Translations under genes and position numbers: made by a program | Origin: Flavihumibacter petaseus NBRC 106054 | Lineage (GTDB): Bacteria; Bacteroidota; Bacteroidia; Chitinophagales; Chitinophagaceae | NCBI RefSeq assembly: GCF_000974785.1 | Contig: NZ_BBWV01000001.1 | Coordinates: forward strand, 1,550,001 to 1,614,000 | Direction of reading: 5' to 3' | Length of the DNA: 64,000 bases | Notes under the pieces: model-generated | What the model was told of the DNA's origin: nothing | The model's database searches: none | Seen by the model: the letters and a program-made list of their open reading frames with translations, nothing else | Part shown: positions 1-64,000 of the stretch, piece by piece | Layout: each line of letters begins with the position of its first letter | Numbering within the stretch: the stretch's first letter is position 1

Positions 1-435
1 TTTACCCCAGATGTGCTCAATCATGAATGTAAAATAGGTTTCCATGGCTTTGCGGATCCAGCTCCTGCCCTGCCACAGGAATACATTCTTGGCTGTCTGC
101 TGGCTGATGGTACTTGCGCCATGCACGCGGTTCGGCTTCCTTTTGTTGTAATCCATTGCCTTTTCAATACTCTTCCAATCGAAACCGCTGTGATCGGCAA
201 ACAGCTGGTCCTCGGAAGAGATTACCGCAAGCCGGATGTTACGGGACATTTCCGAGCGGTCTACATAGTCCCGCTTCAGACCATACCCCCGGAACCAGTC
301 GCCCAGTTGTGTGAATGTAAAAGGGGGATCGACCCACCGCAGCAGGATAATATAGAGGAGTTGCGCAACAAAAAGAATCAGGAAGAATTTTTTCAGGAAT
401 CTCCAGGTGCGGGGTATCAAACCTTTTGTTTTCAC
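1..435 (-). CDS. mtgA: Monofunctional peptidoglycan transglycosylase (N-terminal part, cut by window edge)
   Basis: GT51 enzyme that polymerises lipid II into glycan strands at the outer face of the inner membrane. The 145 residues present show one N-terminal membrane anchor (about 13-32), then the GT51 signatures SSEDQLFADHSGFDW (73-87, catalytic Glu75) and GASTISQQTAKNVF (106-119). The anchor followed directly by GT51, with a spacing typical of MtgA, argues against a bifunctional PBP1, but the C-terminus lies outside the window, so a class A PBP is not fully excluded. Translation must begin at the GTG at 435, because a TAA lies immediately upstream in frame and no ATG occurs before residue 63. 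Confidence 0.88.
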   Translation of the reverse strand, partial: MKTKGLIPRTWRFLKKFFLILFVAQLLYIILLRWVDPPFTFTQLGDWFRGYGLKRDYVDRSEMSRNIRLAVISSEDQLFADHSGFDWKSIEKAMDYNKRKPNRVHGASTISQQTAKNVFLWQGRSWIRKAMETYFTFMIEHIWGK

Positions 436-482
436 TTAGGATGTTGACGTTTTAGGCGTCCGCAATATAGATAATTTGACCA

Positions 483-1061
483 TCACTGCGGGGTAGTCAT
501 CTTCACATAGGTGATCACATATTTTTTCCCTTCTTTTTCCTTTTTGTGATAAATCCGGTTCAACACAAAACCGCCTGCCGCCACGCCCAGCGCAATACCG
601 AGCGACTTCATATTATCCGGGTCACTGAGGGGCTCATCGAGATAAGCGCCATTGATCACATTCAACAGCGCATAGCCGGCGCCACCGATCATGAAAATGC
701 TGCCGTTTTTTACAAATTTCCAGCTTTCCTTTTTGTCCGGATATATGCTTCTGATTTCAGTATAATGGAGTTTGTGGATATAGTATCCCACCGTGTCAAC
801 TTTTGAAGTACCCAGTGTCGTGATATAAGACTGAATATTCCATTGCCGTATAAACACGGAATCATTCCTCACTGCATCAACATATCCGTCGATACGTTGC
901 CCGGAAACATGCAGAAAGCCGATGGGACTCCCCGGAAAATATACCCCCACGTGGCGGCCATTTTTCTTTTTCAGCGCGATATAATCACTCATGGTATTCG
1001 TTTGCGCGAATGCCGTCATACACAGGGCCAGGAAAATCACCAGGCTAATGGACTTACGCAT
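483..1061 (-). CDS. Secreted or membrane-associated protein of unknown function
   Basis: 192 residues and no family recognised. It begins with a clear signal peptide (about 1-19, ending AFAQ), so it is exported. A hydrophobic stretch near residues 120-138 and a second near 152-168 could be membrane segments or a glycine-rich barrel-like part. The C-terminus is basic and ends ITYVKMTTPQ. The ATG lies 9 bases after the stop of the LysE-like gene on the same strand, so the two are probably co-transcribed. No catalytic motif is visible. Confidence 0.6.
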   Translation of the reverse strand: MRKSISLVIFLALCMTAFAQTNTMSDYIALKKKNGRHVGVYFPGSPIGFLHVSGQRIDGYVDAVRNDSVFIRQWNIQSYITTLGTSKVDTVGYYIHKLHYTEIRSIYPDKKESWKFVKNGSIFMIGGAGYALLNVINGAYLDEPLSDPDNMKSLGIALGVAAGGFVLNRIYHKKEKEGKKYVITYVKMTTPQ

Positions 1062-1070
1062 GTTGTTGTT

Positions 1071-1709
1071 TTAAACTTTATCCGATAAAAAAGCCACCCC
1101 CCAGAAAAGCGCAAAGCCAAAACCAATCAGGATAAGTCCCGATATCTTGTTAATAACAGACAGGTTATGGAGCGTAAGCTTTTTTCTTAATTTTTCGGCC
1201 ATCAGCACCTTCAGCACATCCGCCACAATATTCACGGCTATACACACTGAAAAAATAATGATCCGGTCAGTCAGGCTGTGGGTGATGGAAAATGCCGTAG
1301 CATTCACCAGCCAGAACAGTATAACGCTGGGGTTCAGGGTATTGATCAGAAAGCCGGAAGTAAAGATCTTAGCCACATCCCGCTTCCGGAAACGCTGCTC
1401 TTCTCCCTGCTTTTCCATCGACAGCTTCACTTTCTTCCAGAATACATAATAAACCCCCAGCACAATAAGGAACACACTACCCACATAGCCGATGGTCTTT
1501 TTATAGGCAAGAAGGGCCGATACCCACTCCGAAAAAGCATTACTGAGAAACACCAGCAGGATGTCGCTGACCCAGACGCCGGCAACAAAACTCAATCCGC
1601 CTTCTTTCCCGTTGTTGAGACTTTGTTTGATAATAGTGAAAATGACAGGTCCGACCGATATAGCAAGAAAACTGCCCAATGCCAATCCTTTCCAAATTGC
1701 TTCTGTCAT
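1071..1709 (-). CDS. LysE family translocator
   Basis: 212 residues, the usual length for the LysE/RhtB family of inner-membrane amino-acid and metabolite exporters. It is very hydrophobic with about six membrane segments. The N-terminus has the family pattern GLALGSFLAISVGPVIFTII (small residues and a Pro in TM1), followed by a charged loop (about 88-110, KKVKLSMEKQGEEQRFRKRD) and a conserved-type NTLNPSVILFW in TM4. Substrate cannot be read from sequence. First gene of a probable two-gene unit with the exported protein downstream, divergent from corA across a 68-base gap. Confidence 0.85.
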   Translation of the reverse strand: MTEAIWKGLALGSFLAISVGPVIFTIIKQSLNNGKEGGLSFVAGVWVSDILLVFLSNAFSEWVSALLAYKKTIGYVGSVFLIVLGVYYVFWKKVKLSMEKQGEEQRFRKRDVAKIFTSGFLINTLNPSVILFWLVNATAFSITHSLTDRIIIFSVCIAVNIVADVLKVLMAEKLRKKLTLHNLSVINKISGLILIGFGFALFWGVAFLSDKV

Positions 1710-1777
1710 AGTTGGTCTGCGGGCATAAAAATAATGATTACCAGCTCATGGCAAGATTTCAATAATTTCATATTGTC

Positions 1778-2908
1778 ATGATCCAGAAATCAATAGACAG
1801 GACTATTACCCGCCAGGGCAAGCGTTACCTGAGATACCTGGGATTAAAAAACCTTTTCGGCACCAATCGGACCAAAGAGATTTTAAACGTTAATCCTACC
1901 ATTCCACCCCATCGGGAAGAAGCAGGTGAGGTCAGGGCATTCGTCTATGACTATGACGCCCAGCACCTCGAAGTGCACGATTGTGACAAGGTTGAACCCT
2001 GTTTCCGCTTCCGGCACAGCAACCGCATCAGCTGGATCAATGTTGACGGCCTCAGAAAAGCCGATGTGGAAGCTGTCTGCAATCAGTTTGGCATCCACCC
2101 CCTGCTGATAGAAGATATACTGAGCATCAACCAACGGCCTAAGATGGATGAGGTGGAAGGTGTATTGTTCTGCCTGCTGAACATGCTTTACTTCAACGAT
2201 GCAAAAGGCACCGTAGAACAGGAACAGATCAGTATTGTGCTGGGAAAGGACTTCGTCATCAGCTTCCAGGAAGACGCCTCACGGGATGTTTTTAATCCAA
2301 TCAGGGACAAGCTGAAACTGTCCACCTCCAAAATCCGGCAGCGCACTGCGGACTACCTCTGCTATGCCATGCTTGATCTCATTGTGGACAATTACTTCAT
2401 CGTGATGGAAAAGCTCGGTGCAAGAATAGAGGACCTGGAAGAACAGGTGATCCGCAACAGCAATAACCGCGCACTGGCCAGGATAAGCGCGCTCCGGAAG
2501 GAGCAAATCGTGCTGAAACGGAATATTGCGCCGGTAAGGGACCTGATCAACGGCATTATCCGCAGCGAGAGCGATTTGCTGGATGACCGCACCACCAAAT
2601 ACTTCAAAGATATCTACGACCACATCATGCAGGCCTATGATCTCAGCGAAAACTATCGCGATATCATGATCAACATGCAGGACCTGTACATCAATAATGT
2701 GAACCTGAAAATGAACGAGGTCATGAAGGTGATGGCCATTGTGACCTGTCTCATGGCGCCGGCAACAGTAATTGGTGGAATTTTTGGAATGAACTTCGAC
2801 AAGATCCCCTATCTGCATAATGATTACGGCTTTTTCATTGCCGTAGCCCTGATGCTGGCGATTCCTATTTATATGTTATGGCTGTTCAAAAAACGAGGCT
2901 GGTTCTGA
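1778..2908 (+). CDS. corA: CorA-type magnesium/cobalt transporter
   Basis: 376 residues. The long soluble N-terminal part is the cytoplasmic funnel, ending in a helical stalk (about 210-310) rich in Glu, Arg and Lys. Two C-terminal membrane helices follow (about 315-336 and 350-370), with the CorA signature GMN at about 337-339 closing TM1 (IGGIFGMNF). The periplasmic loop after GMN (DKIPYLHNDYG) is acidic, as usual. The pentameric family carries Mg2+ across the inner membrane; Mg2+, Co2+ or Zn2+ specificity cannot be told from sequence. Single gene, convergent with the GNAT gene 2 bases downstream. Confidence 0.93.
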   Translation: MIQKSIDRTITRQGKRYLRYLGLKNLFGTNRTKEILNVNPTIPPHREEAGEVRAFVYDYDAQHLEVHDCDKVEPCFRFRHSNRISWINVDGLRKADVEAVCNQFGIHPLLIEDILSINQRPKMDEVEGVLFCLLNMLYFNDAKGTVEQEQISIVLGKDFVISFQEDASRDVFNPIRDKLKLSTSKIRQRTADYLCYAMLDLIVDNYFIVMEKLGARIEDLEEQVIRNSNNRALARISALRKEQIVLKRNIAPVRDLINGIIRSESDLLDDRTTKYFKDIYDHIMQAYDLSENYRDIMINMQDLYINNVNLKMNEVMKVMAIVTCLMAPATVIGGIFGMNFDKIPYLHNDYGFFIAVALMLAIPIYMLWLFKKRGWF

Positions 2909-2910
2909 TA

Positions 2911-3354
2911 TCATTTAATATCGAACCGGTAGAACAGGTCGTTTTCCTTTAACCAGCCTTTCTTTTCGTATAAGGCCTGGGCGGGAATATTGTCCGGGGC
3001 TGTTTGCAACAGCAGCCAGCCCGCACCCTGATCGGTTGCCATGGAAACGGCTGCATCCAGCAGCCTGGAAGCGATGCCTTTACCGCGGCTGGCTTCCGCC
3101 ACAAAGAGATCGTTCAACAGCCAGGCCCGGCGCATGGAAACGGAAGAAAAAATAGGATAGAGCTGGCAAAACCCTTTCAGCTCACCTTCTTCTACGGCGA
3201 TCAGCAATGCAGATTCCTTTGCCTTCAGGCGATCCGTCAGAAAATCCGTTGCACCCTGGAGGTTGGACTTCTGGTAGTAGAACTGACGATACTGGTCAAA
3301 CAAATAGGCAGCTGCGGGAGCATCTTCAACTTCAGCCAAACGAATAGTGATCAT
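2911..3354 (-). CDS. GNAT family N-acetyltransferase
   Basis: 147 residues, one GNAT domain. The acetyl-CoA pyrophosphate loop is seen as ASRGKGIASRLLDAA (the R/Q-x-x-G-x-G/A pattern, about 89-103), followed by a motif-B-like segment NIPAQALYEKKGW near the C-terminus. Typical small cytosolic acetyltransferase; acceptor unknown. The start codon overlaps the stop of the GH3 gene by 4 bases (ATGA), so translation is probably coupled and the two products may act on related amine or acid metabolites. Confidence 0.85.
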   Translation of the reverse strand: MITIRLAEVEDAPAAAYLFDQYRQFYYQKSNLQGATDFLTDRLKAKESALLIAVEEGELKGFCQLYPIFSSVSMRRAWLLNDLFVAEASRGKGIASRLLDAAVSMATDQGAGWLLLQTAPDNIPAQALYEKKGWLKENDLFYRFDIK

Positions 3355-4874
3355 ATTTTGTTGTTTATAAACGTCTGCCAGTCCTGCAGCATATTGCCTT
3401 TCAGTACGCGGGGGAATTTGTGCTGGCCACCGACCTTTCCTTTGGAAGCGAGGAAATCCATAAAAATATGTTCCGGCAGCACCTGAAGTTTTACTTCTTT
3501 CAATGCGCTGGTTCTTTCCACTGCATAATCATCATTGAGCACCTTCAGGTGCTGATCGATCTTACTGCACAACTGGTCAGCATCAACATGATCGTCAGAG
3601 GCAACATACCACTGATGCGCAAAGAAAGTTCCATGGGGAATCCCGGCAACCGTAAATTCCGGAACGGAAACATTCATTTCTTCTGACGCCAGCTGAAGGG
3701 CACGGTTCATGTTATCCACACTGAGGTGCTCTCCCACAAGGCTGAGAAAATGTTTTGTTCTGCCGGTGATAATCACTTCACAGCGATCAACATCCGTAAA
3801 GCGAACCGTATCGCCGATCAGGTAACGCCAGGCACCCGCAGAAGTGCTGATGAGGATCGCATAGTCACGCCCTTCCTCCACTTCATGGATCATACAGGGT
3901 TCCGCAGAGGGCAGCATATTGCCTTCTGCATCGAAGTTTTCATCATCAAACGGAACAAATTCAAAAAATATATGGTCGTTGATGGACAACTTCATGCCCT
4001 TGGCATACTGCCGGTCCTGGTAGGCGATGAATCCTTCCGATGCCAGGTAGGTCTCTATATATGTCAGCGGCTTTGCAAGCAGTTTCTCAAACCCTTTCTT
4101 ATAGGGTTCGAAGGAAACACCTCCATGTACAAAAAAAGAAAGGTTCGGCCAGATATCGTGAATACTTTTCAGCTTATACCTTTCGATGATCTTTTCCATA
4201 CACATCTGGATCCAGGCCGGTACACCCACCACAAAACTGATATCCCAGTTCGGCGCCTGCTCAACGATCTCATCCAGCTTGTCGTTCCAGTCGGTCATTT
4301 TCGCGATCTTCTTGCCGGGCTTGTAAAACGGAGTAAACCAGAAGGGAACTTTTTTAGCCGTGATACCGCTGAGGTCGCCGGCATAGTAGCCGCGGCCTTT
4401 CTGAAGTTGCGTGCTTCCGCCCAGCATGAGCCATCCCTTGCCAATATTGCTGTAATGAATGCCATCATAATGACGCAGGGAAAGCAACTGCTTGATCATC
4501 ACCACGCGGTTGCCTTTCAGCAGGTCTTCGGTGATGGGAATGTATTTGCTGGCTGATTCGGAAGTACCGGATGACAGCGCGTAATATTTGATCTTGCCGG
4601 GCCAGCAGATATCCGGCTTTCCCTCGAGGGTCTTATGCCACCATTCTTTATAAATGGAATTATAGTTATAAGTGGGAACGAGTTGCTGAAATTTCTTACC
4701 CGGATGACGGCTCAGCATGATCTCGTCAAAACGATAACGCTGGCCAAACTCGGTAAAGCGGGCTTTCTTCAACAGTTTCTTCAACACCTTGAGTTGCTGC
4801 CGGCGTGGAGAACTTGCCGGCAGACGCAATGCCTTCGCAATCGTTTTGGGCAATGAAATTTCAATCAGCGCCAT
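3351..4874 (-). CDS. GH3 auxin-responsive promoter family protein (acyl-adenylating enzyme)
   Basis: 507 residues, full length for bacterial GH3 proteins, which belong to the ANL adenylating superfamily. In plants GH3 enzymes join an acid such as indole-acetate or jasmonate to an amino acid through an acyl-AMP. The ATP-binding motif is visible as YYALSSGTSESASKYIPIT (about 96-114), with a later ISTSAGAWRYLIGDTVRF segment (about 343-360) and a C-terminal lid domain around ITGRTKHFLSLVGEHLS. Role in Bacteroidota is unknown. It heads a two-gene unit with the overlapping GNAT gene. No signal peptide, so cytosolic. Confidence 0.87.
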   Translation of the reverse strand: MALIEISLPKTIAKALRLPASSPRRQQLKVLKKLLKKARFTEFGQRYRFDEIMLSRHPGKKFQQLVPTYNYNSIYKEWWHKTLEGKPDICWPGKIKYYALSSGTSESASKYIPITEDLLKGNRVVMIKQLLSLRHYDGIHYSNIGKGWLMLGGSTQLQKGRGYYAGDLSGITAKKVPFWFTPFYKPGKKIAKMTDWNDKLDEIVEQAPNWDISFVVGVPAWIQMCMEKIIERYKLKSIHDIWPNLSFFVHGGVSFEPYKKGFEKLLAKPLTYIETYLASEGFIAYQDRQYAKGMKLSINDHIFFEFVPFDDENFDAEGNMLPSAEPCMIHEVEEGRDYAILISTSAGAWRYLIGDTVRFTDVDRCEVIITGRTKHFLSLVGEHLSVDNMNRALQLASEEMNVSVPEFTVAGIPHGTFFAHQWYVASDDHVDADQLCSKIDQHLKVLNDDYAVERTSALKEVKLQVLPEHIFMDFLASKGKVGGQHKFPRVLKGNMLQDWQTFINNKI

Positions 4875-4933
4875 GCTGTGTCTTGTGCTTTAGGTAAAAG
4901 GCAAAAATACTCAATAGGTTACCAATATCGCAA

Positions 4934-6073
4934 TTATGGGGATACTACTACCGGGTTTTTTAACTTAATGTGATTGGCGGTATCTGCAGGATGGCCACTG
5001 CCGCCGATCAGGTAACGGGTACCCTGCTGACAGATCCACACATATTCGTGTACATACGGACCAGCCGATAAAAAATCTTCTACCCCATAACCGGTTCCCA
5101 ACGCTACAACCAGGTGCCGGGCTGCCCTGCGGTCATCTGCCGGCTCCCAGGTATCCGGAAGGAGTTGCGGCAATTCTTCCATGACGGCAAGATCCCCTTC
5201 AAGCCAGCAGGTACCCGATAAATGTCCCGTCAACTGCTGACCTTTCTTCCTGTTACCGGAAAAAAAGATCACCGGGTAAAGCGACATCCGCGTAAACCAG
5301 GCACTTCGGGGAAAATACTTCTGTGCAAAAAGCACCATTGCCTGGTAAAAGTGCTTCCTGCTCCGCGGGCTGGATACGGCACTTTCTCCCTTAAAATGTA
5401 TCAGACCCGGTTGCGGCAGGTAATAATTCTTCCTGCCTTGCAATTGAATCCGCCAGCTGAGATCGATATCTTCCCCGTAAAGAAAAAACCGTTCATCAAA
5501 GCCTCCTGTCTTTTCATACACCGCCCTGGAAAATGCCATGAACGCGCCGCTCAATACCGGCGCCTGCTGCAGCAACCTGGGATCCGTATCGCCCAGGTAA
5601 TACCGGTTGATCCGGGGATGTCGCGGAAACAACCGGGTAAGTCCGCTCAGTTTAAACAGGGAAGTGAGCGGATCCGGAAAGCCCCGTTTTGATTCAGCCA
5701 GGAAATTTCCTTTGCCATCCGCCATATACATCCCCACGCCTCCTGCATCCGGATGATCAGCGAGGAACTGAAGCAACTCCCTGATACCGGTAGCCGGTAA
5801 AAGCGTATCCGGATTCAGCAACAGCAGGTATTTACCCCTCGACAGGGCCAGGGCCTGGTTATTGGCATGCCCGAATCCGGCATTATGGCTGTTCTGCACA
5901 AACCGCACAGCAGGAAACCGTAAAGGAAGGTATTCCATACTGTCATCTTCCGATCCGTTATCCACCACCAATACTTCCATTTCTATTCCTTCACCTGCAC
6001 GCTGAACAGTCAGCAGGCATTGCTCGAGATATGGCGCAACATTATAATTGACAATGATAACGGACAGGAGCAT
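4934..6073 (-). CDS. Glycosyltransferase family 2 protein
   Basis: 379 residues. The N-terminal GT-A domain begins SVIIVNYNVAPYLEQCL, has the nucleotide-binding VVDNGSEDDS segment (about 35-45), the metal-site-like LLLLNPDTLLP (about 88-98) and a late FFLYGEDIDLSWRIQLQG motif (about 201-218), the pattern of rhamnosyltransferase-like GT2 enzymes. The C-terminal roughly 100 residues are unlike the core family and not recognised. It probably adds a sugar to a surface polysaccharide or lipid at the cytosolic face of the membrane. Donor and acceptor unknown. Divergent from the inositol-phosphatase-like gene. Confidence 0.87.
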   Translation of the reverse strand: MLLSVIIVNYNVAPYLEQCLLTVQRAGEGIEMEVLVVDNGSEDDSMEYLPLRFPAVRFVQNSHNAGFGHANNQALALSRGKYLLLLNPDTLLPATGIRELLQFLADHPDAGGVGMYMADGKGNFLAESKRGFPDPLTSLFKLSGLTRLFPRHPRINRYYLGDTDPRLLQQAPVLSGAFMAFSRAVYEKTGGFDERFFLYGEDIDLSWRIQLQGRKNYYLPQPGLIHFKGESAVSSPRSRKHFYQAMVLFAQKYFPRSAWFTRMSLYPVIFFSGNRKKGQQLTGHLSGTCWLEGDLAVMEELPQLLPDTWEPADDRRAARHLVVALGTGYGVEDFLSAGPYVHEYVWICQQGTRYLIGGSGHPADTANHIKLKNPVVVSP

Positions 6074-6087
6074 GAATCGAATTTATT

Positions 6088-6095
6088 TAGCTTTG
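6088..6095 (+). promoter_or_regulatory. Possible -7 promoter element (TAGCTTTG)
   Basis: TAGCTTTG matches the Bacteroidota -7 consensus TAnnTTTG and sits 4 bases before the ATG of the inositol-phosphatase-like gene. No convincing TTTG -33 partner is seen 19-21 bases upstream, so this is tentative. If real, the mRNA would be nearly leaderless. Confidence 0.35.
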
Positions 6096-6099
6096 CGGC

Positions 6100-6882
6100 A
6101 TGATCAAAGAAACGCTTTTAAATGCGACGAATGCGGGAGCTGCGGTTTTAAAGTCTTTTTTCAACAGAAAAGACCTGAGCATTTCCAACAAGGAAGGCAT
6201 AAACAACCTTGTCACAGAAGCGGATCATGCTGCAGAAAAAGCAATCATCGAAGTTATTCGTGCGGCTTTTCCGGATCACTATCTCCTCACGGAAGAAAGC
6301 GGTGAACATGCTACGGGTTCCAATTTCAAATGGATCATCGATCCGATCGACGGAACCGTCAATTTTGCCAATGGCATTCCCATCTGTTGCGTAAGCATCG
6401 GCGTGGAAAAAGACGGCAAAATGCTGATGGGTGCTGTTTATAATCCCCTCATGGGAGAATTCTTTTTTGCAGAAGCCGGCAAAGGCGCCTTTCTGAATGA
6501 CGCCCCCATCGCTGTCAGCAATAAGCGGGAGGTCATTTCCAGTTGCCTCGTAACCGGTTTCCCCTATACTTACCTTGATTCGCCCAACGGACCGCTTGAT
6601 TGCTTCGAACGCTTTATACGCAGCGGCGTTCCCGTGAGAAGACTGGGTTCCGCAGCGATCGATCTTTGCTGGGTGGCATCCGGTCGTTTCGATGGATTCT
6701 ACGAACACCTGTTACAACCCTGGGATAGCTCAGCGGGATTCCTGATGGTGCTGGAAGCCGGGGGCAACGTAACTGATTTTAAAGGTGCCCCTTATAGCCC
6801 CTACCAGCCGCACCTGCTGGCAACTAACGGCCACATACATACTGAAATGCTTCGCTGGATCAACGGCGAAACAGAAAAATAA
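6100..6882 (+). CDS. Inositol monophosphatase family protein (SuhB/CysQ-like)
   Basis: 260 residues. It has the family's Mg2+ site: TEES (about 65-68), WIIDPIDGTVNFANG (about 83-97, DPIDGT motif) and the C-terminal WDSSAGFLMVLEAGG (about 208-222). It dephosphorylates inositol-1-phosphate or a related small phosphate. The exact substrate is not set by sequence, since SuhB, HisN-like and PAP phosphatases share these motifs. It is followed after 6 bases by thiL, so both are likely in one transcript. Confidence 0.9.
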   Translation: MIKETLLNATNAGAAVLKSFFNRKDLSISNKEGINNLVTEADHAAEKAIIEVIRAAFPDHYLLTEESGEHATGSNFKWIIDPIDGTVNFANGIPICCVSIGVEKDGKMLMGAVYNPLMGEFFFAEAGKGAFLNDAPIAVSNKREVISSCLVTGFPYTYLDSPNGPLDCFERFIRSGVPVRRLGSAAIDLCWVASGRFDGFYEHLLQPWDSSAGFLMVLEAGGNVTDFKGAPYSPYQPHLLATNGHIHTEMLRWINGETEK

Positions 6883-6888
6883 GTCACA

Positions 6889-7923
6889 ATGGATAGCAGA
6901 ACAGAAATTTCCTCCCTCGGAGAGTTTGGCCTTATCGACCACCTCACCGCCAATATTGAATTCCAGAACGCGTCTTCGATACTCGGAGTTGGAGATGACG
7001 CAGCCATTGTTGATCATTTCGGCCGGCAGACCGTCGTGAGCACCGACATGCTGGTGGAAGGCGTTCACTTTGACCTGATGTACACCCCACTCAAGCACCT
7101 GGGTTATAAAAGTGTTGTGGTCAACCTGAGCGACATTTATGCCATGAACGCCACACCAACGCAGATCACCATGAGCATCGCCGTCAGCAATAAATTCAGT
7201 GTGGAAGCACTGGATGAATTTTATGAAGGGGTGTATGCAGCCTGCGAACGCTATCAGGTAGACCTGATCGGCGGTGACACCTGCACTTCCCGCACAGGGT
7301 TTGTCATCAGCGTTACCGCACTCGGTGAAGTAGCACCCGGCAGTTTTGTGCAGCGCTCCGGTGCACGGAAGGGAGACCTGATCTGCGTAAGTGGCGATCT
7401 TGGTGGTGCATTTCTCGGTCTCACGTTGCTGGAAAGGGAAAAGAAAATCTTTCTGGAACATCCTGCAGTTCAGCCGGATCTCGAAAATGAACAGTATGTG
7501 GTAGGACGTCTGTTGAAACCGGAGGCAAGGCAGGACATAATCCGGTTTTTTGAACTACAGCAGTTTCTACCCACTTCCATGATGGATATCAGCGACGGCC
7601 TTAGCTCAGAACTGTTGCATATCACGTCAAAAAGTGCACTCGGTTGTATCATTTACGAAGAAAAGCTTCCTGTTCATGAAGACGCCAGGCAGGCAGCCTT
7701 CAAATTCGGACTGGACCCGACAGCCTGTGCTTTGAGCGGCGGTGAAGATTATGAACTGTTGTTTACCATCCGCCAGGAAGACCATGATAAAATCGTGCTG
7801 AACGAACAGATCAGTGTGATCGGCTATATGACAGAACCCGAAAAAGGTTGTCATATTTATACAAAGGGTGGTAATCAGTTCAGGATCACTGCCCAGGGAT
7901 GGAACGCATTTAAAGAACAGTAG
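6889..7923 (+). CDS. thiL: Thiamine-monophosphate kinase
   Basis: 344 residues, full length. It phosphorylates thiamine monophosphate to the active cofactor thiamine diphosphate. The N-terminal half shows the AIR-synthase-like metal/nucleotide motifs GVGDDAAIVD (about 25-34), STDMLVEGVHFDL (about 48-60) and NLSDIYAMNATP (about 81-92). A GGDTCTS segment near 127-133 and DISDGLSSEL (about 228-237) complete the ThiL pattern. Second gene after the inositol-phosphatase-like gene with 6 bases between. No thiamine riboswitch is seen upstream and no other thi gene is present in the window. Confidence 0.94.
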   Translation: MDSRTEISSLGEFGLIDHLTANIEFQNASSILGVGDDAAIVDHFGRQTVVSTDMLVEGVHFDLMYTPLKHLGYKSVVVNLSDIYAMNATPTQITMSIAVSNKFSVEALDEFYEGVYAACERYQVDLIGGDTCTSRTGFVISVTALGEVAPGSFVQRSGARKGDLICVSGDLGGAFLGLTLLEREKKIFLEHPAVQPDLENEQYVVGRLLKPEARQDIIRFFELQQFLPTSMMDISDGLSSELLHITSKSALGCIIYEEKLPVHEDARQAAFKFGLDPTACALSGGEDYELLFTIRQEDHDKIVLNEQISVIGYMTEPEKGCHIYTKGGNQFRITAQGWNAFKEQ

Positions 7924-7939
7924 CACTTATCTTTATAGG

Positions 7940-9463
7940 ATGTTGCTATTGAGAACCGTCAACCGTCCGTTCATGTGGCTGCTGCTGCTGGTCCTCTTTG
8001 TCTGCAGCTGCGCCAGCAACCGAACGGCCTTTGATCCCGCCAGGAAATATGCTCCGGCAGAATTGCAGCGTGACTATACACTGTTCCGCAACATCCTGGA
8101 AGAATCTCACCCAAGTGTTACCTGGTACACCTCTCCCGATAGCATGGCCTGGTATTTCGACTGGGGCTACCGGCAGCTTGCTGACTCCCTGAATGAAAGA
8201 CAATTTCGCGCAATCCTCACTTATGTTATCTCTAAAATCAGGTGCGGACATACCAGTACACGATTCTCGAAAAAATACCTTCATTACCTCGACACAGCCA
8301 ACCTGAATTATTTTCCGCTGTCGATCAAGATCCTTGAAAACGATACCGTGTTGCTAAGCAATAACCTCCAAAGAGCCAACCAGGTACTCCCGCGCGGAAC
8401 CATGCTTACTTCCCTGAATGGTATCCCTATCAACAATTTCACAGACAGCCTCAGTAAATTCATTCCCAATGATGGTTACAATGCATCGTACCTGCGTCAG
8501 GCACTCAGCAACCGCGGTGCATTCGGCGCATGGATCAGGCTGGTCGAGGGATTTCAACCCGCCTATACACTGGGTTATCTCGATAGTACGCAGCAGGAAA
8601 AACTATTGGCATTCCGGCTGATGGAACCACCCAAAAAAGACAGCACCAAACGGAATGTAATTCCGCAGATCAAAGAAAAACTGAAACGAAGGGAAAGAAA
8701 AGAAGAGCGCCTTTTCGCAGCACGATCCATCCAGATCGATACCGGCTTATCCACCGCTTACATGACGGTGAATACGTTCAACAACGGCAACCAGCTGCAT
8801 CCTTTTTTCCGCAACAGTTTCCATGAGTTGAATAAACTGAATATCCGTCACCTCGTCATTGACATACGGGGCAATGGCGGTGGTAATGTAAACCATTCCA
8901 CCTTTCTGACCCGGCTGCTGATTGACCAGAAATTTAAGCTGGCCGACTCCCTGTATGCCGTCTCCAGGAAAAGCAAATACGGCAAGTATATTCAATACCG
9001 TTCGTTCTCCGGCTTGTTTCTTTCCATCATCACCCACCGCGATAAGAATGGCCGGTATCATTTTGGATATTACGAGCGGCATAAATTTAAACCGAGACGA
9101 AAAGATCATTTTGATGGAAACGTATACGTCCTGATGGGTCCGAATTCTTTTTCGGCTGCGGTATTGTTTGCCCAGGCAATGAAAGGACAGTCCAACGTCA
9201 TGCTGATCGGTGAAGAAACGGGAGGCGCTGCCTATGGCAATACTGCCTGGTTCATCCCCAACGTGACGTTACCGGAAACAGGCGTGCGCTTCCGGTTACC
9301 AAAATTCCGGTTGGTAATTGATAAGAACCGCCCGAAAGACGGACGGGGCGTACTACCGGATTTGGAGGTCAGGACCACCCGTGACATGTTCATCACGAAC
9401 CGGGATGGTAAAGTGGAACTCGTGCGGGAGCTCATTGAAAAACATCAGCCCAAAACGCCTTAG
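7940..9463 (+). CDS. S41 family peptidase, probable lipoprotein
   Basis: 507 residues from the ATG at 7940. A longer frame reaches back into thiL, but this start puts a hydrophobic leader (residues 9-22) at the N-terminus, followed by CSCAS, a plausible lipobox. The C-terminal tail-protease domain shows HLVIDIRGNGGG (about 304-315) and GPNSFSAAVLFAQAM (about 401-415), where the Ser in SFSAA is the expected nucleophile, then GEETGGAAYGN. The middle part is a divergent PDZ-like region. Probably acts in the periplasm on envelope proteins. The end overlaps the nagA stop by 4 bases, convergently. Confidence 0.86.
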   Translation: MLLLRTVNRPFMWLLLLVLFVCSCASNRTAFDPARKYAPAELQRDYTLFRNILEESHPSVTWYTSPDSMAWYFDWGYRQLADSLNERQFRAILTYVISKIRCGHTSTRFSKKYLHYLDTANLNYFPLSIKILENDTVLLSNNLQRANQVLPRGTMLTSLNGIPINNFTDSLSKFIPNDGYNASYLRQALSNRGAFGAWIRLVEGFQPAYTLGYLDSTQQEKLLAFRLMEPPKKDSTKRNVIPQIKEKLKRRERKEERLFAARSIQIDTGLSTAYMTVNTFNNGNQLHPFFRNSFHELNKLNIRHLVIDIRGNGGGNVNHSTFLTRLLIDQKFKLADSLYAVSRKSKYGKYIQYRSFSGLFLSIITHRDKNGRYHFGYYERHKFKPRRKDHFDGNVYVLMGPNSFSAAVLFAQAMKGQSNVMLIGEETGGAAYGNTAWFIPNVTLPETGVRFRLPKFRLVIDKNRPKDGRGVLPDLEVRTTRDMFITNRDGKVELVRELIEKHQPKTP

Positions 9464-10569
9464 GGCAAAGTCACCAGCCTGCAACCACCGCCCGCATCCA
9501 GCACGCAACAGGTGGACTGGTATCCATCGGCGATCTTCCCCCATAGATGATCCATTCCAAGCGCGCGTGCCGGGTAGAGTGCCGCCATGCGAAGTGCTTC
9601 ATCTTCGTTTATACCTACCTGTTGAATGCAAAACTGCACCGCCTTGTGCATGGACAACGCCGACCCTGACAGTGTTCCGTCAGGCAGGCAATACCGGTCA
9701 CCAACCAGTTCATGGCGATAACTACCGGTCTTGTTTTCGGTTACGGCATCCGTTATAAGGAAGAGTCTTTGCCCCATAATCTTTTTTGCAATGCGTATAG
9801 CAGCTGCATCAACATGGTATCCGTCGGCAACGATACTGGCCATGACGCTTCCATGATCCATGGCTGCGCCAACAAGTCCCGGTGCCCGGTGCTGAAGACC
9901 GGACATTGCATTGTACAAATGGGTGACCAGCGGAATCCCGGCATTGAAATGAGCCATGGCTGCCTCATAGGTGATATTACTGTGCCCGGCTGAAAGCAAT
10001 ATGCCTTTACTTTTCAAAAAATCCAGTACCTCGCCACCAAAACATTCCGGTGCGATGGTCATTATTTTCACCACATCGATATTCCCATCCAGCAGCGCGC
10101 CTATCGCCTCAACCGAAGGTTGTTGCAGGAATTGCAGATCATGGGCACCGCGTTTTTCGCGGTTCAGGAAGGGACCTTCCAGGTGCAGCCCGACCACACC
10201 TGCACCGCCACCGGCCCAATAGTCGCGCACCGCTTTGATCGCTGCTAAAGCTACAGCATTATCATTCGTCGCAACCGTGGGCAGGATCATCGCCGCACCA
10301 CCCCTTCTTGCACTGGTTACAGTGGCCTGAAGCGCTTCCACGGAAGGAAGCTCGCCGAATAGTTTTCCATCTCCACCGTACAATTGAATGTCGATGAACG
10401 CCGGAACAAGTTTACCGCCATCAAGATCAATAGTGGTAACCGGATGCTGGCTGCCGGGCTGCTCAGTGCTGAACTGTTGAATGACGCCGTTCTGCGTGGT
10501 AAGGGTCACTGAATTCAACCAATGCTCGCCCGTAAATATTTGTCCGTTGACGATATGGACCTGATTCAT
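9460..10569 (-). CDS. nagA: N-acetylglucosamine-6-phosphate deacetylase
   Basis: 369 residues from the ATG at 10567-10569. An earlier in-frame ATG would add 21 residues inside the upstream gene and does not fit the family, which begins near IVNGQIFTGEHWL. Amidohydrolase-fold enzyme that converts GlcNAc-6-P to glucosamine-6-P in amino-sugar recycling. Visible metal-site motifs are VGLHLEGPFLN (about 125-135), SAGHSN and VTHLYNAMSGL (about 203-213), and LITDAV near 270. The ATGA overlap with the preceding omega-amidase gene means coupled translation. Confidence 0.93.
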   Translation of the reverse strand: MNQVHIVNGQIFTGEHWLNSVTLTTQNGVIQQFSTEQPGSQHPVTTIDLDGGKLVPAFIDIQLYGGDGKLFGELPSVEALQATVTSARRGGAAMILPTVATNDNAVALAAIKAVRDYWAGGGAGVVGLHLEGPFLNREKRGAHDLQFLQQPSVEAIGALLDGNIDVVKIMTIAPECFGGEVLDFLKSKGILLSAGHSNITYEAAMAHFNAGIPLVTHLYNAMSGLQHRAPGLVGAAMDHGSVMASIVADGYHVDAAAIRIAKKIMGQRLFLITDAVTENKTGSYRHELVGDRYCLPDGTLSGSALSMHKAVQFCIQQVGINEDEALRMAALYPARALGMDHLWGKIADGYQSTCCVLDAGGGCRLVTLP

Positions 10570-11366
10570 GCGGGATCGTTTAAAAGGGTAAACGGATCTG
10601 CGTCCCTTAGAAAGGGCAACCTGGAGCGGCATTCGTCCAACTGGTAGTTTTCGAGAAGTATCGTGTTGCTTTGCGGCTCGTGCTCGTGGTGATAAAGTGT
10701 TTCGCCCATGGGACTGACCACCATGCTGTTGCCACTATGGTAAATGCCATTTCCATCGGTTCCTACGCGGTTAACCCCCACTACAAAACATTGATTTTCT
10801 ATCGCCCGCGCCGTCAGCAGGGTCTTCCAGGCATGGTTGCGGCGCTCCGGCCAGTTGGCCACATAAACCAGGATATCATATTCCGGTCTTTCCTTGGTCG
10901 ATTGCTGGCGCGCCCAGACGGGGAACCGCAGGTCATAACAGATCTGTAGATTGATCCGCCAACCCTTTACGGAGGCAATAAACCGGTTCCTGCCGGGCGA
11001 ATAATGCTGATCTTCTCCGGCAAATCCGAACAAATGGCGCTTATCATAATAACCCAGCGTTCCTGTCGGTAACATCCATATCAGCCGGTTGAAAAAATGG
11101 TCGCCTTCCCGGATGATCAGGCTTCCGGTCAGGATAATGTGGTGGGCAGCTGCCGTCTGGCGCATCCATTCCACCGTTGGGCCATCCATAGTCTCTGAAA
11201 GCTCGGGGGCATGCATACTGAAACCGGTGGAAAACATTTCCGGCAGGATAACAACTTCTTTTTTCCCGGGAGTACCTTCAATCGCCGCCTCCAACCGCCG
11301 CAGATTGGTTGGTTTATCTTCCCAGGCCAGGTCTGCCTGGATAGTGGTTACCAATAAATTCGACAT
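10566..11366 (-). CDS. Nitrilase-superfamily omega-amidase (YafV-like)
   Basis: 266 residues. The nitrilase catalytic triad is complete: Glu43 in VVILPEMF, Lys109 in YYDKRHLF and Cys143 in NLQICYDLRFPVW. The short single-domain length and the Cys motif CYDLRFP match the omega-amidase/YafV branch, which hydrolyses alpha-ketoglutaramate and alpha-ketosuccinamate, by-products of glutamine or asparagine transamination. Cytosolic. It overlaps nagA by ATGA, and recX lies 12 bases upstream on the same strand, so recX, this gene and nagA may form one transcript. Confidence 0.9.
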   Translation of the reverse strand: MSNLLVTTIQADLAWEDKPTNLRRLEAAIEGTPGKKEVVILPEMFSTGFSMHAPELSETMDGPTVEWMRQTAAAHHIILTGSLIIREGDHFFNRLIWMLPTGTLGYYDKRHLFGFAGEDQHYSPGRNRFIASVKGWRINLQICYDLRFPVWARQQSTKERPEYDILVYVANWPERRNHAWKTLLTARAIENQCFVVGVNRVGTDGNGIYHSGNSMVVSPMGETLYHHEHEPQSNTILLENYQLDECRSRLPFLRDADPFTLLNDPA

Positions 11367-11378
11367 ACCCGAAGGTAA

Positions 11379-11867
11379 TCAATCAACAGAAGCCTGATCC
11401 TGCGTCCTGGCAATAATCTCACGGATCTCGCTCCAGTCGAACCCTTTATACAACAAATAATCCTGTACTTTTTTGATACGAACCAGCGGCTGCTCGCCGG
11501 CCAGCTGCTCCCATTTTGACCGGGTTATTTTTTCCAGTGTTTTCCGGTAGTCTTCGGGTGAAATCGCCTGGATGGCTTTCCGGATGCAATAGTCGCTGAT
11601 CTGCCTTTGCTGCAGCTCACGGGTAATTCGGTTATACCCCCATGATTTCATCCGGAATTTGCCGCCGGCAAACTGGAGGGCAAATCGCTCCTCATTGAGG
11701 TAATCCTCGTCGATCAGGGTGGCTATCGCATTTTCTACTTCTGCCTGGCGTAAGCCGTATTCATACAGCTTTTGCCGCAGTTCCTGGTGGCAACGCTCCT
11801 GGTACGCGCAATAATGACGGGCTTTTTGCAGCGCCTGATCGGGTGTCAACTGCTTTGATCTCAGCAT
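11379..11867 (-). CDS. recX: RecX family recombination regulator
   Basis: 162 residues from the ATG at 11865-11867. An upstream in-frame ATG at 11891 would add eight residues but would run through a palindrome. RecX binds and inhibits RecA filaments. The protein is made of repeated three-helix units rich in Arg, Lys and Glu, with typical pieces ALQKARHYCAYQERCHQELR, LIDEDYLNEERFA and RMKSWGYNRITRELQQR. recA is not in the window, so this copy is separate from recA. Divergent from dnaN. Confidence 0.85.
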   Translation of the reverse strand: MLRSKQLTPDQALQKARHYCAYQERCHQELRQKLYEYGLRQAEVENAIATLIDEDYLNEERFALQFAGGKFRMKSWGYNRITRELQQRQISDYCIRKAIQAISPEDYRKTLEKITRSKWEQLAGEQPLVRIKKVQDYLLYKGFDWSEIREIIARTQDQASVD

Positions 11868-11884
11868 GCTGCAAATTTGCAGCA
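11867..11884. promoter_or_regulatory. 18-bp perfect palindrome between recX and dnaN
   Basis: TGCTGCAAATTTGCAGCA is perfectly symmetrical and sits at the first base of the recX start codon, 42 bases before dnaN. A dimeric regulator could bind here and affect the divergent genes, or it could be a chance hairpin. No regulator is identified. Confidence 0.4.
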
Positions 11885-11926
11885 AAAGCATTAGTTTCGT
11901 CCCATTCTTAACTGTTTTACCGCTTT

Positions 11927-13042
11927 ATGAAGTTCATCGTTTCCTCTTCGGCCTTATTGAAGCAATTGCAGCAGATCAGTGGTGTTATCAACGCCAATAC
12001 TGTGCTGCCGATTCTGGAAGACTTTCTTTTCGAAATCGACAAAAACAAACTGAATGTTGTTGCCACCGACCTGGAAACTGTGATGCGCGTCCAGATGGAC
12101 ATAGAAGCGAAAGACAGCGGCAGGGTATGTATTCCCGCCAAGATCCTGATCGATTCCCTCAAGAATATCCCTGACCAGCCGCTGACTTTCAATATTGACA
12201 AGAACTTCGGTATCGAGATCACCAGCGATAATGGTAAGTATAAGGTGATGGGTGAAAACCCCGATAATTTCCCCAAGGAACCGGCAGCTGATGATACCAC
12301 TTCTTTTGAAATGACCAGCAGCGCACTGGTAACCGGCATCAACAAGACCCTCTTTGCCGTAAGCAGTGATGATCTTCGTCCCGCGATGACTGGTGTATTC
12401 TTTGAACTCGATAAAAACTATATCCAGTTCGTGGCCACCGATGCCCATCGCCTGGTACGCTACAAGCGCACAGATGTAAAATGTCCCAAGTCAGATAATT
12501 TCATCGTTCCCAAAAAACCCCTGAATATCCTGAAGTCTGCGCTTCCGGATAACGACGACACGATCACCGTTAGTTACAACAGCAACCACCTGTTTGTAAC
12601 CCACGGCAATGCACAGATGAGTTGCCGCCTGATCGATGCCCGCTTCCCCGATTATAAAGTGGTGATCCCGGCTGACAACCCGTACAAAATGCTGGTGGGT
12701 AAAGCTGATTTCCAGGGCGCACTCAGAAGGGTGAGCGTTTTCAGTAACAAAAGCACCAACCAGGTAGTACTGACCATTTCCGGCAGTGAACTGCAACTGG
12801 CTGCCCAGGATATCGACTTCAGCTTCGAAGGAACAGAAAGAATGAAATGCCAGTACGATGGAGAAGATCTTTCCATTGCTTTCAATGCACGTTTCCTGAT
12901 TGAAATGCTGCATGCTGCCGAAAGTGATGAAGTTCGCATGGAGTTGTCCACCCCAACAAAAGCGGGACTGATCAAACCCACTGAGGCAGATGAAAACGAA
13001 GAACTGCTGATGCTGGTGATGCCACTGATGCTGAATGCCTGA
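11927..13042 (+). CDS. dnaN: DNA polymerase III beta subunit (sliding clamp)
   Basis: 371 residues, full length. Forms the ring that tethers the replicative polymerase and many repair enzymes to DNA. It starts MKFIVSSSALLKQLQQISGV and shows the three repeated clamp domains; TNQVVLTISGSELQLAAQD (about 280-298) is the usual third-domain strand pair. It ends in ELLMLVMPLML, matching the conserved C-terminal MPMRL-type tail. It is not next to dnaA or recF but lies about 4 kb from the candidate oriC at 17.0-17.5 kb. The small DUF2007 gene follows after 17 bases. Confidence 0.96.
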   Translation: MKFIVSSSALLKQLQQISGVINANTVLPILEDFLFEIDKNKLNVVATDLETVMRVQMDIEAKDSGRVCIPAKILIDSLKNIPDQPLTFNIDKNFGIEITSDNGKYKVMGENPDNFPKEPAADDTTSFEMTSSALVTGINKTLFAVSSDDLRPAMTGVFFELDKNYIQFVATDAHRLVRYKRTDVKCPKSDNFIVPKKPLNILKSALPDNDDTITVSYNSNHLFVTHGNAQMSCRLIDARFPDYKVVIPADNPYKMLVGKADFQGALRRVSVFSNKSTNQVVLTISGSELQLAAQDIDFSFEGTERMKCQYDGEDLSIAFNARFLIEMLHAAESDEVRMELSTPTKAGLIKPTEADENEELLMLVMPLMLNA

Positions 13043-13059
13043 TCTGATGCTGCGTTTGC

Positions 13060-13470
13060 ATGGAGTTCCGTGTGGTCAGAACATATGACAATTACATAGA
13101 AGCAAATCTCCAGCTCAATTTGCTGAAGGATCATCATATCAATTGTTATCTACGCGACGAATACACAGTAACAATTGATCCCCTGCTCAGCCCGGCCATC
13201 GGTGGTATGAAACTGATGGTCAGCGAAGCAGACTGGGGCAGGGCAATCGAACTGCTCGAAATCACTGAAAACGAATACCTGCGGACGGTGCAGTGCCCCA
13301 AATGCGGCGCCACCACTATTGAAAAGATCATTACCGTTAAGGAGGATCGTCGAAAATGGGTACAGGTATTCCGCCGCTTTTTAGGCAATCCGCCGGCTGA
13401 ACTCAGCATCGCTTATCGATGCGCTACCTGTAATTCCACATTTACCGGTAATCCTCCCGAATTTTCCTAA
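13060..13470 (+). CDS. DUF2007-type protein with C-terminal zinc ribbon
   Basis: 136 residues. The N-terminal half (about 1-68) fits the DUF2007 putative signal-transducing domain (EFRVVRTYDNYIEANLQLNL, then GGMKLMVSEADWGRAIELL). The C-terminal half carries two Cys pairs, CPKCGATT (about 80-87) and CATC (about 125-128), which could bind one zinc. Function unknown. It follows dnaN closely and precedes the fatty-acid hydroxylase gene by 10 bases. Confidence 0.75.
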   Translation: MEFRVVRTYDNYIEANLQLNLLKDHHINCYLRDEYTVTIDPLLSPAIGGMKLMVSEADWGRAIELLEITENEYLRTVQCPKCGATTIEKIITVKEDRRKWVQVFRRFLGNPPAELSIAYRCATCNSTFTGNPPEFS

Positions 13471-13480
13471 CTTACTGAGC

Positions 13481-14299
13481 ATGGATAAATTCACGGCATA
13501 CTGGTCACACATTTCATCAGGAGACCGTATCCTCATCCTGATGGGCGGAATGATTTTTTTCTGGCTCCTGGAAGGCTACTATCCGTTATTCCGTTTCTCT
13601 TTTAAAAGGTGGAAACATGCCGGCGTCAACCTGATTTTTCTGGGTACCACCCTGGCACTGAACCTGATCTTCGGATTGGTGACGATCAAAGTCTGCCTCT
13701 TTGTTGAGGCGCATCAATTCGGCCTGCTGTACTGGCTGGGTTTACCCACCATCTGGAGCTGGCTGATCGGCATGCTGTTCATGGATTTCTTCGGACAATA
13801 CCTGCCGCACTGGCTGATGCATCACATCAAATTCATGTGGAAATTTCACATGGTTCATCACAGTGACACCAAGGTGGATGTAACCACCGGCACCCGCCAT
13901 CACCCGGGAGAATGGCTGTTCCGCGAAACCAGTACGATCATCGGGATCCTGCTGATCGGCGTTCCGGTGGGATTGTATTTTCTTTACAGAAGCTGTGCAG
14001 CACTCTTCACACATTTCAACCATGCCAACATCCGGGTTCCGCCGGCGATCGACCGGCCCATCAGCTGGATCTTTGTCAGTCCCAATATGCACAAGGCCCA
14101 TCACCACTATCAACGCCCGCTGACAGACACCAACTACAGCAACATATTTTCTTTGTGGGACCGGCTCTTTGGAACATTTGCCTACGAAGATCCACGCAAC
14201 CTGCGTTATGGCCTTGATGTGCTGGATGACACCACAGATGAAAAAGTCGGGTACCAGTTTAAAATACCTTTCGACTCCAGCATCAAAACCGACTACTAA
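13481..14299 (+). CDS. Sterol desaturase / fatty acid hydroxylase family membrane protein
   Basis: 272 residues with about four membrane helices and the family's di-iron His clusters: HWLMHH (about 110-115), HMVHHSD (about 123-129), TRHHPGEW and HKAHHHYQRP (about 204-213). Such enzymes hydroxylate or desaturate fatty acids, sterols or carotenoids in the membrane. The substrate is not evident; hydroxylated sphingolipids or ornithine lipids of Bacteroidota are possible. Last of the dnaN-DUF2007-hydroxylase run. Converges with the DUF2480 gene, overlapping it by 4 bases at the stops. Confidence 0.9.
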   Translation: MDKFTAYWSHISSGDRILILMGGMIFFWLLEGYYPLFRFSFKRWKHAGVNLIFLGTTLALNLIFGLVTIKVCLFVEAHQFGLLYWLGLPTIWSWLIGMLFMDFFGQYLPHWLMHHIKFMWKFHMVHHSDTKVDVTTGTRHHPGEWLFRETSTIIGILLIGVPVGLYFLYRSCAALFTHFNHANIRVPPAIDRPISWIFVSPNMHKAHHHYQRPLTDTNYSNIFSLWDRLFGTFAYEDPRNLRYGLDVLDDTTDEKVGYQFKIPFDSSIKTDY

Positions 14300-14802
14300 C
14301 GCTTTTTGTATACCGGAACCGTACTGCAGGGTTCACCATACATAATGGTTTTGGCGACCGGCCGGAGCAGCCGGGTGATCTCCAGGTAAGCAAAATCACC
14401 GATGGGCGTTTCTCCGCAACCTTTTACCACTACCCTTTTATCAGCAAACTGCTGGGGATCGATCTGGCGCAGTGCCGCCAGGAAAAGCTGTTTATGCATT
14501 TCATCCGCTGTTCCGAGATATACATCGATGGCAAATGGCTCAAGGTAACTGGCCACCAGCATGTAGGCCCATACGGGGATGATAGCATCAGCAGTGCAGG
14601 TCACGGCAACAGGTACACCTTTGTAAACCTCCCAATCCACTCCTTTCAGTGCTTCACGGAAATCCTTCTCCTTCAGAATAAGCTCCATGAACAGATAGGG
14701 CTTGAGATCGAAAGTGACAATGTTGCCGACAGGCAGATATGCTTCCAGGTCCAGGGTGATCAACCCGCTTTCTGCCACTTTATTCACCAGGATATCTGCC
14801 AT
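14296..14802 (-). CDS. DUF2480 family protein
   Basis: 168 residues matching the Bacteroidota-specific DUF2480 family (start MADILVNKVAESGLITLDLE, then FDLKPYLFMELILKEKDFR and VAVTCTADAIIPVWAYML). Function unknown. The central CTADAIIP and late VVKGCGE segments look like the family core. No signal peptide or membrane helix, so cytosolic. In many Bacteroidota DUF2480 lies near iron-sulfur assembly genes; here it does not. Confidence 0.8.
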   Translation of the reverse strand: MADILVNKVAESGLITLDLEAYLPVGNIVTFDLKPYLFMELILKEKDFREALKGVDWEVYKGVPVAVTCTADAIIPVWAYMLVASYLEPFAIDVYLGTADEMHKQLFLAALRQIDPQQFADKRVVVKGCGETPIGDFAYLEITRLLRPVAKTIMYGEPCSTVPVYKKR

Positions 14803-14844
14803 TTGCTTTTTTTTAGATAACAGTTATGCGCGGGTAAAGTTAAC

Positions 14845-14880
14845 CAAAAAAGAAAAAAGCGGTTCCCGTTGGAAACCGCC
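14845..14880 (-). terminator. Rho-independent terminator after the ppiD-like gene
   Basis: Stem GCGGTT-CC / GG-AACCGC (arms 14859-14867 and 14871-14879, one C-A mismatch, 3-base loop). On the minus strand it is followed by an interrupted U tract from the A run at 14846-14857. Orientation fits the end of the ppiD-like transcript. Confidence 0.75.
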
Positions 14881-14911
14881 CTTTCTGTATCTGGTGGGAA
14901 TGCTCTGATAC

Positions 14912-17017
14912 TCAGAGTAATTTTCCCCTTTCGTCTTTAACATCTGCGTTCTTCTTCAGCGCTTCTACAGAACGGTATCCCGCCATCTGGCGCACCTGCA
15001 GCATCATCGCCTTTCGCTGATCTTCAATATTTACACCACCGTCAGGCAATGCACTCACATTATCAGTTTTGATCACGAAAACGCCCATATTTCCCGCGAT
15101 CGGTGCAGAAATCTTAGCCGAATTGGCTTTGTCGAAGGAAGCACCGACAACTTTTTGCTCTTGTCCTACACCCGGAACAAACGGTGCCGCGAAACGGATG
15201 GTATCAGCACGTTGTACTGCAGTCTGGTTAGCAGTCGCAATGGCATCCAGCGTTGTTGCATTTCCGATTTTTTTGGTGATCATAGCCGCTTTCTTTTCAT
15301 TGCGCAGCAGGAACTCCACTTGTGGTCTTGCTTTTGACGCTGACATCACACCTTCTTTATTGATCTCCGTTACCATTGCTACAACATATTTGTCGTCGAT
15401 GGAGAACGGCTCGGAAACATCACCAACTTTGGCTTCGTTGATCCAGCGAACAAGCTGACGGTTTGCACCCAGTCCGGTAATGTTAATATCGTTGGGTTTG
15501 ATGTCAGCTGCCTGCAGTTTGTTCAGCTTTAGTTTGGATACAGCCTCGTCAAATGCTTTTGCATTGCGGTTCTCGCCGGCGAACTGGTTAGCAGCGCCGC
15601 TGGCCGTATTCTCCGTTTCAACGCTGGGGTTGATCGCACGGCTCAGGTAAGCTACCTGGTAAGCGGGCTCAAAATTCTTCTGGCTGAGGATTTCTATATA
15701 ATGGTAGCCGAAATCTGTTTTTACGATTTTTTTATCGCCCACGTTGCCGTAGAAAATCATCTCTGCATATTCCGGAGCCAGGTTGCTGAACTGAAGTGAG
15801 CTCCAGTCATATTCACCACCTTTTTCCTTGCTGCCCTGGTCATCACTGTATTTCAGGGCAAGTGCTGCAAAATCAGCGCCGCCACGGATCGCCTGCTCAA
15901 TGCTGTCAATACGCACTTTGGCAATGCTGTCCGGAGTCTGGGGATTGATCAGGATATGGCGTGCCTTCACACTGTCTGGCATATTCCTTTTGGAGATCAT
16001 TTTTGCAATCACAAAATTGCCACCGTCCAGGTAGGGACCGAAAGTGCCGCCTTCAGGAAGATTACGGATGGTATCGGCGTTGGGTACCTGCAGTTTTGAT
16101 TTCAGCACATAGCCTTTCGTGAATTTTACTTCACTGCTGTTGCGTACGAGGAAAGCAGCCGGATCATTGGTTGCGGAAAATTCACTGTGCAGGTTTTCCA
16201 CAGCTGCTTTGGTCGCTGCTGTATCAGCTGCACTCGGTGCAGCACTGAAACTAACGTAACTGATGCTTCTGCTGGCATCCTGCTTGAACTGGTCTTTGTT
16301 TTTATCCATGTATTGCTGGATATCACCATCGGTTACTTTAACCTCCGCAATGCTGTCACTCACGGTGGCATAAGGAATGGCTACAAAGTTTACGGCAGCA
16401 ATTTCGGTGTTGTCGGCATTTTGCTTTTCAGCCATCCATCTGGGCACATAGTAAGTGTTGCTGACAAGCGAAATATATTTTTCACGCAACCTGTTGTCCA
16501 TGAGGAACGGCAGGTAGACATTGCCGAAATTTTCAGCCATCGGGCTGTTTTGTTTTCTCAGATTCGCAATGGCTGCTCTTGCTGCGTTAGCATCATATAT
16601 GCCATCTTTTGTAGTGAATTGCTGGCGGAGATCCTGCGGCGGGTTGGCACCGAACAGGATATCATCCAGTTCTTTTGGTGTCACCGCGAGACCGAGTTTA
16701 CGATATTGCTCTTTCAGCACGTTTTCTTCAACGAATTGATTCCATACCTGCTCCTGCACGGTCTGACGCATCATTTCATTCATCGGGTAACCACTCTGCT
16801 TATATTGCTCTTCAGTCTGGTTGACACGTGTCTGATAAGTTTTATAGTCGAGGTCTTCACCATTGATAGATCCGATTTTGTCTCTGTTACCGCTGAAAAG
16901 TCCATGGCCGCTTTTTCCTACGAATGCGTCCATTAACAGGAATCCGACAAGACTCAGCGCAATGATGCCAAATACGAGCCATGCTGCCTTCTCCCTGATG
17001 TTCTGAATGATCGACAT
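14912..17017 (-). CDS. PpiD-like periplasmic chaperone / peptidyl-prolyl isomerase
   Basis: 701 residues. One N-terminal membrane anchor (about 12-31, AAWLVFGIIALSLVGFLLMD) is followed by a SurA/PpiD-type N-terminal chaperone region and a parvulin domain (about 350-445: ARHILI, GADFAALALKYSDDQGSKEKGGEYDW written in parts, and DFGYHYIEIL). A long C-terminal helical part follows. It assists folding of exported and outer-membrane proteins. The start MSIIQNIREKAAW is typical of Bacteroidota homologues. Monocistronic, with its own terminator, and divergent from nadA across the candidate origin. Confidence 0.9.
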   Translation of the reverse strand: MSIIQNIREKAAWLVFGIIALSLVGFLLMDAFVGKSGHGLFSGNRDKIGSINGEDLDYKTYQTRVNQTEEQYKQSGYPMNEMMRQTVQEQVWNQFVEENVLKEQYRKLGLAVTPKELDDILFGANPPQDLRQQFTTKDGIYDANAARAAIANLRKQNSPMAENFGNVYLPFLMDNRLREKYISLVSNTYYVPRWMAEKQNADNTEIAAVNFVAIPYATVSDSIAEVKVTDGDIQQYMDKNKDQFKQDASRSISYVSFSAAPSAADTAATKAAVENLHSEFSATNDPAAFLVRNSSEVKFTKGYVLKSKLQVPNADTIRNLPEGGTFGPYLDGGNFVIAKMISKRNMPDSVKARHILINPQTPDSIAKVRIDSIEQAIRGGADFAALALKYSDDQGSKEKGGEYDWSSLQFSNLAPEYAEMIFYGNVGDKKIVKTDFGYHYIEILSQKNFEPAYQVAYLSRAINPSVETENTASGAANQFAGENRNAKAFDEAVSKLKLNKLQAADIKPNDINITGLGANRQLVRWINEAKVGDVSEPFSIDDKYVVAMVTEINKEGVMSASKARPQVEFLLRNEKKAAMITKKIGNATTLDAIATANQTAVQRADTIRFAAPFVPGVGQEQKVVGASFDKANSAKISAPIAGNMGVFVIKTDNVSALPDGGVNIEDQRKAMMLQVRQMAGYRSVEALKKNADVKDERGKLL

Positions 17018-17552
17018 GATGCTAGTTGATTATTATATTATAGGGTTTTTCAAAAAATGAGAAGCGAAAATAAGGAAAAACGCCATATGAACAAATTGTG
17101 GAAAAGGCCTGAAATACAGTACAAATCAGCATTTCAGGCAATATGTGGGATGCGTTTTTCTTTCCGTGGAACCTGTTTTAACATCCGGTGTGGATGATCG
17201 TGTTTTTTCGTGGATAAACCCCGTTTACCACCTCCGCCGACTGTCTGTAATTTTAGGAAAAGTACCGGAGGATGGGTAAAGCGATCAGGGGGGTAGGTAA
17301 AACCCCTCCTTTTTTAACGGCCAATCAACATAGGGAGCCTGGAATTGTTTTACAGTGAATGACTATTCCACAGCTGTTGAAAAACAAGGCAGTTCCGCAA
17401 GGGCACAGTATTTTGAATGGGGAATTTATGTGGATTACTGTTCATAAGCTGCTAATTTTGATATTTCCAAGCTATAATAAATTTCTTATCCCCATATCCA
17501 CAGCCCTAATAGTAATAGGTATTTTATAAAATAATGTATTATAGTATTTATT
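17018..17552. other. oriC: Candidate chromosomal replication origin (oriC)
   Basis: 535-bp gap without a gene between divergent transcripts. Compared with TTATCCACA (TTWTNCACA), DnaA boxes are: 17097-17105 minus TTTTCCACA (fits the consensus); one mismatch at 17189-17197 minus, 17209-17217 minus, 17429-17437 minus, 17486-17494 plus and 17494-17502 plus; two mismatches at 17364-17372 plus. The last boxes adjoin an AT-rich stretch running to the nadA start. dnaN is 4 kb away on one side and mnmG plus two parS-like sites are 4-6 kb away on the other. Rival reading: an ordinary divergent promoter region. No promoter pair was recognised in it. Confidence 0.7.
17507..17552. other. AT-rich putative DNA unwinding element
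   Basis: 46 bases, about 85% A+T, beginning TAATAGTAATAG right after the last DnaA box and a GCCC cluster (17503-17506), ending at the nadA ATG. Position and composition suit the duplex-opening element of the candidate origin. It also serves as the nadA leader. Confidence 0.5.
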
Positions 17553-18569
17553 ATGAGCGATATCAACATAGCTGAAGCGAAGATCAATTTGGAAAAAAAA
17601 GGTTTCCTGGATCTCGGGATTGACCCGACCATGGATGTATTTGCCGAGATCGAGCGGTTGAAAAAAGAAAAAAATGCCATTGTGCTGGCGCACTATTACC
17701 AGGAGCCGGATATCCAGGACGTGGCCGATTATATTGGGGATAGTCTTGGTCTTGCACAGCAGGCCGAGAAAACCCAGGCGGATATTATTGTTTTTGCCGG
17801 TGTGCATTTTATGGCAGAAACTGCGAAAATCCTGAATCCTTCGAAAAAGGTTTTGCTGCCAGACCTGAAAGCGGGTTGTTCACTGGCTGATTCTGCGCCC
17901 GCAGATCTTTTCAGGAAGTTTAAGGAGAAGCATCCGGATCACCTCGTTGTGTCTTACATCAATTGCACGGCAGATATTAAAGCTTTAAGTGATATTATTT
18001 GTACGAGCAGCAATGCGGAAAAAATAATTGAAAGCATTCCGGTTGATCAGCCCATCCTCTTTGCACCAGACAAGAATCTTGGCGCTTACCTGAATAAGAA
18101 AACCGGGCGCAATATGTTGTTGTGGAACGGTGCCTGTATGGTTCATGAGATTTTCAGCCTGGAGAAAATTACCAAACTGAAAACCCGGCACCCCAATGCC
18201 AAACTGATCGCACACCCTGAATGTGAAGATCCGCTGTTGCGGATGGCGGATTACATCGGGAGCACAACTCAACTGCTGAAATATACCCAGCAGGACAATG
18301 GTTCGGAATATATTGTGGCAACTGAAACAGGCATTTTGCACCAGATGCAGAAGGCCAGCCCGGAAAAGCATTTTATACCCGCGCCACCGGACAATAGTTG
18401 CGCGTGCAATGATTGTCCCCACATGAAGCTCAATACGCTCGAGAAGCTGTATTTATGCATGGAATACGAGGCACCTGAGATCCTGATGGAGGAGCAACTC
18501 AGGCTCGCTGCCAAAAAGCCGATTGACAGGATGTTGGAGATCAGTCGTGCTGCCGGGCTAATTGGATAA
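17553..18569 (+). CDS. nadA: Quinolinate synthase
   Basis: 338 residues. NadA condenses iminoaspartate with dihydroxyacetone phosphate to quinolinate in NAD synthesis and carries an oxygen-sensitive [4Fe-4S] cluster. Candidate ligands are Cys in [10 protein letters not shown] (about 109), NGACMVHE (about 193) and the late [14 protein letters not shown] (about 282-295). The N-terminal [20 protein letters not shown] (about 35-54) is the family's substrate site. nadB and nadC are not nearby; nadD lies 6 kb downstream. Start ATG follows directly on the AT-rich stretch. Confidence 0.95.
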
Positions 18570-18665
18570 CTAATATTTTAATTATCAAGCAGTTATAAGT
18601 ATATCTTTGTTTTAACAGGGATATTATGCAAAATTGAGATAGCTTTGCAATTCAATTTTTTATGT

Positions 18666-18731
18666 CCGTCCGTGGTGTTATACTGATTTGCAGTTTTCGT
18701 TTGGACGGCGATTTCAATTAAAACTTAAGGT
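18666..18731 (+). promoter_or_regulatory. Structured 5' leader of the RhlE-like helicase gene
   Basis: CCGTCC (18666-18671) can pair with GGACGG (18703-18708), closing a 31-base loop, just before the TTG start. TAnnTTTG-like -7 candidates lie upstream at 18602-18609 and 18640-18647. A leader hairpin before a DEAD-box helicase is compatible with cold-shock or autoregulation, which is inference. Confidence 0.4.
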
Positions 18732-19874
18732 TTGATATTTTCAGATTTAGCGGTCATAGAGCCGATTCTTAAGGCTTTGACCGATACAGGATATTCACAG
18801 CCTACCCCCATCCAGGAAAAAGCGATCCCCGTAGTATTACAGGGAAAGGATTTATTGGCTTGTGCCCAGACAGGTACAGGCAAGACAGCTGGTTTCGCGA
18901 TTCCACTGTTGCAATTGTTGCAGGCAGACCGGGAAGCAGGAATCCGCAATAACGGAATTCAGGTGTTGGTATTAACGCCCACGAGAGAGTTGGCTATTCA
19001 GGTAGAAGAAAGTTTCCGGGTTTACGGAAAGTATCTGCAGTTCAGCAGCATGACTATTTTTGGTGGTGTGTCAGCAGTACCCCAGGTACAGGCACTGCGG
19101 AAAGGAATTGATATTCTGATCGCAACGCCGGGCAGGTTACTGGACCTGGCTGCCCAGGGTGAGATCCGGCTCGATAAGCTGCGATACTTTGTTCTTGATG
19201 AAGCAGACAGGATGCTTGACATGGGATTTGTACACGATGTAAGAAAGGTGCTGAAAATGCTGCCTGCGAAAAGGCAGTCTTTGTTCTTCTCTGCCACCAT
19301 GCCAGCAGAGATCCGTCAGCTCGCCGATTCAATTTTGTATAAGCCGCAACAAGTAGCAGTGGCACCGGTGTCATCAACTGCAGAAACCATCGATCAGGTA
19401 ATTTTTCATGTGTCGAAAGAGGAGAAAAGAAATCTGTTGCTGGAGTTGTTGAAAGATAAATCAATTAACCCGGTGCTGATCTTTACCCGGACAAAGTACG
19501 GTGCAGATAAGGTGGCGAAATTCCTCAAGAAGACAGGTATTACTGCAGCAGCTATTCATGGTGACAAGTCACAGGGGCAGCGGCAGCAGGCACTTGGACA
19601 ATTCAAGGAAGGAAAGCTGAGGGTGTTGGTGGCAACCGATATTGCTGCAAGGGGCATTGATATCGATGACCTCGCCTGGGTAATCAATTTCGAAATTCCA
19701 AATGTTCCCGAAACTTATGTACATCGTATCGGCCGTACAGGTCGGGCCGGTGCTTCCGGAACAGCAGTTTCTTTCTGTGACCAGGAAGAAAGAGCATATG
19801 TAAAAGCTATTGAAAAACTTACGGGCGTCAGAATACCCGTTAGGCAAATTGAACTGAGCGCTACCGCAGTTTAA
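18732..19874 (+). CDS. DEAD-box ATP-dependent RNA helicase, RhlE-like
   Basis: 380 residues. All helicase motifs are visible: Q motif PTPIQEKAIP, motif I AQTGTGKT (about 44-51), PTRELA, VLDEADRMLDMGF (about 153-165), SAT, DIAARGIDI and HRIGRTGRAG (about 335-344). The C-terminal extension is short, as in RhlE proteins that remodel ribosomal or messenger RNA. The start must be TTG at 18732: an in-frame TAA lies at 18726-18728 and the protein then begins IFSDLAVIEPILKAL, aligned with family N-termini. A hairpin leader precedes it. Confidence 0.93.
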   Translation: MIFSDLAVIEPILKALTDTGYSQPTPIQEKAIPVVLQGKDLLACAQTGTGKTAGFAIPLLQLLQADREAGIRNNGIQVLVLTPTRELAIQVEESFRVYGKYLQFSSMTIFGGVSAVPQVQALRKGIDILIATPGRLLDLAAQGEIRLDKLRYFVLDEADRMLDMGFVHDVRKVLKMLPAKRQSLFFSATMPAEIRQLADSILYKPQQVAVAPVSSTAETIDQVIFHVSKEEKRNLLLELLKDKSINPVLIFTRTKYGADKVAKFLKKTGITAAAIHGDKSQGQRQQALGQFKEGKLRVLVATDIAARGIDIDDLAWVINFEIPNVPETYVHRIGRTGRAGASGTAVSFCDQEERAYVKAIEKLTGVRIPVRQIELSATAV

Positions 19875-19899
19875 TACGATACTTAGCAGCGTAACATAG

Positions 19900-19946
19900 G
19901 AATCCTTCTTAAATTGTATAATAAATTTATATAATGGGAAGGATTC
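19900..19946 (+). repeat. Inverted repeat spanning the lipase start codon
   Basis: GAATCCTTC (19900-19908) and GAAGGATTC (19938-19946) are exact inverted arms with a 29-base AT-rich loop that holds the ATG at 19934. The second arm is coding (codons 2-5). It could hide or expose the start in mRNA, or be an operator. Confidence 0.4.
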
Positions 19947-21022
19947 TTCTTTTGTATGTGTGCTTATGGTTTAGTTCATTTGGTTATTGCCAGGAACTGG
20001 CTCCTGGATTTGATGCGTCCGAATACCTTGAGTTAATTCAATTGGGTAAACAGCAGTATTTCAGCGATCAGCATTTGTTGGATTCGTTGACGTCTGCCGG
20101 TAAGTTCAAAAAAGTATACGCTTCTCCTGAGATGGGTTTGAAGAATCAATGGGATTACTGGGAGAGGGATGGTTCAGTCGGGATTGTAGTGATCCGCGGT
20201 ACAGTAAGTGATCCGGCAAGCTGGTTAGAGAACCTGTATGCTGCGTCTGTGCCCGCGAAGGGTAGTCTGCAGATTAATGATTCTACCAGGTTTGATTATA
20301 CACTTGCTGCCAATGCCAAGGCTAAAGTTCATGTGGGCTGGACGTTCGGATTGGCACACCTGATGCCGGATATTGTGAAACAATTGAAAGCAGCCTACGC
20401 GAGAGGAGTCCATTCTTTTATCCTCTTTGGGCACAGCCAGGGTGCGGCAATAACCTATCTCGTAAGATCATACCTGGAATATTCACAGGAGCTTCCATCC
20501 GGATTAGTGTACAAGACTTATTGCAGCGCACCGCCGAAACCCGGTAATATTTATTACGCCAACGATTTCGATTTTGTCACGCGGAATGGCTGGGCGCTTA
20601 GAGTAGTGAACAGCGAAGACTGGGTGCCGGAAACGCCTTTTACCATTCAGACTTTGAAAGATATGAATGAAGTGAATCCATTCGGGAATGTGGACGCGGT
20701 CTTTGGAAAACAGAAATGGCCGGTCCGCTGGTTCCTGAAAAGCAAGTACAGGAAAATGGATAAGGTGACCAGGAAAGCAGAAAAGACTTATCGCAAAACA
20801 CTCGGAAATCTTTTGTACAGCAGGGTAAAGGTCGCTGCTCCCGGATTCAAAGAGCCGGAATACAGTCATTCGATGCAGTATATGACAGCCGGGTTACCCA
20901 TAGTTCTTGCGGCAGACAGCAGTTACCAGCAACATTTTCCCTTTGATGGAAAGAATGTATTCGTGCACCACAACCTGGGACCATACGAATATCTGGTCAG
21001 GTTGTACTATCCGGTTAAATAA
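19934..21022 (+). CDS. Secreted class 3 lipase-like protein
   Basis: 362 residues with a signal peptide (about 1-18, ending FGYCQ). The alpha/beta hydrolase nucleophile elbow is FGHSQGAAITYL (about 155-166; Ser157 in GHSQG), preceded by the class 3 lipase pattern of a public-facing helix and followed by YCSAPPKPGN, where the conserved Pro-rich turn is typical. A late YSHSMQYM may supply the catalytic His. Predicted to hydrolyse lipid or ester in the periplasm or outside. Substrate unknown. Monocistronic; convergent with mnmG. Confidence 0.82.
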   Translation: MGRILLLYVCLWFSSFGYCQELAPGFDASEYLELIQLGKQQYFSDQHLLDSLTSAGKFKKVYASPEMGLKNQWDYWERDGSVGIVVIRGTVSDPASWLENLYAASVPAKGSLQINDSTRFDYTLAANAKAKVHVGWTFGLAHLMPDIVKQLKAAYARGVHSFILFGHSQGAAITYLVRSYLEYSQELPSGLVYKTYCSAPPKPGNIYYANDFDFVTRNGWALRVVNSEDWVPETPFTIQTLKDMNEVNPFGNVDAVFGKQKWPVRWFLKSKYRKMDKVTRKAEKTYRKTLGNLLYSRVKVAAPGFKEPEYSHSMQYMTAGLPIVLAADSSYQQHFPFDGKNVFVHHNLGPYEYLVRLYYPVK

Positions 21023-21045
21023 TTGATTTACAATTAATAGTAGGT

Positions 21046-22914
21046 TTACCTGCCCATATACACCATCAGGATCTGAACGTCAGAGGGATTAATACCACTG
21101 ATCCGGCTAGCCTGACCGAGAGTTCTCGGTCTGATCCGTTTAAGTTTCTCCCTGGCTTCATTGCTGATGGAATTCAAACGGGAATAGTCGAATGATTCCG
21201 GGATTTCGAGGTTATCCATCTGGGACATCCTGTCTACCAGTTCTTTTTCTTTCTCGATATAGATATCGTATTTGAGTTGGATCTCGGCTTGTTCCAGTGA
21301 TGCTTTAGGGAAGTTTTCGAATGCTTCCTGAAGTGCAGGGGTATGATCAACCAGGCTGGACAGACCAATGTTTGGACGCAGGAGTAATTGCGCTGCTTTC
21401 TGTTTCTGGGTAAGCGGAGCGGAACCTATTGAATGTAGATACGAATTGATGCCCGAAGGCTCAAGGGAAATTTCTTGAAGGACTTTTTTCGCTTCAGCCG
21501 TTTTTTCATTTTTCCGTGTTACCAGGTCCATGCGTTCCTGGCTGGCCAGACCCATACGGTAGCTTTTTTCTGTGAGCCGGATATCAGCATTGTCCTGGCG
21601 CAGGAGTGTTCTGAATTCTGCCCGGCTGGTGAACATGCGATAGGGTTCTTCGGTTCCCTTACTGATCAGGTCGTCGATCAGTACCCCGATATAGGCTTCA
21701 CTTCTTTTAAGAATGAAAGGATCTTTTTCATTGGATTTAAGGTGAGCATTGATCCCGGCCATGAGTCCCTGGCAGGCAGCTTCTTCATAACCGGTGGTGC
21801 CGTTGATTTGTCCTGCGAAAAATAGATTCTGGATCCTTTTAGTCTCTAATGAATAGGTGAGTTGCGTCGGTGGGAAGAAATCATATTCAATAGCATACCC
21901 GGGACGGAACATCTTGGCGTTTTCAAATCCGGGAATGGTTTGAAGGGCTTTATATTGAACGTCTTCCGGCAAGGAGGTGCTGAAACCGTTTACGTAGATT
22001 TCAACAGTGTTCCATCCTTCAGGTTCAACAAAGATCTGGTGCCTTTCCCGGTCAGCGAAACGGTTGATCTTGTCTTCGATGCTCGGACAGTACCTTGGAC
22101 CCACCCCTTCAATTCTGCCGGTGTACATGGGACTGCGATCAAAACCTGTCTTCAGGATTTCATGGGTGAGGTTGCTGGTGTAGCTGATAAAACAACTCCG
22201 CTGTTCAGAAGCTTTGATGGTGGGAGGTTTCAGGTAAGAAAACCCGGTAAGAAGATCATCCCCCTTTTGTTCTTCCATTTTGGAGTAGTCGAGGCTTCTG
22301 CCGTCAATCCGGGGAGGAGTTCCGGTTTTGAGGCGGTCAGCTTCAAAACCCAGTTCAACCAGTTGTTCGGTGATTCCGGAAGCTGCTTTTTCTGCAACCC
22401 TTCCCCCGCCAAAACGTTTCTCACCGATATGGATCACTCCGTTCAGAAAGGTCCCGCTGGTAACTACGACGGATTTGGTAGGAATTTCATGCCCCAACCC
22501 GGTAATTACACCACAAGCGCGGTTGTCCTTGATGATCAATCCCTTTACCATATCCTGGTAAAAGTCCACATTGGGGGTTTGTTCCAGCATTTCCCGCCAG
22601 GTAGCAGCAAAGAGCATACGGTCATTCTGAGCTCTTGGACTCCACATGGCTGGACCTTTGGAAAGATTCAGCATCCTGAACTGGATCATGCTTTTATCCG
22701 TTACGATACCAGAATAGCCACCCAGCGCATCGATTTCCCGCACGATCTGGCCTTTGGCAATACCACCCATAGCCGGATTACAGCTCATTTGAGCGATGGT
22801 TTGCATATTCATGGTAACGAGCAATACCTTGCTGCCCATATTGGCAGCTGCCGCTGCAGCTTCACAGCCAGCATGACCGGCACCAACAACAATTACATCA
22901 TATTCTGGGAACAT
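21046..22914 (-). CDS. mnmG: tRNA uridine-5-carboxymethylaminomethyl modification enzyme MnmG (GidA)
   Basis: 622 residues, full length. With MnmE it builds the cmnm5 group on wobble uridine 34. The FAD site is VIVVGAGHAGCEAA (about 8-21). Other family markers are MSCNPAMGGIAKGQIVREID (about 44-63), FRMLNLSKGPAMWSPRAQND (about 82-101), PPRIDGRSLDYSKM and the C-terminal LGQASRISGI. mnmE is not in the window. mnmG (gidA) is often close to the replication origin in bacteria, which agrees with the parS-like pair just upstream and the candidate oriC 4 kb away. A TAATTTTG -7-like element is on the minus strand at 22931-22938. Confidence 0.96.
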   Translation of the reverse strand: MFPEYDVIVVGAGHAGCEAAAAAANMGSKVLLVTMNMQTIAQMSCNPAMGGIAKGQIVREIDALGGYSGIVTDKSMIQFRMLNLSKGPAMWSPRAQNDRMLFAATWREMLEQTPNVDFYQDMVKGLIIKDNRACGVITGLGHEIPTKSVVVTSGTFLNGVIHIGEKRFGGGRVAEKAASGITEQLVELGFEADRLKTGTPPRIDGRSLDYSKMEEQKGDDLLTGFSYLKPPTIKASEQRSCFISYTSNLTHEILKTGFDRSPMYTGRIEGVGPRYCPSIEDKINRFADRERHQIFVEPEGWNTVEIYVNGFSTSLPEDVQYKALQTIPGFENAKMFRPGYAIEYDFFPPTQLTYSLETKRIQNLFFAGQINGTTGYEEAACQGLMAGINAHLKSNEKDPFILKRSEAYIGVLIDDLISKGTEEPYRMFTSRAEFRTLLRQDNADIRLTEKSYRMGLASQERMDLVTRKNEKTAEAKKVLQEISLEPSGINSYLHSIGSAPLTQKQKAAQLLLRPNIGLSSLVDHTPALQEAFENFPKASLEQAEIQLKYDIYIEKEKELVDRMSQMDNLEIPESFDYSRLNSISNEAREKLKRIRPRTLGQASRISGINPSDVQILMVYMGR

Positions 22915-23015
22915 CCGATTGAATTAGATGCAAAATTACAAAGATGAAAGCAGCTTGTAGTAGAAGGAATATTTAAAAGGAATTGGACATGCCAGTCCAC
23001 ATCGTTGAAAGAATA

Positions 23016-23031
23016 TGTTCCACGTGGAACC
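23016..23031. promoter_or_regulatory. parS: parS-like centromere site 1
   Basis: TGTTCCACGTGGAACC, core palindrome GTTCCACGTGGAAC at 23017-23030. It differs from the broad parS consensus TGTTTCACGTGAAACA at only two symmetrical positions, so it is a likely ParB-binding site for chromosome partition. It lies in a 310-bp gap that has no gene. Confidence 0.75.
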
Positions 23032-23206
23032 AATTTCAATATTCCCCAGACCAACTCATCAAACCTCCAAATTTTAAATATTTCGTTGCGCCTTTGCTCC
23101 TAGGCGTGCTTTGCGGGAAAAAATACACCTGCGTGAAAAGCGCAGCGCCTTCAGGTCAAACCACCTCCTGCGAGAAACAGATTATTACACAACACCTGCG
23201 TGAAAT

Positions 23207-23222
23207 CGTTCCACGTGGAACA
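23207..23222. promoter_or_regulatory. parS: parS-like centromere site 2
   Basis: CGTTCCACGTGGAACA contains the same 14-bp palindrome (23208-23221) as site 1, 191 bp away. Two exact copies of a 14-bp palindrome in one gap strongly suggest a shared binding protein, most simply ParB. Confidence 0.75.
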
Positions 23223-23224
23223 CC

Positions 23225-23665
23225 TCAACGCGTGAAATACGCATTCAGGTACTTGTCTTCCATCTCCCGCATCTTTTCCTGTTCAGCCTTTGATTTGTCC
23301 CGGTAGCCACACAAATGGAGCGCCCCATGAAAGATAACCCGGTGTAATTCCCGGTAAAATGGTTCTCCATGGGTAATGGCATTGTCCTTTACCCGGGTAA
23401 TGCTGATATAGATCTCCCCTGTAACAGGAGACCCCTTTTCTGAAAGGCCAAAGGTCACGATGTCTGTATAATAGTCGTGCTTGAGGAAATCACGGTTGAT
23501 ATTGAGCAGGTATTCGTCGTCGCAAAAGATATAGGTGAGATTGTCCAGGGGAGTTTTTTCCTTTTTGAAGAGGCTCGTGATAAACCTTTTGCACGCATTC
23601 CGGTTATCAAACGAAAAGGCGCTCTCGAGGTAGTGAAACTGAATAATATCGCTAGTTTTGCTCAT
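23225..23665 (-). CDS. ybeY: rRNA maturation RNase YbeY
   Basis: 146 residues. Metal-dependent endoribonuclease that acts in 16S rRNA 3' end maturation and ribosome quality control. The zinc site is HGALHLCGYRDKSKAE (about 114-129): the first two His of the H-x3-H-x5-H/D motif are present and the third ligand is Asp, as is usual in Bacteroidota homologues as far as I know. Divergent from the feoA-like gene. Its stop lies 3 bases from parS-like site 2. Confidence 0.9.
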   Translation of the reverse strand: MSKTSDIIQFHYLESAFSFDNRNACKRFITSLFKKEKTPLDNLTYIFCDDEYLLNINRDFLKHDYYTDIVTFGLSEKGSPVTGEIYISITRVKDNAITHGEPFYRELHRVIFHGALHLCGYRDKSKAEQEKMREMEDKYLNAYFTR

Positions 23666-23694
23666 TATTGTTCAAAAATCGCAAAAGAATCCCA

Positions 23695-23958
23695 ATGGCA
23701 GAAAAAGGTGCAGAAAAGGTAGTGGTAAAACGGCTCTCTGATATCGCCATCGGAAGGACCGTGGTGATCAAGAGTTTTGAGAACAATGAGATCTTTTTGA
23801 AACTGATGGAAATGGGCTGCGTCCCCGGCGAAAAGATCAGGATCGAACAAGTCGCCCCCCTCGGGGATCCGATTGCCATTACAGTTTCCGGGTATAACCT
23901 GAGCCTCAGGCTCGATGAAGCCATGAATATCTTTGTTGAAGAGCACATCACTGTATGA
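23695..23958 (+). CDS. FeoA domain protein
   Basis: 87 residues from the ATG at 23695; a TTG 27 bases earlier is less likely. A single SH3-like FeoA domain (VVKRLSDIAIGRTVVIKSF, LKLMEMGCVPGEKIRIEQV, ITVSGYNLSLRLDEAMNIFV). FeoA modulates the FeoB ferrous iron transporter, but no feoB follows, so the role here could be separate. The stop overlaps the nadD start (ATGA), so the two are translationally coupled. Confidence 0.85.
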   Translation: MAEKGAEKVVVKRLSDIAIGRTVVIKSFENNEIFLKLMEMGCVPGEKIRIEQVAPLGDPIAITVSGYNLSLRLDEAMNIFVEEHITV

Positions 23959-24521
23959 GAATTGGCCTCTATTTCGGCTCTTTCAATCCTATCCACAACG
24001 GGCACTGCATTATTGCTAACCATATGCTGGCTTTCACCACCCTCCAGCAAGTCTGGTTTGTTATCAGTCCCCAGAACCCTTTCAAGCCGTCAGCCGGTCT
24101 CCTGAACGAATATGACCGTCTCCACCTGGTGAAACTTGCCATTGAAGGCACTGAAGGATTGAAAGCATCTGATATTGAATTTCAACTGTCCCGCCCCTCC
24201 TACACCATCGATACCCTGACCTACCTGTCTGAAAAATTCCCCCGGCATACTTTCAGTATTATCATGGGCAGCGACGGCTACCAGAATATTGAACGATGGA
24301 AGAACGCAGCCGTATTGTTGGACCGCTACGACATTTACGTGTATGAACGACCAGGCTTCCCGGTAACTTCTCCCTTTCCCCGCACGACTATGGTCAAAGC
24401 CCCCATGCTCGATATTTCCGCAACACATATCCGCGAAATGATCAAATCCGGAAAAGATATCCGTTTTTTGGTACCTGATCGTGTGCGGGAAGATATTGAA
24501 CGCAACGGATACTATCAGTAA
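23955..24521 (+). CDS. nadD: Nicotinate-nucleotide adenylyltransferase
   Basis: 188 residues, full length. NadD makes nicotinate adenine dinucleotide from NaMN and ATP. The nucleotidyltransferase motif is GLYFGSFNPIHNGHCIIAN (about 4-22, the HxGH type) and the C-terminal LDISATHIREMIKSGKDIRF carries the family's SxTxIR motif. Overlaps the FeoA gene by 4 bases. Together with nadA at 17.5 kb it places two NAD-synthesis genes on this stretch, although they are not in one operon. Confidence 0.95.
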   Translation: MRIGLYFGSFNPIHNGHCIIANHMLAFTTLQQVWFVISPQNPFKPSAGLLNEYDRLHLVKLAIEGTEGLKASDIEFQLSRPSYTIDTLTYLSEKFPRHTFSIIMGSDGYQNIERWKNAAVLLDRYDIYVYERPGFPVTSPFPRTTMVKAPMLDISATHIREMIKSGKDIRFLVPDRVREDIERNGYYQ

Positions 24522-24542
24522 TCCTCAAATAATCAATATTTT

Positions 24543-25469
24543 ATGCGTGCAGTCACCTGCCTGATTTCCTGTCTGTTATGCTGTACAATCGTTGCCGCGC
24601 AGCCTGCGGACAAAAAACTGGAAGCCCGGATCAGACCCCTCCTGGAAAATTTTCCTGGCGACGCCGGGATCTATGTAAAAAACCTGCGATCGGGGAAAAC
24701 AGTCAATATTGCTGCCGACACGGTTTTCCCAACCGCTTCCATGATCAAAATCCCGATCCTCCTGGGCATCATGAAGAAACTGGAAAAGGGCGAACTCTAC
24801 TACCACCAGCAGCTGGTATACAAAGACTCCCTGCTTTATGAAGGCGAAGACTTACTGGGTTCCTTCAAATCCGGCGAAAAGATTGAACTGTCCAAACTCC
24901 TGCTGCTGATGGCTTCTATGAGCGATAACACCGCCAGCCTCTGGCTCCAGTCCCTTGCCGGCGGTGGTATCAGGATCAACCAGTTACTCGACAGCCTCGG
25001 ATTCGTATCTACCCGCATGAATAGCAGGACCACGGGCCGGGAAGCATTCAGAAACATTTACGGATGGGGACAAACCTCTCCCAAAGAAATGAGCGCCCTT
25101 CTTGAAAGAATTTATCGCGACGCGCTGGTAAACGATACGCTGAAGGATCGCATGCTGCGGACCCTATCCCGCAATTACTGGGATGAAGAAGCATTGTCAC
25201 AGATCCCTCCGGAAATCCAGACCTTTTCTAAAAACGGCGCAGTGGATGCATCCCGCAGCGAGACCGTGTTGGTCATGGCACCCCATGGCCCCTACCTGTT
25301 CACCGTAATGACGAAAAACCTTTCCGATACCACCTGGCAGAGCAACAATCCTGGCTGGATCCTCGCCCGGAAACTGTCCCGCCTCTTGTGGGAATACTTC
25401 GAACCCGGTTACCAGTGGTCCCCTGTAATGGAAGTTACCGGCAACCCACGCACTGACCGGCACGACTAG
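24543..25469 (+). CDS. Class A beta-lactamase-like serine hydrolase
   Basis: 308 residues with a signal peptide (about 1-19, ending VAAQ). Class A landmarks are in order: SxxK as S66-M-I-K69, SDN at 127-129, a possible omega-loop Glu-x-x-x-Asn in REAFRN, then TSPKEMSALL, and a KNG triad near 225 (KTG position). It could be a true beta-lactamase or a related periplasmic D,D-peptidase/esterase. The Gly-poor KNG and the odd omega loop leave activity open. No ampR-like regulator adjoins. Follows nadD by 21 bases, so it may be read through. Confidence 0.78.
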   Translation: MRAVTCLISCLLCCTIVAAQPADKKLEARIRPLLENFPGDAGIYVKNLRSGKTVNIAADTVFPTASMIKIPILLGIMKKLEKGELYYHQQLVYKDSLLYEGEDLLGSFKSGEKIELSKLLLLMASMSDNTASLWLQSLAGGGIRINQLLDSLGFVSTRMNSRTTGREAFRNIYGWGQTSPKEMSALLERIYRDALVNDTLKDRMLRTLSRNYWDEEALSQIPPEIQTFSKNGAVDASRSETVLVMAPHGPYLFTVMTKNLSDTTWQSNNPGWILARKLSRLLWEYFEPGYQWSPVMEVTGNPRTDRHD

Positions 25470-25490
25470 ACACCGGTCACAGCAGGTAAA

Positions 25491-26867
25491 TCAGGTATGG
25501 GTGGGAAGCGAAATGCCCCGCAGGTTTTTATACAACTCCATCGCATAGGAGTCGGTCATCCCCGCAATAAAATCAATCACAGACAACACACGATCATACG
25601 CAGACTGTTCCTCTTCCCGATATTGGAGCGGCAACAGTTTCAACACCTTTTTCTCTTTGTGTGACGGCTGCCCCTTCAACACAGCAGGTATAAACGCTGT
25701 CAGCAGCGATCGCATCACTTCATATCCCGCCAACTCAATCTTTACCACCGTTTCGTGATTGTATATTTTGGATACAGTTACCTCATTGATATCGCTCAAA
25801 GCCTTTGCTGTAGCAGGATTCAGACCATCTATCAATGATCGGTTGTAGATGCCTGTTAGTAAGTCATTCCTCCTTTCAATAAAAACCTCCGAACAACTCA
25901 CGGTCAGGAAATTAATAGCCTTTGCCCTGAGATAAGCCAGCTGCTCCCGGGGATCCTGTTGTAACTCATTCAGCGTCCGGTGTACACGATCCATATTCTC
26001 CGTTGCAGAGGTTTCCAGCAACTGCAGCAACAGATGGATCGCTGTTCCGCTGTCAATGATCCCCAAACGATGGGCATCTTCCCAGTCGATAATCCGGTAA
26101 CAGATATCATCAGCCGCTTCCACCAGCCATACAAAAGGATGCCGCTGAAAGACCAGCGGGGATTCGGAAAGTACATTGAGTTGAAGCTTACCCGCAATCT
26201 CCCGGTACGCTTCTTTCTCTTTCTGGAAAAAACCGAACTTTTTCGTCAGCAATGATTTCCCATCCATCGCTGTAGATTCACAGGGATATTTTGCAATGGC
26301 TGCAAGGGTCGTATAGGTTAACTGGAAGCCTCCCTTCTGCCGGTTCGCATAATGATGCGTCAGGATCCTGAGCGCATTGGCGTTGCCTTCAAAATGCGTC
26401 AGGTCACTCCACTCAGCCGCAGAGAAATATTCCTGAAGGGACTGGCCTCCTATTGAAGCAGCAGCCTCTTCCTGGAAGTAGGCGGAGATCGCCGCTTCCC
26501 CTGAATGCCCGAAACTGGGATTGCCGATATCGTGTGCGAGACAGGCAGCAGCCACCACACTGGAAAGATCAGAAAGATAAAACCGCTGCGCCTCAGGATG
26601 CAGTTCCGGCGTTAATACCTCCAGCAACCGCTCTCCCACGATCTTGCCCAACGACCTGCCCACACTGGCCACCTCCAGGGAATGCGTCAGCCGGTTATGC
26701 ACCAGGACCGGTCCCGGTAAAGGGAAAACCTGGGTTTTGTCCTGCAACCGACGAAAAGCTGCTGAAAAGATCAGCCTGTCAAAATCCCTTTCATAGGGCG
26801 TTCTTGGTGTGGCAGAAATTATGCCCTGACCAAATCTTCCGTGCGAGAAACAACTGTTCCAATCCAT
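25491..26867 (-). CDS. Deoxyguanosinetriphosphate triphosphohydrolase (dGTPase, HD domain)
   Basis: 458 residues from the ATG at 26865-26867. A longer frame adds 36 residues without family support and would run into the addA start. HD-domain enzyme that cuts dNTPs to nucleoside and triphosphate, controlling dNTP pools. It begins with the family N-terminus (TPRTPYERDFDRLIFSAAFR), then RLQDKTQVF, NRLTHSLEVASVGR and AACLAHDIGNPSFGHSGE, which carries the HD metal residues. Divergent from the AddAB-type genes. Confidence 0.92.
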   Translation of the reverse strand: MDWNSCFSHGRFGQGIISATPRTPYERDFDRLIFSAAFRRLQDKTQVFPLPGPVLVHNRLTHSLEVASVGRSLGKIVGERLLEVLTPELHPEAQRFYLSDLSSVVAAACLAHDIGNPSFGHSGEAAISAYFQEEAAASIGGQSLQEYFSAAEWSDLTHFEGNANALRILTHHYANRQKGGFQLTYTTLAAIAKYPCESTAMDGKSLLTKKFGFFQKEKEAYREIAGKLQLNVLSESPLVFQRHPFVWLVEAADDICYRIIDWEDAHRLGIIDSGTAIHLLLQLLETSATENMDRVHRTLNELQQDPREQLAYLRAKAINFLTVSCSEVFIERRNDLLTGIYNRSLIDGLNPATAKALSDINEVTVSKIYNHETVVKIELAGYEVMRSLLTAFIPAVLKGQPSHKEKKVLKLLPLQYREEEQSAYDRVLSVIDFIAGMTDSYAMELYKNLRGISLPTHT

Positions 26868-26908
26868 GTTTTTGATTCTGCCGTCAAAGAAACGACATTT
26901 GATCATCC

Positions 26909-29900
26909 ATGCTATCGAAACCGCTTCATATCTACAGGGCTTCCGCCGGCTCGGGCAAAACCTTCTTACTCGCATCGCAATATCTCAGGCTGTTGTTTAC
27001 GCAGCCACAGAAATTCCGGGAAATCCTCGCGGTAACCTTTACGAATAAGGCTACCGAAGAAATGAAAGAGAGAATATTGGGCGAACTGGAAAAGATCGCT
27101 GAGGGCAAGCCAACGCCCTACCGGGCAATTATCCAGGCTGCCTCACCCCGCCTGCAGGGCGATCAGCTCGACCTCGCCGCACAACGTATCTACCGTTCCA
27201 TCCTGCACGATTATTCCAGGTTCTCCGTGGGTACCATCGACAGTTTCGTGCAGCAGGTGATCCGGGCCTTTGCTTTCGAAATCGGACTGGATTCGGGCTA
27301 TGCACTCGAGCTGAACAGTGAACTGGTCAAAACGGACCTCGCAGAACGACTGTTTCGGTTACTCGATACCGATAGTGCATTACGGTCATGGATAACCGAC
27401 CTGGTATACGACCGCCTCGCCGATGGCCAGAGCTGGGATTTCCGCCAGGCCATGCTTCAACTCGCAGACGAGATCTTCAAGGAGCGATTCGCCTTTTTCG
27501 AAGACAATATGCGGGCACTGGAAGATCCCGACAAGTCATTCCAGCAACTGCGTAATAACCTGGTGCAGCGGATCCAGCCCTTCGAAGGAAAACTCCTGCT
27601 GTTGGCCAGCCAGGCATTGGAATGTATTCAATCCGCCTCACTGGAACCCGACGATTTCCGCAACGGTAAAAGAGGCTTCACCGCCAACCTGCTGAAGATC
27701 CACGAACGCCGGGAATTCGGCGCAACAGATAAACTCCGCAAAGCGGCCGGCAATATCAATGAGTGGATCACCAAATCAATGGACACTGAAAAAAAGTCCG
27801 CCATTGAACAGCTGTTCCCGCAACTCGATCCGCTGCTGCAACAGATGATTGAATTTTATGATGCGAACCGCGTCGACTATTATACCGCTCTTTCCGTCTA
27901 CCGCAACCTGTATAACCTTAACCTGCTGCGCGTACTCGCGGCACAACTCGCTAATTACCGCCGGGAGAACAGGGTATTGCTCATCGGCGACACGCACCTC
28001 CTGTTAAGAGAATTGGTTCGCGAAAACGACACCCCATTCATCTTTGAGAAAACTGGCAGCCGCTACCAGCACTTCCTGATCGATGAATTCCAGGATACCA
28101 GCACCATCCAATGGGAAAACTTCCGGCCCCTGCTGGAACAAACCATTGCCACCGGGCAGTACAATCTCCTGGTGGGCGATGTTAAACAGGCCATCTACCG
28201 CTGGCGAAACGGCGACTGGCGCCTGTTGCTGAAAACCGTCAAAGAACAGCTGGGAGATGCCGTGGTGGAAGAAGGCCGGTTGCAGGACAATTACCGTAGC
28301 CGTAAAGAAATCATCAGTTTCAACAATTACATTTTCCGCGAAGCACCCCTCCTCCTGCAACAGCAATTCAACCAGGAGATGGCAGAGATACCGGACCAGA
28401 ACATTTTCAGCAAACTGGAATCGGAAGGATATTTCTCCATGATCTCGGATGCCTATGCAGACAGCAACCAGGACATGCCCGCAGGGGTTCGTGGTGGCGG
28501 CAGTATCGAACTCGAACTGTTTGAAAGACCCGAGCCCCGCAGCTCGCGCTCCTGGTGGGAATCTGCAGCTGGCGTACTACCCGTCACCATCGAAAGACTG
28601 ATCCGGGAAGAACAATATTCGCCAGGAGGCATTGCCATCCTCACCCGCAACAACCAGGATGCAAGAACTGTGATCGACGAACTGTTGCATTACCAGGACG
28701 CTGCGCCGGATCACCTGCGTTATCCAATAGTGTCCGCAGATGCATTGCTGATCAACAACGCACCCATCGTTCAGCTCCTGGTAGCGGCCATCAGCTGTCT
28801 CAATGATCCGTCTGACCAGGTCAGCAGGGCAACCCTGGTACAGGCCAACGCGATCCGGCTGAAACAGCAGCTGGATGATCCGGTATTATACAGCGCTTCG
28901 AAAGAAACCGCTTTCGCACAGCTGCCGGATCATTTCAGCAACCGCTTTGAAAACCTCCGGCGCATGTCACTCTATGATTGCGTAGAAGCCCTGATCGTGA
29001 TTTTTTCCCTCGACACCTGGGAAGCAGAACAGCCCTATCTCCTGCATTTCCGCGACCTGATCAACGCCTTTGCCAATAAAGGCAAAACCACGCTGAAATC
29101 GTTTGTATCCTGGTGGGCGGATGAAGGTGACCGCCAGGCGCTTCCTGCTGCAGGTGGCGGCAATGCGGTGCAGGTGATGACCATTCACAAATCCAAGGGC
29201 CTGGCCTTTGATGCCGTCATCCTTCCCTTCGCAGACTGGGAATTCAAAAGTGAAAAAGGAAATATCTGGTGCGCATTGGATCCCGCCATCGCGGGTATCA
29301 CCTGGGTACCCGTAAAACTGTCGCAACAACTGCGCGAAACAGCGTTTGCATTTGACTATTTTGAAGAAACCCTCTTCAACCTGATGGATGCCCTGAACCT
29401 CCTCTATGTTGCACTCACCAGGGCAAGAAAAAAACTCGTGATGTTCGGACCCATGCCTTCCAAAAGCACCCTGGAAAATGATACGGTGAAAACAGTGGCC
29501 GACCTGATGTACCAGTTGCTCCACCCCGCCGCCAACAAGCCGGTTGCGGCAGAATGGCAACAATTCTGGCAGGCAACCCGCTTTCATCTTCATGGCGAAG
29601 CCACCAGTGAAACCATCCACAGTGAGCACAGGGAACAACCCGCCAGGCTCCCGGCTTCGTCAAGACGGCAGCAGCCATCCTGGCTCAGGGCAGCAGAAAA
29701 GGACCGGCCCCAGGCGACCACTTCAACACAACAGGAATGGGGCAGCCTCTTGCACCTGGCGCTATCCCGCATCGATAGCAAACAACAGATCGATCAGCAG
29801 TTGCAAAGGCTGTTGCTCGAAGGAAAACTGCTCGGGTCACAATTGCCCGAACTCCGCTCCGGCATCATGGAGGTTTTGAACGTTCCGGAACTGGCACAAT

Positions 29901-30187
29901 GGTACAGCGGCGGATATGAAGCGATGAGTGAAAGGCCCATCCTGTTGCAGGGCGGCGCCGTCCGACGGCCGGATAAAATATTCATCGGTAAGGAAGAAAC
30001 GATCCTGGTCGATTTCAAATTCACCCAAAGCCTCCAGCCCTCGCATGCCGCGCAGTTGCAGCAATACCGGCAACTCCTGGAACAGATGGGTTACAGAAAT
30101 GTAAAAGCCTACCTGTACTACGGTCAGCAACAACAACTCGTACCCCTTGCCAGCCTTCCCGGCAGACAGGGTAATCTGTTTAACTGA
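26909..30187 (+). CDS. addA: AddA-type UvrD/Rep helicase-nuclease subunit
   Basis: 1092 residues. Superfamily 1 helicase with a C-terminal nuclease, partner of the next gene in end resection of double-strand breaks. Motif I is YRASAGSGKTFLLASQYL (about 9-26), with AVTFTNKATEEMKER (Ia), FLIDEFQDTSTIQW (about 389-402, motif II), VGDVKQAIYRWRNGD (III), VMTIHKSKGLAFDAVILP (about 755-772, V) and LLYVALTRARKKLV (VI). The C-terminus has a PD-(D/E)xK nuclease core, ILVDFKFTQ near 1031-1039, then QLQQY. Size and gene order fit AddA/RexA rather than RecB. Divergent from the dGTPase. Confidence 0.88.
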   Translation: MLSKPLHIYRASAGSGKTFLLASQYLRLLFTQPQKFREILAVTFTNKATEEMKERILGELEKIAEGKPTPYRAIIQAASPRLQGDQLDLAAQRIYRSILHDYSRFSVGTIDSFVQQVIRAFAFEIGLDSGYALELNSELVKTDLAERLFRLLDTDSALRSWITDLVYDRLADGQSWDFRQAMLQLADEIFKERFAFFEDNMRALEDPDKSFQQLRNNLVQRIQPFEGKLLLLASQALECIQSASLEPDDFRNGKRGFTANLLKIHERREFGATDKLRKAAGNINEWITKSMDTEKKSAIEQLFPQLDPLLQQMIEFYDANRVDYYTALSVYRNLYNLNLLRVLAAQLANYRRENRVLLIGDTHLLLRELVRENDTPFIFEKTGSRYQHFLIDEFQDTSTIQWENFRPLLEQTIATGQYNLLVGDVKQAIYRWRNGDWRLLLKTVKEQLGDAVVEEGRLQDNYRSRKEIISFNNYIFREAPLLLQQQFNQEMAEIPDQNIFSKLESEGYFSMISDAYADSNQDMPAGVRGGGSIELELFERPEPRSSRSWWESAAGVLPVTIERLIREEQYSPGGIAILTRNNQDARTVIDELLHYQDAAPDHLRYPIVSADALLINNAPIVQLLVAAISCLNDPSDQVSRATLVQANAIRLKQQLDDPVLYSASKETAFAQLPDHFSNRFENLRRMSLYDCVEALIVIFSLDTWEAEQPYLLHFRDLINAFANKGKTTLKSFVSWWADEGDRQALPAAGGGNAVQVMTIHKSKGLAFDAVILPFADWEFKSEKGNIWCALDPAIAGITWVPVKLSQQLRETAFAFDYFEETLFNLMDALNLLYVALTRARKKLVMFGPMPSKSTLENDTVKTVADLMYQLLHPAANKPVAAEWQQFWQATRFHLHGEATSETIHSEHREQPARLPASSRRQQPSWLRAAEKDRPQATTSTQQEWGSLLHLALSRIDSKQQIDQQLQRLLLEGKLLGSQLPELRSGIMEVLNVPELAQWYSGGYEAMSERPILLQGGAVRRPDKIFIGKEETILVDFKFTQSLQPSHAAQLQQYRQLLEQMGYRNVKAYLYYGQQQQLVPLASLPGRQGNLFN

Positions 30188-30200
30188 AATCGGACGTGAT

Positions 30201-33062
30201 ATGATTTTCCTGCAACGCGTAGCAGAAGACCTGTACCAGAAATTCGGAAAAGACATCTCCACCATTGCAATGGTGTTTCCCAACAAGCGTCCTGCCGCTT
30301 ACCTGCGCAAATGGCTGGGCGGTGTGATCACAGAACCGGTGTGGAGTCCGCCGATGTTTACCATTCACGAATTCATTCTTTCGGCAACCGACAGGCTTCC
30401 TGCCGACAGGCTGCTCCAGGTATTTCAGCTGTTTGAAGCCTATCGTGAAGTAATGTCCGCCGCCGGCGAACCATTCAACGATACCTTCGACACCTTTTAC
30501 CCCTTCGGTGAAATTCTGCTCAACGACTTTACAGACCTCGAATCCAATCTCGCTGTAGTAGAAGATGTATATGCTACTTTGTTTCAGATCGAACAACTCG
30601 AAAAATCATTCGAATACCTCACCCCTTCCCAGAAAGATTATCTCAGGCAATTCTGGGCGAGTTTTTCCGAGGAAAAATTAAGCCGCCAGCAGGATAAATT
30701 CCTGCGTTTATGGAAATACCTCCCGCACATCTACCGGCGCTTCACGGAACTGCTCGCCCACCAGCAACTGATCAACACAGGAACAGCATACCGCCTGCTG
30801 GCTTCGGATGAACATGACCGTAAGGACTTCGACAATCGTTTCACCAGGGTTGCATTCATTGGCTTTAATGCGCTGAACCAGGCGGAGATCAGCCTTTTCC
30901 GCAAATGGAAGGAATCCGGAAAAGCACTCTTCTATTTCGATGCAGACGAATATTACATTGATGACGAATTACAGGAAGCAGGAAGATTTCTCCGGCGCAA
31001 CCTGAAGCTCTTCGGCAATGAGATCGAAACAGGCAATGCCATCCGGAATAAAAACAAAAACGTCAGTTATATACCCCTCGAGGGCGATGCCGCCCAGGTA
31101 CAGGTGATCGCCAACCTGCTTCATCAGGAAACCGGTGGCGTTAACCCCGATCAGACGGCCATCCTGCTGGCAGATGAAAAGCAGCTCATGCCGCTGCTGT
31201 CGTCACTTCCGGAATCCCTGCCGGTCAACATCACCATGGGCTTTCCCCTGCAACGCTCACTGGTATGGTCGCTCATCAGCAACCTGCTTGAACTGCAGCG
31301 CGCCTATCATCAGTACGGCGGCAGCAGGGTGCATATCGAGCCGTTGCTGGCCTTCCTCGAACACCCCTGGCTGTTGTCCTATGCACCGGCAAGAGAAGCA
31401 GCAAAGCGGTTCATTGACGGGCAAAGTATCCTGGTACCCGCGGAGATCATCATGGCAGAAAAAGATGACCTGCTGGTGGAAATGATTTCCAGGGTGGATA
31501 AACCGGAACAGATCTTTCAGCTGATCAGAAAATTCACCACCTGGTGGCTCAATAATCCCCAGGGCAGCGAGCAGACAGTACTCGAGATCCAGCTCGCTAC
31601 CGCTGCATTGGAGCAGGTCAACAGGCTTGATGACCTGGTGGGAAAATTTGAAGCGCACCTTAGTATACCTTTTGTTGTGGACGCCATTCGGTCCGTGTTA
31701 TCAGGAATGACGGTGCCACTGGAAGGTGATCCGCTGGAGGGCATTCAGATCATGGGCTTGCTGGAGAGCCGCGGACTGGATTTCGAAAATGTCTACCTCC
31801 TCCAGATGAACGAAGGCATCTTTCCCAGGCGCGCCGCAGCACCTACTTTTCTGCCCGACAGTATCCGAAGGGCTTTTCACCTGAGTGTGCTGGAAAACCA
31901 GGACAGCATCTTCGCGTACGTTTTTTACCGGTTGCTGCAGCATGCGCGCCAGGTCACCTGCACCTGGAACAATATCGTATCCGAACAAAGCACCGGCGAG
32001 AAGAGCCGCTTCCTCACCCAGCTCCATTATGAATCCGGACTCGCGGTGCATGTTAAAAAATATGCGCTTCCGGTTACCGCCTACTGGAAGCCTTCAATCA
32101 CGATACCCAAAGATGCGCGCACCATGGGTCTGCTGAAACGCTTCAGCCATCCCAACAATAAACTCACCCCATCAGCCATCAATACCTATCTCGATTGCCG
32201 GCTTCGGTTCTTCTACCAGTATGTTTCACGGATCAAAGAACCGGAATCCGCCATTGATATAATGGATCCACGGCTTGTAGGCAAGATCCTGCACAGCTGC
32301 CTGGAACTGCTGTATAAAAAACTCGAAAAACAAAAAGGCAACCGCACAGTAGAGAAATCAGATATCGCAGTGATGGAAGCATGGCTGGATGAATCGGTGC
32401 TCGACATTGCTTTCAGTGTGGAGATCCTCGGCTCAGCGGCATTGCCCTTCAGTTTTTCCGGAAGCACCCTGGTGTTGCGCGATATCATCCGGAGTTATGC
32501 CCGCACGATCCTGAAAGCAGATGAAGTGTATGCACCTTTCATAATGGAAGAAATGGAAGCCAATGTTGCCGTACCGTATACAGTAAGACTCGAAGAAAGA
32601 GCCATTCCGATTTTTCTCGGTGGTTATATCGACCGCATCGACCGTCGCAATGGCATTTACCGGATCATCGATTACAAAACGGGAAGAGACGACAAGGAAA
32701 TCCCTTCTGTGGAGAGTTTGTTCGCGCGCGATAAAAAACGCAACAAGGCAGCATTGCAGACCATCCTCTATGCATGGGTGCTGCAGCAGCAAAAGCCGGC
32801 AGCGGTGTCGATCGAGACCGGCCTCTACGACCTCCGGAACATGACCGGATCGCCGGTTACATTTGACTGGAGATTTCGTTTGACCGGAAAAAACCAGCGC
32901 GAAACCATCAGCCATTCGAACCACGCATATTATGAAGCGGAAGTAATGGAGCGCCTTTCAGCAGTGATCGGCGAGATCTTCGATGAATCCGTTGCCTTCG
33001 ATCAGACAACCCTGATGGAAAAATGCAGGCAATGTCCTTACGATGTGTTGTGCGGCAGATAG
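30201..33062 (+). CDS. addB: AddB-type nuclease/helicase-like subunit
   Basis: 953 residues from the ATG at 30201, 13 bases after addA. The N-terminal inactive-helicase region begins IFLQRVAEDLYQKFGKDIST. The C-terminal nuclease has YRIIDYKTGRDD (about 820-831, the DxK core). An AddB-type iron-sulfur staple is visible: one Cys in TYLDCRLRFFYQ (near 665) and three in CRQCPYDVLC (about 941-950). With addA it forms the AddAB/RexAB complex that resects broken DNA ends and feeds RecA. A hypothetical name in other genomes is PD-(D/E)XK nuclease family protein. Confidence 0.86.
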   Translation: MIFLQRVAEDLYQKFGKDISTIAMVFPNKRPAAYLRKWLGGVITEPVWSPPMFTIHEFILSATDRLPADRLLQVFQLFEAYREVMSAAGEPFNDTFDTFYPFGEILLNDFTDLESNLAVVEDVYATLFQIEQLEKSFEYLTPSQKDYLRQFWASFSEEKLSRQQDKFLRLWKYLPHIYRRFTELLAHQQLINTGTAYRLLASDEHDRKDFDNRFTRVAFIGFNALNQAEISLFRKWKESGKALFYFDADEYYIDDELQEAGRFLRRNLKLFGNEIETGNAIRNKNKNVSYIPLEGDAAQVQVIANLLHQETGGVNPDQTAILLADEKQLMPLLSSLPESLPVNITMGFPLQRSLVWSLISNLLELQRAYHQYGGSRVHIEPLLAFLEHPWLLSYAPAREAAKRFIDGQSILVPAEIIMAEKDDLLVEMISRVDKPEQIFQLIRKFTTWWLNNPQGSEQTVLEIQLATAALEQVNRLDDLVGKFEAHLSIPFVVDAIRSVLSGMTVPLEGDPLEGIQIMGLLESRGLDFENVYLLQMNEGIFPRRAAAPTFLPDSIRRAFHLSVLENQDSIFAYVFYRLLQHARQVTCTWNNIVSEQSTGEKSRFLTQLHYESGLAVHVKKYALPVTAYWKPSITIPKDARTMGLLKRFSHPNNKLTPSAINTYLDCRLRFFYQYVSRIKEPESAIDIMDPRLVGKILHSCLELLYKKLEKQKGNRTVEKSDIAVMEAWLDESVLDIAFSVEILGSAALPFSFSGSTLVLRDIIRSYARTILKADEVYAPFIMEEMEANVAVPYTVRLEERAIPIFLGGYIDRIDRRNGIYRIIDYKTGRDDKEIPSVESLFARDKKRNKAALQTILYAWVLQQQKPAAVSIETGLYDLRNMTGSPVTFDWRFRLTGKNQRETISHSNHAYYEAEVMERLSAVIGEIFDESVAFDQTTLMEKCRQCPYDVLCGR

Positions 33063-33086
33063 GGATAAATTAATACTTTTATTGCA

Positions 33087-34334
33087 ATGGCATTACTGCG
33101 GCATGTTCCTTTTCTGAAAGCAGTGTTCTTACACAGCCTGACCGCCTTCGGTGGTCCGCAGGGGCATTTTGGCATGATGCTGAAAACTTTTGTACACCAG
33201 CGGAAAGACATTACCCAGGAAGAACTGGTAGAATTCAACGCCTTCTGCCAGCTGTTGCCCGGCGCCTCATCCACACAGGTACTGACACTGATCGGCTACA
33301 AACGCGGTGGTATCACGCTGGCCATACTCACCCTGCTGATTTGGATCCTGCCCGCGTGTACCATCATGGGCGCCCTGAGTTTCCTGCTGAAGTATCATAA
33401 CGACAGGAACATCAACCACCAGGTGTTCAAGTATATCGCACCAATGACGATCGGCTTCCTTGCCTATGCATCGATGATCGCCTTTCGCCTTGCTATCCAC
33501 AATACCATTACCCGCGTGATCATGATCGCCAGCGGTGTATTGTGTTTCGCATTTTTCAAGATCCCGTGGATGATACCCCTGCTCATTGTAATGGGTGGAT
33601 TCGTCACCAACCTCAGCGACCGCAGGATTCCACAGGGAACAGAAAAGCCCCGCAAGATCAAGTGGGCAAATATCTGGCTGTTCGTGTTCCTGTTCCTGCT
33701 GGCGGGATTTCTTTCTGAACAGGCGAGAAAGCAGAACTGGCCTGATCGCCGGCCGATCAACCTCTTTGAAAATACCTATCGCTTCGGCAGCATCGTGTTC
33801 GGCGGCGGACAGGTACTGGTCGCACTCATGTACGAACAGTTTGTAGTGCGACCGGAATCGAAAAAGATCATTCGCCAGAATCCCAATGCAGTAAAGATCG
33901 ATCGCGACGCATTTTACGCCGGCGCAGGGGTGGTGCGGGCCATACCTGGACCAGTATTTTCCATCGCCTCCTTTATGGGTGGCGTCGCGATGAATGACCG
34001 CGGCACCAGCTGGCAGGTGCTCGGCTGCGTGATTGGCTCAGTCGCTATTTTTCTGCCAAGCCTCTTACTTGTGCTTTTCTTTTATCCCATCTGGAACAAC
34101 CTGAAAAAATATGCGATCGTATTCCGCGCACTCGAAGGGATCAACGCCACAGTGGTCGGCTTTCTCGTCGCATCCACCGTATACATGCTGCGCGATATTT
34201 CAATGGCCGAGTGGGCGCAGCATGGTGTGATCAATGCGCTGGTGATTGCCGGTACATTTATCCTGCTTGCTTATACCCGGGTGGCTTCTCCACTCATCGT
34301 GGTGATCTGTATGGTCCTCGGATTTATCTTCTGA
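33087..34334 (+). CDS. chrA: Chromate transporter family protein (ChrA)
   Basis: 415 residues with about ten to twelve membrane helices in two CHR halves. The N-terminal half has the family start [39 protein letters not shown] and IGYKRGG; the second half repeats it as [31 protein letters not shown]. ChrA proteins export chromate by proton antiport, but many homologues have unknown anions. Single gene, followed by a terminator that faces the other strand. Confidence 0.9.
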
Positions 34335-34341
34335 CGTCCAC

Positions 34342-34373
34342 CAAAAAAGTACCCCTCCCGGGAATGGAGGGGT
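34342..34373 (-). terminator. Rho-independent terminator of the two-component operon
   Basis: Perfect 8-bp stem ACCCCTCC / GGAGGGGT (34351-34358, 34366-34373) with a 7-base loop. On the minus strand it is followed by the U tract from AAAAAA at 34343-34348. It lies about 105 bases past the histidine-kinase stop; the hairpin alone could also slow chrA transcription from the other side. Confidence 0.75.
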
Positions 34374-34477
34374 AATACCCAAAAAACCAACATACAAAAA
34401 CCATGGTAAATATGACCCCCTGCAATTAAGGTGGGATGAAAATGAAATTAAAACCCTATTAAAATCCGGAAAGAAGC

Positions 34478-35860
34478 CTAACTGGAGAACTTGCCGACGG
34501 AAGGAAGGGTGATGCGAAACACGGTTTCCCGGTTTCCACTATCGTGATTAATGGTCCCCTTATGAATGGAAATGATCCTGCTCGCGAGGGCAAGACCCAG
34601 GCCAAATCCTTTCTTGTCCAGCGTTTTAGCCGAACGGTAAAAGGGCTGGAAAATATGTTCCACATCTTTCCGGTCGATCGGGTTGCCGTTGTTTTTCACA
34701 TCCACAATCAGCTGTGCCGCAGAGAACCGCAAAAAAACACGGCTGGTATGATCGGGGGAATATTTGCAGCCATTCTCGATCACATTCTTCAGGGCACTGT
34801 ACAACAGGTCGGCATTGCCAAAAACAAGACTGGCTTTTTCATCATCCGGTAGTTCATCCACATGCAACTGCACCTGGTATTCCGGCGAAAGCTTGGTCAC
34901 GGCTGCCGTGATCTTCAACAGGAGCTCATCCAGGCGGAGCTCATCCAGCGCAATACTGCCCTTGTGCCCGGTCTTGGCAATATCCAGCAGGCTCTTGGTC
35001 AGCTGCCGCATCTGCTGAACATCTTCCTGTACAGACAGCAGTACGTCCCGGTATTCTTCATCCGTCCGTTGCTTCTGGAGCGTCACCTCCAGTTGTGAAG
35101 AGATAGACGTAAGCGGGGTGGACAGTTCATGCGAAGCATTGGAAATAAACCGCCGCTGGGTAGCAAAGGACTCCTGCATCCGGTTGAGGAGGTCATTAAA
35201 AGTTTCTGACAACCGGGAAAGCTCGTCCTGGCCGGAGCCGGCCTTGATCCGTTGAGAAAGGTTGTGGGTACTGATATTGTTCACCTCCTCGATGATGGCC
35301 GAAATCGGTTTGATCAGTTGCCTGCTGAAAATAATACCGGCAAGCATGCTCAACCCGCAGCCGGCGAGGCAGGCGACGGAAAGTATCTTGCGCAAATCAG
35401 ACAACCAGATCTTGCCATCCACATCATTGGCAGCAACCACCACGATGAACGGCGGATTATCATCTTCCACGAACTGGCCAAACGCATCGCGGTCGCCGAT
35501 CTGGAAAAGCCATTCCTTATGCTGCCGGATACTTTCCAGTTCTTCCGCAGTGATGTGAAAATCATCCGACGGTAGGGTATTGAAAATATAAAAGGGCTTC
35601 CCTGTCGTGGAGTAAATGTGAACAGATTTGGAAGCATAGAACTGCGCATTGCTCCGGTCGATCTTGGTGAGCAGGGAAACGCTGGAATCACCCAGCAACT
35701 GGTACAACTGCGCCACATTATGGCTGCGGCCATACAACCTTTGCCGGAAATTATTAGCGCGATGCCTGGCGGAGAAATAGTAAACAGAAAAAGAGATCAG
35801 TACAAGGAGTACTGTCACCAGCAGGGTGAACAGCAGGGTTATTTTTACGCGGATGGTCAC
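34478..35860 (-). CDS. Sensor histidine kinase (OmpR-type partner)
   Basis: 460 residues. Two membrane helices (about 7-28 and 155-178) flank a periplasmic sensor of about 125 residues, then HAMP, HisKA with SNASHELSTPLTSI (about 238-251, phospho-His), and a HATPase domain with NVIENGCKYS (N box, about 377-386), DVKNNGNPI (a divergent G1 box) and GFGLGLALAS (G2). The start is GTG at 35858-35860, one base after the regulator's TGA. Signal unknown. Its operon partner is the OmpR-family regulator just upstream. Confidence 0.9.
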   Translation of the reverse strand: MTIRVKITLLFTLLVTVLLVLISFSVYYFSARHRANNFRQRLYGRSHNVAQLYQLLGDSSVSLLTKIDRSNAQFYASKSVHIYSTTGKPFYIFNTLPSDDFHITAEELESIRQHKEWLFQIGDRDAFGQFVEDDNPPFIVVVAANDVDGKIWLSDLRKILSVACLAGCGLSMLAGIIFSRQLIKPISAIIEEVNNISTHNLSQRIKAGSGQDELSRLSETFNDLLNRMQESFATQRRFISNASHELSTPLTSISSQLEVTLQKQRTDEEYRDVLLSVQEDVQQMRQLTKSLLDIAKTGHKGSIALDELRLDELLLKITAAVTKLSPEYQVQLHVDELPDDEKASLVFGNADLLYSALKNVIENGCKYSPDHTSRVFLRFSAAQLIVDVKNNGNPIDRKDVEHIFQPFYRSAKTLDKKGFGLGLALASRIISIHKGTINHDSGNRETVFRITLPSVGKFSS

Positions 35861-35861
35861 G

Positions 35862-36551
35862 TCAGCTTATTTCTTTCAGCACATAGCCCATGCCCACCTG
35901 TGTGTGGATCAGTTTATGTTCGTGGTTACGATCAATTTTCTTTCTCAGAAAATTCACATAAACATCGATCACATTGGTGCCTGTGTCAAAATCGATATCC
36001 CATACATTCAGGGCGATATCCGCGCGTGACACAACCCGGTTCTTGTTTTTGACCATGTATTCGAGCAACTGGAATTCCTTGGCTGTAAGCTGGATGGGGT
36101 TACCGGCCCGGGAAACTTCCTTGCTGTCGAGGTTCATGATCAGGTCGCTCACCCGGATGTTCTTTCCGACAACGGGTTGATTGAGGGACCGCTTGAGCAG
36201 GGCCTTGATCCTGACCACCAGTTCGGCAAAGTCAAATGGCTTTACAATATAATCATCGGCGCCGGAATTGAATCCTTCAATTTTATCCTCCGTGGTACCC
36301 ATGGCCGTAGCCATCAGCACGGGAACCTGCTGATTAACAGTACGGATATGCCGCAGCAACTCGTAACCATTGATGCCGGGAAGATTAATGTCAGCAATAA
36401 CGAGGTCGAAATCCTCATGGTCAAACAGCTTCCTGCCCTGGTCGCCGTCCAGCGCCAGGGTCACTTTGTATTGCTGTTCTTCAAGGCCTTTTTTCAGCGT
36501 TTCAGCAATCTTTTTTTCATCCTCAACCAGTAAAATGCTGATCTCTGACAT
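35862..36551 (-). CDS. OmpR/PhoB-family response regulator
   Basis: 229 residues from the ATG that gives MSEISILLVEDEKKIAETLK; a longer frame adds 14 residues without family support. Receiver domain with acidic pocket EDE (about 10-12), phospho-acceptor Asp in DFDLVIADINLPG (about 52) and Lys in VKPFDFAELVVRIKAL. C-terminal winged helix with the OmpR-type ELTAKEFQLLEYMVKN-like segment (QLTAKEFQLLEYMVKNKNR) and VYVNFLRKKID. Followed directly by its kinase. Targets unknown; no chrA regulation can be inferred. Confidence 0.93.
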   Translation of the reverse strand: MSEISILLVEDEKKIAETLKKGLEEQQYKVTLALDGDQGRKLFDHEDFDLVIADINLPGINGYELLRHIRTVNQQVPVLMATAMGTTEDKIEGFNSGADDYIVKPFDFAELVVRIKALLKRSLNQPVVGKNIRVSDLIMNLDSKEVSRAGNPIQLTAKEFQLLEYMVKNKNRVVSRADIALNVWDIDFDTGTNVIDVYVNFLRKKIDRNHEHKLIHTQVGMGYVLKEIS

Positions 36552-36666
36552 ACTCAAAAATTGTTCACCGGTAAAAATAAGCCATCCCTCCAAGCCGGTG
36601 GTTGCCCGGCTATTATAAAGGGATTAAAATAAACATTTGCAGTATTTATGCCAGATTCGGCCAGAT

Positions 36667-37809
36667 TCAGAGCCGGGTCAGCTTTTCTATCGCTTTTTCG
36701 AGGGTTTCCTGCTTTTTTCCGAAGCAGAACCGCAGCAGGTGGTGCCCTGACGGGTCCTGGTAAAACGCAGAAACGGGAATTGTCGCCACACCATGATCCT
36801 TCACCAACACGCCTGCAAATTGGGCATCGGGCAGGTCGGTGATACGGTTATAGGTAGCGCAGGCAAAATAGCTGCCGAAAGATGGCTTCAGGACAAAACG
36901 GGTTGCTTCCATGCCTTTGAAAAAGAAATCCCGCTTCTCCTGGAAAAAGGCGCCGAGCGATAGGTACTGGTCCTTATCCTTCAGAAATCCCGCCAGCGCC
37001 ACCTGGCTGGGGGTATGGCAACTGAAGCAATTGTACTGGTGGATTTTCCGGAAGGCTGCGGTCAGGGCTTTGGGCGCCACACAGTAACCCAGTTTCCAGC
37101 CGGTGCAATGATAGACCTTGCCAAATGAAAAACAGACGAAAGCATTTTCCATCAGGTCCGGATAACGCAGGAGGGAGTGATGTGCTTTGCCGTCAAAAAC
37201 CAGGTGCTCGTACACTTCATCACTCACGATGAACATTGGCTGCCTGCGGATCAGTTGCCGCAACGCTTCAATATCATCAGCGGAAAGAATGGATCCTGTG
37301 GGGTTGTTGGGCGAGTTGATCATAATCGCCTTCGTACGGTCACTAACGGCGGCGCCCACACGATCCCAGGGAATGGAGAAGTCATCGTTGAGCGACACCA
37401 GTACCGGCACGCCACCATTCACGATGATATTCGGTACATAACTGTCGTAAGCAGGTTCCAGCACGATCACTTCATCGCCGGGTTCCAGGATGGTGGTCAG
37501 TGCTGTATAGAGGGCATAGGTGCCGCCCGGCGTGATCGTGATCTCACTGTCAGGATGGATCGTTGCCCCGTACAGCGACTCAAATTTTTCACACAATACT
37601 TCCCGCAGCGGCATCCATCCCGGCATCGGCGCATACTGGTTATAGTTATGCCGCATCGCATCGGTTACCAGTTCAACCAGTTTTCCATTCATCGGGAAGT
37701 CGGGAAAACCCTGACCCAGGTTAATGGCATGGTATTGCGAAGCAAGGGCACTCATGGTGGTGAATACCGTGGTGCCCACCTGCGGTAATTTGGAGGGGAT
37801 GCTCAACAT
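36667..37809 (-). CDS. Methionine/kynurenine-type aminotransferase (YbdL-like)
   Basis: 380 residues, fold type I PLP aminotransferase. The PLP Lys lies in CFSFGKVYHCTGWKLGY (about 225-241). Other markers are ITPGGTYALYTALTTI (about 91-106), INSPNNPTGSIL (about 168-179), SDEVYEHLVFDG, and an Arg-bearing LLRFCFGKKQETL near the C-terminus that holds the substrate carboxylate. The start LPQVGTTVFTTMSALASQYHA fits the YbdL branch, which favours methionine and aromatic amino acids. Third gene of a RidA-AraC-aminotransferase run on the minus strand (28 bases after AraC). Confidence 0.88.
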   Translation of the reverse strand: MLSIPSKLPQVGTTVFTTMSALASQYHAINLGQGFPDFPMNGKLVELVTDAMRHNYNQYAPMPGWMPLREVLCEKFESLYGATIHPDSEITITPGGTYALYTALTTILEPGDEVIVLEPAYDSYVPNIIVNGGVPVLVSLNDDFSIPWDRVGAAVSDRTKAIMINSPNNPTGSILSADDIEALRQLIRRQPMFIVSDEVYEHLVFDGKAHHSLLRYPDLMENAFVCFSFGKVYHCTGWKLGYCVAPKALTAAFRKIHQYNCFSCHTPSQVALAGFLKDKDQYLSLGAFFQEKRDFFFKGMEATRFVLKPSFGSYFACATYNRITDLPDAQFAGVLVKDHGVATIPVSAFYQDPSGHHLLRFCFGKKQETLEKAIEKLTRL

Positions 37810-37837
37810 CAGGTAATAATATTATCAGCCCCGGCAA

Positions 37838-38764
37838 TTACGAGCCCTGGGGCCTTTTGGCCTGCTCCCGGTAATCTGAGGGACTTTGCCCAACCTGGTG
37901 CCGGAAGAATTTCGCGAAATTGGAATTGTCCTTGAAATGAAGGTAATAGGCGACTTCAGCAACCGTCATATCGGTATTCTTCAGCAGGGATTGTGCCTCG
38001 AGGATCAACCTTTCCCGAACCAGCTGCGCAGCAGTTTTACCTGTCTGTTGTTTCAGCAGGTTGCTGAGGTAGGTGGGGTGCAGGTGCATCTCGTTGGCCA
38101 CATATTTTAAGGTGAGGGCCTTGTCCATATTTCCCTTGTTCAGCTCGATAAAGTAGTTGTTGAGCGAATGCAGGAAATTGTTCAGCGTGGTGTCTTTTGT
38201 GGTTGCAGCGGGAACAACTTCAGACGCGAACATGGTCTTGCATTCATACAGGAAGATGTTCAGGTAGTGGAACAGCATCTTCATCTTTTCGGGATGATCG
38301 CTGCGCAACAGGCGGTACATGTTGTCGAGGGATGTGTGAAGCTGTGCCCGTTGATCTCCATTGGTGCGGAACATGATGCCGTTCTCCGTATGGAAGAAGC
38401 GGAATTCCCGGAAAATATATTCCCCCTGTGGGTACTGGAAAATGAAATCCGGTGTAAAGAAAAGCAAATACCCTTGCCAGTTGTGCACATGCGCGTACTG
38501 GCGGATATGCCAGGGCGAAGTAAAATACAGGCAATTCTCCTGCATGGGGTAGGCCACATTGGAAATGGTGAGATCAAAGTCACCACCGGTGACCAGTCCG
38601 ACTACAAACGCATTCAGCCGGAAGGGACTGCCCGAGGCTTCCTGCAACCGGTTGGGGATGTCCTCGAATTTCAGCAGATCAAAGTGGGGAGACTGCGGCT
38701 CAAGGTCAGATGTGTTCTTAAACGAATCTACAAGGTTCTCAAAATACGTTACCTGCTTTTGCAT
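37838..38764 (-). CDS. AraC family transcriptional regulator
   Basis: 308 residues. N-terminal cupin-like sensor (about 1-160; no recognised ligand), then a C-terminal AraC DNA-binding domain with two helix-turn-helices: ANEMHLHPTYLSNLLKQQTG (about 227-246) and VAEVAYYLHFKDNSNFAKFF (about 276-295), followed by RHQVGQSPSDYR. It lies between the RidA gene (14 bases upstream) and the aminotransferase gene, and may control that operon in response to an amine or amino acid. Confidence 0.9.
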   Translation of the reverse strand: MQKQVTYFENLVDSFKNTSDLEPQSPHFDLLKFEDIPNRLQEASGSPFRLNAFVVGLVTGGDFDLTISNVAYPMQENCLYFTSPWHIRQYAHVHNWQGYLLFFTPDFIFQYPQGEYIFREFRFFHTENGIMFRTNGDQRAQLHTSLDNMYRLLRSDHPEKMKMLFHYLNIFLYECKTMFASEVVPAATTKDTTLNNFLHSLNNYFIELNKGNMDKALTLKYVANEMHLHPTYLSNLLKQQTGKTAAQLVRERLILEAQSLLKNTDMTVAEVAYYLHFKDNSNFAKFFRHQVGQSPSDYREQAKRPQGS

Positions 38765-38778
38765 TGGGGTTGATATGA

Positions 38779-39168
38779 TTACATGATGAGAATAGCAGTG
38801 GCTTCAATTTCAATAAGGTATTCAGGAGAGATCAGTTTGCTGACCTCCACCATGGTAGTGCAGGGCCTGATATCCTTAAAGAATTCCCCGTGGGCTTTTC
38901 CATATTCTTCCCAGCGGCTGATATCCGTTACAAACAGCCGGGTGCGGACAACATCTTTCAGTCCGGCTCCTGCCGTTTCCAATACTTTTCCGATTTTTTC
39001 AATGATGAACCTGGTTTGTTCGTAGGCATCACCCTTGCCAACGATCTCGTTCTTTTCGTTGAGGGCGACGGTCCCGGTTACTTCGATGGTATTGCCCACC
39101 TTCACGGCACGGCTGTAACCGACGATGTTTTCCCAGGGTGCTCCGGAAGCATAGTTGTAACGGGTCAT
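38779..39168 (-). CDS. RidA family protein
   Basis: 129 residues, one YjgF/RidA domain. RidA trimers deaminate reactive enamines and imines released by PLP enzymes. Family pieces visible are SGAPWENIVGYSRAVKVGN, ETAGAGLKDVVRTRLFVTDI (about 63-82, with the catalytic-type Arg) and a late VEVSKLISPEYLIEIEATA. It is the first gene of the minus-strand run with AraC and the YbdL-like aminotransferase, which suggests it cleans up intermediates of that aminotransferase. Confidence 0.9.
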   Translation of the reverse strand: MTRYNYASGAPWENIVGYSRAVKVGNTIEVTGTVALNEKNEIVGKGDAYEQTRFIIEKIGKVLETAGAGLKDVVRTRLFVTDISRWEEYGKAHGEFFKDIRPCTTMVEVSKLISPEYLIEIEATAILIM

Positions 39169-39335
39169 GGTGTTGTTGTTGGTGTTTAAGGTACCAAAAG
39201 CAGCAGCAGCAATCTCCGTAAACAGTTAGTGTGGCAGGCCCCTGTGAGGCCTTATTACAATGTTACTGGTAAAAATGAAATGCCCCTCATTAAAAACCGT
39301 GAAGGCAGGCTAAAAAAAATGATGAACGGTAACTG

Positions 39336-40418
39336 TTACAGATACCGATCCCCTTTCTTTCGCTTCACCTCCGCCACGTATTCCTTAATATTCTGCTCCT
39401 TGTCCTTATGGCAGATCAGCAACACATCATCCGTATCCACAACGATGTAATCAGTTAATCCCTGGACCAGCACCAGCTTTTCATCCGGCACATGCACCAT
39501 ACAGCGATTGGCTTCTACCAGCATGACATTGTTGCCGGCGATAGCGTTGCTGAGTGAATCTTTCTTAAAATTCTCAAATGCGCTGTTCCAGGTACCAAGG
39601 TCACTCCAGCCAAAGGAAGAAGGGATCACATATACATTATGTGCCTTTTCCATGATGCCGAAATCGATCGAAATATTTACGCACTGCGGGTAAATGGCTT
39701 CGAGCGCCGCCTTTTCCTCCGGTCCGTTGAACTTGTCGGTTTCCGCAGAGAACACCTCGAACATTTCCGGCAGGTACTGTTCAAAAGCAGTCAGGATATT
39801 CTTGACCTGCCACACGAAAATACCGGCATTCCAAAGGAAATCACCGCTGTTCACAAAGGTCTGCGCGAGTTCCAGGTTGGGCTTTTCGGTAAAGGTCTTC
39901 ACCTTGTACACATTGTCCGTAACAGCATGCTGCTCGAACTGGATGTACCCGTAACCCGTATTGGGATGCGTCGGCTTGATGCCGAGGGTAATAAAGGCAT
40001 TGTGCTTGTTCACGAAGCTGAGTGCTTCGAGACACACTTTCTTGAAAGCAATATTGTCGAGGATCAGGTGGTCCGACGGTGCCACGATCAGGCTGGCCTT
40101 CGGATCCTTCTGCATTAATTTGAATGAAATATAAGCGATACAGGGAGCTGTATTTTTCCGGGAAGGCTCGCCGAGAATGTTCTCCACGGGAAGGTCGGGC
40201 AGCTGCTCCTGTACGATCCCGGCATATTCATCAGAGGTGATCACAAAAATGTTCTCCTTCGGAATAAAATCAGCATACCGGTCATAGGTCCACTGGATCA
40301 AAGTTTTCCCGGTATGAAGAATGTCCAGGAACTGTTTCGGATATCGGGTACGGCTCATGGGCCAGAAGCGGCTTCCTATTCCGCCAGCCATAATGGCCAC
40401 ATAATGGTGTTGGTTCAT
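39336..40418 (-). CDS. manC: Mannose-1-phosphate guanylyltransferase
   Basis: 360 residues, single nucleotidyltransferase domain without the isomerase part of bifunctional ManC. The GTP-binding signature is MAGGIGSRFWPMSRTRYPKQ (about 11-30). Other markers are VAPSDHLILD (about 114-123), FTEKPNLELA (about 175-184), FLWNAGIFVW, and FGWSDLGTW (about 267-275). It makes GDP-mannose for glycan, fucose or rhamnose-type precursors. It overlaps the upstream KpsF-like gene by one base (TGATG), so the two are co-translated. Confidence 0.92.
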   Translation of the reverse strand: MNQHHYVAIMAGGIGSRFWPMSRTRYPKQFLDILHTGKTLIQWTYDRYADFIPKENIFVITSDEYAGIVQEQLPDLPVENILGEPSRKNTAPCIAYISFKLMQKDPKASLIVAPSDHLILDNIAFKKVCLEALSFVNKHNAFITLGIKPTHPNTGYGYIQFEQHAVTDNVYKVKTFTEKPNLELAQTFVNSGDFLWNAGIFVWQVKNILTAFEQYLPEMFEVFSAETDKFNGPEEKAALEAIYPQCVNISIDFGIMEKAHNVYVIPSSFGWSDLGTWNSAFENFKKDSLSNAIAGNNVMLVEANRCMVHVPDEKLVLVQGLTDYIVVDTDDVLLICHKDKEQNIKEYVAEVKRKKGDRYL

Positions 40419-41389
40419 CAGATAAGACCTTCTTTAATTAAATCATGCAAATGTAGCACACCGAGGTAATGGTTTTCCGCATCCGTTACCACGAGCTGGG
40501 TGATATCATGTCTTTTTAATGTTTCGAGCGCATCAACAGCCAGTTCCTCCGGACCGATGCATTTGGGCTGCGGCGTCATGATCTCGCTGGCCTGGATCCC
40601 CGTTATAGGCAGGTCTTTCTCCAGCATCCGGCGCAGATCGCCGTCAGTGATAACGCCCTGCAGTCCGTTATGTTCATCCACCACGGCGGTAATACCCAGC
40701 CGGCTGCCGCTGATGGAAATGATTACTTCTTTTAATGTTGCCCCCGGCAGAATGGCCGGCTTCTCATTGTTCACGTAGAGGTCCCTCACCCGCATGTACA
40801 GGCGCTTGCCCAGGTTGCCGCCGGGATGAAATTTTGCGAAATCCCGCCCGTCGAAACCGCTCAGTTCCATTAAGGCAATCGCCAATGCGTCACCCATCAC
40901 CATCTGGGCCGTAGTGCTGCTGGTGGGCGCCAGGTTATTGGGACAAGCCTCTTTTTCGACCGTGGTGTTCATCACGAAATCAGCTTGTTTCGCGAGAAAG
41001 GACTGATCATTGCCCACCATCCCGATGATCGTATTGCCGAATCTTTTAATCAGGGGAACGAGCACCTTGATCTCTGGACTCTCCCCGCTTTTGCTGATCA
41101 CCAGCACCACATCGGCCTCCTGGATCATGCCCAGGTCGCCATGGATGGCATCTGCCGCGTGCATATAAAGGGAAGGCGTACCCGTAGAATTCAGGGTGGC
41201 GACGATCTTCTGCGCCACGATAGCGCTTTTGCCGATTCCGCTCACCACCAGGCGACCCTTGCTTTGAGATACCGCGTTGACCGCCAGGGCAAAGGACTCA
41301 TCCAGGTAGCTGAGCAGCCCGCTCACGGAAGCGGCTTCCAGCTCAATCGAGCGCCGGGCAACCGCCAATATTTGTTCACTGGTCATCAT
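40418..41389 (-). CDS. kdsD: KpsF/GutQ-type sugar-phosphate isomerase (arabinose-5-phosphate isomerase)
   Basis: 323 residues from the ATG at 41389. An earlier TTG at 41401 is rejected because a TACTTTTG -7-like element (41399-41406, minus) would lie over it. N-terminal SIS domain (about 35-175: GKSAIVAQKIVATLNSTGTP, ISKSGESPEIK, LAPTSSTTAQMVMGDALA) and two C-terminal CBS repeats (LKEVIISISGSRLGITAVVD; VDALETLKRHDITQLVVTD). It converts ribulose-5-P to arabinose-5-P for KDO, part of LPS. Linked to GDP-mannose synthesis by the following gene; divergent from recQ. Confidence 0.88.
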   Translation of the reverse strand: MMTSEQILAVARRSIELEAASVSGLLSYLDESFALAVNAVSQSKGRLVVSGIGKSAIVAQKIVATLNSTGTPSLYMHAADAIHGDLGMIQEADVVLVISKSGESPEIKVLVPLIKRFGNTIIGMVGNDQSFLAKQADFVMNTTVEKEACPNNLAPTSSTTAQMVMGDALAIALMELSGFDGRDFAKFHPGGNLGKRLYMRVRDLYVNNEKPAILPGATLKEVIISISGSRLGITAVVDEHNGLQGVITDGDLRRMLEKDLPITGIQASEIMTPQPKCIGPEELAVDALETLKRHDITQLVVTDAENHYLGVLHLHDLIKEGLI

Positions 41390-41573
41390 TAATCGGTGCA
41401 AAAGTAAACGCGAAAAGCCATATTAACATTTTTGGGTGGGATAAGCCTCTGTTTTTAAGTAATTTCGCGGTCCTCCGGAAAAGCCGGAATGGTCAGTTGT
41501 GTTCACGCGGATTTGAGGCTTTTTCGGTAACTTATGAGCGAGTGCTTCTATGTGCGTTTGAAAACTATTGAGC

Positions 41574-43838
41574 ATGGCAACATCTACAAAATCCCGGAAA
41601 ACCAGCGCAGCCAAGACGTCTGCCAAAAAAACTTCAGTTCCCACCAGCAACCTACAGGAAGCCCTGTTGGAAAACTTTGGATTCTCCCAATTCAAGGGGC
41701 AGCAGGAAGATATTATCAAAACCTTGATGTCGGGCAAGGACACCTTTGTGATCATGCCGACCGGCGGTGGCAAGAGTTTGTGTTACCAGTTACCGGCACT
41801 GATGCTGCCCGGCGTCGCCATCATCGTATCGCCGCTGATCGCGCTGATGAAAAACCAGGTGGACCTGGTGCGCGGCTACAGCAGCAAGGATGATGTAGCG
41901 CATTTTCTCAATAGCACCCTGAACAAAAAAGAGATCCGCGAAGTGCACGACGACCTGTTGGCAGGCCGCACGAAAATGTTGTATGTCGCCCCGGAAACAC
42001 TCACCAAGCAGGAGAACCTCGCTTTTTTCAGCGACCTCAACATCTCTTTCTTTGCCGTGGATGAAGCGCACTGTATCTCGGAATGGGGCCATGATTTTCG
42101 TCCCGAGTACCGCCGCCTTCGCGAGATGATGGAGCAGATCAACGACAAGATCCCCGTGATCGCCCTCACCGCCACCGCAACACCAAAAGTGCAGAGCGAT
42201 ATTGTAAAGAACCTCTCCCTCCGCGACCCGGAAATCTTCATTTCGTCTTTCAACCGCGATAATCTTTATTACGAGATCCAGCCCAAGATCAACAAGGAAC
42301 AAACCATCCGCAACATGGTGAAGTTCATCGTGCAGAACAAGGGCAAGAGCGGCATCATCTATACCCTCAACCGCAAAACCACCGAAGAACTGGCGCAGCT
42401 GCTGGTGGCCAATGGCATCAAGGCCGTGGCGTATCACGCGGGGCTCGACAGCAAGCTGCGGGCCGAGCGGCAGGATAAATTTTTACATGAAGACACGCAG
42501 GTGATCGTCGCCACCATCGCATTCGGTATGGGCATCGACAAGCCCGATGTACGGTTCGTGATCCATTACAATATTCCCAAGAGCATCGAGAATTATTACC
42601 AGGAAACAGGCCGTGCCGGCCGCGATGGCCTCGAAGGCACCTGTATCCTGTACTATTCGCATAAAGACGTAGCCAAACTCGAACACCTGATGCGGGACAA
42701 GCCGCTTAGCGAACGTGAAGTGGGTGCACAGTTGATCAATGAGACCGTGGCGTATGCGGAGAGCGGCGTATGCCGGAGAAAGATCCTGCTGAGTTATTTT
42801 GGTGAAGAATGGAAGCAGGACAATTGCGGGCATTGCGACAACTGCCGTCATCCGAAAGAGCAGGTGGAAGCAAAAGAAAATGCCGTGAAGCTGCTCAAGC
42901 TGGTGAAAGTGCTGGATGAGCGTTTTGCTACGGATTACGTGGTGAATGTGATCACCGGCCACCTGACGCCACAGAACCAGATGTACCGCCATAACGCCAT
43001 TGAGCTGTTTGGCGCAGGCAAGGAAGAACCCGCCCATTACTGGCAATCGCTTACCCGCCAGTTATTGCTGGCCGGGTTGCTGAGCAAGGACATCGAAGAA
43101 TATGGCCTGTTGAAAATGACGAAGGCCGGCGAATCATTCCTCAAAAAACCGAAAAGCTTCAAGATCGTACTCAACAACCTGTTTGAAGACGCGAATGAAG
43201 ACGATGAGGATGGCGGAGACGGCGAAGGTGGTGCAGTTACCGCCGTTGACGAAAAACTCTTTGAAATGCTGAAGGAGTTGCGTCAGAAGGAAGCGAAGCG
43301 GAAGTCATTGCCGCCTTTCGTGATCTTCCTGGAAACCTCCCTGCAGGATATGGCGACCCTCTACCCTACCACGGTGGCGGAGCTGGACAAATGCCAGGGC
43401 GTGAGCAAGGGCAAGGCGATCCGGTATGGGAAGCCCTTCGTGGAAATGATTGCGAAGTATGTGGAAGAGAATGATATCCAGAAGCCGGATGAGTTCGTGA
43501 TGAAGAGCGTGGTGAACAAGAGCGGCCTGAAAGTGTACATCATTCAACAAACCGATAAGCGTATCGCCCTCGAAACCATTGCCCGCAACAAGGAATTGCG
43601 CCTCGATTCGCTGCTGGAAGAAATGGAAACCATCGCCGCTTCCGGCACGAAGCTGAACCTCGATTATGCCATCGATGAAATGCTGGACGAATACGAGCAG
43701 GAAGAAATTCTTGACTACTTTAAAGGCTGCGAGACCAGCAGCCTGCAGGTGGCACAGGAAGAATTGGCCGATAGCAATTTCACCTGGGAGCAGCTGAAGA
43801 TCATGCGGATTAAGTTCCTCGCGCAGTACGGGATGTAA
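41574..43838 (+). CDS. recQ: ATP-dependent DNA helicase RecQ
   Basis: 754 residues from the ATG at 41574. Motif I is MPTGGGKSLCYQL (about 60-72), motif II AVDEAHCISEWGHDFRPEYR (about 160-179), and motif VI QETGRAGRDG (about 342-351). The RecQ-Ct zinc site has four Cys (SGVCRRKILLSYFG, then CGHCDNC), the winged helix follows, and an HRDC-like domain lies at about 570-645 (FVIFLETSLQDMATLYP, VSKGKAIRYGKPFVEMI). An N-terminal basic tail (Ala-Lys-Ser rich, 1-25) is an extra. It unwinds forked and recombining DNA. Followed by tRNA-Phe. Confidence 0.95.
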   Translation: MATSTKSRKTSAAKTSAKKTSVPTSNLQEALLENFGFSQFKGQQEDIIKTLMSGKDTFVIMPTGGGKSLCYQLPALMLPGVAIIVSPLIALMKNQVDLVRGYSSKDDVAHFLNSTLNKKEIREVHDDLLAGRTKMLYVAPETLTKQENLAFFSDLNISFFAVDEAHCISEWGHDFRPEYRRLREMMEQINDKIPVIALTATATPKVQSDIVKNLSLRDPEIFISSFNRDNLYYEIQPKINKEQTIRNMVKFIVQNKGKSGIIYTLNRKTTEELAQLLVANGIKAVAYHAGLDSKLRAERQDKFLHEDTQVIVATIAFGMGIDKPDVRFVIHYNIPKSIENYYQETGRAGRDGLEGTCILYYSHKDVAKLEHLMRDKPLSEREVGAQLINETVAYAESGVCRRKILLSYFGEEWKQDNCGHCDNCRHPKEQVEAKENAVKLLKLVKVLDERFATDYVVNVITGHLTPQNQMYRHNAIELFGAGKEEPAHYWQSLTRQLLLAGLLSKDIEEYGLLKMTKAGESFLKKPKSFKIVLNNLFEDANEDDEDGGDGEGGAVTAVDEKLFEMLKELRQKEAKRKSLPPFVIFLETSLQDMATLYPTTVAELDKCQGVSKGKAIRYGKPFVEMIAKYVEENDIQKPDEFVMKSVVNKSGLKVYIIQQTDKRIALETIARNKELRLDSLLEEMETIAASGTKLNLDYAIDEMLDEYEQEEILDYFKGCETSSLQVAQEELADSNFTWEQLKIMRIKFLAQYGM

Positions 43839-43843
43839 AAAGT

Positions 43844-43875
43844 TTTGAACTATTTACGCAAATCCCCTATTTTTG
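43844..43875 (+). promoter_or_regulatory. Bacteroidota-type promoter of tRNA-Phe
   Basis: TTTG (43844-43847), 20-base spacer, TATTTTTG (43868-43875): full match to the TTTG / TAnnTTTG pair. Transcription should begin near 43880, giving a short 5' leader before the tRNA at 43894. It lies right behind the recQ stop. Confidence 0.8.
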
Positions 43876-43893
43876 CGTCCCGCTTAGGGAAAT

Positions 43894-43966
43894 GGTGCGG
43901 TAGCTCAGTTGGTAGAGCAAAGGACTGAAAATCCTTGTGTCGCCGGTTCGATTCCGGCCCACACCA
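43894..43966 (+). tRNA. tRNA-Phe (GAA)
   Basis: 73 nt cloverleaf: D stem GCTC/GAGC, anticodon stem AAGGA/TCCTT with loop CTGAAAA (anticodon GAA), variable GTGTC, T stem GCCGG/CCGGC with loop TTCGATT. Acceptor GGTGCGG / CCACACC has one non-Watson-Crick pair, C898-A961 (position 5:68). Discriminator A966; CCA is not encoded (ACA follows), so it is added by the CCA enzyme. Single tRNA with own promoter and terminator. Confidence 0.96.
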
Positions 43967-43974
43967 CAGAAAAG

Positions 43975-44010
43975 AAGCAGTTATAACGAAAAGTTGTAGC
44001 TGCTTTTTTA
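43975..44010 (+). terminator. Rho-independent terminator of tRNA-Phe
   Basis: 13-bp stem AAGCAGTTATAAC / GTTGTAGCTGCTT (two G-U pairs), loop GAAAA, then TTTTTT. Starts 9 bases after the tRNA. Confidence 0.85.
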
Positions 44011-44019
44011 TTTCCAGCC

Positions 44020-44751
44020 TTATTTTTTCCGGCGCGTCGAATCCGGCGTGTATTTGAATTTCGAGAATGAACTGCGGATATATTCTTCCAGCGCTTCCTT
44101 ACTGGTTTTTCTCAACCACTCATAATTTGGCCTGAACTGAAACCAGAACTCCCACAAGGCGGGATCTTTCAGCCCCGTCAGCTGATGGATCAACGCTTTG
44201 GTATACCGGGAGTCGATATAAGCATTCTCCTCTTCCCTTTGTAATTGCTTTTTATGGTTCCGTTTTTCCTTTGCGGAAGAAGAAAAATAACTGACGGGAC
44301 TGAAACTTATGCCAAAGCCGTCGGTTGGTCGATTGCCACCCGTGATGCCCGGACGATAGGAATTGTAAAACTGTGCATTGGCTTCGCGCCGCTCCAGTGA
44401 ATCCTGTGCATAGGTCCGGGCTTTAACGACAACGGAATCGAGGCTGCGGTATAAAATTTTCAACCCGATATCGAGATCCGTGTCAAAAAAATGATCGGCG
44501 ACCCGGATCGTATCATTCTGATAATTCGCAAAAGAGAATAGGACATAGTCGCCGGGATCAGCCGGGATACTGTATTCGCCGTTGGCGTTGGCGCGGTTGA
44601 TGCTGTTTTTAGAGAGATTGATGACACTGGCACCCTGCAGCGGTACATCCGTTTTTGAATCCATGATCCTGCCATGCAGGCGATACTGGGACCTGCTTTG
44701 CAGGGAGAAAAACAATAGGAGAAGGACAGAAATAATCTTGCCGGAAGACAT
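44020..44751 (-). CDS. Secreted protein with CarboxypepD_reg-like domain, function unknown
   Basis: 243 residues with a signal peptide (about 1-21, ending SRSQ). The N-terminal third (about 22-100) fits the carboxypeptidase-regulatory-like fold (LHGRIMDSKTDVPLQGASVI, NANGEYSIPADPGDYVLFSF), as found at the start of TonB-linked receptors. The rest (about 105-243) is helical and basic (KEKRNHKKQLQREEENAYID), ending KYTPDSTRRKK, and is not recognised. No beta-barrel follows, so it is not a truncated SusC. Probably periplasmic or surface-linked. Single gene between the tRNA and the cytochrome gene. Confidence 0.7.
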   Translation of the reverse strand: MSSGKIISVLLLLFFSLQSRSQYRLHGRIMDSKTDVPLQGASVINLSKNSINRANANGEYSIPADPGDYVLFSFANYQNDTIRVADHFFDTDLDIGLKILYRSLDSVVVKARTYAQDSLERREANAQFYNSYRPGITGGNRPTDGFGISFSPVSYFSSSAKEKRNHKKQLQREEENAYIDSRYTKALIHQLTGLKDPALWEFWFQFRPNYEWLRKTSKEALEEYIRSSFSKFKYTPDSTRRKK

Positions 44752-44816
44752 GTTTCAAAGTACAGGAAATTTAGCTGAATCACTGTTGAATTAACAAACC
44801 TGTGACTGGCGTTAGC

Positions 44817-45254
44817 TCACTCCTTCTTAAGCGATAAAATAAACTTTGCCATGGTCTCAGCATCCTCCTGTGTCAGATTAGGATGCGGCCGCATCACAAC
44901 ATTACCCCAGGCGCCACTTCCGCCATTGATGATTCTAAGTCCAAGCAGTTTGATATAACCATCATTCACCGGGTACCGCTTCGCAATATCTTCAAAAGCC
45001 GGTCCGATAAACCGGGCAGTTTTCTTATGACACTCATAGCAGTCTGCATAAGCAACCAATACCTCACCCCGCTGGGCAATGGATGCGGGAATACTGTCAC
45101 TCGGTCCTTCAATCTTTTTGATATAATCGACCTGCTTTCGCGGCGCCCGCTTTTCCTTTTTCTCCTCCTTGCAGGCCGCCATTGATATGACTACTGGCAA
45201 CAGGAACATCAAAAAATAAGCGCAAACCGCGCTTCTGTAGGCAGCTTTGATCAT
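44817..45254 (-). CDS. Cytochrome c family lipoprotein
   Basis: 145 residues from the ATG at 45252-45254. A longer frame would run through the hairpin repeats upstream and is rejected. N-terminal lipoprotein signal with lipobox SMAAC (Cys near 29), then a Lys/Glu linker, and a class I c-type heme domain: CYECHKK (CxxCH, about 81-87) binds heme and the Met in VMRPHPNLTQEDAETMAKFI is the likely axial ligand. Electron carrier at the envelope. Partner unknown; homologous domains occur alone or fused to sugar dehydrogenases. Confidence 0.85.
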   Translation of the reverse strand: MIKAAYRSAVCAYFLMFLLPVVISMAACKEEKKEKRAPRKQVDYIKKIEGPSDSIPASIAQRGEVLVAYADCYECHKKTARFIGPAFEDIAKRYPVNDGYIKLLGLRIINGGSGAWGNVVMRPHPNLTQEDAETMAKFILSLKKE

Positions 45255-45298
45255 CACTTCTGTAAATCGGAAAACTACGTCAAACGCAGAAATAGTTA

Positions 45299-45347
45299 TT
45301 ATATCCCGCCAAAACCACACCTTCGGACATAGTTTTGGCAGCTTATA
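45299..45347. repeat. Hairpin repeat unit 1 upstream of the AAA/DUF234 gene
   Basis: TATATCCCGCCAAAAC (45300-45315) faces GTTTTGGC (45332-45339) and TTATA (45343-45347), so the arms GCCAAAAC/GTTTTGGC pair perfectly over 8 bp around a 16-base loop. Its left arm is identical over 16 bases to that of unit 2. Confidence 0.65.
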
Positions 45348-45351
45348 GATT

Positions 45352-45400
45352 TTATATCCCGCCAAAACTGTACCTTTGAGGGTACATTTGGCGAAATATA
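45352..45400. repeat. Hairpin repeat unit 2, abutting the AAA/DUF234 start codon
   Basis: TATAT (45353-45357), GCCAAA (45361-45366), TGTACC (45369-45374), loop, GGTACA, TTTGGC, ATATA (45396-45400): three nested arm pairs with a small bulge. Ends 3 bases before the ATG. Likely operator or translational control element of the downstream gene. Confidence 0.7.
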
Positions 45401-45403
45401 GCG

Positions 45404-46834
45404 ATGGATACCATCATTGGACGACAACCTGAAAAGCAGCTGCTCGCTGAGTTGCTGACCTCTGCAGAAGCTGAATTGCTGGCTGTATATGGCAGGAGGC
45501 GAGTCGGCAAAACCTTTCTGATCCGAAACGCTTATGCTGAACACCTGGCTTTTGAATTTACCGGCATACACCATGCAAAACTGGCGGCTCAGCTGGCGAA
45601 TTTTGGGCGGGCGATCCAGGCGTTGACTGGTATAGGTGTTGGAAAGATTACCACCTGGTCAGAAGCGTTCAATTTACTACAGGATGTTCTTGAACCTTTG
45701 CTAAAGAAAAAAAAGCAGGTCATCTTCCTTGACGAGTTTCCATGGATCCAGACGCCACGATCCGGCTTTCTGCAGGCATTCGGCTATTTCTGGAATACCT
45801 GGGCATCAGGGCAAGCTAATCTTGTGGTTGTAATATGCGGATCATCCGCGTCCTGGATGATTCAGCATGTGCTCCATGATCGCGGCGGACTGCACAACCG
45901 GGTGACCAAAAGGATGCGGCTGCTGCCTTTTACCGTGGCGGAAACAGCGGAGTTTCTCCAGCATAGGAGTGTACGCCTCGATCATTACCAGGTTATAGAA
46001 ATCTATATGGCCATGGGCGGGGTTCCGCAATATTTAAGAGAAGTAAAAAACGGGGAGAGTTCCGCGCAGGCAATCAACCGGATCTGTTTTTCCAAGGATG
46101 GTTTTCTTCGGGGTGAATTCCCCAACCTGTTCAGGTCATTGTTTGATCATGCACAGCATCACACGGTAGTGATCCGCGCGCTGGCGAGGAAGGCAAAGGG
46201 ACTTACCCGGAATGAAATCATCGATGCAGCCGGCTTCTCTTCCGGCGGGGGGATTACACAGGTACTGGAAGAGCTCTCCGAGTCCGGATTCATCAGTCCG
46301 TATTTGCCTTTCGACAGAAAAGCAAAGGATAGTGTCTATAAGCTCACAGATGAATATTCCCTCTTCTTTGTGAAGTTCATTGAGCCGTCAAAAGAATTTG
46401 ATGCGCATACCTGGCAAAGGATCAGTGAGGGCTCAACCTGGAGGACCTGGAGCGGTTACGCTTTCGAAAGTATCTGCATGAAGCATATCAGGGCGCTTAA
46501 ACGCGCATTAGGTATTGAGGGAGTATATACTGAAGTGTCGCTCTGGCGGTCTGCCGGCACAGATGACCGCCAGGGAGCACAGATTGACCTGTTGATTGAC
46601 AGGAAGGACAATTGCATTAATCTTTGCGAGATCAAATTCGTGAATGGCGAATTTGTGATCGATAAAAAATATGCTTCTGAACTGGATCATAAAGTGAGAA
46701 TATTTAAGGAACAGACCAGAACCCGTAAAACAATATTTCCCACGCTCATCACCACCTACGGCACAAGAAAAAACGATTACTACACAGGACGTATACAATC
46801 AGAGGTGATGATGGAGAGTTTGTTTTCAACTTAA
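45404..46834 (+). CDS. AAA-type ATPase with C-terminal DUF234 domain
   Basis: 476 residues. Starts MDTIIGRQPEKQLLAELL, with Walker A YGRRRVGKTFLIR (about 28-40), Walker B VIFLDEFPWIQ (about 106-116), a sensor-like VVICGSSASWM (about 145), then a winged-helix region (TRNEIIDAAGFSSGGGITQV) and the DUF234 nuclease-like end (EGVYTEVSLWRSAGTD, then QIDLLIDRKDNCINLCEIKF, where D-x14-E-x-K resembles a PD-(D/E)xK core). Family common in archaea and Bacteroidota, role unknown. Two tandem hairpin repeats sit directly upstream. Standalone gene with no partner. Confidence 0.85.
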   Translation: MDTIIGRQPEKQLLAELLTSAEAELLAVYGRRRVGKTFLIRNAYAEHLAFEFTGIHHAKLAAQLANFGRAIQALTGIGVGKITTWSEAFNLLQDVLEPLLKKKKQVIFLDEFPWIQTPRSGFLQAFGYFWNTWASGQANLVVVICGSSASWMIQHVLHDRGGLHNRVTKRMRLLPFTVAETAEFLQHRSVRLDHYQVIEIYMAMGGVPQYLREVKNGESSAQAINRICFSKDGFLRGEFPNLFRSLFDHAQHHTVVIRALARKAKGLTRNEIIDAAGFSSGGGITQVLEELSESGFISPYLPFDRKAKDSVYKLTDEYSLFFVKFIEPSKEFDAHTWQRISEGSTWRTWSGYAFESICMKHIRALKRALGIEGVYTEVSLWRSAGTDDRQGAQIDLLIDRKDNCINLCEIKFVNGEFVIDKKYASELDHKVRIFKEQTRTRKTIFPTLITTYGTRKNDYYTGRIQSEVMMESLFST

Positions 46835-47064
46835 ATAAAGGACTACAACATTCATATAGTTTCCGTTCTATAAAACGCCATTGTAAACGATTATTACACA
46901 TACGACTATGAGATGCAGTCTGGTGGCTCATTTCACTGAGTTTTATGAATTACGTTTTTCTGAAAATAAGATACCGCCCGCCAAATAGATTTTAGGGATT
47001 GTTGAAACAAAAAGGCGAAATAAGTTTTATTAGTGGAGTACTAAATGTCATTAGCATCAACATC

Positions 47065-48468
47065 ATGAATGAACAACTGAAAGCTGACCTGGCCGACCTG
47101 GATAATTTACTGAGCGCTGTTCAACGCCAGGGCACAGAAACCATCCAGTCACTTGAAATTCGCCCCACCACTGCACCGGAATCTAACACGCAAACCGAAG
47201 CATTGAACGAAACCGGCATTGGTGCGGCGGCAGCGCTGCAACTGTTCAATGAGCGTTTTGAAAAACTGATGGTGGCTTCCGCAGGTCCGCGTTACCTGGG
47301 TTTTGTTACCGGGGGCGCCACACCAGCGGCCGTGATGGGCGACTGGCTCACTGCCATCTACGACCAGAACACCCAGGCAATAAATGGCAACGGCGATGTA
47401 TCCGCACGGATTGAACTGGAAACCATCAACCTGTTGCTGGAGTTGTTCAATCTACCCAAATCCTTCTTCGGCGGCTTCGTTACTGGTGCCACCATGTCCA
47501 ACTTCACCTGCCTGGCGGTAGCCCGGCAATGGGTAGGGCGCCAGAAAAACATAGACATTGCCCGGGATGGCTTATCCGGCCCGCTGCCGGTGCTTTCGGC
47601 AACGCCACATTCCTCTGCCATCAAATCACTGGCCATGCTGGGGCTCGGCAGCAACAACCTCGTCAAGGTCCAAACGCTGCCCGGCGCTCGCGAGGCAATG
47701 GACATCAATGATCTCGCGCAAAAGCTGGAAGCCCTGAAAGGCGAACCGGGCATCGTGATCAGCAGTGGCGGCACGGTCAACACGGTGGACTTTGATGACA
47801 ATAAAGCAATTGCACAACTAAAAACCAGGTTTCCTTTCTGGTGGCACATCGATGCCGCCTTCGGTGCCTTTGCCGCCTGCTCACCCACATACCAGCACCT
47901 GCTGGAAGGCTGGGAAGCAGCCGACAGCATCACGGTTGACAACCACAAATGGCTGAACGTACCGTACGACAGCGCTGTCTTCCTGGTGAAAGAAGAACAC
48001 CGCCTGCTGCAGGTAGAAGGTTTCCAAAATTCCAATGCGCCTTACCTGGGCGATCCGCTGGCCAACTTTTCCTACATGAATTTTGTCCCGGAAAACTCAA
48101 GGCGCCAACGCGCACTGCCCGCCTGGTTTACCCTGAAAGCCTATGGCAAAGAAGGATATCGCAGTATCGTGGAAAGCAGCATTCAAATGGCAAAATTGCT
48201 GGGCGAAAAAATTGAAACCAGCACGCAGTTCCAACTATTGGCGCCAGTACGTCTGAATACGGTTTGCTTCACCTTAAAGAATGCTACTACACCAGAAGCA
48301 GTACATCAATTTCTGAACCGGCTGACAAGCGGAGGAAAGGTGTTCATGACGCCGACGGTTTACCAGGGGAGATCCGGGATGCGGGCTGCTTTTGTCAACT
48401 GGCAGACGACAGCCGCCGATGTGGAACTGATCTGGGAAGAAATGAACAGCACGCTGAACCTGGCATGA
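47065..48468 (+). CDS. Group II pyridoxal-dependent decarboxylase
   Basis: 467 residues from the ATG at 47065; an earlier in-frame ATG-like start adds 22 residues without support. Resembles glutamate/aromatic amino acid decarboxylases. The PLP-binding Lys295 lies in VDNHKWLNVPYDSAVF. VTGATMSNFTCLAVARQW (about 139-156) and WHIDAAFGAFAACSP (about 261-275, with the Asp that contacts the pyridine N) are family motifs. Substrate unknown; an aromatic or acidic amino acid is likely, giving an amine and CO2. Stands alone, ends 9 bases before the HTCS stop on the other strand. Confidence 0.86.
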   Translation: MNEQLKADLADLDNLLSAVQRQGTETIQSLEIRPTTAPESNTQTEALNETGIGAAAALQLFNERFEKLMVASAGPRYLGFVTGGATPAAVMGDWLTAIYDQNTQAINGNGDVSARIELETINLLLELFNLPKSFFGGFVTGATMSNFTCLAVARQWVGRQKNIDIARDGLSGPLPVLSATPHSSAIKSLAMLGLGSNNLVKVQTLPGAREAMDINDLAQKLEALKGEPGIVISSGGTVNTVDFDDNKAIAQLKTRFPFWWHIDAAFGAFAACSPTYQHLLEGWEAADSITVDNHKWLNVPYDSAVFLVKEEHRLLQVEGFQNSNAPYLGDPLANFSYMNFVPENSRRQRALPAWFTLKAYGKEGYRSIVESSIQMAKLLGEKIETSTQFQLLAPVRLNTVCFTLKNATTPEAVHQFLNRLTSGGKVFMTPTVYQGRSGMRAAFVNWQTTAADVELIWEEMNSTLNLA

Positions 48469-48476
48469 CATGAAGT

Positions 48477-51400
48477 CTAGCTGTTTTCCTTTTTCGCTCC
48501 CGCAGAAACCTGCCAGGTTTCATTAAAGGGACCACGATACCGTTTGATAAACTCAGAAGGATTCATGCCAAACAACTTGCTGAACTGCGAACGGAAATGC
48601 TTGATATCATTCATGCCGATCTGAAACGCCGCCTGGTTCACATTCAATCCATTTTTTATCATCAGCTCCGCTGCTTTTCTCAACCGTATGTGTCGTATAA
48701 AACCGGATAAAGATTGTCCTGAAATCAGCTTGATCCGTTTGTAAATGCTCGAATGGCCCATGCCCATTTCCTTGGCCAGCTTCTTAATGTTGAAATCCTC
48801 ATCCCCCAGGTGCCTTTCCACCACCGCTATACAATTGTCGATAAAGTCCTTATATTCCTGGGAGATCTTGTGCGTATTCTTTTTGAGGGTTACTTCGTTA
48901 AAGAAATACTCCTGGAGTTCATTACGGTTTTTGAACGTATTGTCAATTTTGGCCAGCAACACACTACTGTCAAAAGGTTTTGTAATATAAGCATCGGCAC
49001 CTCCTTCCACACATTTCAATTCAAGTTCCTGCTCTGTGCTGCCCGTAATCAGGAATACCGGAATATGCTTCAGGGCAGGATCAGCCTTTGCTGCCTTACA
49101 CAACTCAATTCCATCCAGCCGCGTCATCTTGTAATCACTGATGATCAGGTCAGGAAATTTTTTCCGCGCCACAAACAAGCCCTCGATACCATCAGCAGCC
49201 TGCAGTACCTGGTACTTATCTTTTAACACCGAACTGAGGTATTCCACGATCGCGATATCGTCATCCACCAGCAGGATTGATTTCCGCTCACTGGTTACGT
49301 CCTCCAGCTCCAACTCCCGCGACAAGGCGATTTCCTTGTCACCGGTATCGGCGATCAGTTCGTCGAGGATCGCAGGCGCAAAGGATTCCTGCTCAGTAAT
49401 CACCGGGTTGTTCAGATGCTCCGGCCCCTTCTTCAGCTTCACAAAAAACGTAGTGCCCTGCCCGGGAGTACTGTCAAACGAGATCTGTCCACCATGTGCT
49501 TCCACAAATTGCCGGGCAAGGTAGAGGCCGATGCCAAACCCCTTTTTGGCCGGCAGTTGATCTGAAGGCGCCTGGTAAAACTTCTCGAAAAGATGCGGAG
49601 CGGCCGCCTCGGGAATACCGTAACCATTATCTGCAACAGATACCTCTACTTCATTTGCGCTTTCCATAACGCGCACGGTAATGGTGCCGCCTGCCGGCGT
49701 ATGATTGATGGCATTCGAGATCAGGTTATACAACGTGATCTCCATTTTTTGCCGGTCGGCAAAAACAGTAATCTCCTGATCATCGGATTCAAAATGGTAA
49801 GTTATGCCCTTCGTTTCCGCCAGCTGCGCAAAACTCAGGAACACATCATGGCAAAAATGGCGGAATTCAAGCGGCACAAATTTCAGGTTGTCCGCCTCTG
49901 TTTCTGCCCGCCTGAATATCAGCAACTGGTCTACCAGGCTCAGCAACCTGCGGGCATTCCGGTGGATAATATTGAGATCCCTTTGCTGCTCCGCACTGTC
50001 GTTATCCTGCAGCAATCCTTTGATCGGGTTAATTATTAAAGTCAGCGGCGTTCTGAATTCATGCGAGATATTGGTAAAGAAAGCATGTTTTTTTTCAGCC
50101 AGTTCCCGCTCCTTTTGTGAATTCAGCAGGGTAAGCTGAAGGTCATACCGGAGCTTGTTTTGTTTGTCGTTGTACCGCACATACAGGTACACCAGGCCGA
50201 CGGCCACCAAAAAATAAAACAGGTATGCCCACCAGGTCCTGTAAAATGGTGGCAGCACCGTGATGCTTAACCCTGACGCCTGTGTCGTCCAGTTTCCGTT
50301 AGCATCCTGCACTTTTATCCAAAAGGTATAGTTGCCTTCCGTGAGCGAAGAATAATTCGCAGCGCGAACCTTACCCGCATAAGTCCAGGTCTTGTCCCAT
50401 CCTTCCAGGTAATATGCATAAGACAGCTTGTCTGCCGTGGAGTACTCCGGCGCCGTAAAATCAAGGGAAATATTCGCTTCATCAAAGGGCACTTCAATGG
50501 CACGGATCGCATCGGGCGAATATTTTCTGATGAACCGGCTGTCCTTTTGCACTGACCTGTTGTTGATCCGCAAATCAGTCAGTATAACAGAAGGCTTGTT
50601 TTCAATATCGTTGATCGCAGACGGGTAAAACAGGTCAAAGCCTTTGATGCCGCCAAACAACAACTCGCCGGAACGCAACCGGATTGCTGCATTATAATTG
50701 AACTGATTACTCTGGAGACCATCATTCTGGTAGTAGTTTCTAAACGTCCTGGAGGTAATATTGAACCGCGAAATACCATCGAACGTGCTGATCCAGAGAT
50801 TCCCATTCCCGTCCTCCAGGATGTTCAGGGCCGCGTTATTGCTCAGTCCGCTGGTATTGGTATAATGCGTCAGCCGGCCGGTTTTCCGGTCAAACAACAC
50901 CAGGCCGCCGCCTTCCGTTCCCAGCCAGAAATTTCCCTTGCTGTCTTCATAGATGGCGCGTACCGGTACGCCGATCGTATAGGTGGTATGATGCCTTTTC
51001 TTTTTATCGATACGATAAAGCCGCGTGAAATCACCGGCCCACAGGTTGCCGGAACTATCCTCCGCGATCGCCGTCAGATCCGTCAACCCCTGGTCAAAGG
51101 CTTCAAATTTTCCGGTGGCCCGGTTGAGCAGGTAGGTCTTCCCGCCGATACAGGTGGCCCAGAGATCCTTCTCCCTGTCTTCATACAACAGCCAGGCATT
51201 CCGGTCCTGGTGGTTGTTCGCCTGGTTGATCAGTGGATAATGCTCAAACGAATTCGTCGCTTTATCGAACCGGTTCACACCGCCGCCATAGGTTGCGATC
51301 CAGACCTGGTCCCGGTAGTCCCGCCGGATATTCGTAATAAAATTGCTGGTAAGAGAACCCGCAGTGCCTGGCTTCCGGCTATAGTTGGCGAACTGCCCGG

Positions 51401-52577
51401 TATTCCTGTCCCAAACACTGATGCCGGAACCATCCGTCCCGATCCAGAGCTTGCCATCCGGTGCTTCGCAGAAAGAAAGAATAAAATTATCGATCAGTCC
51501 GCCGGGATTCAGGGGATCATAGGTAACCGACCGGAACCGGCTTTTGCCGGGATCAATGATATTGATGCCGCCTCTTAAGGTGCCAATCCATTTCCGTTTC
51601 TCCTGGTCTTCATAAATAGCATATACCGCCTCGCTGGTGAGGGAGTATTTATTTTTCCCCGGCAGCAGGTAACTGATATTTTGGGAGGCTACGTCCAGGA
51701 TGGCTATACCCCCGCCATCGGTGGCGATCCAGAGTTTCTTTTCGCTGTCAAAAAGAAGGTTGGCAATCTTGTATTCCGAAAATCCATCGGGTTGTTGCCG
51801 ACTGTACCGGGTCAGCTGGTTGGAACGGGTATCATAATAATACAAACCATTGGCAGTGCCGATCCAGAGATTGTCCTGGTCGTCGGTTTCCATGCAGGTC
51901 GCATCTTTCAGATCAGCGTTGACCAGGTGAATTTCATTCCGGGAGGCGTTGAACTGGCAGATCCCCCGCCCATCGATAAAAAGCCAGGTATGCGATTGCC
52001 GGTCCGTTTTGATGGCTTCCACTGTATAGGCAGTGGTGGTAATATCACCGGTTCGCAGGGGCAACTGCCGCAATACCGTTTCACCATTCCGGCAAACGAG
52101 CAGCCCCATTTTTTCGGCGCCGACCAGCATATTACCGGCGGGATCCCTGGAAATCACCATGATCTGGTCCCTGAGCACCCGGGTAAGGCCGTTATCGTAA
52201 GAAATGTATTGAACGGGCTTTAACCCGGCGGATAAAGGATGATAGAGACTGATGCCCTGCCGCGTACCGACCCATACATTGAACTGCCGGTCTTCTGCGA
52301 TCGCCGTTACCCAGTTGTTCACCAGCGAATTGGTGTCCCGGAAGATATTCCTGAAGGTTTTGAAGGAATTGCCATCGTACCGGTTCAGTCCGTCGTAGGT
52401 ACCAAACCACATAAAACCGGAATGGTCTTTAAAGATGCATCGGACGGCATTGTTGCTCAATCCTTGCTCAATTCCAAGGTAACCCACCGGCGTTTTCTCC
52501 TCTGCCTGTCCTTTTAATGCGATAAGCAAAGTGGCTACGATATATAGAATCCCTTGTGTTCGAAGTTGCTGCAGCAT
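48477..52577 (-). CDS. Hybrid two-component system regulator (HTCS)
   Basis: 1366 residues, all parts of a Bacteroidota HTCS in one chain: signal peptide (about 1-25), periplasmic beta-propeller repeats (about 30-690, with recurring LWIGT / WIATYGGG pieces), Y_Y_Y domain (about 695-770), membrane helix (about 784-804), HisKA with NISHEFRTPLTLI (His near 838), HATPase (DNGYGIPE near 984, GFGIGLYLA), receiver domain (LLVDDD near 1102, Asp in LIISDYKM) and a C-terminal AraC-type DNA-binding domain (about 1255-1350). It senses a glycan fragment in the periplasm and activates the adjacent susCD locus. Divergent from susC. Confidence 0.95.
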   Translation of the reverse strand: MLQQLRTQGILYIVATLLIALKGQAEEKTPVGYLGIEQGLSNNAVRCIFKDHSGFMWFGTYDGLNRYDGNSFKTFRNIFRDTNSLVNNWVTAIAEDRQFNVWVGTRQGISLYHPLSAGLKPVQYISYDNGLTRVLRDQIMVISRDPAGNMLVGAEKMGLLVCRNGETVLRQLPLRTGDITTTAYTVEAIKTDRQSHTWLFIDGRGICQFNASRNEIHLVNADLKDATCMETDDQDNLWIGTANGLYYYDTRSNQLTRYSRQQPDGFSEYKIANLLFDSEKKLWIATDGGGIAILDVASQNISYLLPGKNKYSLTSEAVYAIYEDQEKRKWIGTLRGGINIIDPGKSRFRSVTYDPLNPGGLIDNFILSFCEAPDGKLWIGTDGSGISVWDRNTGQFANYSRKPGTAGSLTSNFITNIRRDYRDQVWIATYGGGVNRFDKATNSFEHYPLINQANNHQDRNAWLLYEDREKDLWATCIGGKTYLLNRATGKFEAFDQGLTDLTAIAEDSSGNLWAGDFTRLYRIDKKKRHHTTYTIGVPVRAIYEDSKGNFWLGTEGGGLVLFDRKTGRLTHYTNTSGLSNNAALNILEDGNGNLWISTFDGISRFNITSRTFRNYYQNDGLQSNQFNYNAAIRLRSGELLFGGIKGFDLFYPSAINDIENKPSVILTDLRINNRSVQKDSRFIRKYSPDAIRAIEVPFDEANISLDFTAPEYSTADKLSYAYYLEGWDKTWTYAGKVRAANYSSLTEGNYTFWIKVQDANGNWTTQASGLSITVLPPFYRTWWAYLFYFLVAVGLVYLYVRYNDKQNKLRYDLQLTLLNSQKERELAEKKHAFFTNISHEFRTPLTLIINPIKGLLQDNDSAEQQRDLNIIHRNARRLLSLVDQLLIFRRAETEADNLKFVPLEFRHFCHDVFLSFAQLAETKGITYHFESDDQEITVFADRQKMEITLYNLISNAINHTPAGGTITVRVMESANEVEVSVADNGYGIPEAAAPHLFEKFYQAPSDQLPAKKGFGIGLYLARQFVEAHGGQISFDSTPGQGTTFFVKLKKGPEHLNNPVITEQESFAPAILDELIADTGDKEIALSRELELEDVTSERKSILLVDDDIAIVEYLSSVLKDKYQVLQAADGIEGLFVARKKFPDLIISDYKMTRLDGIELCKAAKADPALKHIPVFLITGSTEQELELKCVEGGADAYITKPFDSSVLLAKIDNTFKNRNELQEYFFNEVTLKKNTHKISQEYKDFIDNCIAVVERHLGDEDFNIKKLAKEMGMGHSSIYKRIKLISGQSLSGFIRHIRLRKAAELMIKNGLNVNQAAFQIGMNDIKHFRSQFSKLFGMNPSEFIKRYRGPFNETWQVSAGAKKENS

Positions 52578-52878
52578 GTCAATCGTTCTCCGGCCATCAA
52601 TTTATCATTATTCACCCGCCCAAACAGGGGGTTTTGCAGAATTTTTGGGGGGGAAATTCAATTGACCTCAAATGTGTCTCCGGTGAGCAACGCGCCAGGG
52701 TCTATGCCTTCCATCAGTACCGGCCGCTGAAGACGCCGGCCAATTCACCAAATAATGATTTCCCCCTCCTTTTTTCACGCCTACCCCCCTGCCCGATCTG
52801 TTTCCCCCTTCGACATTTGTTTTCCAGGCGGTTGCATCAATTTGAAACTGACCGGATTAACCAAATCAATTGTTTGCC
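52578..52878. promoter_or_regulatory. HTCS/susC intergenic region with repeated C-tract elements
   Basis: 301-bp gap between divergent HTCS and susC. It contains three C5-6 tracts on the + strand near susC at 52762, 52784 and 52804 (22 and 20 bp apart), two of them as TTTCCCCCT, and two G-tracts near the HTCS start at 52627-52631 and 52647-52653. The tracts recur about every two helical turns, the spacing at which AraC-type regulators bind. No exact TTTG / TAnnTTTG pair was found; a GACATTTG-like box is at 52812. No gene is seen here. Confidence 0.5.
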
Positions 52879-55800
52879 ATGAAAATGCGTTCTAACGAGC
52901 ATTGCCAAAAGAAACAGCCGCACTGGCTAAAACAGTGCTGCCTGCTGCTGTTGTTTTCTATCGGACTTTCCGCCGCTGCTGTCTGCCAGCAGGTAGTCAA
53001 CGGAACGGTAACCGGTAACGACAGCCTGCCGCTATCCGGCGTATCCATCCAGGCGAAAGGCACCAAAACCAGTACCCTGACCGACCAGAACGGTAAATTC
53101 ACCATCAGCGTACCCACCGGAAGCGTTTTGGTTTTCAGCTATGTAGGGATGACCACCCAGGAGCTTAAGATCGGAAACCAGTCCGAAATCGTGCTGCGGC
53201 TCCAGTCAACGGGACAAAACCTCAGTGATGTTGTCGTGGTAGGGTATGGTACCCAGAAGAAAACCTCCCTGACGGCCGCCGTCTCCGCCGTGAAAGGATC
53301 CGAGATCCAGCGGCAACCGGTAAGTGACATCTCCAACGCCCTGGGCGGCAGGGTCACCGGCGTCCTGTTCTCCCAGGCCAGCGGCCAGGCCGGTAATGAT
53401 GCCGCGAGGATCATGCTCCGGGGGATCGGCACCAATGGGAACTCCTCACCGCTCCTGATTGTAGACGGCGTGCCGAGAAACTACAGCCAGCTCAACCCCG
53501 CCGATATTGAAACCATTTCCATCTTAAAGGATGCCGCTGCCGTAGCCCCCTATGGCATGGGTGGCGCCAACGGGGTAATCCTGGTGACCACCAAAAGAGG
53601 CAAATCCGGCAAACCGGTGTTTTCATATGACGGCTATGTGGGCATCCAGAACCCCACCGTCATTACCCACTTTATCAACTCCTACGAATACGCCACCCTT
53701 AAAAACGTGGCGGCCGTCAACGCCGGGTCAACGGTTATGCCCTACTCGGAAGACGACCTGCGGAAATACCAGGACGGCTCTGACCCCGATGGTCACCCGA
53801 ATTTTGACCCGATCGCCGACATGATCAAAAAGAACTACCTCCAGACCGGGCACAACCTGTCGGTGAACGGCGGTTCCGACCTGGTGCGGTATGCCGTGGG
53901 ACTGGGCTATTTTGCCCAGGATGGTATGTTCCCCGGTATCAAGTACAAACGGTACAGCCTTTCCGGCGCTGTAGATGTACAGGCAACAAAAACCACCCTG
54001 ATCAGCCTGTCCCTCAACGGCCGGGTAGAACAACGCAACCTCAGCGGGGCAGGATACAACACCCAATCCCTTTTTGAAAACCTGATCAACACTACCAGTG
54101 TATCCACCCCGAAAATCTACAGCAACGGGCTCCACCCCTACCTCTACGCCAGCTTCTACGACAACCCCAGCTACCGGATCATCACGGGCAACACGATGCT
54201 CACCCAGTTCTCCCTCGAGCAGAAACTGCCGGTAAAAGGGCTCAGCGTAAAAGTGGTAGGCGCTTACGACTACAATCCTTTCGATCCGTATAATACCACC
54301 AACAGCGGCATCGCCAGCCTGAGCCGCTCCTGGAGCGCGCCGTTCAGCTACTACCAGTACGACACAGTCGCCAAAACCTACGACCAGATTCCGCCCACCA
54401 CCGCTCCCTCCTTCAGTGAGGAATACCACCAGACACAGGCCTTTACCTACCAGGGCTTCATCAACTATGCCGGCAACTTCGGCAAAAGCCAGGTAACCGG
54501 TCTCCTGCTCGGTGAGATCAGGAACACCAAATCACTCATGTTCAGCGCCGGCCGGATCAATTACAACCTGAGCATCCCTGAACTGTTTGCCGGCGGCACC
54601 GGGGCCACCGACCTCTCCAATACCGGCGGCTCCACCGGCTCCAAACAGCGGTCGCTCGTGTACCGGTTGACCTATGGTTTCGACAACAAATATTTTGTGG
54701 AAGCTACCGGCCGCTACGATGGCAACTACTACTTCGCCCCCGGCGAAAGATTCGGCTTCTTCCCTGCTTTCTCTGCAGCATGGCGGTTATCCGAAGAAAA
54801 ATTCATGCGGAATATCAGCTGGCTCAATGAACTGAAAGTGAGAGGATCATGGGGTCAATCCGGTAACCTCGCCGGTTCGCCCTTCCAGTACCAGTCCGGC
54901 TTTACCCTGTATGGTACTTCAGCCATCCTGGGCGGTGCACAGACCCAGGGCCTGTATGAGAATACGGAACCGAATCCCAACATCACCTGGGAGCGCGCTA
55001 CCAAAACCGATATCGGTATCGAAGCCCGCATCCTGCACAACCTGGTCACCATTGAGGCCGACTATTTCCACGAGAAACGCGGCAACATGCTGCTGACACC
55101 CAATGTGATCGTCCCCTCCGAATATGGTATCGGCCTCGCCCAGGAAAATGCCGGCGAAATGATCAACAAGGGATTTGAGATCGCTGTGAGCAGCAACTAT
55201 TCTTTCTCGAAAGATTTAAGGGTGGGTCTTTCTGCCAATTTCAGCTATGCCAAAAACAAGCTGATCCAGATCTTCGAAAACGCATCCACCTATGATTATC
55301 CGAACCTGCGGCAAACCGGCCGCCCCCTGGGCACACCATTCGGTTACCAATCCCTGGGCTACTTCACCGCTGCAGATTTCGCCAGTCCCGGTGTGCTGAA
55401 AGAAGGCATACCCACGCAAACCTGGTCGCCCCTGGCACCCGGCGATATCCGGTATGCTGATGTAAGCGGCCCGGATGGCAAAGCAGATGGTACCATCAAC
55501 TCCTACGACATGGTTCCCCTCGGTGCGCCGAATTACCCCCAGATCGTTTACGGCTTCTCACCCAGCATCTCCTACAAGAACTTTGAATTGTCGCTGTTGT
55601 TCCAGGGCGCTGGTCAGCGTTCGCTGCAGGTGACCAACACCGCCGCCTGGGCATTTGACAACAACAAGAATGCACCCGTCACCGTACTCGACTACTGGAC
55701 CGAGGACAACCCCGACGCCTCCTATCCCCGGATGACCACCACGCCCTCCGCCAACAATACCCAGACCTCTTCCTTCTGGCAGCAGGACCTTTCTTACCTG

Positions 55801-56007
55801 CGCCTGCGGACCGGCATTCTTGGTTATACGCTCCCGCAACACATTTCCCGCAAAGCAGGCATGAGCCAGATCAATGTGTATGTATCCGGACAAAACCTGT
55901 TTACCTGGACCTCCGTCAAAAACTTTGACCCGGAGATCAGCAATGGCCGCGGTTGGTATTTCCCCACCCAAAAGGTCGTGACGTTTGGTCTTAAACTTCA
56001 ATTCTAA
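52879..56007 (+). CDS. susC: SusC/RagA-type TonB-linked outer membrane protein
   Basis: 1042 residues from the ATG at 52879; a TTG nine bases earlier is less likely. After the signal peptide (about 1-37, ending VCQQ) come a CarboxypepD_reg-like domain (VVNGTVTGNDSLPLSGVSI onward), a TonB-dependent plug with SDVVVVGYGTQKK (about 115-127) and NPADIETISILKDAAAVAPY, and a long C-terminal barrel ending in the expected aromatic residue (LKLQF). It imports glycan oligosaccharides with SusD as the lid. Strong C-ending codon bias. susD follows after 20 bases. Confidence 0.96.
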   Translation: MKMRSNEHCQKKQPHWLKQCCLLLLFSIGLSAAAVCQQVVNGTVTGNDSLPLSGVSIQAKGTKTSTLTDQNGKFTISVPTGSVLVFSYVGMTTQELKIGNQSEIVLRLQSTGQNLSDVVVVGYGTQKKTSLTAAVSAVKGSEIQRQPVSDISNALGGRVTGVLFSQASGQAGNDAARIMLRGIGTNGNSSPLLIVDGVPRNYSQLNPADIETISILKDAAAVAPYGMGGANGVILVTTKRGKSGKPVFSYDGYVGIQNPTVITHFINSYEYATLKNVAAVNAGSTVMPYSEDDLRKYQDGSDPDGHPNFDPIADMIKKNYLQTGHNLSVNGGSDLVRYAVGLGYFAQDGMFPGIKYKRYSLSGAVDVQATKTTLISLSLNGRVEQRNLSGAGYNTQSLFENLINTTSVSTPKIYSNGLHPYLYASFYDNPSYRIITGNTMLTQFSLEQKLPVKGLSVKVVGAYDYNPFDPYNTTNSGIASLSRSWSAPFSYYQYDTVAKTYDQIPPTTAPSFSEEYHQTQAFTYQGFINYAGNFGKSQVTGLLLGEIRNTKSLMFSAGRINYNLSIPELFAGGTGATDLSNTGGSTGSKQRSLVYRLTYGFDNKYFVEATGRYDGNYYFAPGERFGFFPAFSAAWRLSEEKFMRNISWLNELKVRGSWGQSGNLAGSPFQYQSGFTLYGTSAILGGAQTQGLYENTEPNPNITWERATKTDIGIEARILHNLVTIEADYFHEKRGNMLLTPNVIVPSEYGIGLAQENAGEMINKGFEIAVSSNYSFSKDLRVGLSANFSYAKNKLIQIFENASTYDYPNLRQTGRPLGTPFGYQSLGYFTAADFASPGVLKEGIPTQTWSPLAPGDIRYADVSGPDGKADGTINSYDMVPLGAPNYPQIVYGFSPSISYKNFELSLLFQGAGQRSLQVTNTAAWAFDNNKNAPVTVLDYWTEDNPDASYPRMTTTPSANNTQTSSFWQQDLSYLRLRTGILGYTLPQHISRKAGMSQINVYVSGQNLFTWTSVKNFDPEISNGRGWYFPTQKVVTFGLKLQF

Positions 56008-56027
56008 CAGCCTCAACTTTTGATACC

Positions 56028-57746
56028 ATGAGTTTCGTAAATAATAAATCAATCGTAATCGGGCTGGCGACATCTTGCGCAGTATTGCTCTCCGCCTGCC
56101 AGAAAGATAATTTCCTGGACGTCGACAACCTGAGCTCGGTGAGTTCCGCAACTGCATTTGCCACGCCCAATGCAGCTGACCTAGTGTTGAATGATGTCTA
56201 CTACCAGCTCCCCGATCAATTCAACAGTGTGTTTGATCCTTTCGACAACTGGTCAGACAACTCGATGACCGGCTTCAGCTGGACCATCACCGCCAACGCG
56301 GCAAGAACCAAATCCAATATCAATTCCAACAGCGAGTTCTCCTACAACTGGGGCGGCGGTACGCAGAAAGCAACTTCCTGGCTGAACTGGAGCTACCTGT
56401 ATGCTGCCATCCGCAAATGCAACGTGTTCATCGAGGGACTGGAAGGCTCCAGCCTGGAGGAAGCATACAAAAACACGCGGATGGGCGAAGCCAAAGTGTT
56501 GCGCGCCTATTTCTATCACCTCATCTGGATGATGTATGGCGGCGGTCCGATCATAACGGCGCCGGATAACCGCAGCCAGGATGGCGATGCCATTTACCAC
56601 CAGCGCGCGTCCTTCGACGACAACTATACCTTCCTGGAGAATGAGCTGACGGAAGCGGCGTCGCTGCTGGCGGACAATGCCGGCAACAATGGCGGCGGAA
56701 GGATTACCAAAGGCGCGGCGCTTACCCTGAAGGGATGGGTGGAATTGTTTTATGCGAGCCCGTTGTACAACAAAACCAATGATGCGGGCCGGTGGGCAAA
56801 GGCAGCCGCCACGAACAAGGAAGTGATGGAACTCGGCTACACGCTCCACCAGAAATATGATGAGCTTTTCATGAGCACGGGTAATGGCAACAATGAAGGA
56901 GTTTTCTACCGGCAATACCTGGGACTGAAAGAAGGCAGCACCATTGCGGGCTACCAGGGGCCGATGTATGTAGGCAACCAGTGGCTGAGCTGGGGTGGTT
57001 CAACACCTACGCAGGAACTGGTGGATGACTACCCGATGGCGAATGGCCTGGCGATTAGCGATCCGGGTTCGGGATACGATCCGCAGAACCCCTATGCCAA
57101 CCGCGATTCCCGCTTCAGGCAATCGGTACTGTTCAACGGCAACACGTTCAACGGCCAACCCTATATCTCTGCCGTAGGATCCGGGTTCAACGAGATCGAC
57201 CTGGCCGATGCCACTGACCAGACCAATACCGGTTATGCCATGAAGAAAGGCATCGATACCACGGTGAATGTTTTCCAGTGGGGTGCCAGCAGCCAGACCT
57301 ATTATTATTTCCGGTATGCGGAAGTATTGCTCAACTATGCGGAAGCGCAAAATGAATCCGCGGGCCCCGACGCCTCGGTGTACGAAGCGCTGGACCAGCT
57401 CAGGAGCCGGGCAGGCACGCCGACCTTCTCACAGGTATACCCCGGCGCTTCACAAGCCACGATGCGGGAACTGATCCGCAAGGAAAGAAGGATCGAGCTG
57501 GCTTTTGAAGGCAAGCGGTATTTTGACCTGCTGCGCTGGAAAACTGCGGAAGACAACCTGAACCATGTGATGCACGGCATGAAGGTTACACCCAAAGCAG
57601 GTGGTGGGTACACCTATGAAAGAGTCAATGCCATTCCGCCCGGTTCACCTCAGTGGTCCTTCGATCCGGAAAAGAATTACCTGTTACCGATTCCGCTCTC
57701 CATCATGGGGCAGAACCCGGAATTAACACAGAATCCAAACTATTAA
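56028..57746 (+). CDS. susD: SusD/RagB nutrient-binding outer membrane lipoprotein
   Basis: 572 residues. Lipoprotein signal with LLSACQKDNFLD (Cys near 25), TPR-like helical body (VLRAYFYHLIWMMYGGGPII is the classic SusD stretch, about 163-182) and a C-terminal domain with IRKERRIELAFEGKRYFDLL (about 482-501), the strong family motif. It ends LLPIPLSIMGQNPELTQNP, also standard. It captures glycan at the surface and closes the SusC channel. A stem-loop after the gene separates it from the GH16 gene. Confidence 0.96.
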   Translation: MSFVNNKSIVIGLATSCAVLLSACQKDNFLDVDNLSSVSSATAFATPNAADLVLNDVYYQLPDQFNSVFDPFDNWSDNSMTGFSWTITANAARTKSNINSNSEFSYNWGGGTQKATSWLNWSYLYAAIRKCNVFIEGLEGSSLEEAYKNTRMGEAKVLRAYFYHLIWMMYGGGPIITAPDNRSQDGDAIYHQRASFDDNYTFLENELTEAASLLADNAGNNGGGRITKGAALTLKGWVELFYASPLYNKTNDAGRWAKAAATNKEVMELGYTLHQKYDELFMSTGNGNNEGVFYRQYLGLKEGSTIAGYQGPMYVGNQWLSWGGSTPTQELVDDYPMANGLAISDPGSGYDPQNPYANRDSRFRQSVLFNGNTFNGQPYISAVGSGFNEIDLADATDQTNTGYAMKKGIDTTVNVFQWGASSQTYYYFRYAEVLLNYAEAQNESAGPDASVYEALDQLRSRAGTPTFSQVYPGASQATMRELIRKERRIELAFEGKRYFDLLRWKTAEDNLNHVMHGMKVTPKAGGGYTYERVNAIPPGSPQWSFDPEKNYLLPIPLSIMGQNPELTQNPNY

Positions 57747-57873
57747 AAAAAGACACTTGGCTGCAGCAGGGAGAACCATCGGCGGTTAATTGGTAAAGCG
57801 ATCGTAATGACAAGCAATCTATTACCATTGGCCGGTTCCACCCTGTGCAGTCATTTTTTACAGCAATCAATCG

Positions 57874-57895
57874 GCCCTCCATATCCATGGAGGGC
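57874..57895 (+). terminator. Stem-loop between susD and GH16 (partial terminator)
   Basis: Perfect 9-bp stem GCCCTCCAT / ATGGAGGGC with 4-base loop, followed by ATTATTT. The U tract is weak, so it may only reduce read-through or protect the 3' end of the susCD message, giving more receptor than enzyme. Confidence 0.55.
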
Positions 57896-57924
57896 ATTAT
57901 TTACACCTAAACACAAAATACAGC

Positions 57925-58749
57925 ATGCGTGCCCTCATTTTGTTCTTATTGACCGTAATGCCTGCAATGGCCTTGGTAGCGCAGACTCCGAAAGGCTATA
58001 ACCTCGTATGGAGCGATGAATTCAACCGGGACGGCAAACCGGATCCGGCCAACTGGAGTTTCGAAAACGGTTTCGTGCGCAACGGGGAAGATCAATGGTA
58101 CCAGCCGGAAAATGCCAGGTGTAAAGACGGAATGCTGGTGATCGAAGCCAGGCGCGAGACCAGGCCCAACCCGCGCTATGTGGAAGGCAGCAGTGACTGG
58201 CGCACCAACAGGAAAGACATCAGGTACACGTCCTCGTGTTTGCATACCCGGGGGAAACAGCAATGGAAATTCGGGCGGTACGAGATGCGGGCGAAGATCG
58301 ATGTGAGCAAAGGCATGTGGCCGGCGTGGTGGATGCTCGGCGTGTCAAAGCCCTGGCCTTCCAATGGCGAAATTGACATCATGGAATATTACCGCGACAG
58401 CCTGCTGGCGAATATTGCCATTGGCACCGAAACATCCAATAAGGCCCATTGGTTTTCCCGGAAAGTTCCCGTTGACAGCGTTTGGGCTGCACAGTTTCAT
58501 ACCTGGCGGATGGACTGGGATGCATCGGAAGTCGCCCTCTATGTGGATGACGAACCCCTGCTTCGCGTGCCCACAGATTCCCTGGCAAACAAAGATGGCA
58601 GCGGCTTTAACCCGTTGTTGCAACCACAGTATATGCTGCTGGATTTTGCCATCGGCGGACAAAACGGCGGCGATCCGTCAGCTACTACCCTTCCGCGTTA
58701 TTTTATAGTGGACTATGTGCGGGTGTATCAACGCAAAAAAACAAATTGA
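57925..58749 (+). CDS. Secreted glycoside hydrolase family 16 enzyme
   Basis: 274 residues with a signal peptide (about 1-19, ending ALVAQ). GH16 fold; the retaining active site is GEIDIMEY with Glu149 (nucleophile), Asp151 and Glu154 (acid/base). Other family pieces are LVWSDEFNRDGKPDPANWSF and GKQQWKFGRYEMRAKID, then the C-terminal FIVDYVRVYQ. GH16 endo-enzymes cut beta-1,3-, beta-1,3-1,4-glucans or galactans. Exact target unknown. The TGATG link with the next gene (one-base overlap) means coupled translation. Part of the susCD locus. Confidence 0.92.
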   Translation: MRALILFLLTVMPAMALVAQTPKGYNLVWSDEFNRDGKPDPANWSFENGFVRNGEDQWYQPENARCKDGMLVIEARRETRPNPRYVEGSSDWRTNRKDIRYTSSCLHTRGKQQWKFGRYEMRAKIDVSKGMWPAWWMLGVSKPWPSNGEIDIMEYYRDSLLANIAIGTETSNKAHWFSRKVPVDSVWAAQFHTWRMDWDASEVALYVDDEPLLRVPTDSLANKDGSGFNPLLQPQYMLLDFAIGGQNGGDPSATTLPRYFIVDYVRVYQRKKTN

Positions 58750-59771
58750 TGAAGAGACAGCTCTACCTTGCGGTAACAATAGTACTCTCCATGCTTCGGT
58801 TGAACGCGCAGCAAAAGGATTTTAGTCCGGGCGAAATCTGGTACGACACCAAACAACAACCCATCAATGCCCATGGTGGCGGACTACTGCGTCACCAGGG
58901 AAAGTATTACTGGTTCGGAGAAATCAAAAAAGGAAAAACCTGGAAAGTGCCTGGTTCCAACTGGGAAAACTACCGGGTGGTTGCCGGTGGTGTTGCCTGT
59001 TATTCCTCTACCGACCTGGTGAACTGGACCTATGAAGGTGTTGCCCTGCCCGCGGACACCAACAATACAAAAAGTGAATTGCATATCAGCAATGTGATCG
59101 AAAGGCCAAAGGTGATCTACCATGCGGCCACAAAGAAATTTGTGATGTGGTTTCACCTCGATTCGCCTGATTATTCGCTGGCAAGATCAGCGGTGGCGGT
59201 CAGTGATCATGTCGCTGGTCCGTACACCTATATTGGCAGTGTGCGGCCAAACGGCAATATGGCTAGAGACATGACTGTATTCGTGGACGACGACAAAAAA
59301 GCCTACCATTTTTATTCCTCCGAAGAAAATGCCACGATGCATATTGCCCTGCTGAGCGATGACTACCAGTCGCATACGGCAACAGACAAACGGATATTGA
59401 TCGGCCAGTCCAGGGAAGCACCAGCAGTGTTTAAATACAATAAGAAATATTATCTCCTGACCTCCGGTTGTACGGGATGGTCGCCGAATGCTGCTTCCTG
59501 GGCAGTAGCGGATTCCATCCTGGGCGAATGGAAACCTGTATCGAATCCCTGCACCGGCGCGGATGCGGAAAAGACTTTTTTTGCGCAGAGTACATTCGTG
59601 CTTCCGGTTGATCCGGAAAAAGGGAAATACATTTTTATGGCGGACCGCTGGAATAAACTCAACCTCGAAGACTCGCGGTATATCTGGTTGCCGTTGCAGA
59701 TGAATGCACAGGGAGTGCCGGAAATTGCCTGGCAGAAAACCTGGAATCTTTCGCAGTTCAGGAAACGCTGA
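58749..59771 (+). CDS. Glycoside hydrolase family 43-like protein
   Basis: 340 residues from the ATG at 58749. Signal peptide (about 1-20, ending LNAQQ), then a five-bladed beta-propeller: SPGEIWYDTKQQPINAHGGG (about 24-43), LLRHQGKYYWFGEIK, SSTDLVNWTYEGVAL and VFKYNKKYYLLTSGCTGWSP, typical of exo-acting GH43 members. The INAHGGG and YYWFGE pattern recalls the GH43 branch with exo-beta-1,3-galactanases, but a full catalytic triad was not traced. Likely trims oligosaccharides made by the GH16 enzymes. Confidence 0.8.
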   Translation: MKRQLYLAVTIVLSMLRLNAQQKDFSPGEIWYDTKQQPINAHGGGLLRHQGKYYWFGEIKKGKTWKVPGSNWENYRVVAGGVACYSSTDLVNWTYEGVALPADTNNTKSELHISNVIERPKVIYHAATKKFVMWFHLDSPDYSLARSAVAVSDHVAGPYTYIGSVRPNGNMARDMTVFVDDDKKAYHFYSSEENATMHIALLSDDYQSHTATDKRILIGQSREAPAVFKYNKKYYLLTSGCTGWSPNAASWAVADSILGEWKPVSNPCTGADAEKTFFAQSTFVLPVDPEKGKYIFMADRWNKLNLEDSRYIWLPLQMNAQGVPEIAWQKTWNLSQFRKR

Positions 59772-59886
59772 ATTCCTGTTTCCCCCCGTAAATTATATGG
59801 ATTAGCCCCCGGACTTTCATTTTGGGACAAGTTAAATTTCAAGGTTCTCGAATCGCATTTTCTAACGATTAAAAACTTGTCAAAAA

Positions 59887-60819
59887 ATGAAAGTAACATC
59901 ACTAACGATGCTAACCTGCATTGCATGGATGGCAATCACCGGATGCCGCCGGGAAAATTTGTCCGACGCTGGAGCAGGCGCTGCACCAACGCAACAATCC
60001 CTTCAGCGGGATGATGCACCAGTTAAGATCGCCAGCCTGTACGCGCCTTCCGGGTATGTAAAGGTGTGGGAAGACCAGTTCAACACGGCGACCATCGATG
60101 CCTCCAAATGGGTAGCCGCGAGTCTGCGGGATCCCGTTTCAGGAGACCTGGTACCGGGCGCTGCAGGCGACCACCTCCTGAACACGGAATACGCGGGCTA
60201 CATTACACCCGAAGACACCTATATCGAAAACGGTTCACTGGTGCTGAGAAACCAGAAGCGGTCGTATAGCGGGAGCAGTCCAGCGGGCAGTTTCAACTAT
60301 ACCAGCGGCTGGGTGATGTCGATGCACCGGGGTTTTTTCAACAAGGGCTATATCGAAATCAAGGCGAAATTTCCTTCCGGCGATAAGGTCTGGCCGGCAG
60401 CCTGGCTGATTGCAGAAGACCTGACCTGGGGCCCGGAGTGGGATATGTTTGAATACTTTGGGTACAGGAGTGATGTGGGGTACGACAACATGGGGATGCA
60501 CCTGGCTTATGGCGAATGGCCGGATGTGTCGTGGAGTTCCGCCTGGATCAAGCCTTTTGACGGCACCTATGATTGCGAAGCCTGGCATGTGTATGGATTT
60601 GAATGGACGGATACATTTGCCGCCTGGTATATCGATGGCGTCCAGGTAAGAAAACTCAACAAGGGGAATGCGAAGGGCTCCAAGATTTATAAGAAATGGC
60701 CCAATGAGAATATGTACATCGTGCTGAACAACGGACAAAGAAGTTCCTCTCCTGATGCCACTACAACGTGGCCGAACTACCTGACGGTAGACTATATTGA
60801 AGTCTACCAGAAACCCTGA
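59887..60819 (+). CDS. GH16 family lipoprotein
   Basis: 310 residues. Lipoprotein signal AITGCRREN (Cys near 20) puts it on the outer membrane, a Ser/Pro-rich linker follows, then a GH16 domain beginning VKVWEDQFNTATIDASKWVA. The active site is PEWDMFEYFG with Glu184, Asp186 and Glu189, so catalytic residues are intact although the usual EID is EWD. FIVDY-like end: LTVDYIEVYQKP. Its cell-surface location makes it the likely first endo-cutter before SusCD uptake. Ends just before a strong terminator. 115 bases after the GH43-like gene. Confidence 0.9.
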   Translation: MKVTSLTMLTCIAWMAITGCRRENLSDAGAGAAPTQQSLQRDDAPVKIASLYAPSGYVKVWEDQFNTATIDASKWVAASLRDPVSGDLVPGAAGDHLLNTEYAGYITPEDTYIENGSLVLRNQKRSYSGSSPAGSFNYTSGWVMSMHRGFFNKGYIEIKAKFPSGDKVWPAAWLIAEDLTWGPEWDMFEYFGYRSDVGYDNMGMHLAYGEWPDVSWSSAWIKPFDGTYDCEAWHVYGFEWTDTFAAWYIDGVQVRKLNKGNAKGSKIYKKWPNENMYIVLNNGQRSSSPDATTTWPNYLTVDYIEVYQKP

Positions 60820-60824
60820 TGGTT

Positions 60825-60855
60825 AATCCCCTGGCTTGCCGGGGGATTATTTTTA
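60825..60855 (+). terminator. Rho-independent terminator of the polysaccharide locus
   Basis: AATCCCC (60825-60831) pairs with GGGGATT (60842-60848), followed by ATTTTTA. Six bases after the GH16 stop on the plus strand. Closes the susCD-GH16-GH43-GH16 transcript. Confidence 0.8.
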
Positions 60856-60940
60856 CCACAGTTCCTGCATTTACGACAGGAAGGTTTTATTGCAGGACCG
60901 GGCAGAACCGGTAAATTGTTTCCATTAAACCTTCCCTCCT

Positions 60941-61510
60941 ATGTCAGTAAGAGTAACCGTTCTTATTGTTTTCCTGACGTTGTTGCAAACATCAGTCAAG
61001 GCTCAGATAACCCGGTCCAACTGGATGGTTGGCGGAAATATCAGCTACGTCAACCGAAACACGACTTACGCTTCCATTCAATCTCATCACAAGGACTCCC
61101 GCTTTGATCTGAATCCTAAAGCCGGTTATTTTTTTATTGACAAGCTGGCGACAGGCTTAACGCTCAACTATGGGAGGCTTAAGGATACGTATGAATCCAA
61201 TACCGTAAAATACTGGAACATTGGAATAGGTCCGTTTGTGCGCTATTATTTCCTGGGTCCTGACCATTTTATCAATATTCTTGCGGAAGGCAGTGTAGCA
61301 TTAGTTCGATCAAAGGCAAACAATGACCAGGATGTTTTACGGGGTACATCGTATTCCCTGTTTGCCGGCCCTGTCCTTTTTGTAAACTCATCGGTTGGCA
61401 TCGAATTTCTTGCGGGTTATGTTGGCGATAAGTTTCAGGATGGTGGGCAAGAGAACAATGGTTTCAAATGCTCAATAGGGGTTCAGGTTCATTTGGAAAG
61501 AGACAAATAG
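60941..61510 (+). CDS. Small outer-membrane beta-barrel protein
   Basis: 189 residues with a signal peptide (about 1-21, ending VKAQI). Alternating hydrophobic/polar strands with many Gly and Tyr/Phe (WMVGGNISYVNRNTTY, AGYFFIDKLATGLTLNYG, FVRYYFLGPDHFINILAEG) and a C-terminal strand VGVQVH-like GVQVHLERDK point to an eight-stranded OmpW/OmpX-like barrel. Function unknown. It follows the locus terminator, so it is probably transcribed separately, and it converges with the toxin-antitoxin pair. Confidence 0.7.
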   Translation: MSVRVTVLIVFLTLLQTSVKAQITRSNWMVGGNISYVNRNTTYASIQSHHKDSRFDLNPKAGYFFIDKLATGLTLNYGRLKDTYESNTVKYWNIGIGPFVRYYFLGPDHFINILAEGSVALVRSKANNDQDVLRGTSYSLFAGPVLFVNSSVGIEFLAGYVGDKFQDGGQENNGFKCSIGVQVHLERDK

Positions 61511-61522
61511 CAAATGGTATTT

Positions 61523-61975
61523 TTAGAGCAGCCTCGAATCCCAGAAATAATTTTCCGTCCTCACCAGCCGCACGTTATCTATGAATGCCGGATGCTCTGT
61601 ATTGATGAGATAGTTGTACTCCTGCGGTACAATGGCAGAAGGGATCTTCAAACACAGGGAACGTTGTTGGCTATACCAGTCAGATCCAATTTTCTGCAAG
61701 GCAGAATACGCTGCCATAGTTCGCCAGTGATAGGGCAGCTCGTCTTTCCTGATTTGCTGAACCAGGTGATCATCGTCCGCAATTGAAATGACCAATACTT
61801 TGTAACGGACTGTTGGCAGGATGGCACCTTTATGTACGACCAGTTCAAGCGACGATAAGGAACGGGAAGCGCCGGTATAAATAACCAGTTGCCCCGCACG
61901 GTTCCAGCGATTCGCACTGCCAGACGAGGAAAGTGTTTCTGAATATTCTTCTTTAACAATTCTGAACACCTCCAT
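61523..61975 (-). CDS. RES-domain toxin (NAD+-degrading family)
   Basis: 150 residues covering a RES domain: N-terminal VFRIV (Arg5), RWNRAGQLVIYTGASRSLSS (about 23-42, with Arg23, Tyr33 and Ser-Leu-Glu44) and late SAIVPQEYNYLINTEHP. RES toxins (MbcT, Res family) destroy NAD+ and stop growth unless bound by a DUF2384 antitoxin. It lies 2 bases after the antitoxin gene on the same strand, the normal order for res-xre modules. Activity not proven; the catalytic residues of the family appear present. Confidence 0.85.
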   Translation of the reverse strand: MEVFRIVKEEYSETLSSSGSANRWNRAGQLVIYTGASRSLSSLELVVHKGAILPTVRYKVLVISIADDDHLVQQIRKDELPYHWRTMAAYSALQKIGSDWYSQQRSLCLKIPSAIVPQEYNYLINTEHPAFIDNVRLVRTENYFWDSRLL

Positions 61976-61977
61976 GC

Positions 61978-62412
61978 CTAAACGTTATCGCCATATTCCA
62001 TAGCAGTGAGCCGGTGATCTATAAATTTGATTCCGGTGATCGTGTTCATGAACGTCATGGGAATTCTATGATCGAAGTAAAAATTCTCCCGGTTCAACCA
62101 TTCATCAAAGGCTTTGGTGCTTCCAAAAACAGCCTTGCCGTGCTTCATCAGCGAGAGCAGCAACACCACATGTTCCTTGACATTCGCTTTAAATGCACTG
62201 TTGGGTTTCTTGTATTCCCTGAAGGTTTTGACACTGACATTCAGCCAGTCAGAAATGACATTGTCTGTGAATTCAGTATTTTTTTTGATGGCCGCCACAT
62301 ATTGCCAGTTGACATCGGAGTCATTCAGGATGTTCAGGATCTCGCCATCATCAATACTTGCCGGAATATTATCCAGTAAGTCATATTCCTTTTTCTTTTT
62401 AGTGGTGGCCAT
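61978..62412 (-). CDS. Xre/MbcA-type antitoxin with DUF2384 domain
   Basis: 144 residues. N-terminal helix-turn-helix-like region (about 45-75, EFTDNVISDWLNVSVKTFREY split here as DNVISDWLNVSVKTFREY) and C-terminal DUF2384 toxin-binding domain (HGKAVFGSTKAFDEWLNREN, about 92-111, then HRIPMTFMNTITGIKFIDHR). The Lys-rich start (MATTKKKKEYD) is typical. It neutralises the RES toxin and probably represses its own promoter. First gene of the pair. Confidence 0.86.
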   Translation of the reverse strand: MATTKKKKEYDLLDNIPASIDDGEILNILNDSDVNWQYVAAIKKNTEFTDNVISDWLNVSVKTFREYKKPNSAFKANVKEHVVLLLSLMKHGKAVFGSTKAFDEWLNRENFYFDHRIPMTFMNTITGIKFIDHRLTAMEYGDNV

Positions 62413-62430
62413 AGGCTTGTTTTACCCTAT

Positions 62431-62460
62431 CAAAGCTAGGTAATAATTGCCGTCACCAAC
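62431..62460 (-). promoter_or_regulatory. Candidate promoter of the RES/Xre pair
   Basis: On the minus strand: TTG (from CAA at 62457-62459), 18-base gap, TAGCTTTG (from CAAAGCTA at 62431-62438). The -7 box matches TAnnTTTG; the -33 is minimal and the spacer one base short of usual. Transcription would start near 62425, 13 bases from the antitoxin ATG. Confidence 0.5.
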
Positions 62461-62556
62461 AGGTAATTCTTCCTTTTATCTGTCTTAAATGTTTATATAT
62501 GCTTGAAAACCAATACTGCTTATCTTGTGCTCCCATTTACGCACTCACGTTCCCCC

Positions 62557-63501
62557 ATGATCAAAAAATACCCCCTGCTGGCCCTTTCCGCAATCGTGTT
62601 TCCCTTTTTATTTTGTTCTGCGCAAACTGCCGGCAGCATCGACACACTGCTCACCCCCGAGATCGGCGGTATAAAACAAGCCATCGAAATCAAAACGGAT
62701 GACGCACGCAAACCGGTACTGCTATTTCTTTCCGGAGGCCCCGGAAGTTCCATGATGAACAATGCAGGCGCGTTTACTAACCTGTTGAAAAGCAGGTTCA
62801 CCCTTGTTCAATGGGACCAGCGCGATGCGGGAAAGACCCTGAAACTGAATCCCTCGCCCACACAGCCTTCAGTAAAACAGATGGAAAACGACACTTACCA
62901 GGTGATCCGTTTCCTTCAACAAGAGCTGCACCAGGAAAAGATCTACCTGCTGGGCAGCTCCTGGGGAAATGTTTTAGGATTCTCTATCGTTCAACAACAC
63001 CCGGAAGTATTGCATGCCTATTTTGCAGTAAATCCCGTGGTCAGTCAATTGGCGAGTGAAACAGCGCTGCTCAGCACCCTGAAAGATTATTTTAAGGAAA
63101 ACAAGGAGGCCAGCAGTGAGCTGGCAGCGGTGAATATTCCCTTTTCAAATGACATGGACCTGTTCTACCTGAGAAAATGGCTTTTTTATAAAGAGGGAAA
63201 CAAGAAAGCAGCCAGTGAGGAGTTTAAAAAGTTCTTCCTGCAGTGGTCAAAAACATGGTCGCCGGTATGGAACGAGGTGATGCATATCGATCTGCCTCAA
63301 ACCCTGAAACAAGTGGATTGCCCGGTCTATTTTTTCGTGGGGAAAAATGATATTCAAACATCGACCCCGATCACCCAAGCCTATTACCAGCTTTTGAAAG
63401 CCCCAAAGAAAGACCTGTTTCTCTTTGAAAATTCCGGCCACCAGATCCACAAGGATGAGCCGGAGAAATTTCAGCAAACCATCCTCAGCATCGTGAAATA
63501 A
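62557..63501 (+). CDS. Secreted alpha/beta hydrolase (proline iminopeptidase-like)
   Basis: 314 residues from the ATG at 62557; an earlier TTG adds 18 residues ahead of the signal peptide and is rejected. Signal peptide about 1-22 (ending FCSAQ). Oxyanion-hole motif FLSGGPGSSMMN (SGGPG, about 63-74), nucleophile LLGSSWGNVLG (about 134-144, Ser in GSSWG), acidic residue in FVGKNDIQ (about 263-270) and His in FENSGHQIHKDEP. Fits peptidase S33-like hydrolases. Substrate could be a peptide or ester. Monocistronic. Confidence 0.84.
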   Translation: MIKKYPLLALSAIVFPFLFCSAQTAGSIDTLLTPEIGGIKQAIEIKTDDARKPVLLFLSGGPGSSMMNNAGAFTNLLKSRFTLVQWDQRDAGKTLKLNPSPTQPSVKQMENDTYQVIRFLQQELHQEKIYLLGSSWGNVLGFSIVQQHPEVLHAYFAVNPVVSQLASETALLSTLKDYFKENKEASSELAAVNIPFSNDMDLFYLRKWLFYKEGNKKAASEEFKKFFLQWSKTWSPVWNEVMHIDLPQTLKQVDCPVYFFVGKNDIQTSTPITQAYYQLLKAPKKDLFLFENSGHQIHKDEPEKFQQTILSIVK

Positions 63502-64000
63502 CTATTGTTTCCTGTTTCCCAGGATCCTGAAACCTGCCCTGAGCGAAAACATATTGAATTGTTCACCGTAAATCAGGTCATCGGCGGTGATCAGGCGGTA
63601 GCATAGGGATAATCCCACCCAGTTGAGTTGTACACCCGGTTCAATACCCACAAACCCGGTTGCCGAAGTGTAATTCCCTTCTTTGGTGACGCCGATACCC
63701 GCTTTGAACTCGATGAAGAAAGGATTCAGGGTTTTCCTGAAGCCAAACGAGCCGAGAAAAAATTTATACGTATAGCGCTCATCACCGTACAATTCACTTA
63801 AGCGGTCATAGTCGATTCCGCCAACAAGCGCGTTGTCTTTTTTCCCGATAGGCCACAACCCTTTTACAAAGGCGCCATACGCCCAGTTCGGATCTCCCTC
63901 ATACAGGGCAATGGTTCCTGCAGCGCCCGCATCCAGTTTAAAGGACCTGGACTGCTGGCCGAACGCAGTGTTTGCCATGGCAATGACCAGGCACAAGGCT
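63502..64000 (-). CDS. Secreted or outer-membrane protein of unknown function (N-terminus beyond window)
   Basis: The last 166 residues of an exported protein. The frame continues past the window end, where ALCLVIAMANTAFGQQ is the tail of a signal peptide. A small beta-rich body (KLDAGAAGTIALYEGDPNWA, LVGGIDYDRLSELYGD, GFVGIEPGVQLNWVGLSLCY) looks like a porin-type beta-barrel. No family recognised. It ends one base after the hydrolase on the opposite strand. Confidence 0.65.
   Translation of the reverse strand, partial: ALCLVIAMANTAFGQQSRSFKLDAGAAGTIALYEGDPNWAYGAFVKGLWPIGKKDNALVGGIDYDRLSELYGDERYTYKFFLGSFGFRKTLNPFFIEFKAGIGVTKEGNYTSATGFVGIEPGVQLNWVGLSLCYRLITADDLIYGEQFNMFSLRAGFRILGNRKQ

Follow-up and report, generated by a model that had tools for sequence, protein, structure and literature searches.

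The 535-bp gap between divergent ppiD-like and nadA genes is predicted, with a probability of about 0.94, to be the DnaA-dependent replication origin (oriC) of the chromosome, of the kind with a basal unwinding system (BUS). The gap lies in a stretch of 64,000 nucleotides, called the window here (contig C22, 1550001-1614000), of a genome with 5,687,994 bases in 22 contigs. The original prediction had regarded this gap as a candidate chromosomal origin, and the reading is supported by what was computed here: a cluster of DnaA-box-like sites, a conserved core, parS sites next to this locus only, a turn of GC skew at the locus in two congeners, with the two arms of the own contig differing more coarsely, and a relative (G015) in which the core is by parS and not by nadA. 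Origins of the DnaA/BUS kind are already known; the conserved core had not been described in the original prediction.

Cluster of DnaA-box-like sites between ppiD and nadA

The features discussed below are as follows (position in the window, strand, description).

17018..17552, no strand: predicted oriC, intergenic between the divergent ppiD-like gene and nadA; box cluster, with counterpart regions in relatives
14912..17017, minus: ppiD/SurA-like gene (Pfam; context)
17553..18569, plus: nadA, quinolinate synthase (Pfam; context)
11927..13042, plus: dnaN, sliding clamp gene, 4 kb from the gap (Pfam; context)
21046..22914, minus: mnmG/gidA, 3.5 kb from the gap (Pfam; context)
17097..17105, minus: DnaA-box-like site TTTTCCACA; position poorly conserved (2 of 12 congeners)
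17189..17197, minus: DnaA-box-like site TCATCCACA; 1 of 12 congeners at one mismatch or fewer, 10 of 12 at two or fewer
17209..17217, minus: DnaA-box-like site TTATCCACG; 5 of 12 congeners at one mismatch or fewer, 12 of 12 at two or fewer
17429..17437, minus: DnaA-box-like site TAATCCACA, forming a close pair with the next; kept at one mismatch or fewer by 10 of 13 congeners
17439..17447, minus: DnaA-box-like site TTATGAACA, second of the close pair; 13 of 13 congeners at one mismatch or fewer
17453..17460, plus: TAATTTTG, similar to the Bacteroidota -7 promoter element TANNTTTG; predicted nadA transcription start near 17465
17486..17494, plus: TTATCCCCA, the upstream one of two tandem boxes; kept at one mismatch or fewer by 9 of 13 congeners
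17494..17502, plus: ATATCCACA, the downstream one of the two tandem boxes; kept at one mismatch or fewer by 11 of 13 congeners
17506..17517, plus: four DnaA-trios, CTA ATA GTA ATA, after a GCC spacer; strict core single in the genome, conserved at nadA loci
17518..17552, plus: AT-rich stretch between the trios and the start codon of nadA, presumed to serve as the unwinding element (sequence; AT profile)
23016..23031, no strand: parS-like palindrome TGTTCCACGTGGAACC (palindrome search)
23207..23222, no strand: parS-like palindrome CGTTCCACGTGGAACA (palindrome search)

Open reading frames and Pfam domains confirmed the divergent gene pair and the extent of the gap, and the positions originally given for dnaN on one side and for mnmG and two parS-like sites on the other were found to be correct. 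Seven sites in the gap are at one mismatch from TTATNCACA (17097, 17189, 17209, 17429 and 17439 on the minus strand, 17486 and 17494 on the plus strand). The claim of a cluster far above chance was upheld, but the one consensus box counted at first was not, since no exact match to TTATNCACA was found in the gap and all seven sites carry one mismatch; the 17097 site TTTTCCACA matches the looser TTWTNCACA perfectly. Dinucleotide shuffles of the gap gave a mean of 0.77 sites and a maximum of 6, and seven were reached in 0 of 2000. The DnaA-box density scan suggested with the original prediction also favored the gap: the best cluster of the same width (535 bp) elsewhere in the own genome has 4 sites in the 843 kb sampled (447,486 and 396,000 further bases), a scan that took in every base between 1.550 and 1.670 Mb of the own contig. 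The total for the whole window is ordinary (59 sites against 47 expected, 59 being reached by 6 of 100 shuffles), and the unusual feature is the clustering of box-like sites, not their number over the whole window.

With up to two mismatches allowed, six of the seven box positions are retained in no fewer than 10 of the 12 or 13 congeners compared; with one mismatch allowed, three of these six are retained in no fewer than 10 of 13. The baseline from random positions at one mismatch has a mean of 6% and a 95th percentile of 42%; L035, which has no anchor, was left out of the comparison. The second box of the close pair reads TTATCCACA in five congeners inspected. Conservation of the boxes and their position, a criterion for an oriC which the original prediction had also named, was found for the inner four boxes (9-13 of 13 congeners at one mismatch or fewer) and for the core described below, but the outer three boxes are kept much less.

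Predicted unwinding core and its conservation

The core occupies the nadA end of the gap (17486-17517). Its tandem boxes, 17486-17494 and 17494-17502, share one base and are followed by GCC and then by CTA ATA GTA ATA GG (17506-17519). On the opposite strand, which we take to be the one carrying the trios, these read 3'-GAT TAT CAT TAT-5'. The available text on the BUS rule (PMC8287927) requires at least three trios 3'-NAN-5' at most 16 bp from a DnaA box, with a peak at 10-13 bp counted from the better box. With its four trios, separated by 3 bp from the near box and by 11 bp from the upstream one, the present core conforms to this rule. It resembles the BUS oriC of Bacillus subtilis, as described in the same available text, in having tandem boxes, a spacer and trios, with 3'-GAT-5' next to the box, and in the 11 bp that separate the upstream box from the trios (PMC8287927). 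The AT-rich end predicted for the gap is present, with 2 G in the 33 bases of 17520-17552 and A and T in the remainder, and the AT-rich element adjoining the boxes, a criterion for a DnaA-dependent oriC, is therefore found at 17518-17552. For 86 loci, the AT fraction in 10-base bins starting at the core end is 0.73, 0.97 and 0.92.

How such a site would work, from DnaA binding to segregation, we infer from known origins. DnaA would bind the box cluster, and its oligomer, guided by the tandem boxes (17486-17502), would extend onto one strand of the trios (17506-17517). The AT-rich stretch between the trios and nadA would then melt, the helicase would be loaded and two forks would leave, and ParB on the two parS sites 5.5 kb off would segregate the new origins.

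A loose trio pattern, CCACAN{1,8}TARTARTAR, is not rare in the genome (3 matches against 4 in the reversed control), and the argument therefore rests on conservation. The nadA gene was matched in 47 of 59 genomes, and 30 loci, own included, were examined. Upstream of nadA, the strict core is present in 21 of the 30 and a variant in 7 more (28 in total, own included). Among the nine loci lacking the strict form, a looser pattern was found in L037, L039, L040, L041, L043 and L050, a variant was recognised by eye in L038, a remnant only is left in L035, and neither the strict nor the looser pattern was found upstream of nadA in L048. Of 195 genomes of the family, the own one counted, 43 contain the pattern CACANNNNTAATARTARTAGG, in one copy each, against 2 matches in total for the reversed control; it was not found in the other 152, a count that covers the strict form only. 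Thirty family loci with the core were fetched, own included; nadA is beside the core in 27, and L062, L073 and L074 have the core without a nadA match. A draw of 296 genomes from the phylum gave a stricter form of the core in four (own included; control 0), all among the 11 members of the same family, and the core in this form is therefore a family feature.

A collection with one genome per species (84,980 species) gave 79 stretches with the core, and 74 of them have a nadA match downstream, at a distance of 33-36 bp in 39, 37-170 bp in 34 and 455 bp in L182. A ppiD-like match is found upstream in 61 of the 79 stretches, at up to 1.05 kb in 58 of them and at 2.8-2.9 kb in three. The sequences of L193 and L200 stop 61 and 20 bp past the core, with a ppiD-like match on the opposite side. 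Two core matches look like chance, that of L139 (Coprobacter) with 2 box-like sites in 500 bp and that of L162 (a Bacteroidales MAG) with none in 500 bp. The contig L174 of a Zambryskibacteria MAG has the core at 2254-2276 together with 11 box-like sites, and 88 bp downstream begins a match to dnaN that is weak (25% identity); this is apparently an independent origin of the classical kind with the same core sequence.

parS sites, strand asymmetry and the position of dnaA

A search of the entire genome gave two copies of the palindrome GTTNCACGTGNAAC, which lie in the window at 5.5 kb from the gap, and none of its reversed control; parS near oriC, a common but not universal criterion, is thus found in the own genome. 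The sole ParB HTH domain match is on contig C21. A gene for a Beta-lactamase2 family protein (24543-25469) is located close to the parS sites. Thirteen relatives were hand-picked for single or few contigs or for the presence of the core: parS is near the locus in 11, and the palindrome is absent from G018 and G492. Of the 28 palindromes in these genomes (7 matches for the reversed control), 27 are within 10 kb of nadA or the core and the other is 0.8 Mb off (G031).

Among 32 further chosen genomes, parS is within 20 kb of nadA in 19 (70 matches in total, 4 for the reversed control), namely in all 7 congeners, 9 of 14 other genomes of the family and 3 of 11 genomes of other families. This set left out the congeners G002, G004, G006 and G010, the family genomes G025 and G030, and genomes of the order lacking a nadA match or having a short one (G040). 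Within the family, parS and nadA are 34 kb apart in G032, 379 kb apart in G015 and on separate contigs in G019 and G023; among the 11 genomes of other families, they are on separate contigs in 6 and the palindrome is absent in 2. Whole-genome searches did not find the palindrome in G021, G037 and G048.

G015 bears on the alternative that the boxes and trios are no origin but a regulatory region through which DnaA controls nadA (or ppiD), an alternative that we consider very unlikely. The short distance of 33-36 bp in 39 of the 74 loci and a promoter-like element directly upstream of the core, beside the box pair, would fit such a region, but nadA of G015 has no core upstream and 2 box-like sites in 700 bp. 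Within 20 kb around parS, the same genome has a three-trio variant of the core, TATTCACAGCCCTAATAGTAGT, with parS at 4.2 kb and mnmG at 5.4 kb, and this variant belongs to the best box cluster of the 20-kb stretch (6 sites). It is flanked by an ABC-transporter gene and a hydrolase gene (L274 3763-7045), with no nadA match there. In this one genome, where nadA is 379 kb from parS, the core thus goes with parS and mnmG and not with nadA. Regulation of nadA is also at odds with skew and parS, both pointing to an origin, and with the same core standing 88 bp before the dnaN match on the unrelated Zambryskibacteria contig.

GC skew was sampled at points along the own contig, one of the 22 of its genome, and with 215-250 kb sampling in the single-contig congeners G007 and G012. 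The own contig has a mean skew of -0.030 left of the gap (n=25; 23 of 25 negative) and +0.017 right of it (n=17; 11 of 17 positive), and the arms differ (p=7e-5). Its best change point falls between two neighbouring samples, those at 1.634 and 1.650 Mb, with the gap at 1.567 Mb, and the turn is thus 67-83 kb to the right of the gap. The skew is still negative from 1.567 to 1.650 Mb, right of the predicted origin, perhaps owing to a local inversion. Coding strand also differs between the arms (-0.31 vs +0.31, p=0.0019), and third-position GC skew shows no difference between them (p=0.72). For G007 and G012, the locus falls inside the best origin interval (1 and 0 of 20000 permutations), and coding strand gives no support for the locus in G007 (p=0.60). 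The skew of G018 is weak, its minimum being 0.7-0.9 Mb from the locus, and the locus as origin is equalled by 501 of 20000 permutations; GC skew of G407 lends no support to the locus (15876 of 20000). In these two genomes third-position GC skew gives no support (p=0.68 and 0.95), and coding strand (p=0.076 in G018, 0.051 in G407) and third-position AT skew (p=0.075 and 0.018) lean to the locus. G407, of 8.4 Mb, has no usable GC-skew pattern despite its core, and its parS sites are 3.6 and 4.3 kb from the core. According to the available text of PMC5850607, inversions in Bacteroidetes are less centred on the ori-ter axis than those of other clades; such off-axis inversions might blur skew in Bacteroidetes. 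For the skew minimum proposed as a check, the genomes disagree: the turn is at the locus in G007 and G012, but it is 67-83 kb off in the own contig and displaced in G018, and G407 is unsupportive.

The displaced turn in the own contig would fit a DnaA titration or recharging site (datA/DARS-like) in the gap, near but distinct from the true origin, a reading that we regard as highly improbable. Trios next to an AT-rich unwinding stretch, as predicted for the gap, are not known from datA or DARS; furthermore, no other cluster of more than 4 sites exists between 1.550 and 1.670 Mb, a span in which the best turn of skew is included, and the parS sites, 5.5 kb from the gap, are on its near side.

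As originally noted, dnaA is not in the window: the only match to the DnaA ATPase domain in the genome sits on contig C19, and dnaA is thus not adjacent to the locus. The own DnaA has N-terminal, ATPase and C-terminal domains encoded. The distance between dnaA and the locus, by the shorter way round, is 1.2-1.9 Mb in seven single-contig relatives (about 1.17 Mb in G007, 1.22 in G012, 1.78 in G018, 1.94 in G031, 1.44 in G035, 1.8 in G436 and 1.43 in G407). The chromosome records of G007 and G012 start at dnaA (L211, L208; C1 position 412), about 1.2 Mb from the predicted origin. That the origin is at dnaA, where these two records begin, with a secondary cluster on the nadA side, has a negligible probability, because no 535-bp stretch at dnaA has more than 3 sites in the loci of 10 relatives (the stretch before dnaA being cut by the record start in G007 and G012) and the own genome has 3 sites there in 3.5 kb, skew scores are lower at dnaA than at the locus (-0.009 vs 0.044 in G007, 0.015 vs 0.038 in G012), and every parS palindrome of G007 and G012 is by nadA.

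The oriC of B. subtilis lies between dnaA and dnaN; unlike it, the origin predicted here lies between ppiD and nadA, with dnaA more than 1 Mb off in single-contig relatives. That of Escherichia coli is away from dnaA with mnmG (gidA) in its neighbourhood, and the present locus is similar in both respects but has mnmG at 3.5 kb, not adjacent, and is flanked by ppiD and nadA. A gidA-mioC origin position is mentioned in the available text of PMC10225481. For gut bacteria including two Bacteroidetes, the available text of PMC10197239 places origins by parS, skew and read coverage and states that dnaA does not always mark the origin. As with those origins, clustered parS sites mark the one predicted here, and dnaA is not always a guide to it; the members of the phylum treated there are different, and that text describes no sequence core. 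A literature search over titles, abstract starts and passages gave no description of a nadA-side origin, and predictions in DoriC or by Ori-Finder may list some.

A possible nadA leader across the core, and use of the core as a landmark

The promoter-like element beside the box pair was compared over 86 loci. This set started from 138 loci, with L062, L073, L074, L139, L162 and L174 dropped beforehand, and was obtained by removing a further nine without the strict core and five that were too short and by merging duplicates. The consensus of the Bacteroidota -7 element is TANNTTTG in the available text of PMC6847099. A TAAYTTTR-like element is conserved on the upstream side of the core at a nearly constant distance: 64 of the 86 loci, the own one among them, have TA[AC][CT]TTT[GA] in the span 25-60 bp before the core, against 1 of 86 with its reverse complement there and 0-7 with the pattern in other spans. 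The strict TANNTTTG is found in 42 of 86 (control spans 0, 4, 0 and 11; reverse complement 0). In 57 of 66 loci, minus-strand box-like sites precede the first base of this element by 5-35 bp. Support for a -33 element TTTG is weak (7 of 66 loci, against 1 of 66 for the control GTTT), which lowers the promoter reading.

The element upstream of the core and the adjoining boxes lead to a speculative extension, to which we attach only tentative belief: the core may be part of a transcribed nadA leader, with DnaA coupling NAD synthesis to initiation and transcription of nadA helping the origin to open. Each nadA transcript would then cross the tandem boxes, the trios and the AT-rich stretch, and DnaA on the box pair at 17429-17447 would cover the nadA promoter. 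Such an arrangement would be old in the family and lost where nadA and the origin parted. With core and nadA lying close together in many species, such a coupling of origin opening to a metabolic promoter can be put to the test.

The core provides a sequence landmark for the predicted origin across much of Chitinophagaceae, where dnaA misleads. The right origin is needed for growth-rate estimates from read depth, for replichore analyses and for oriC plasmids.
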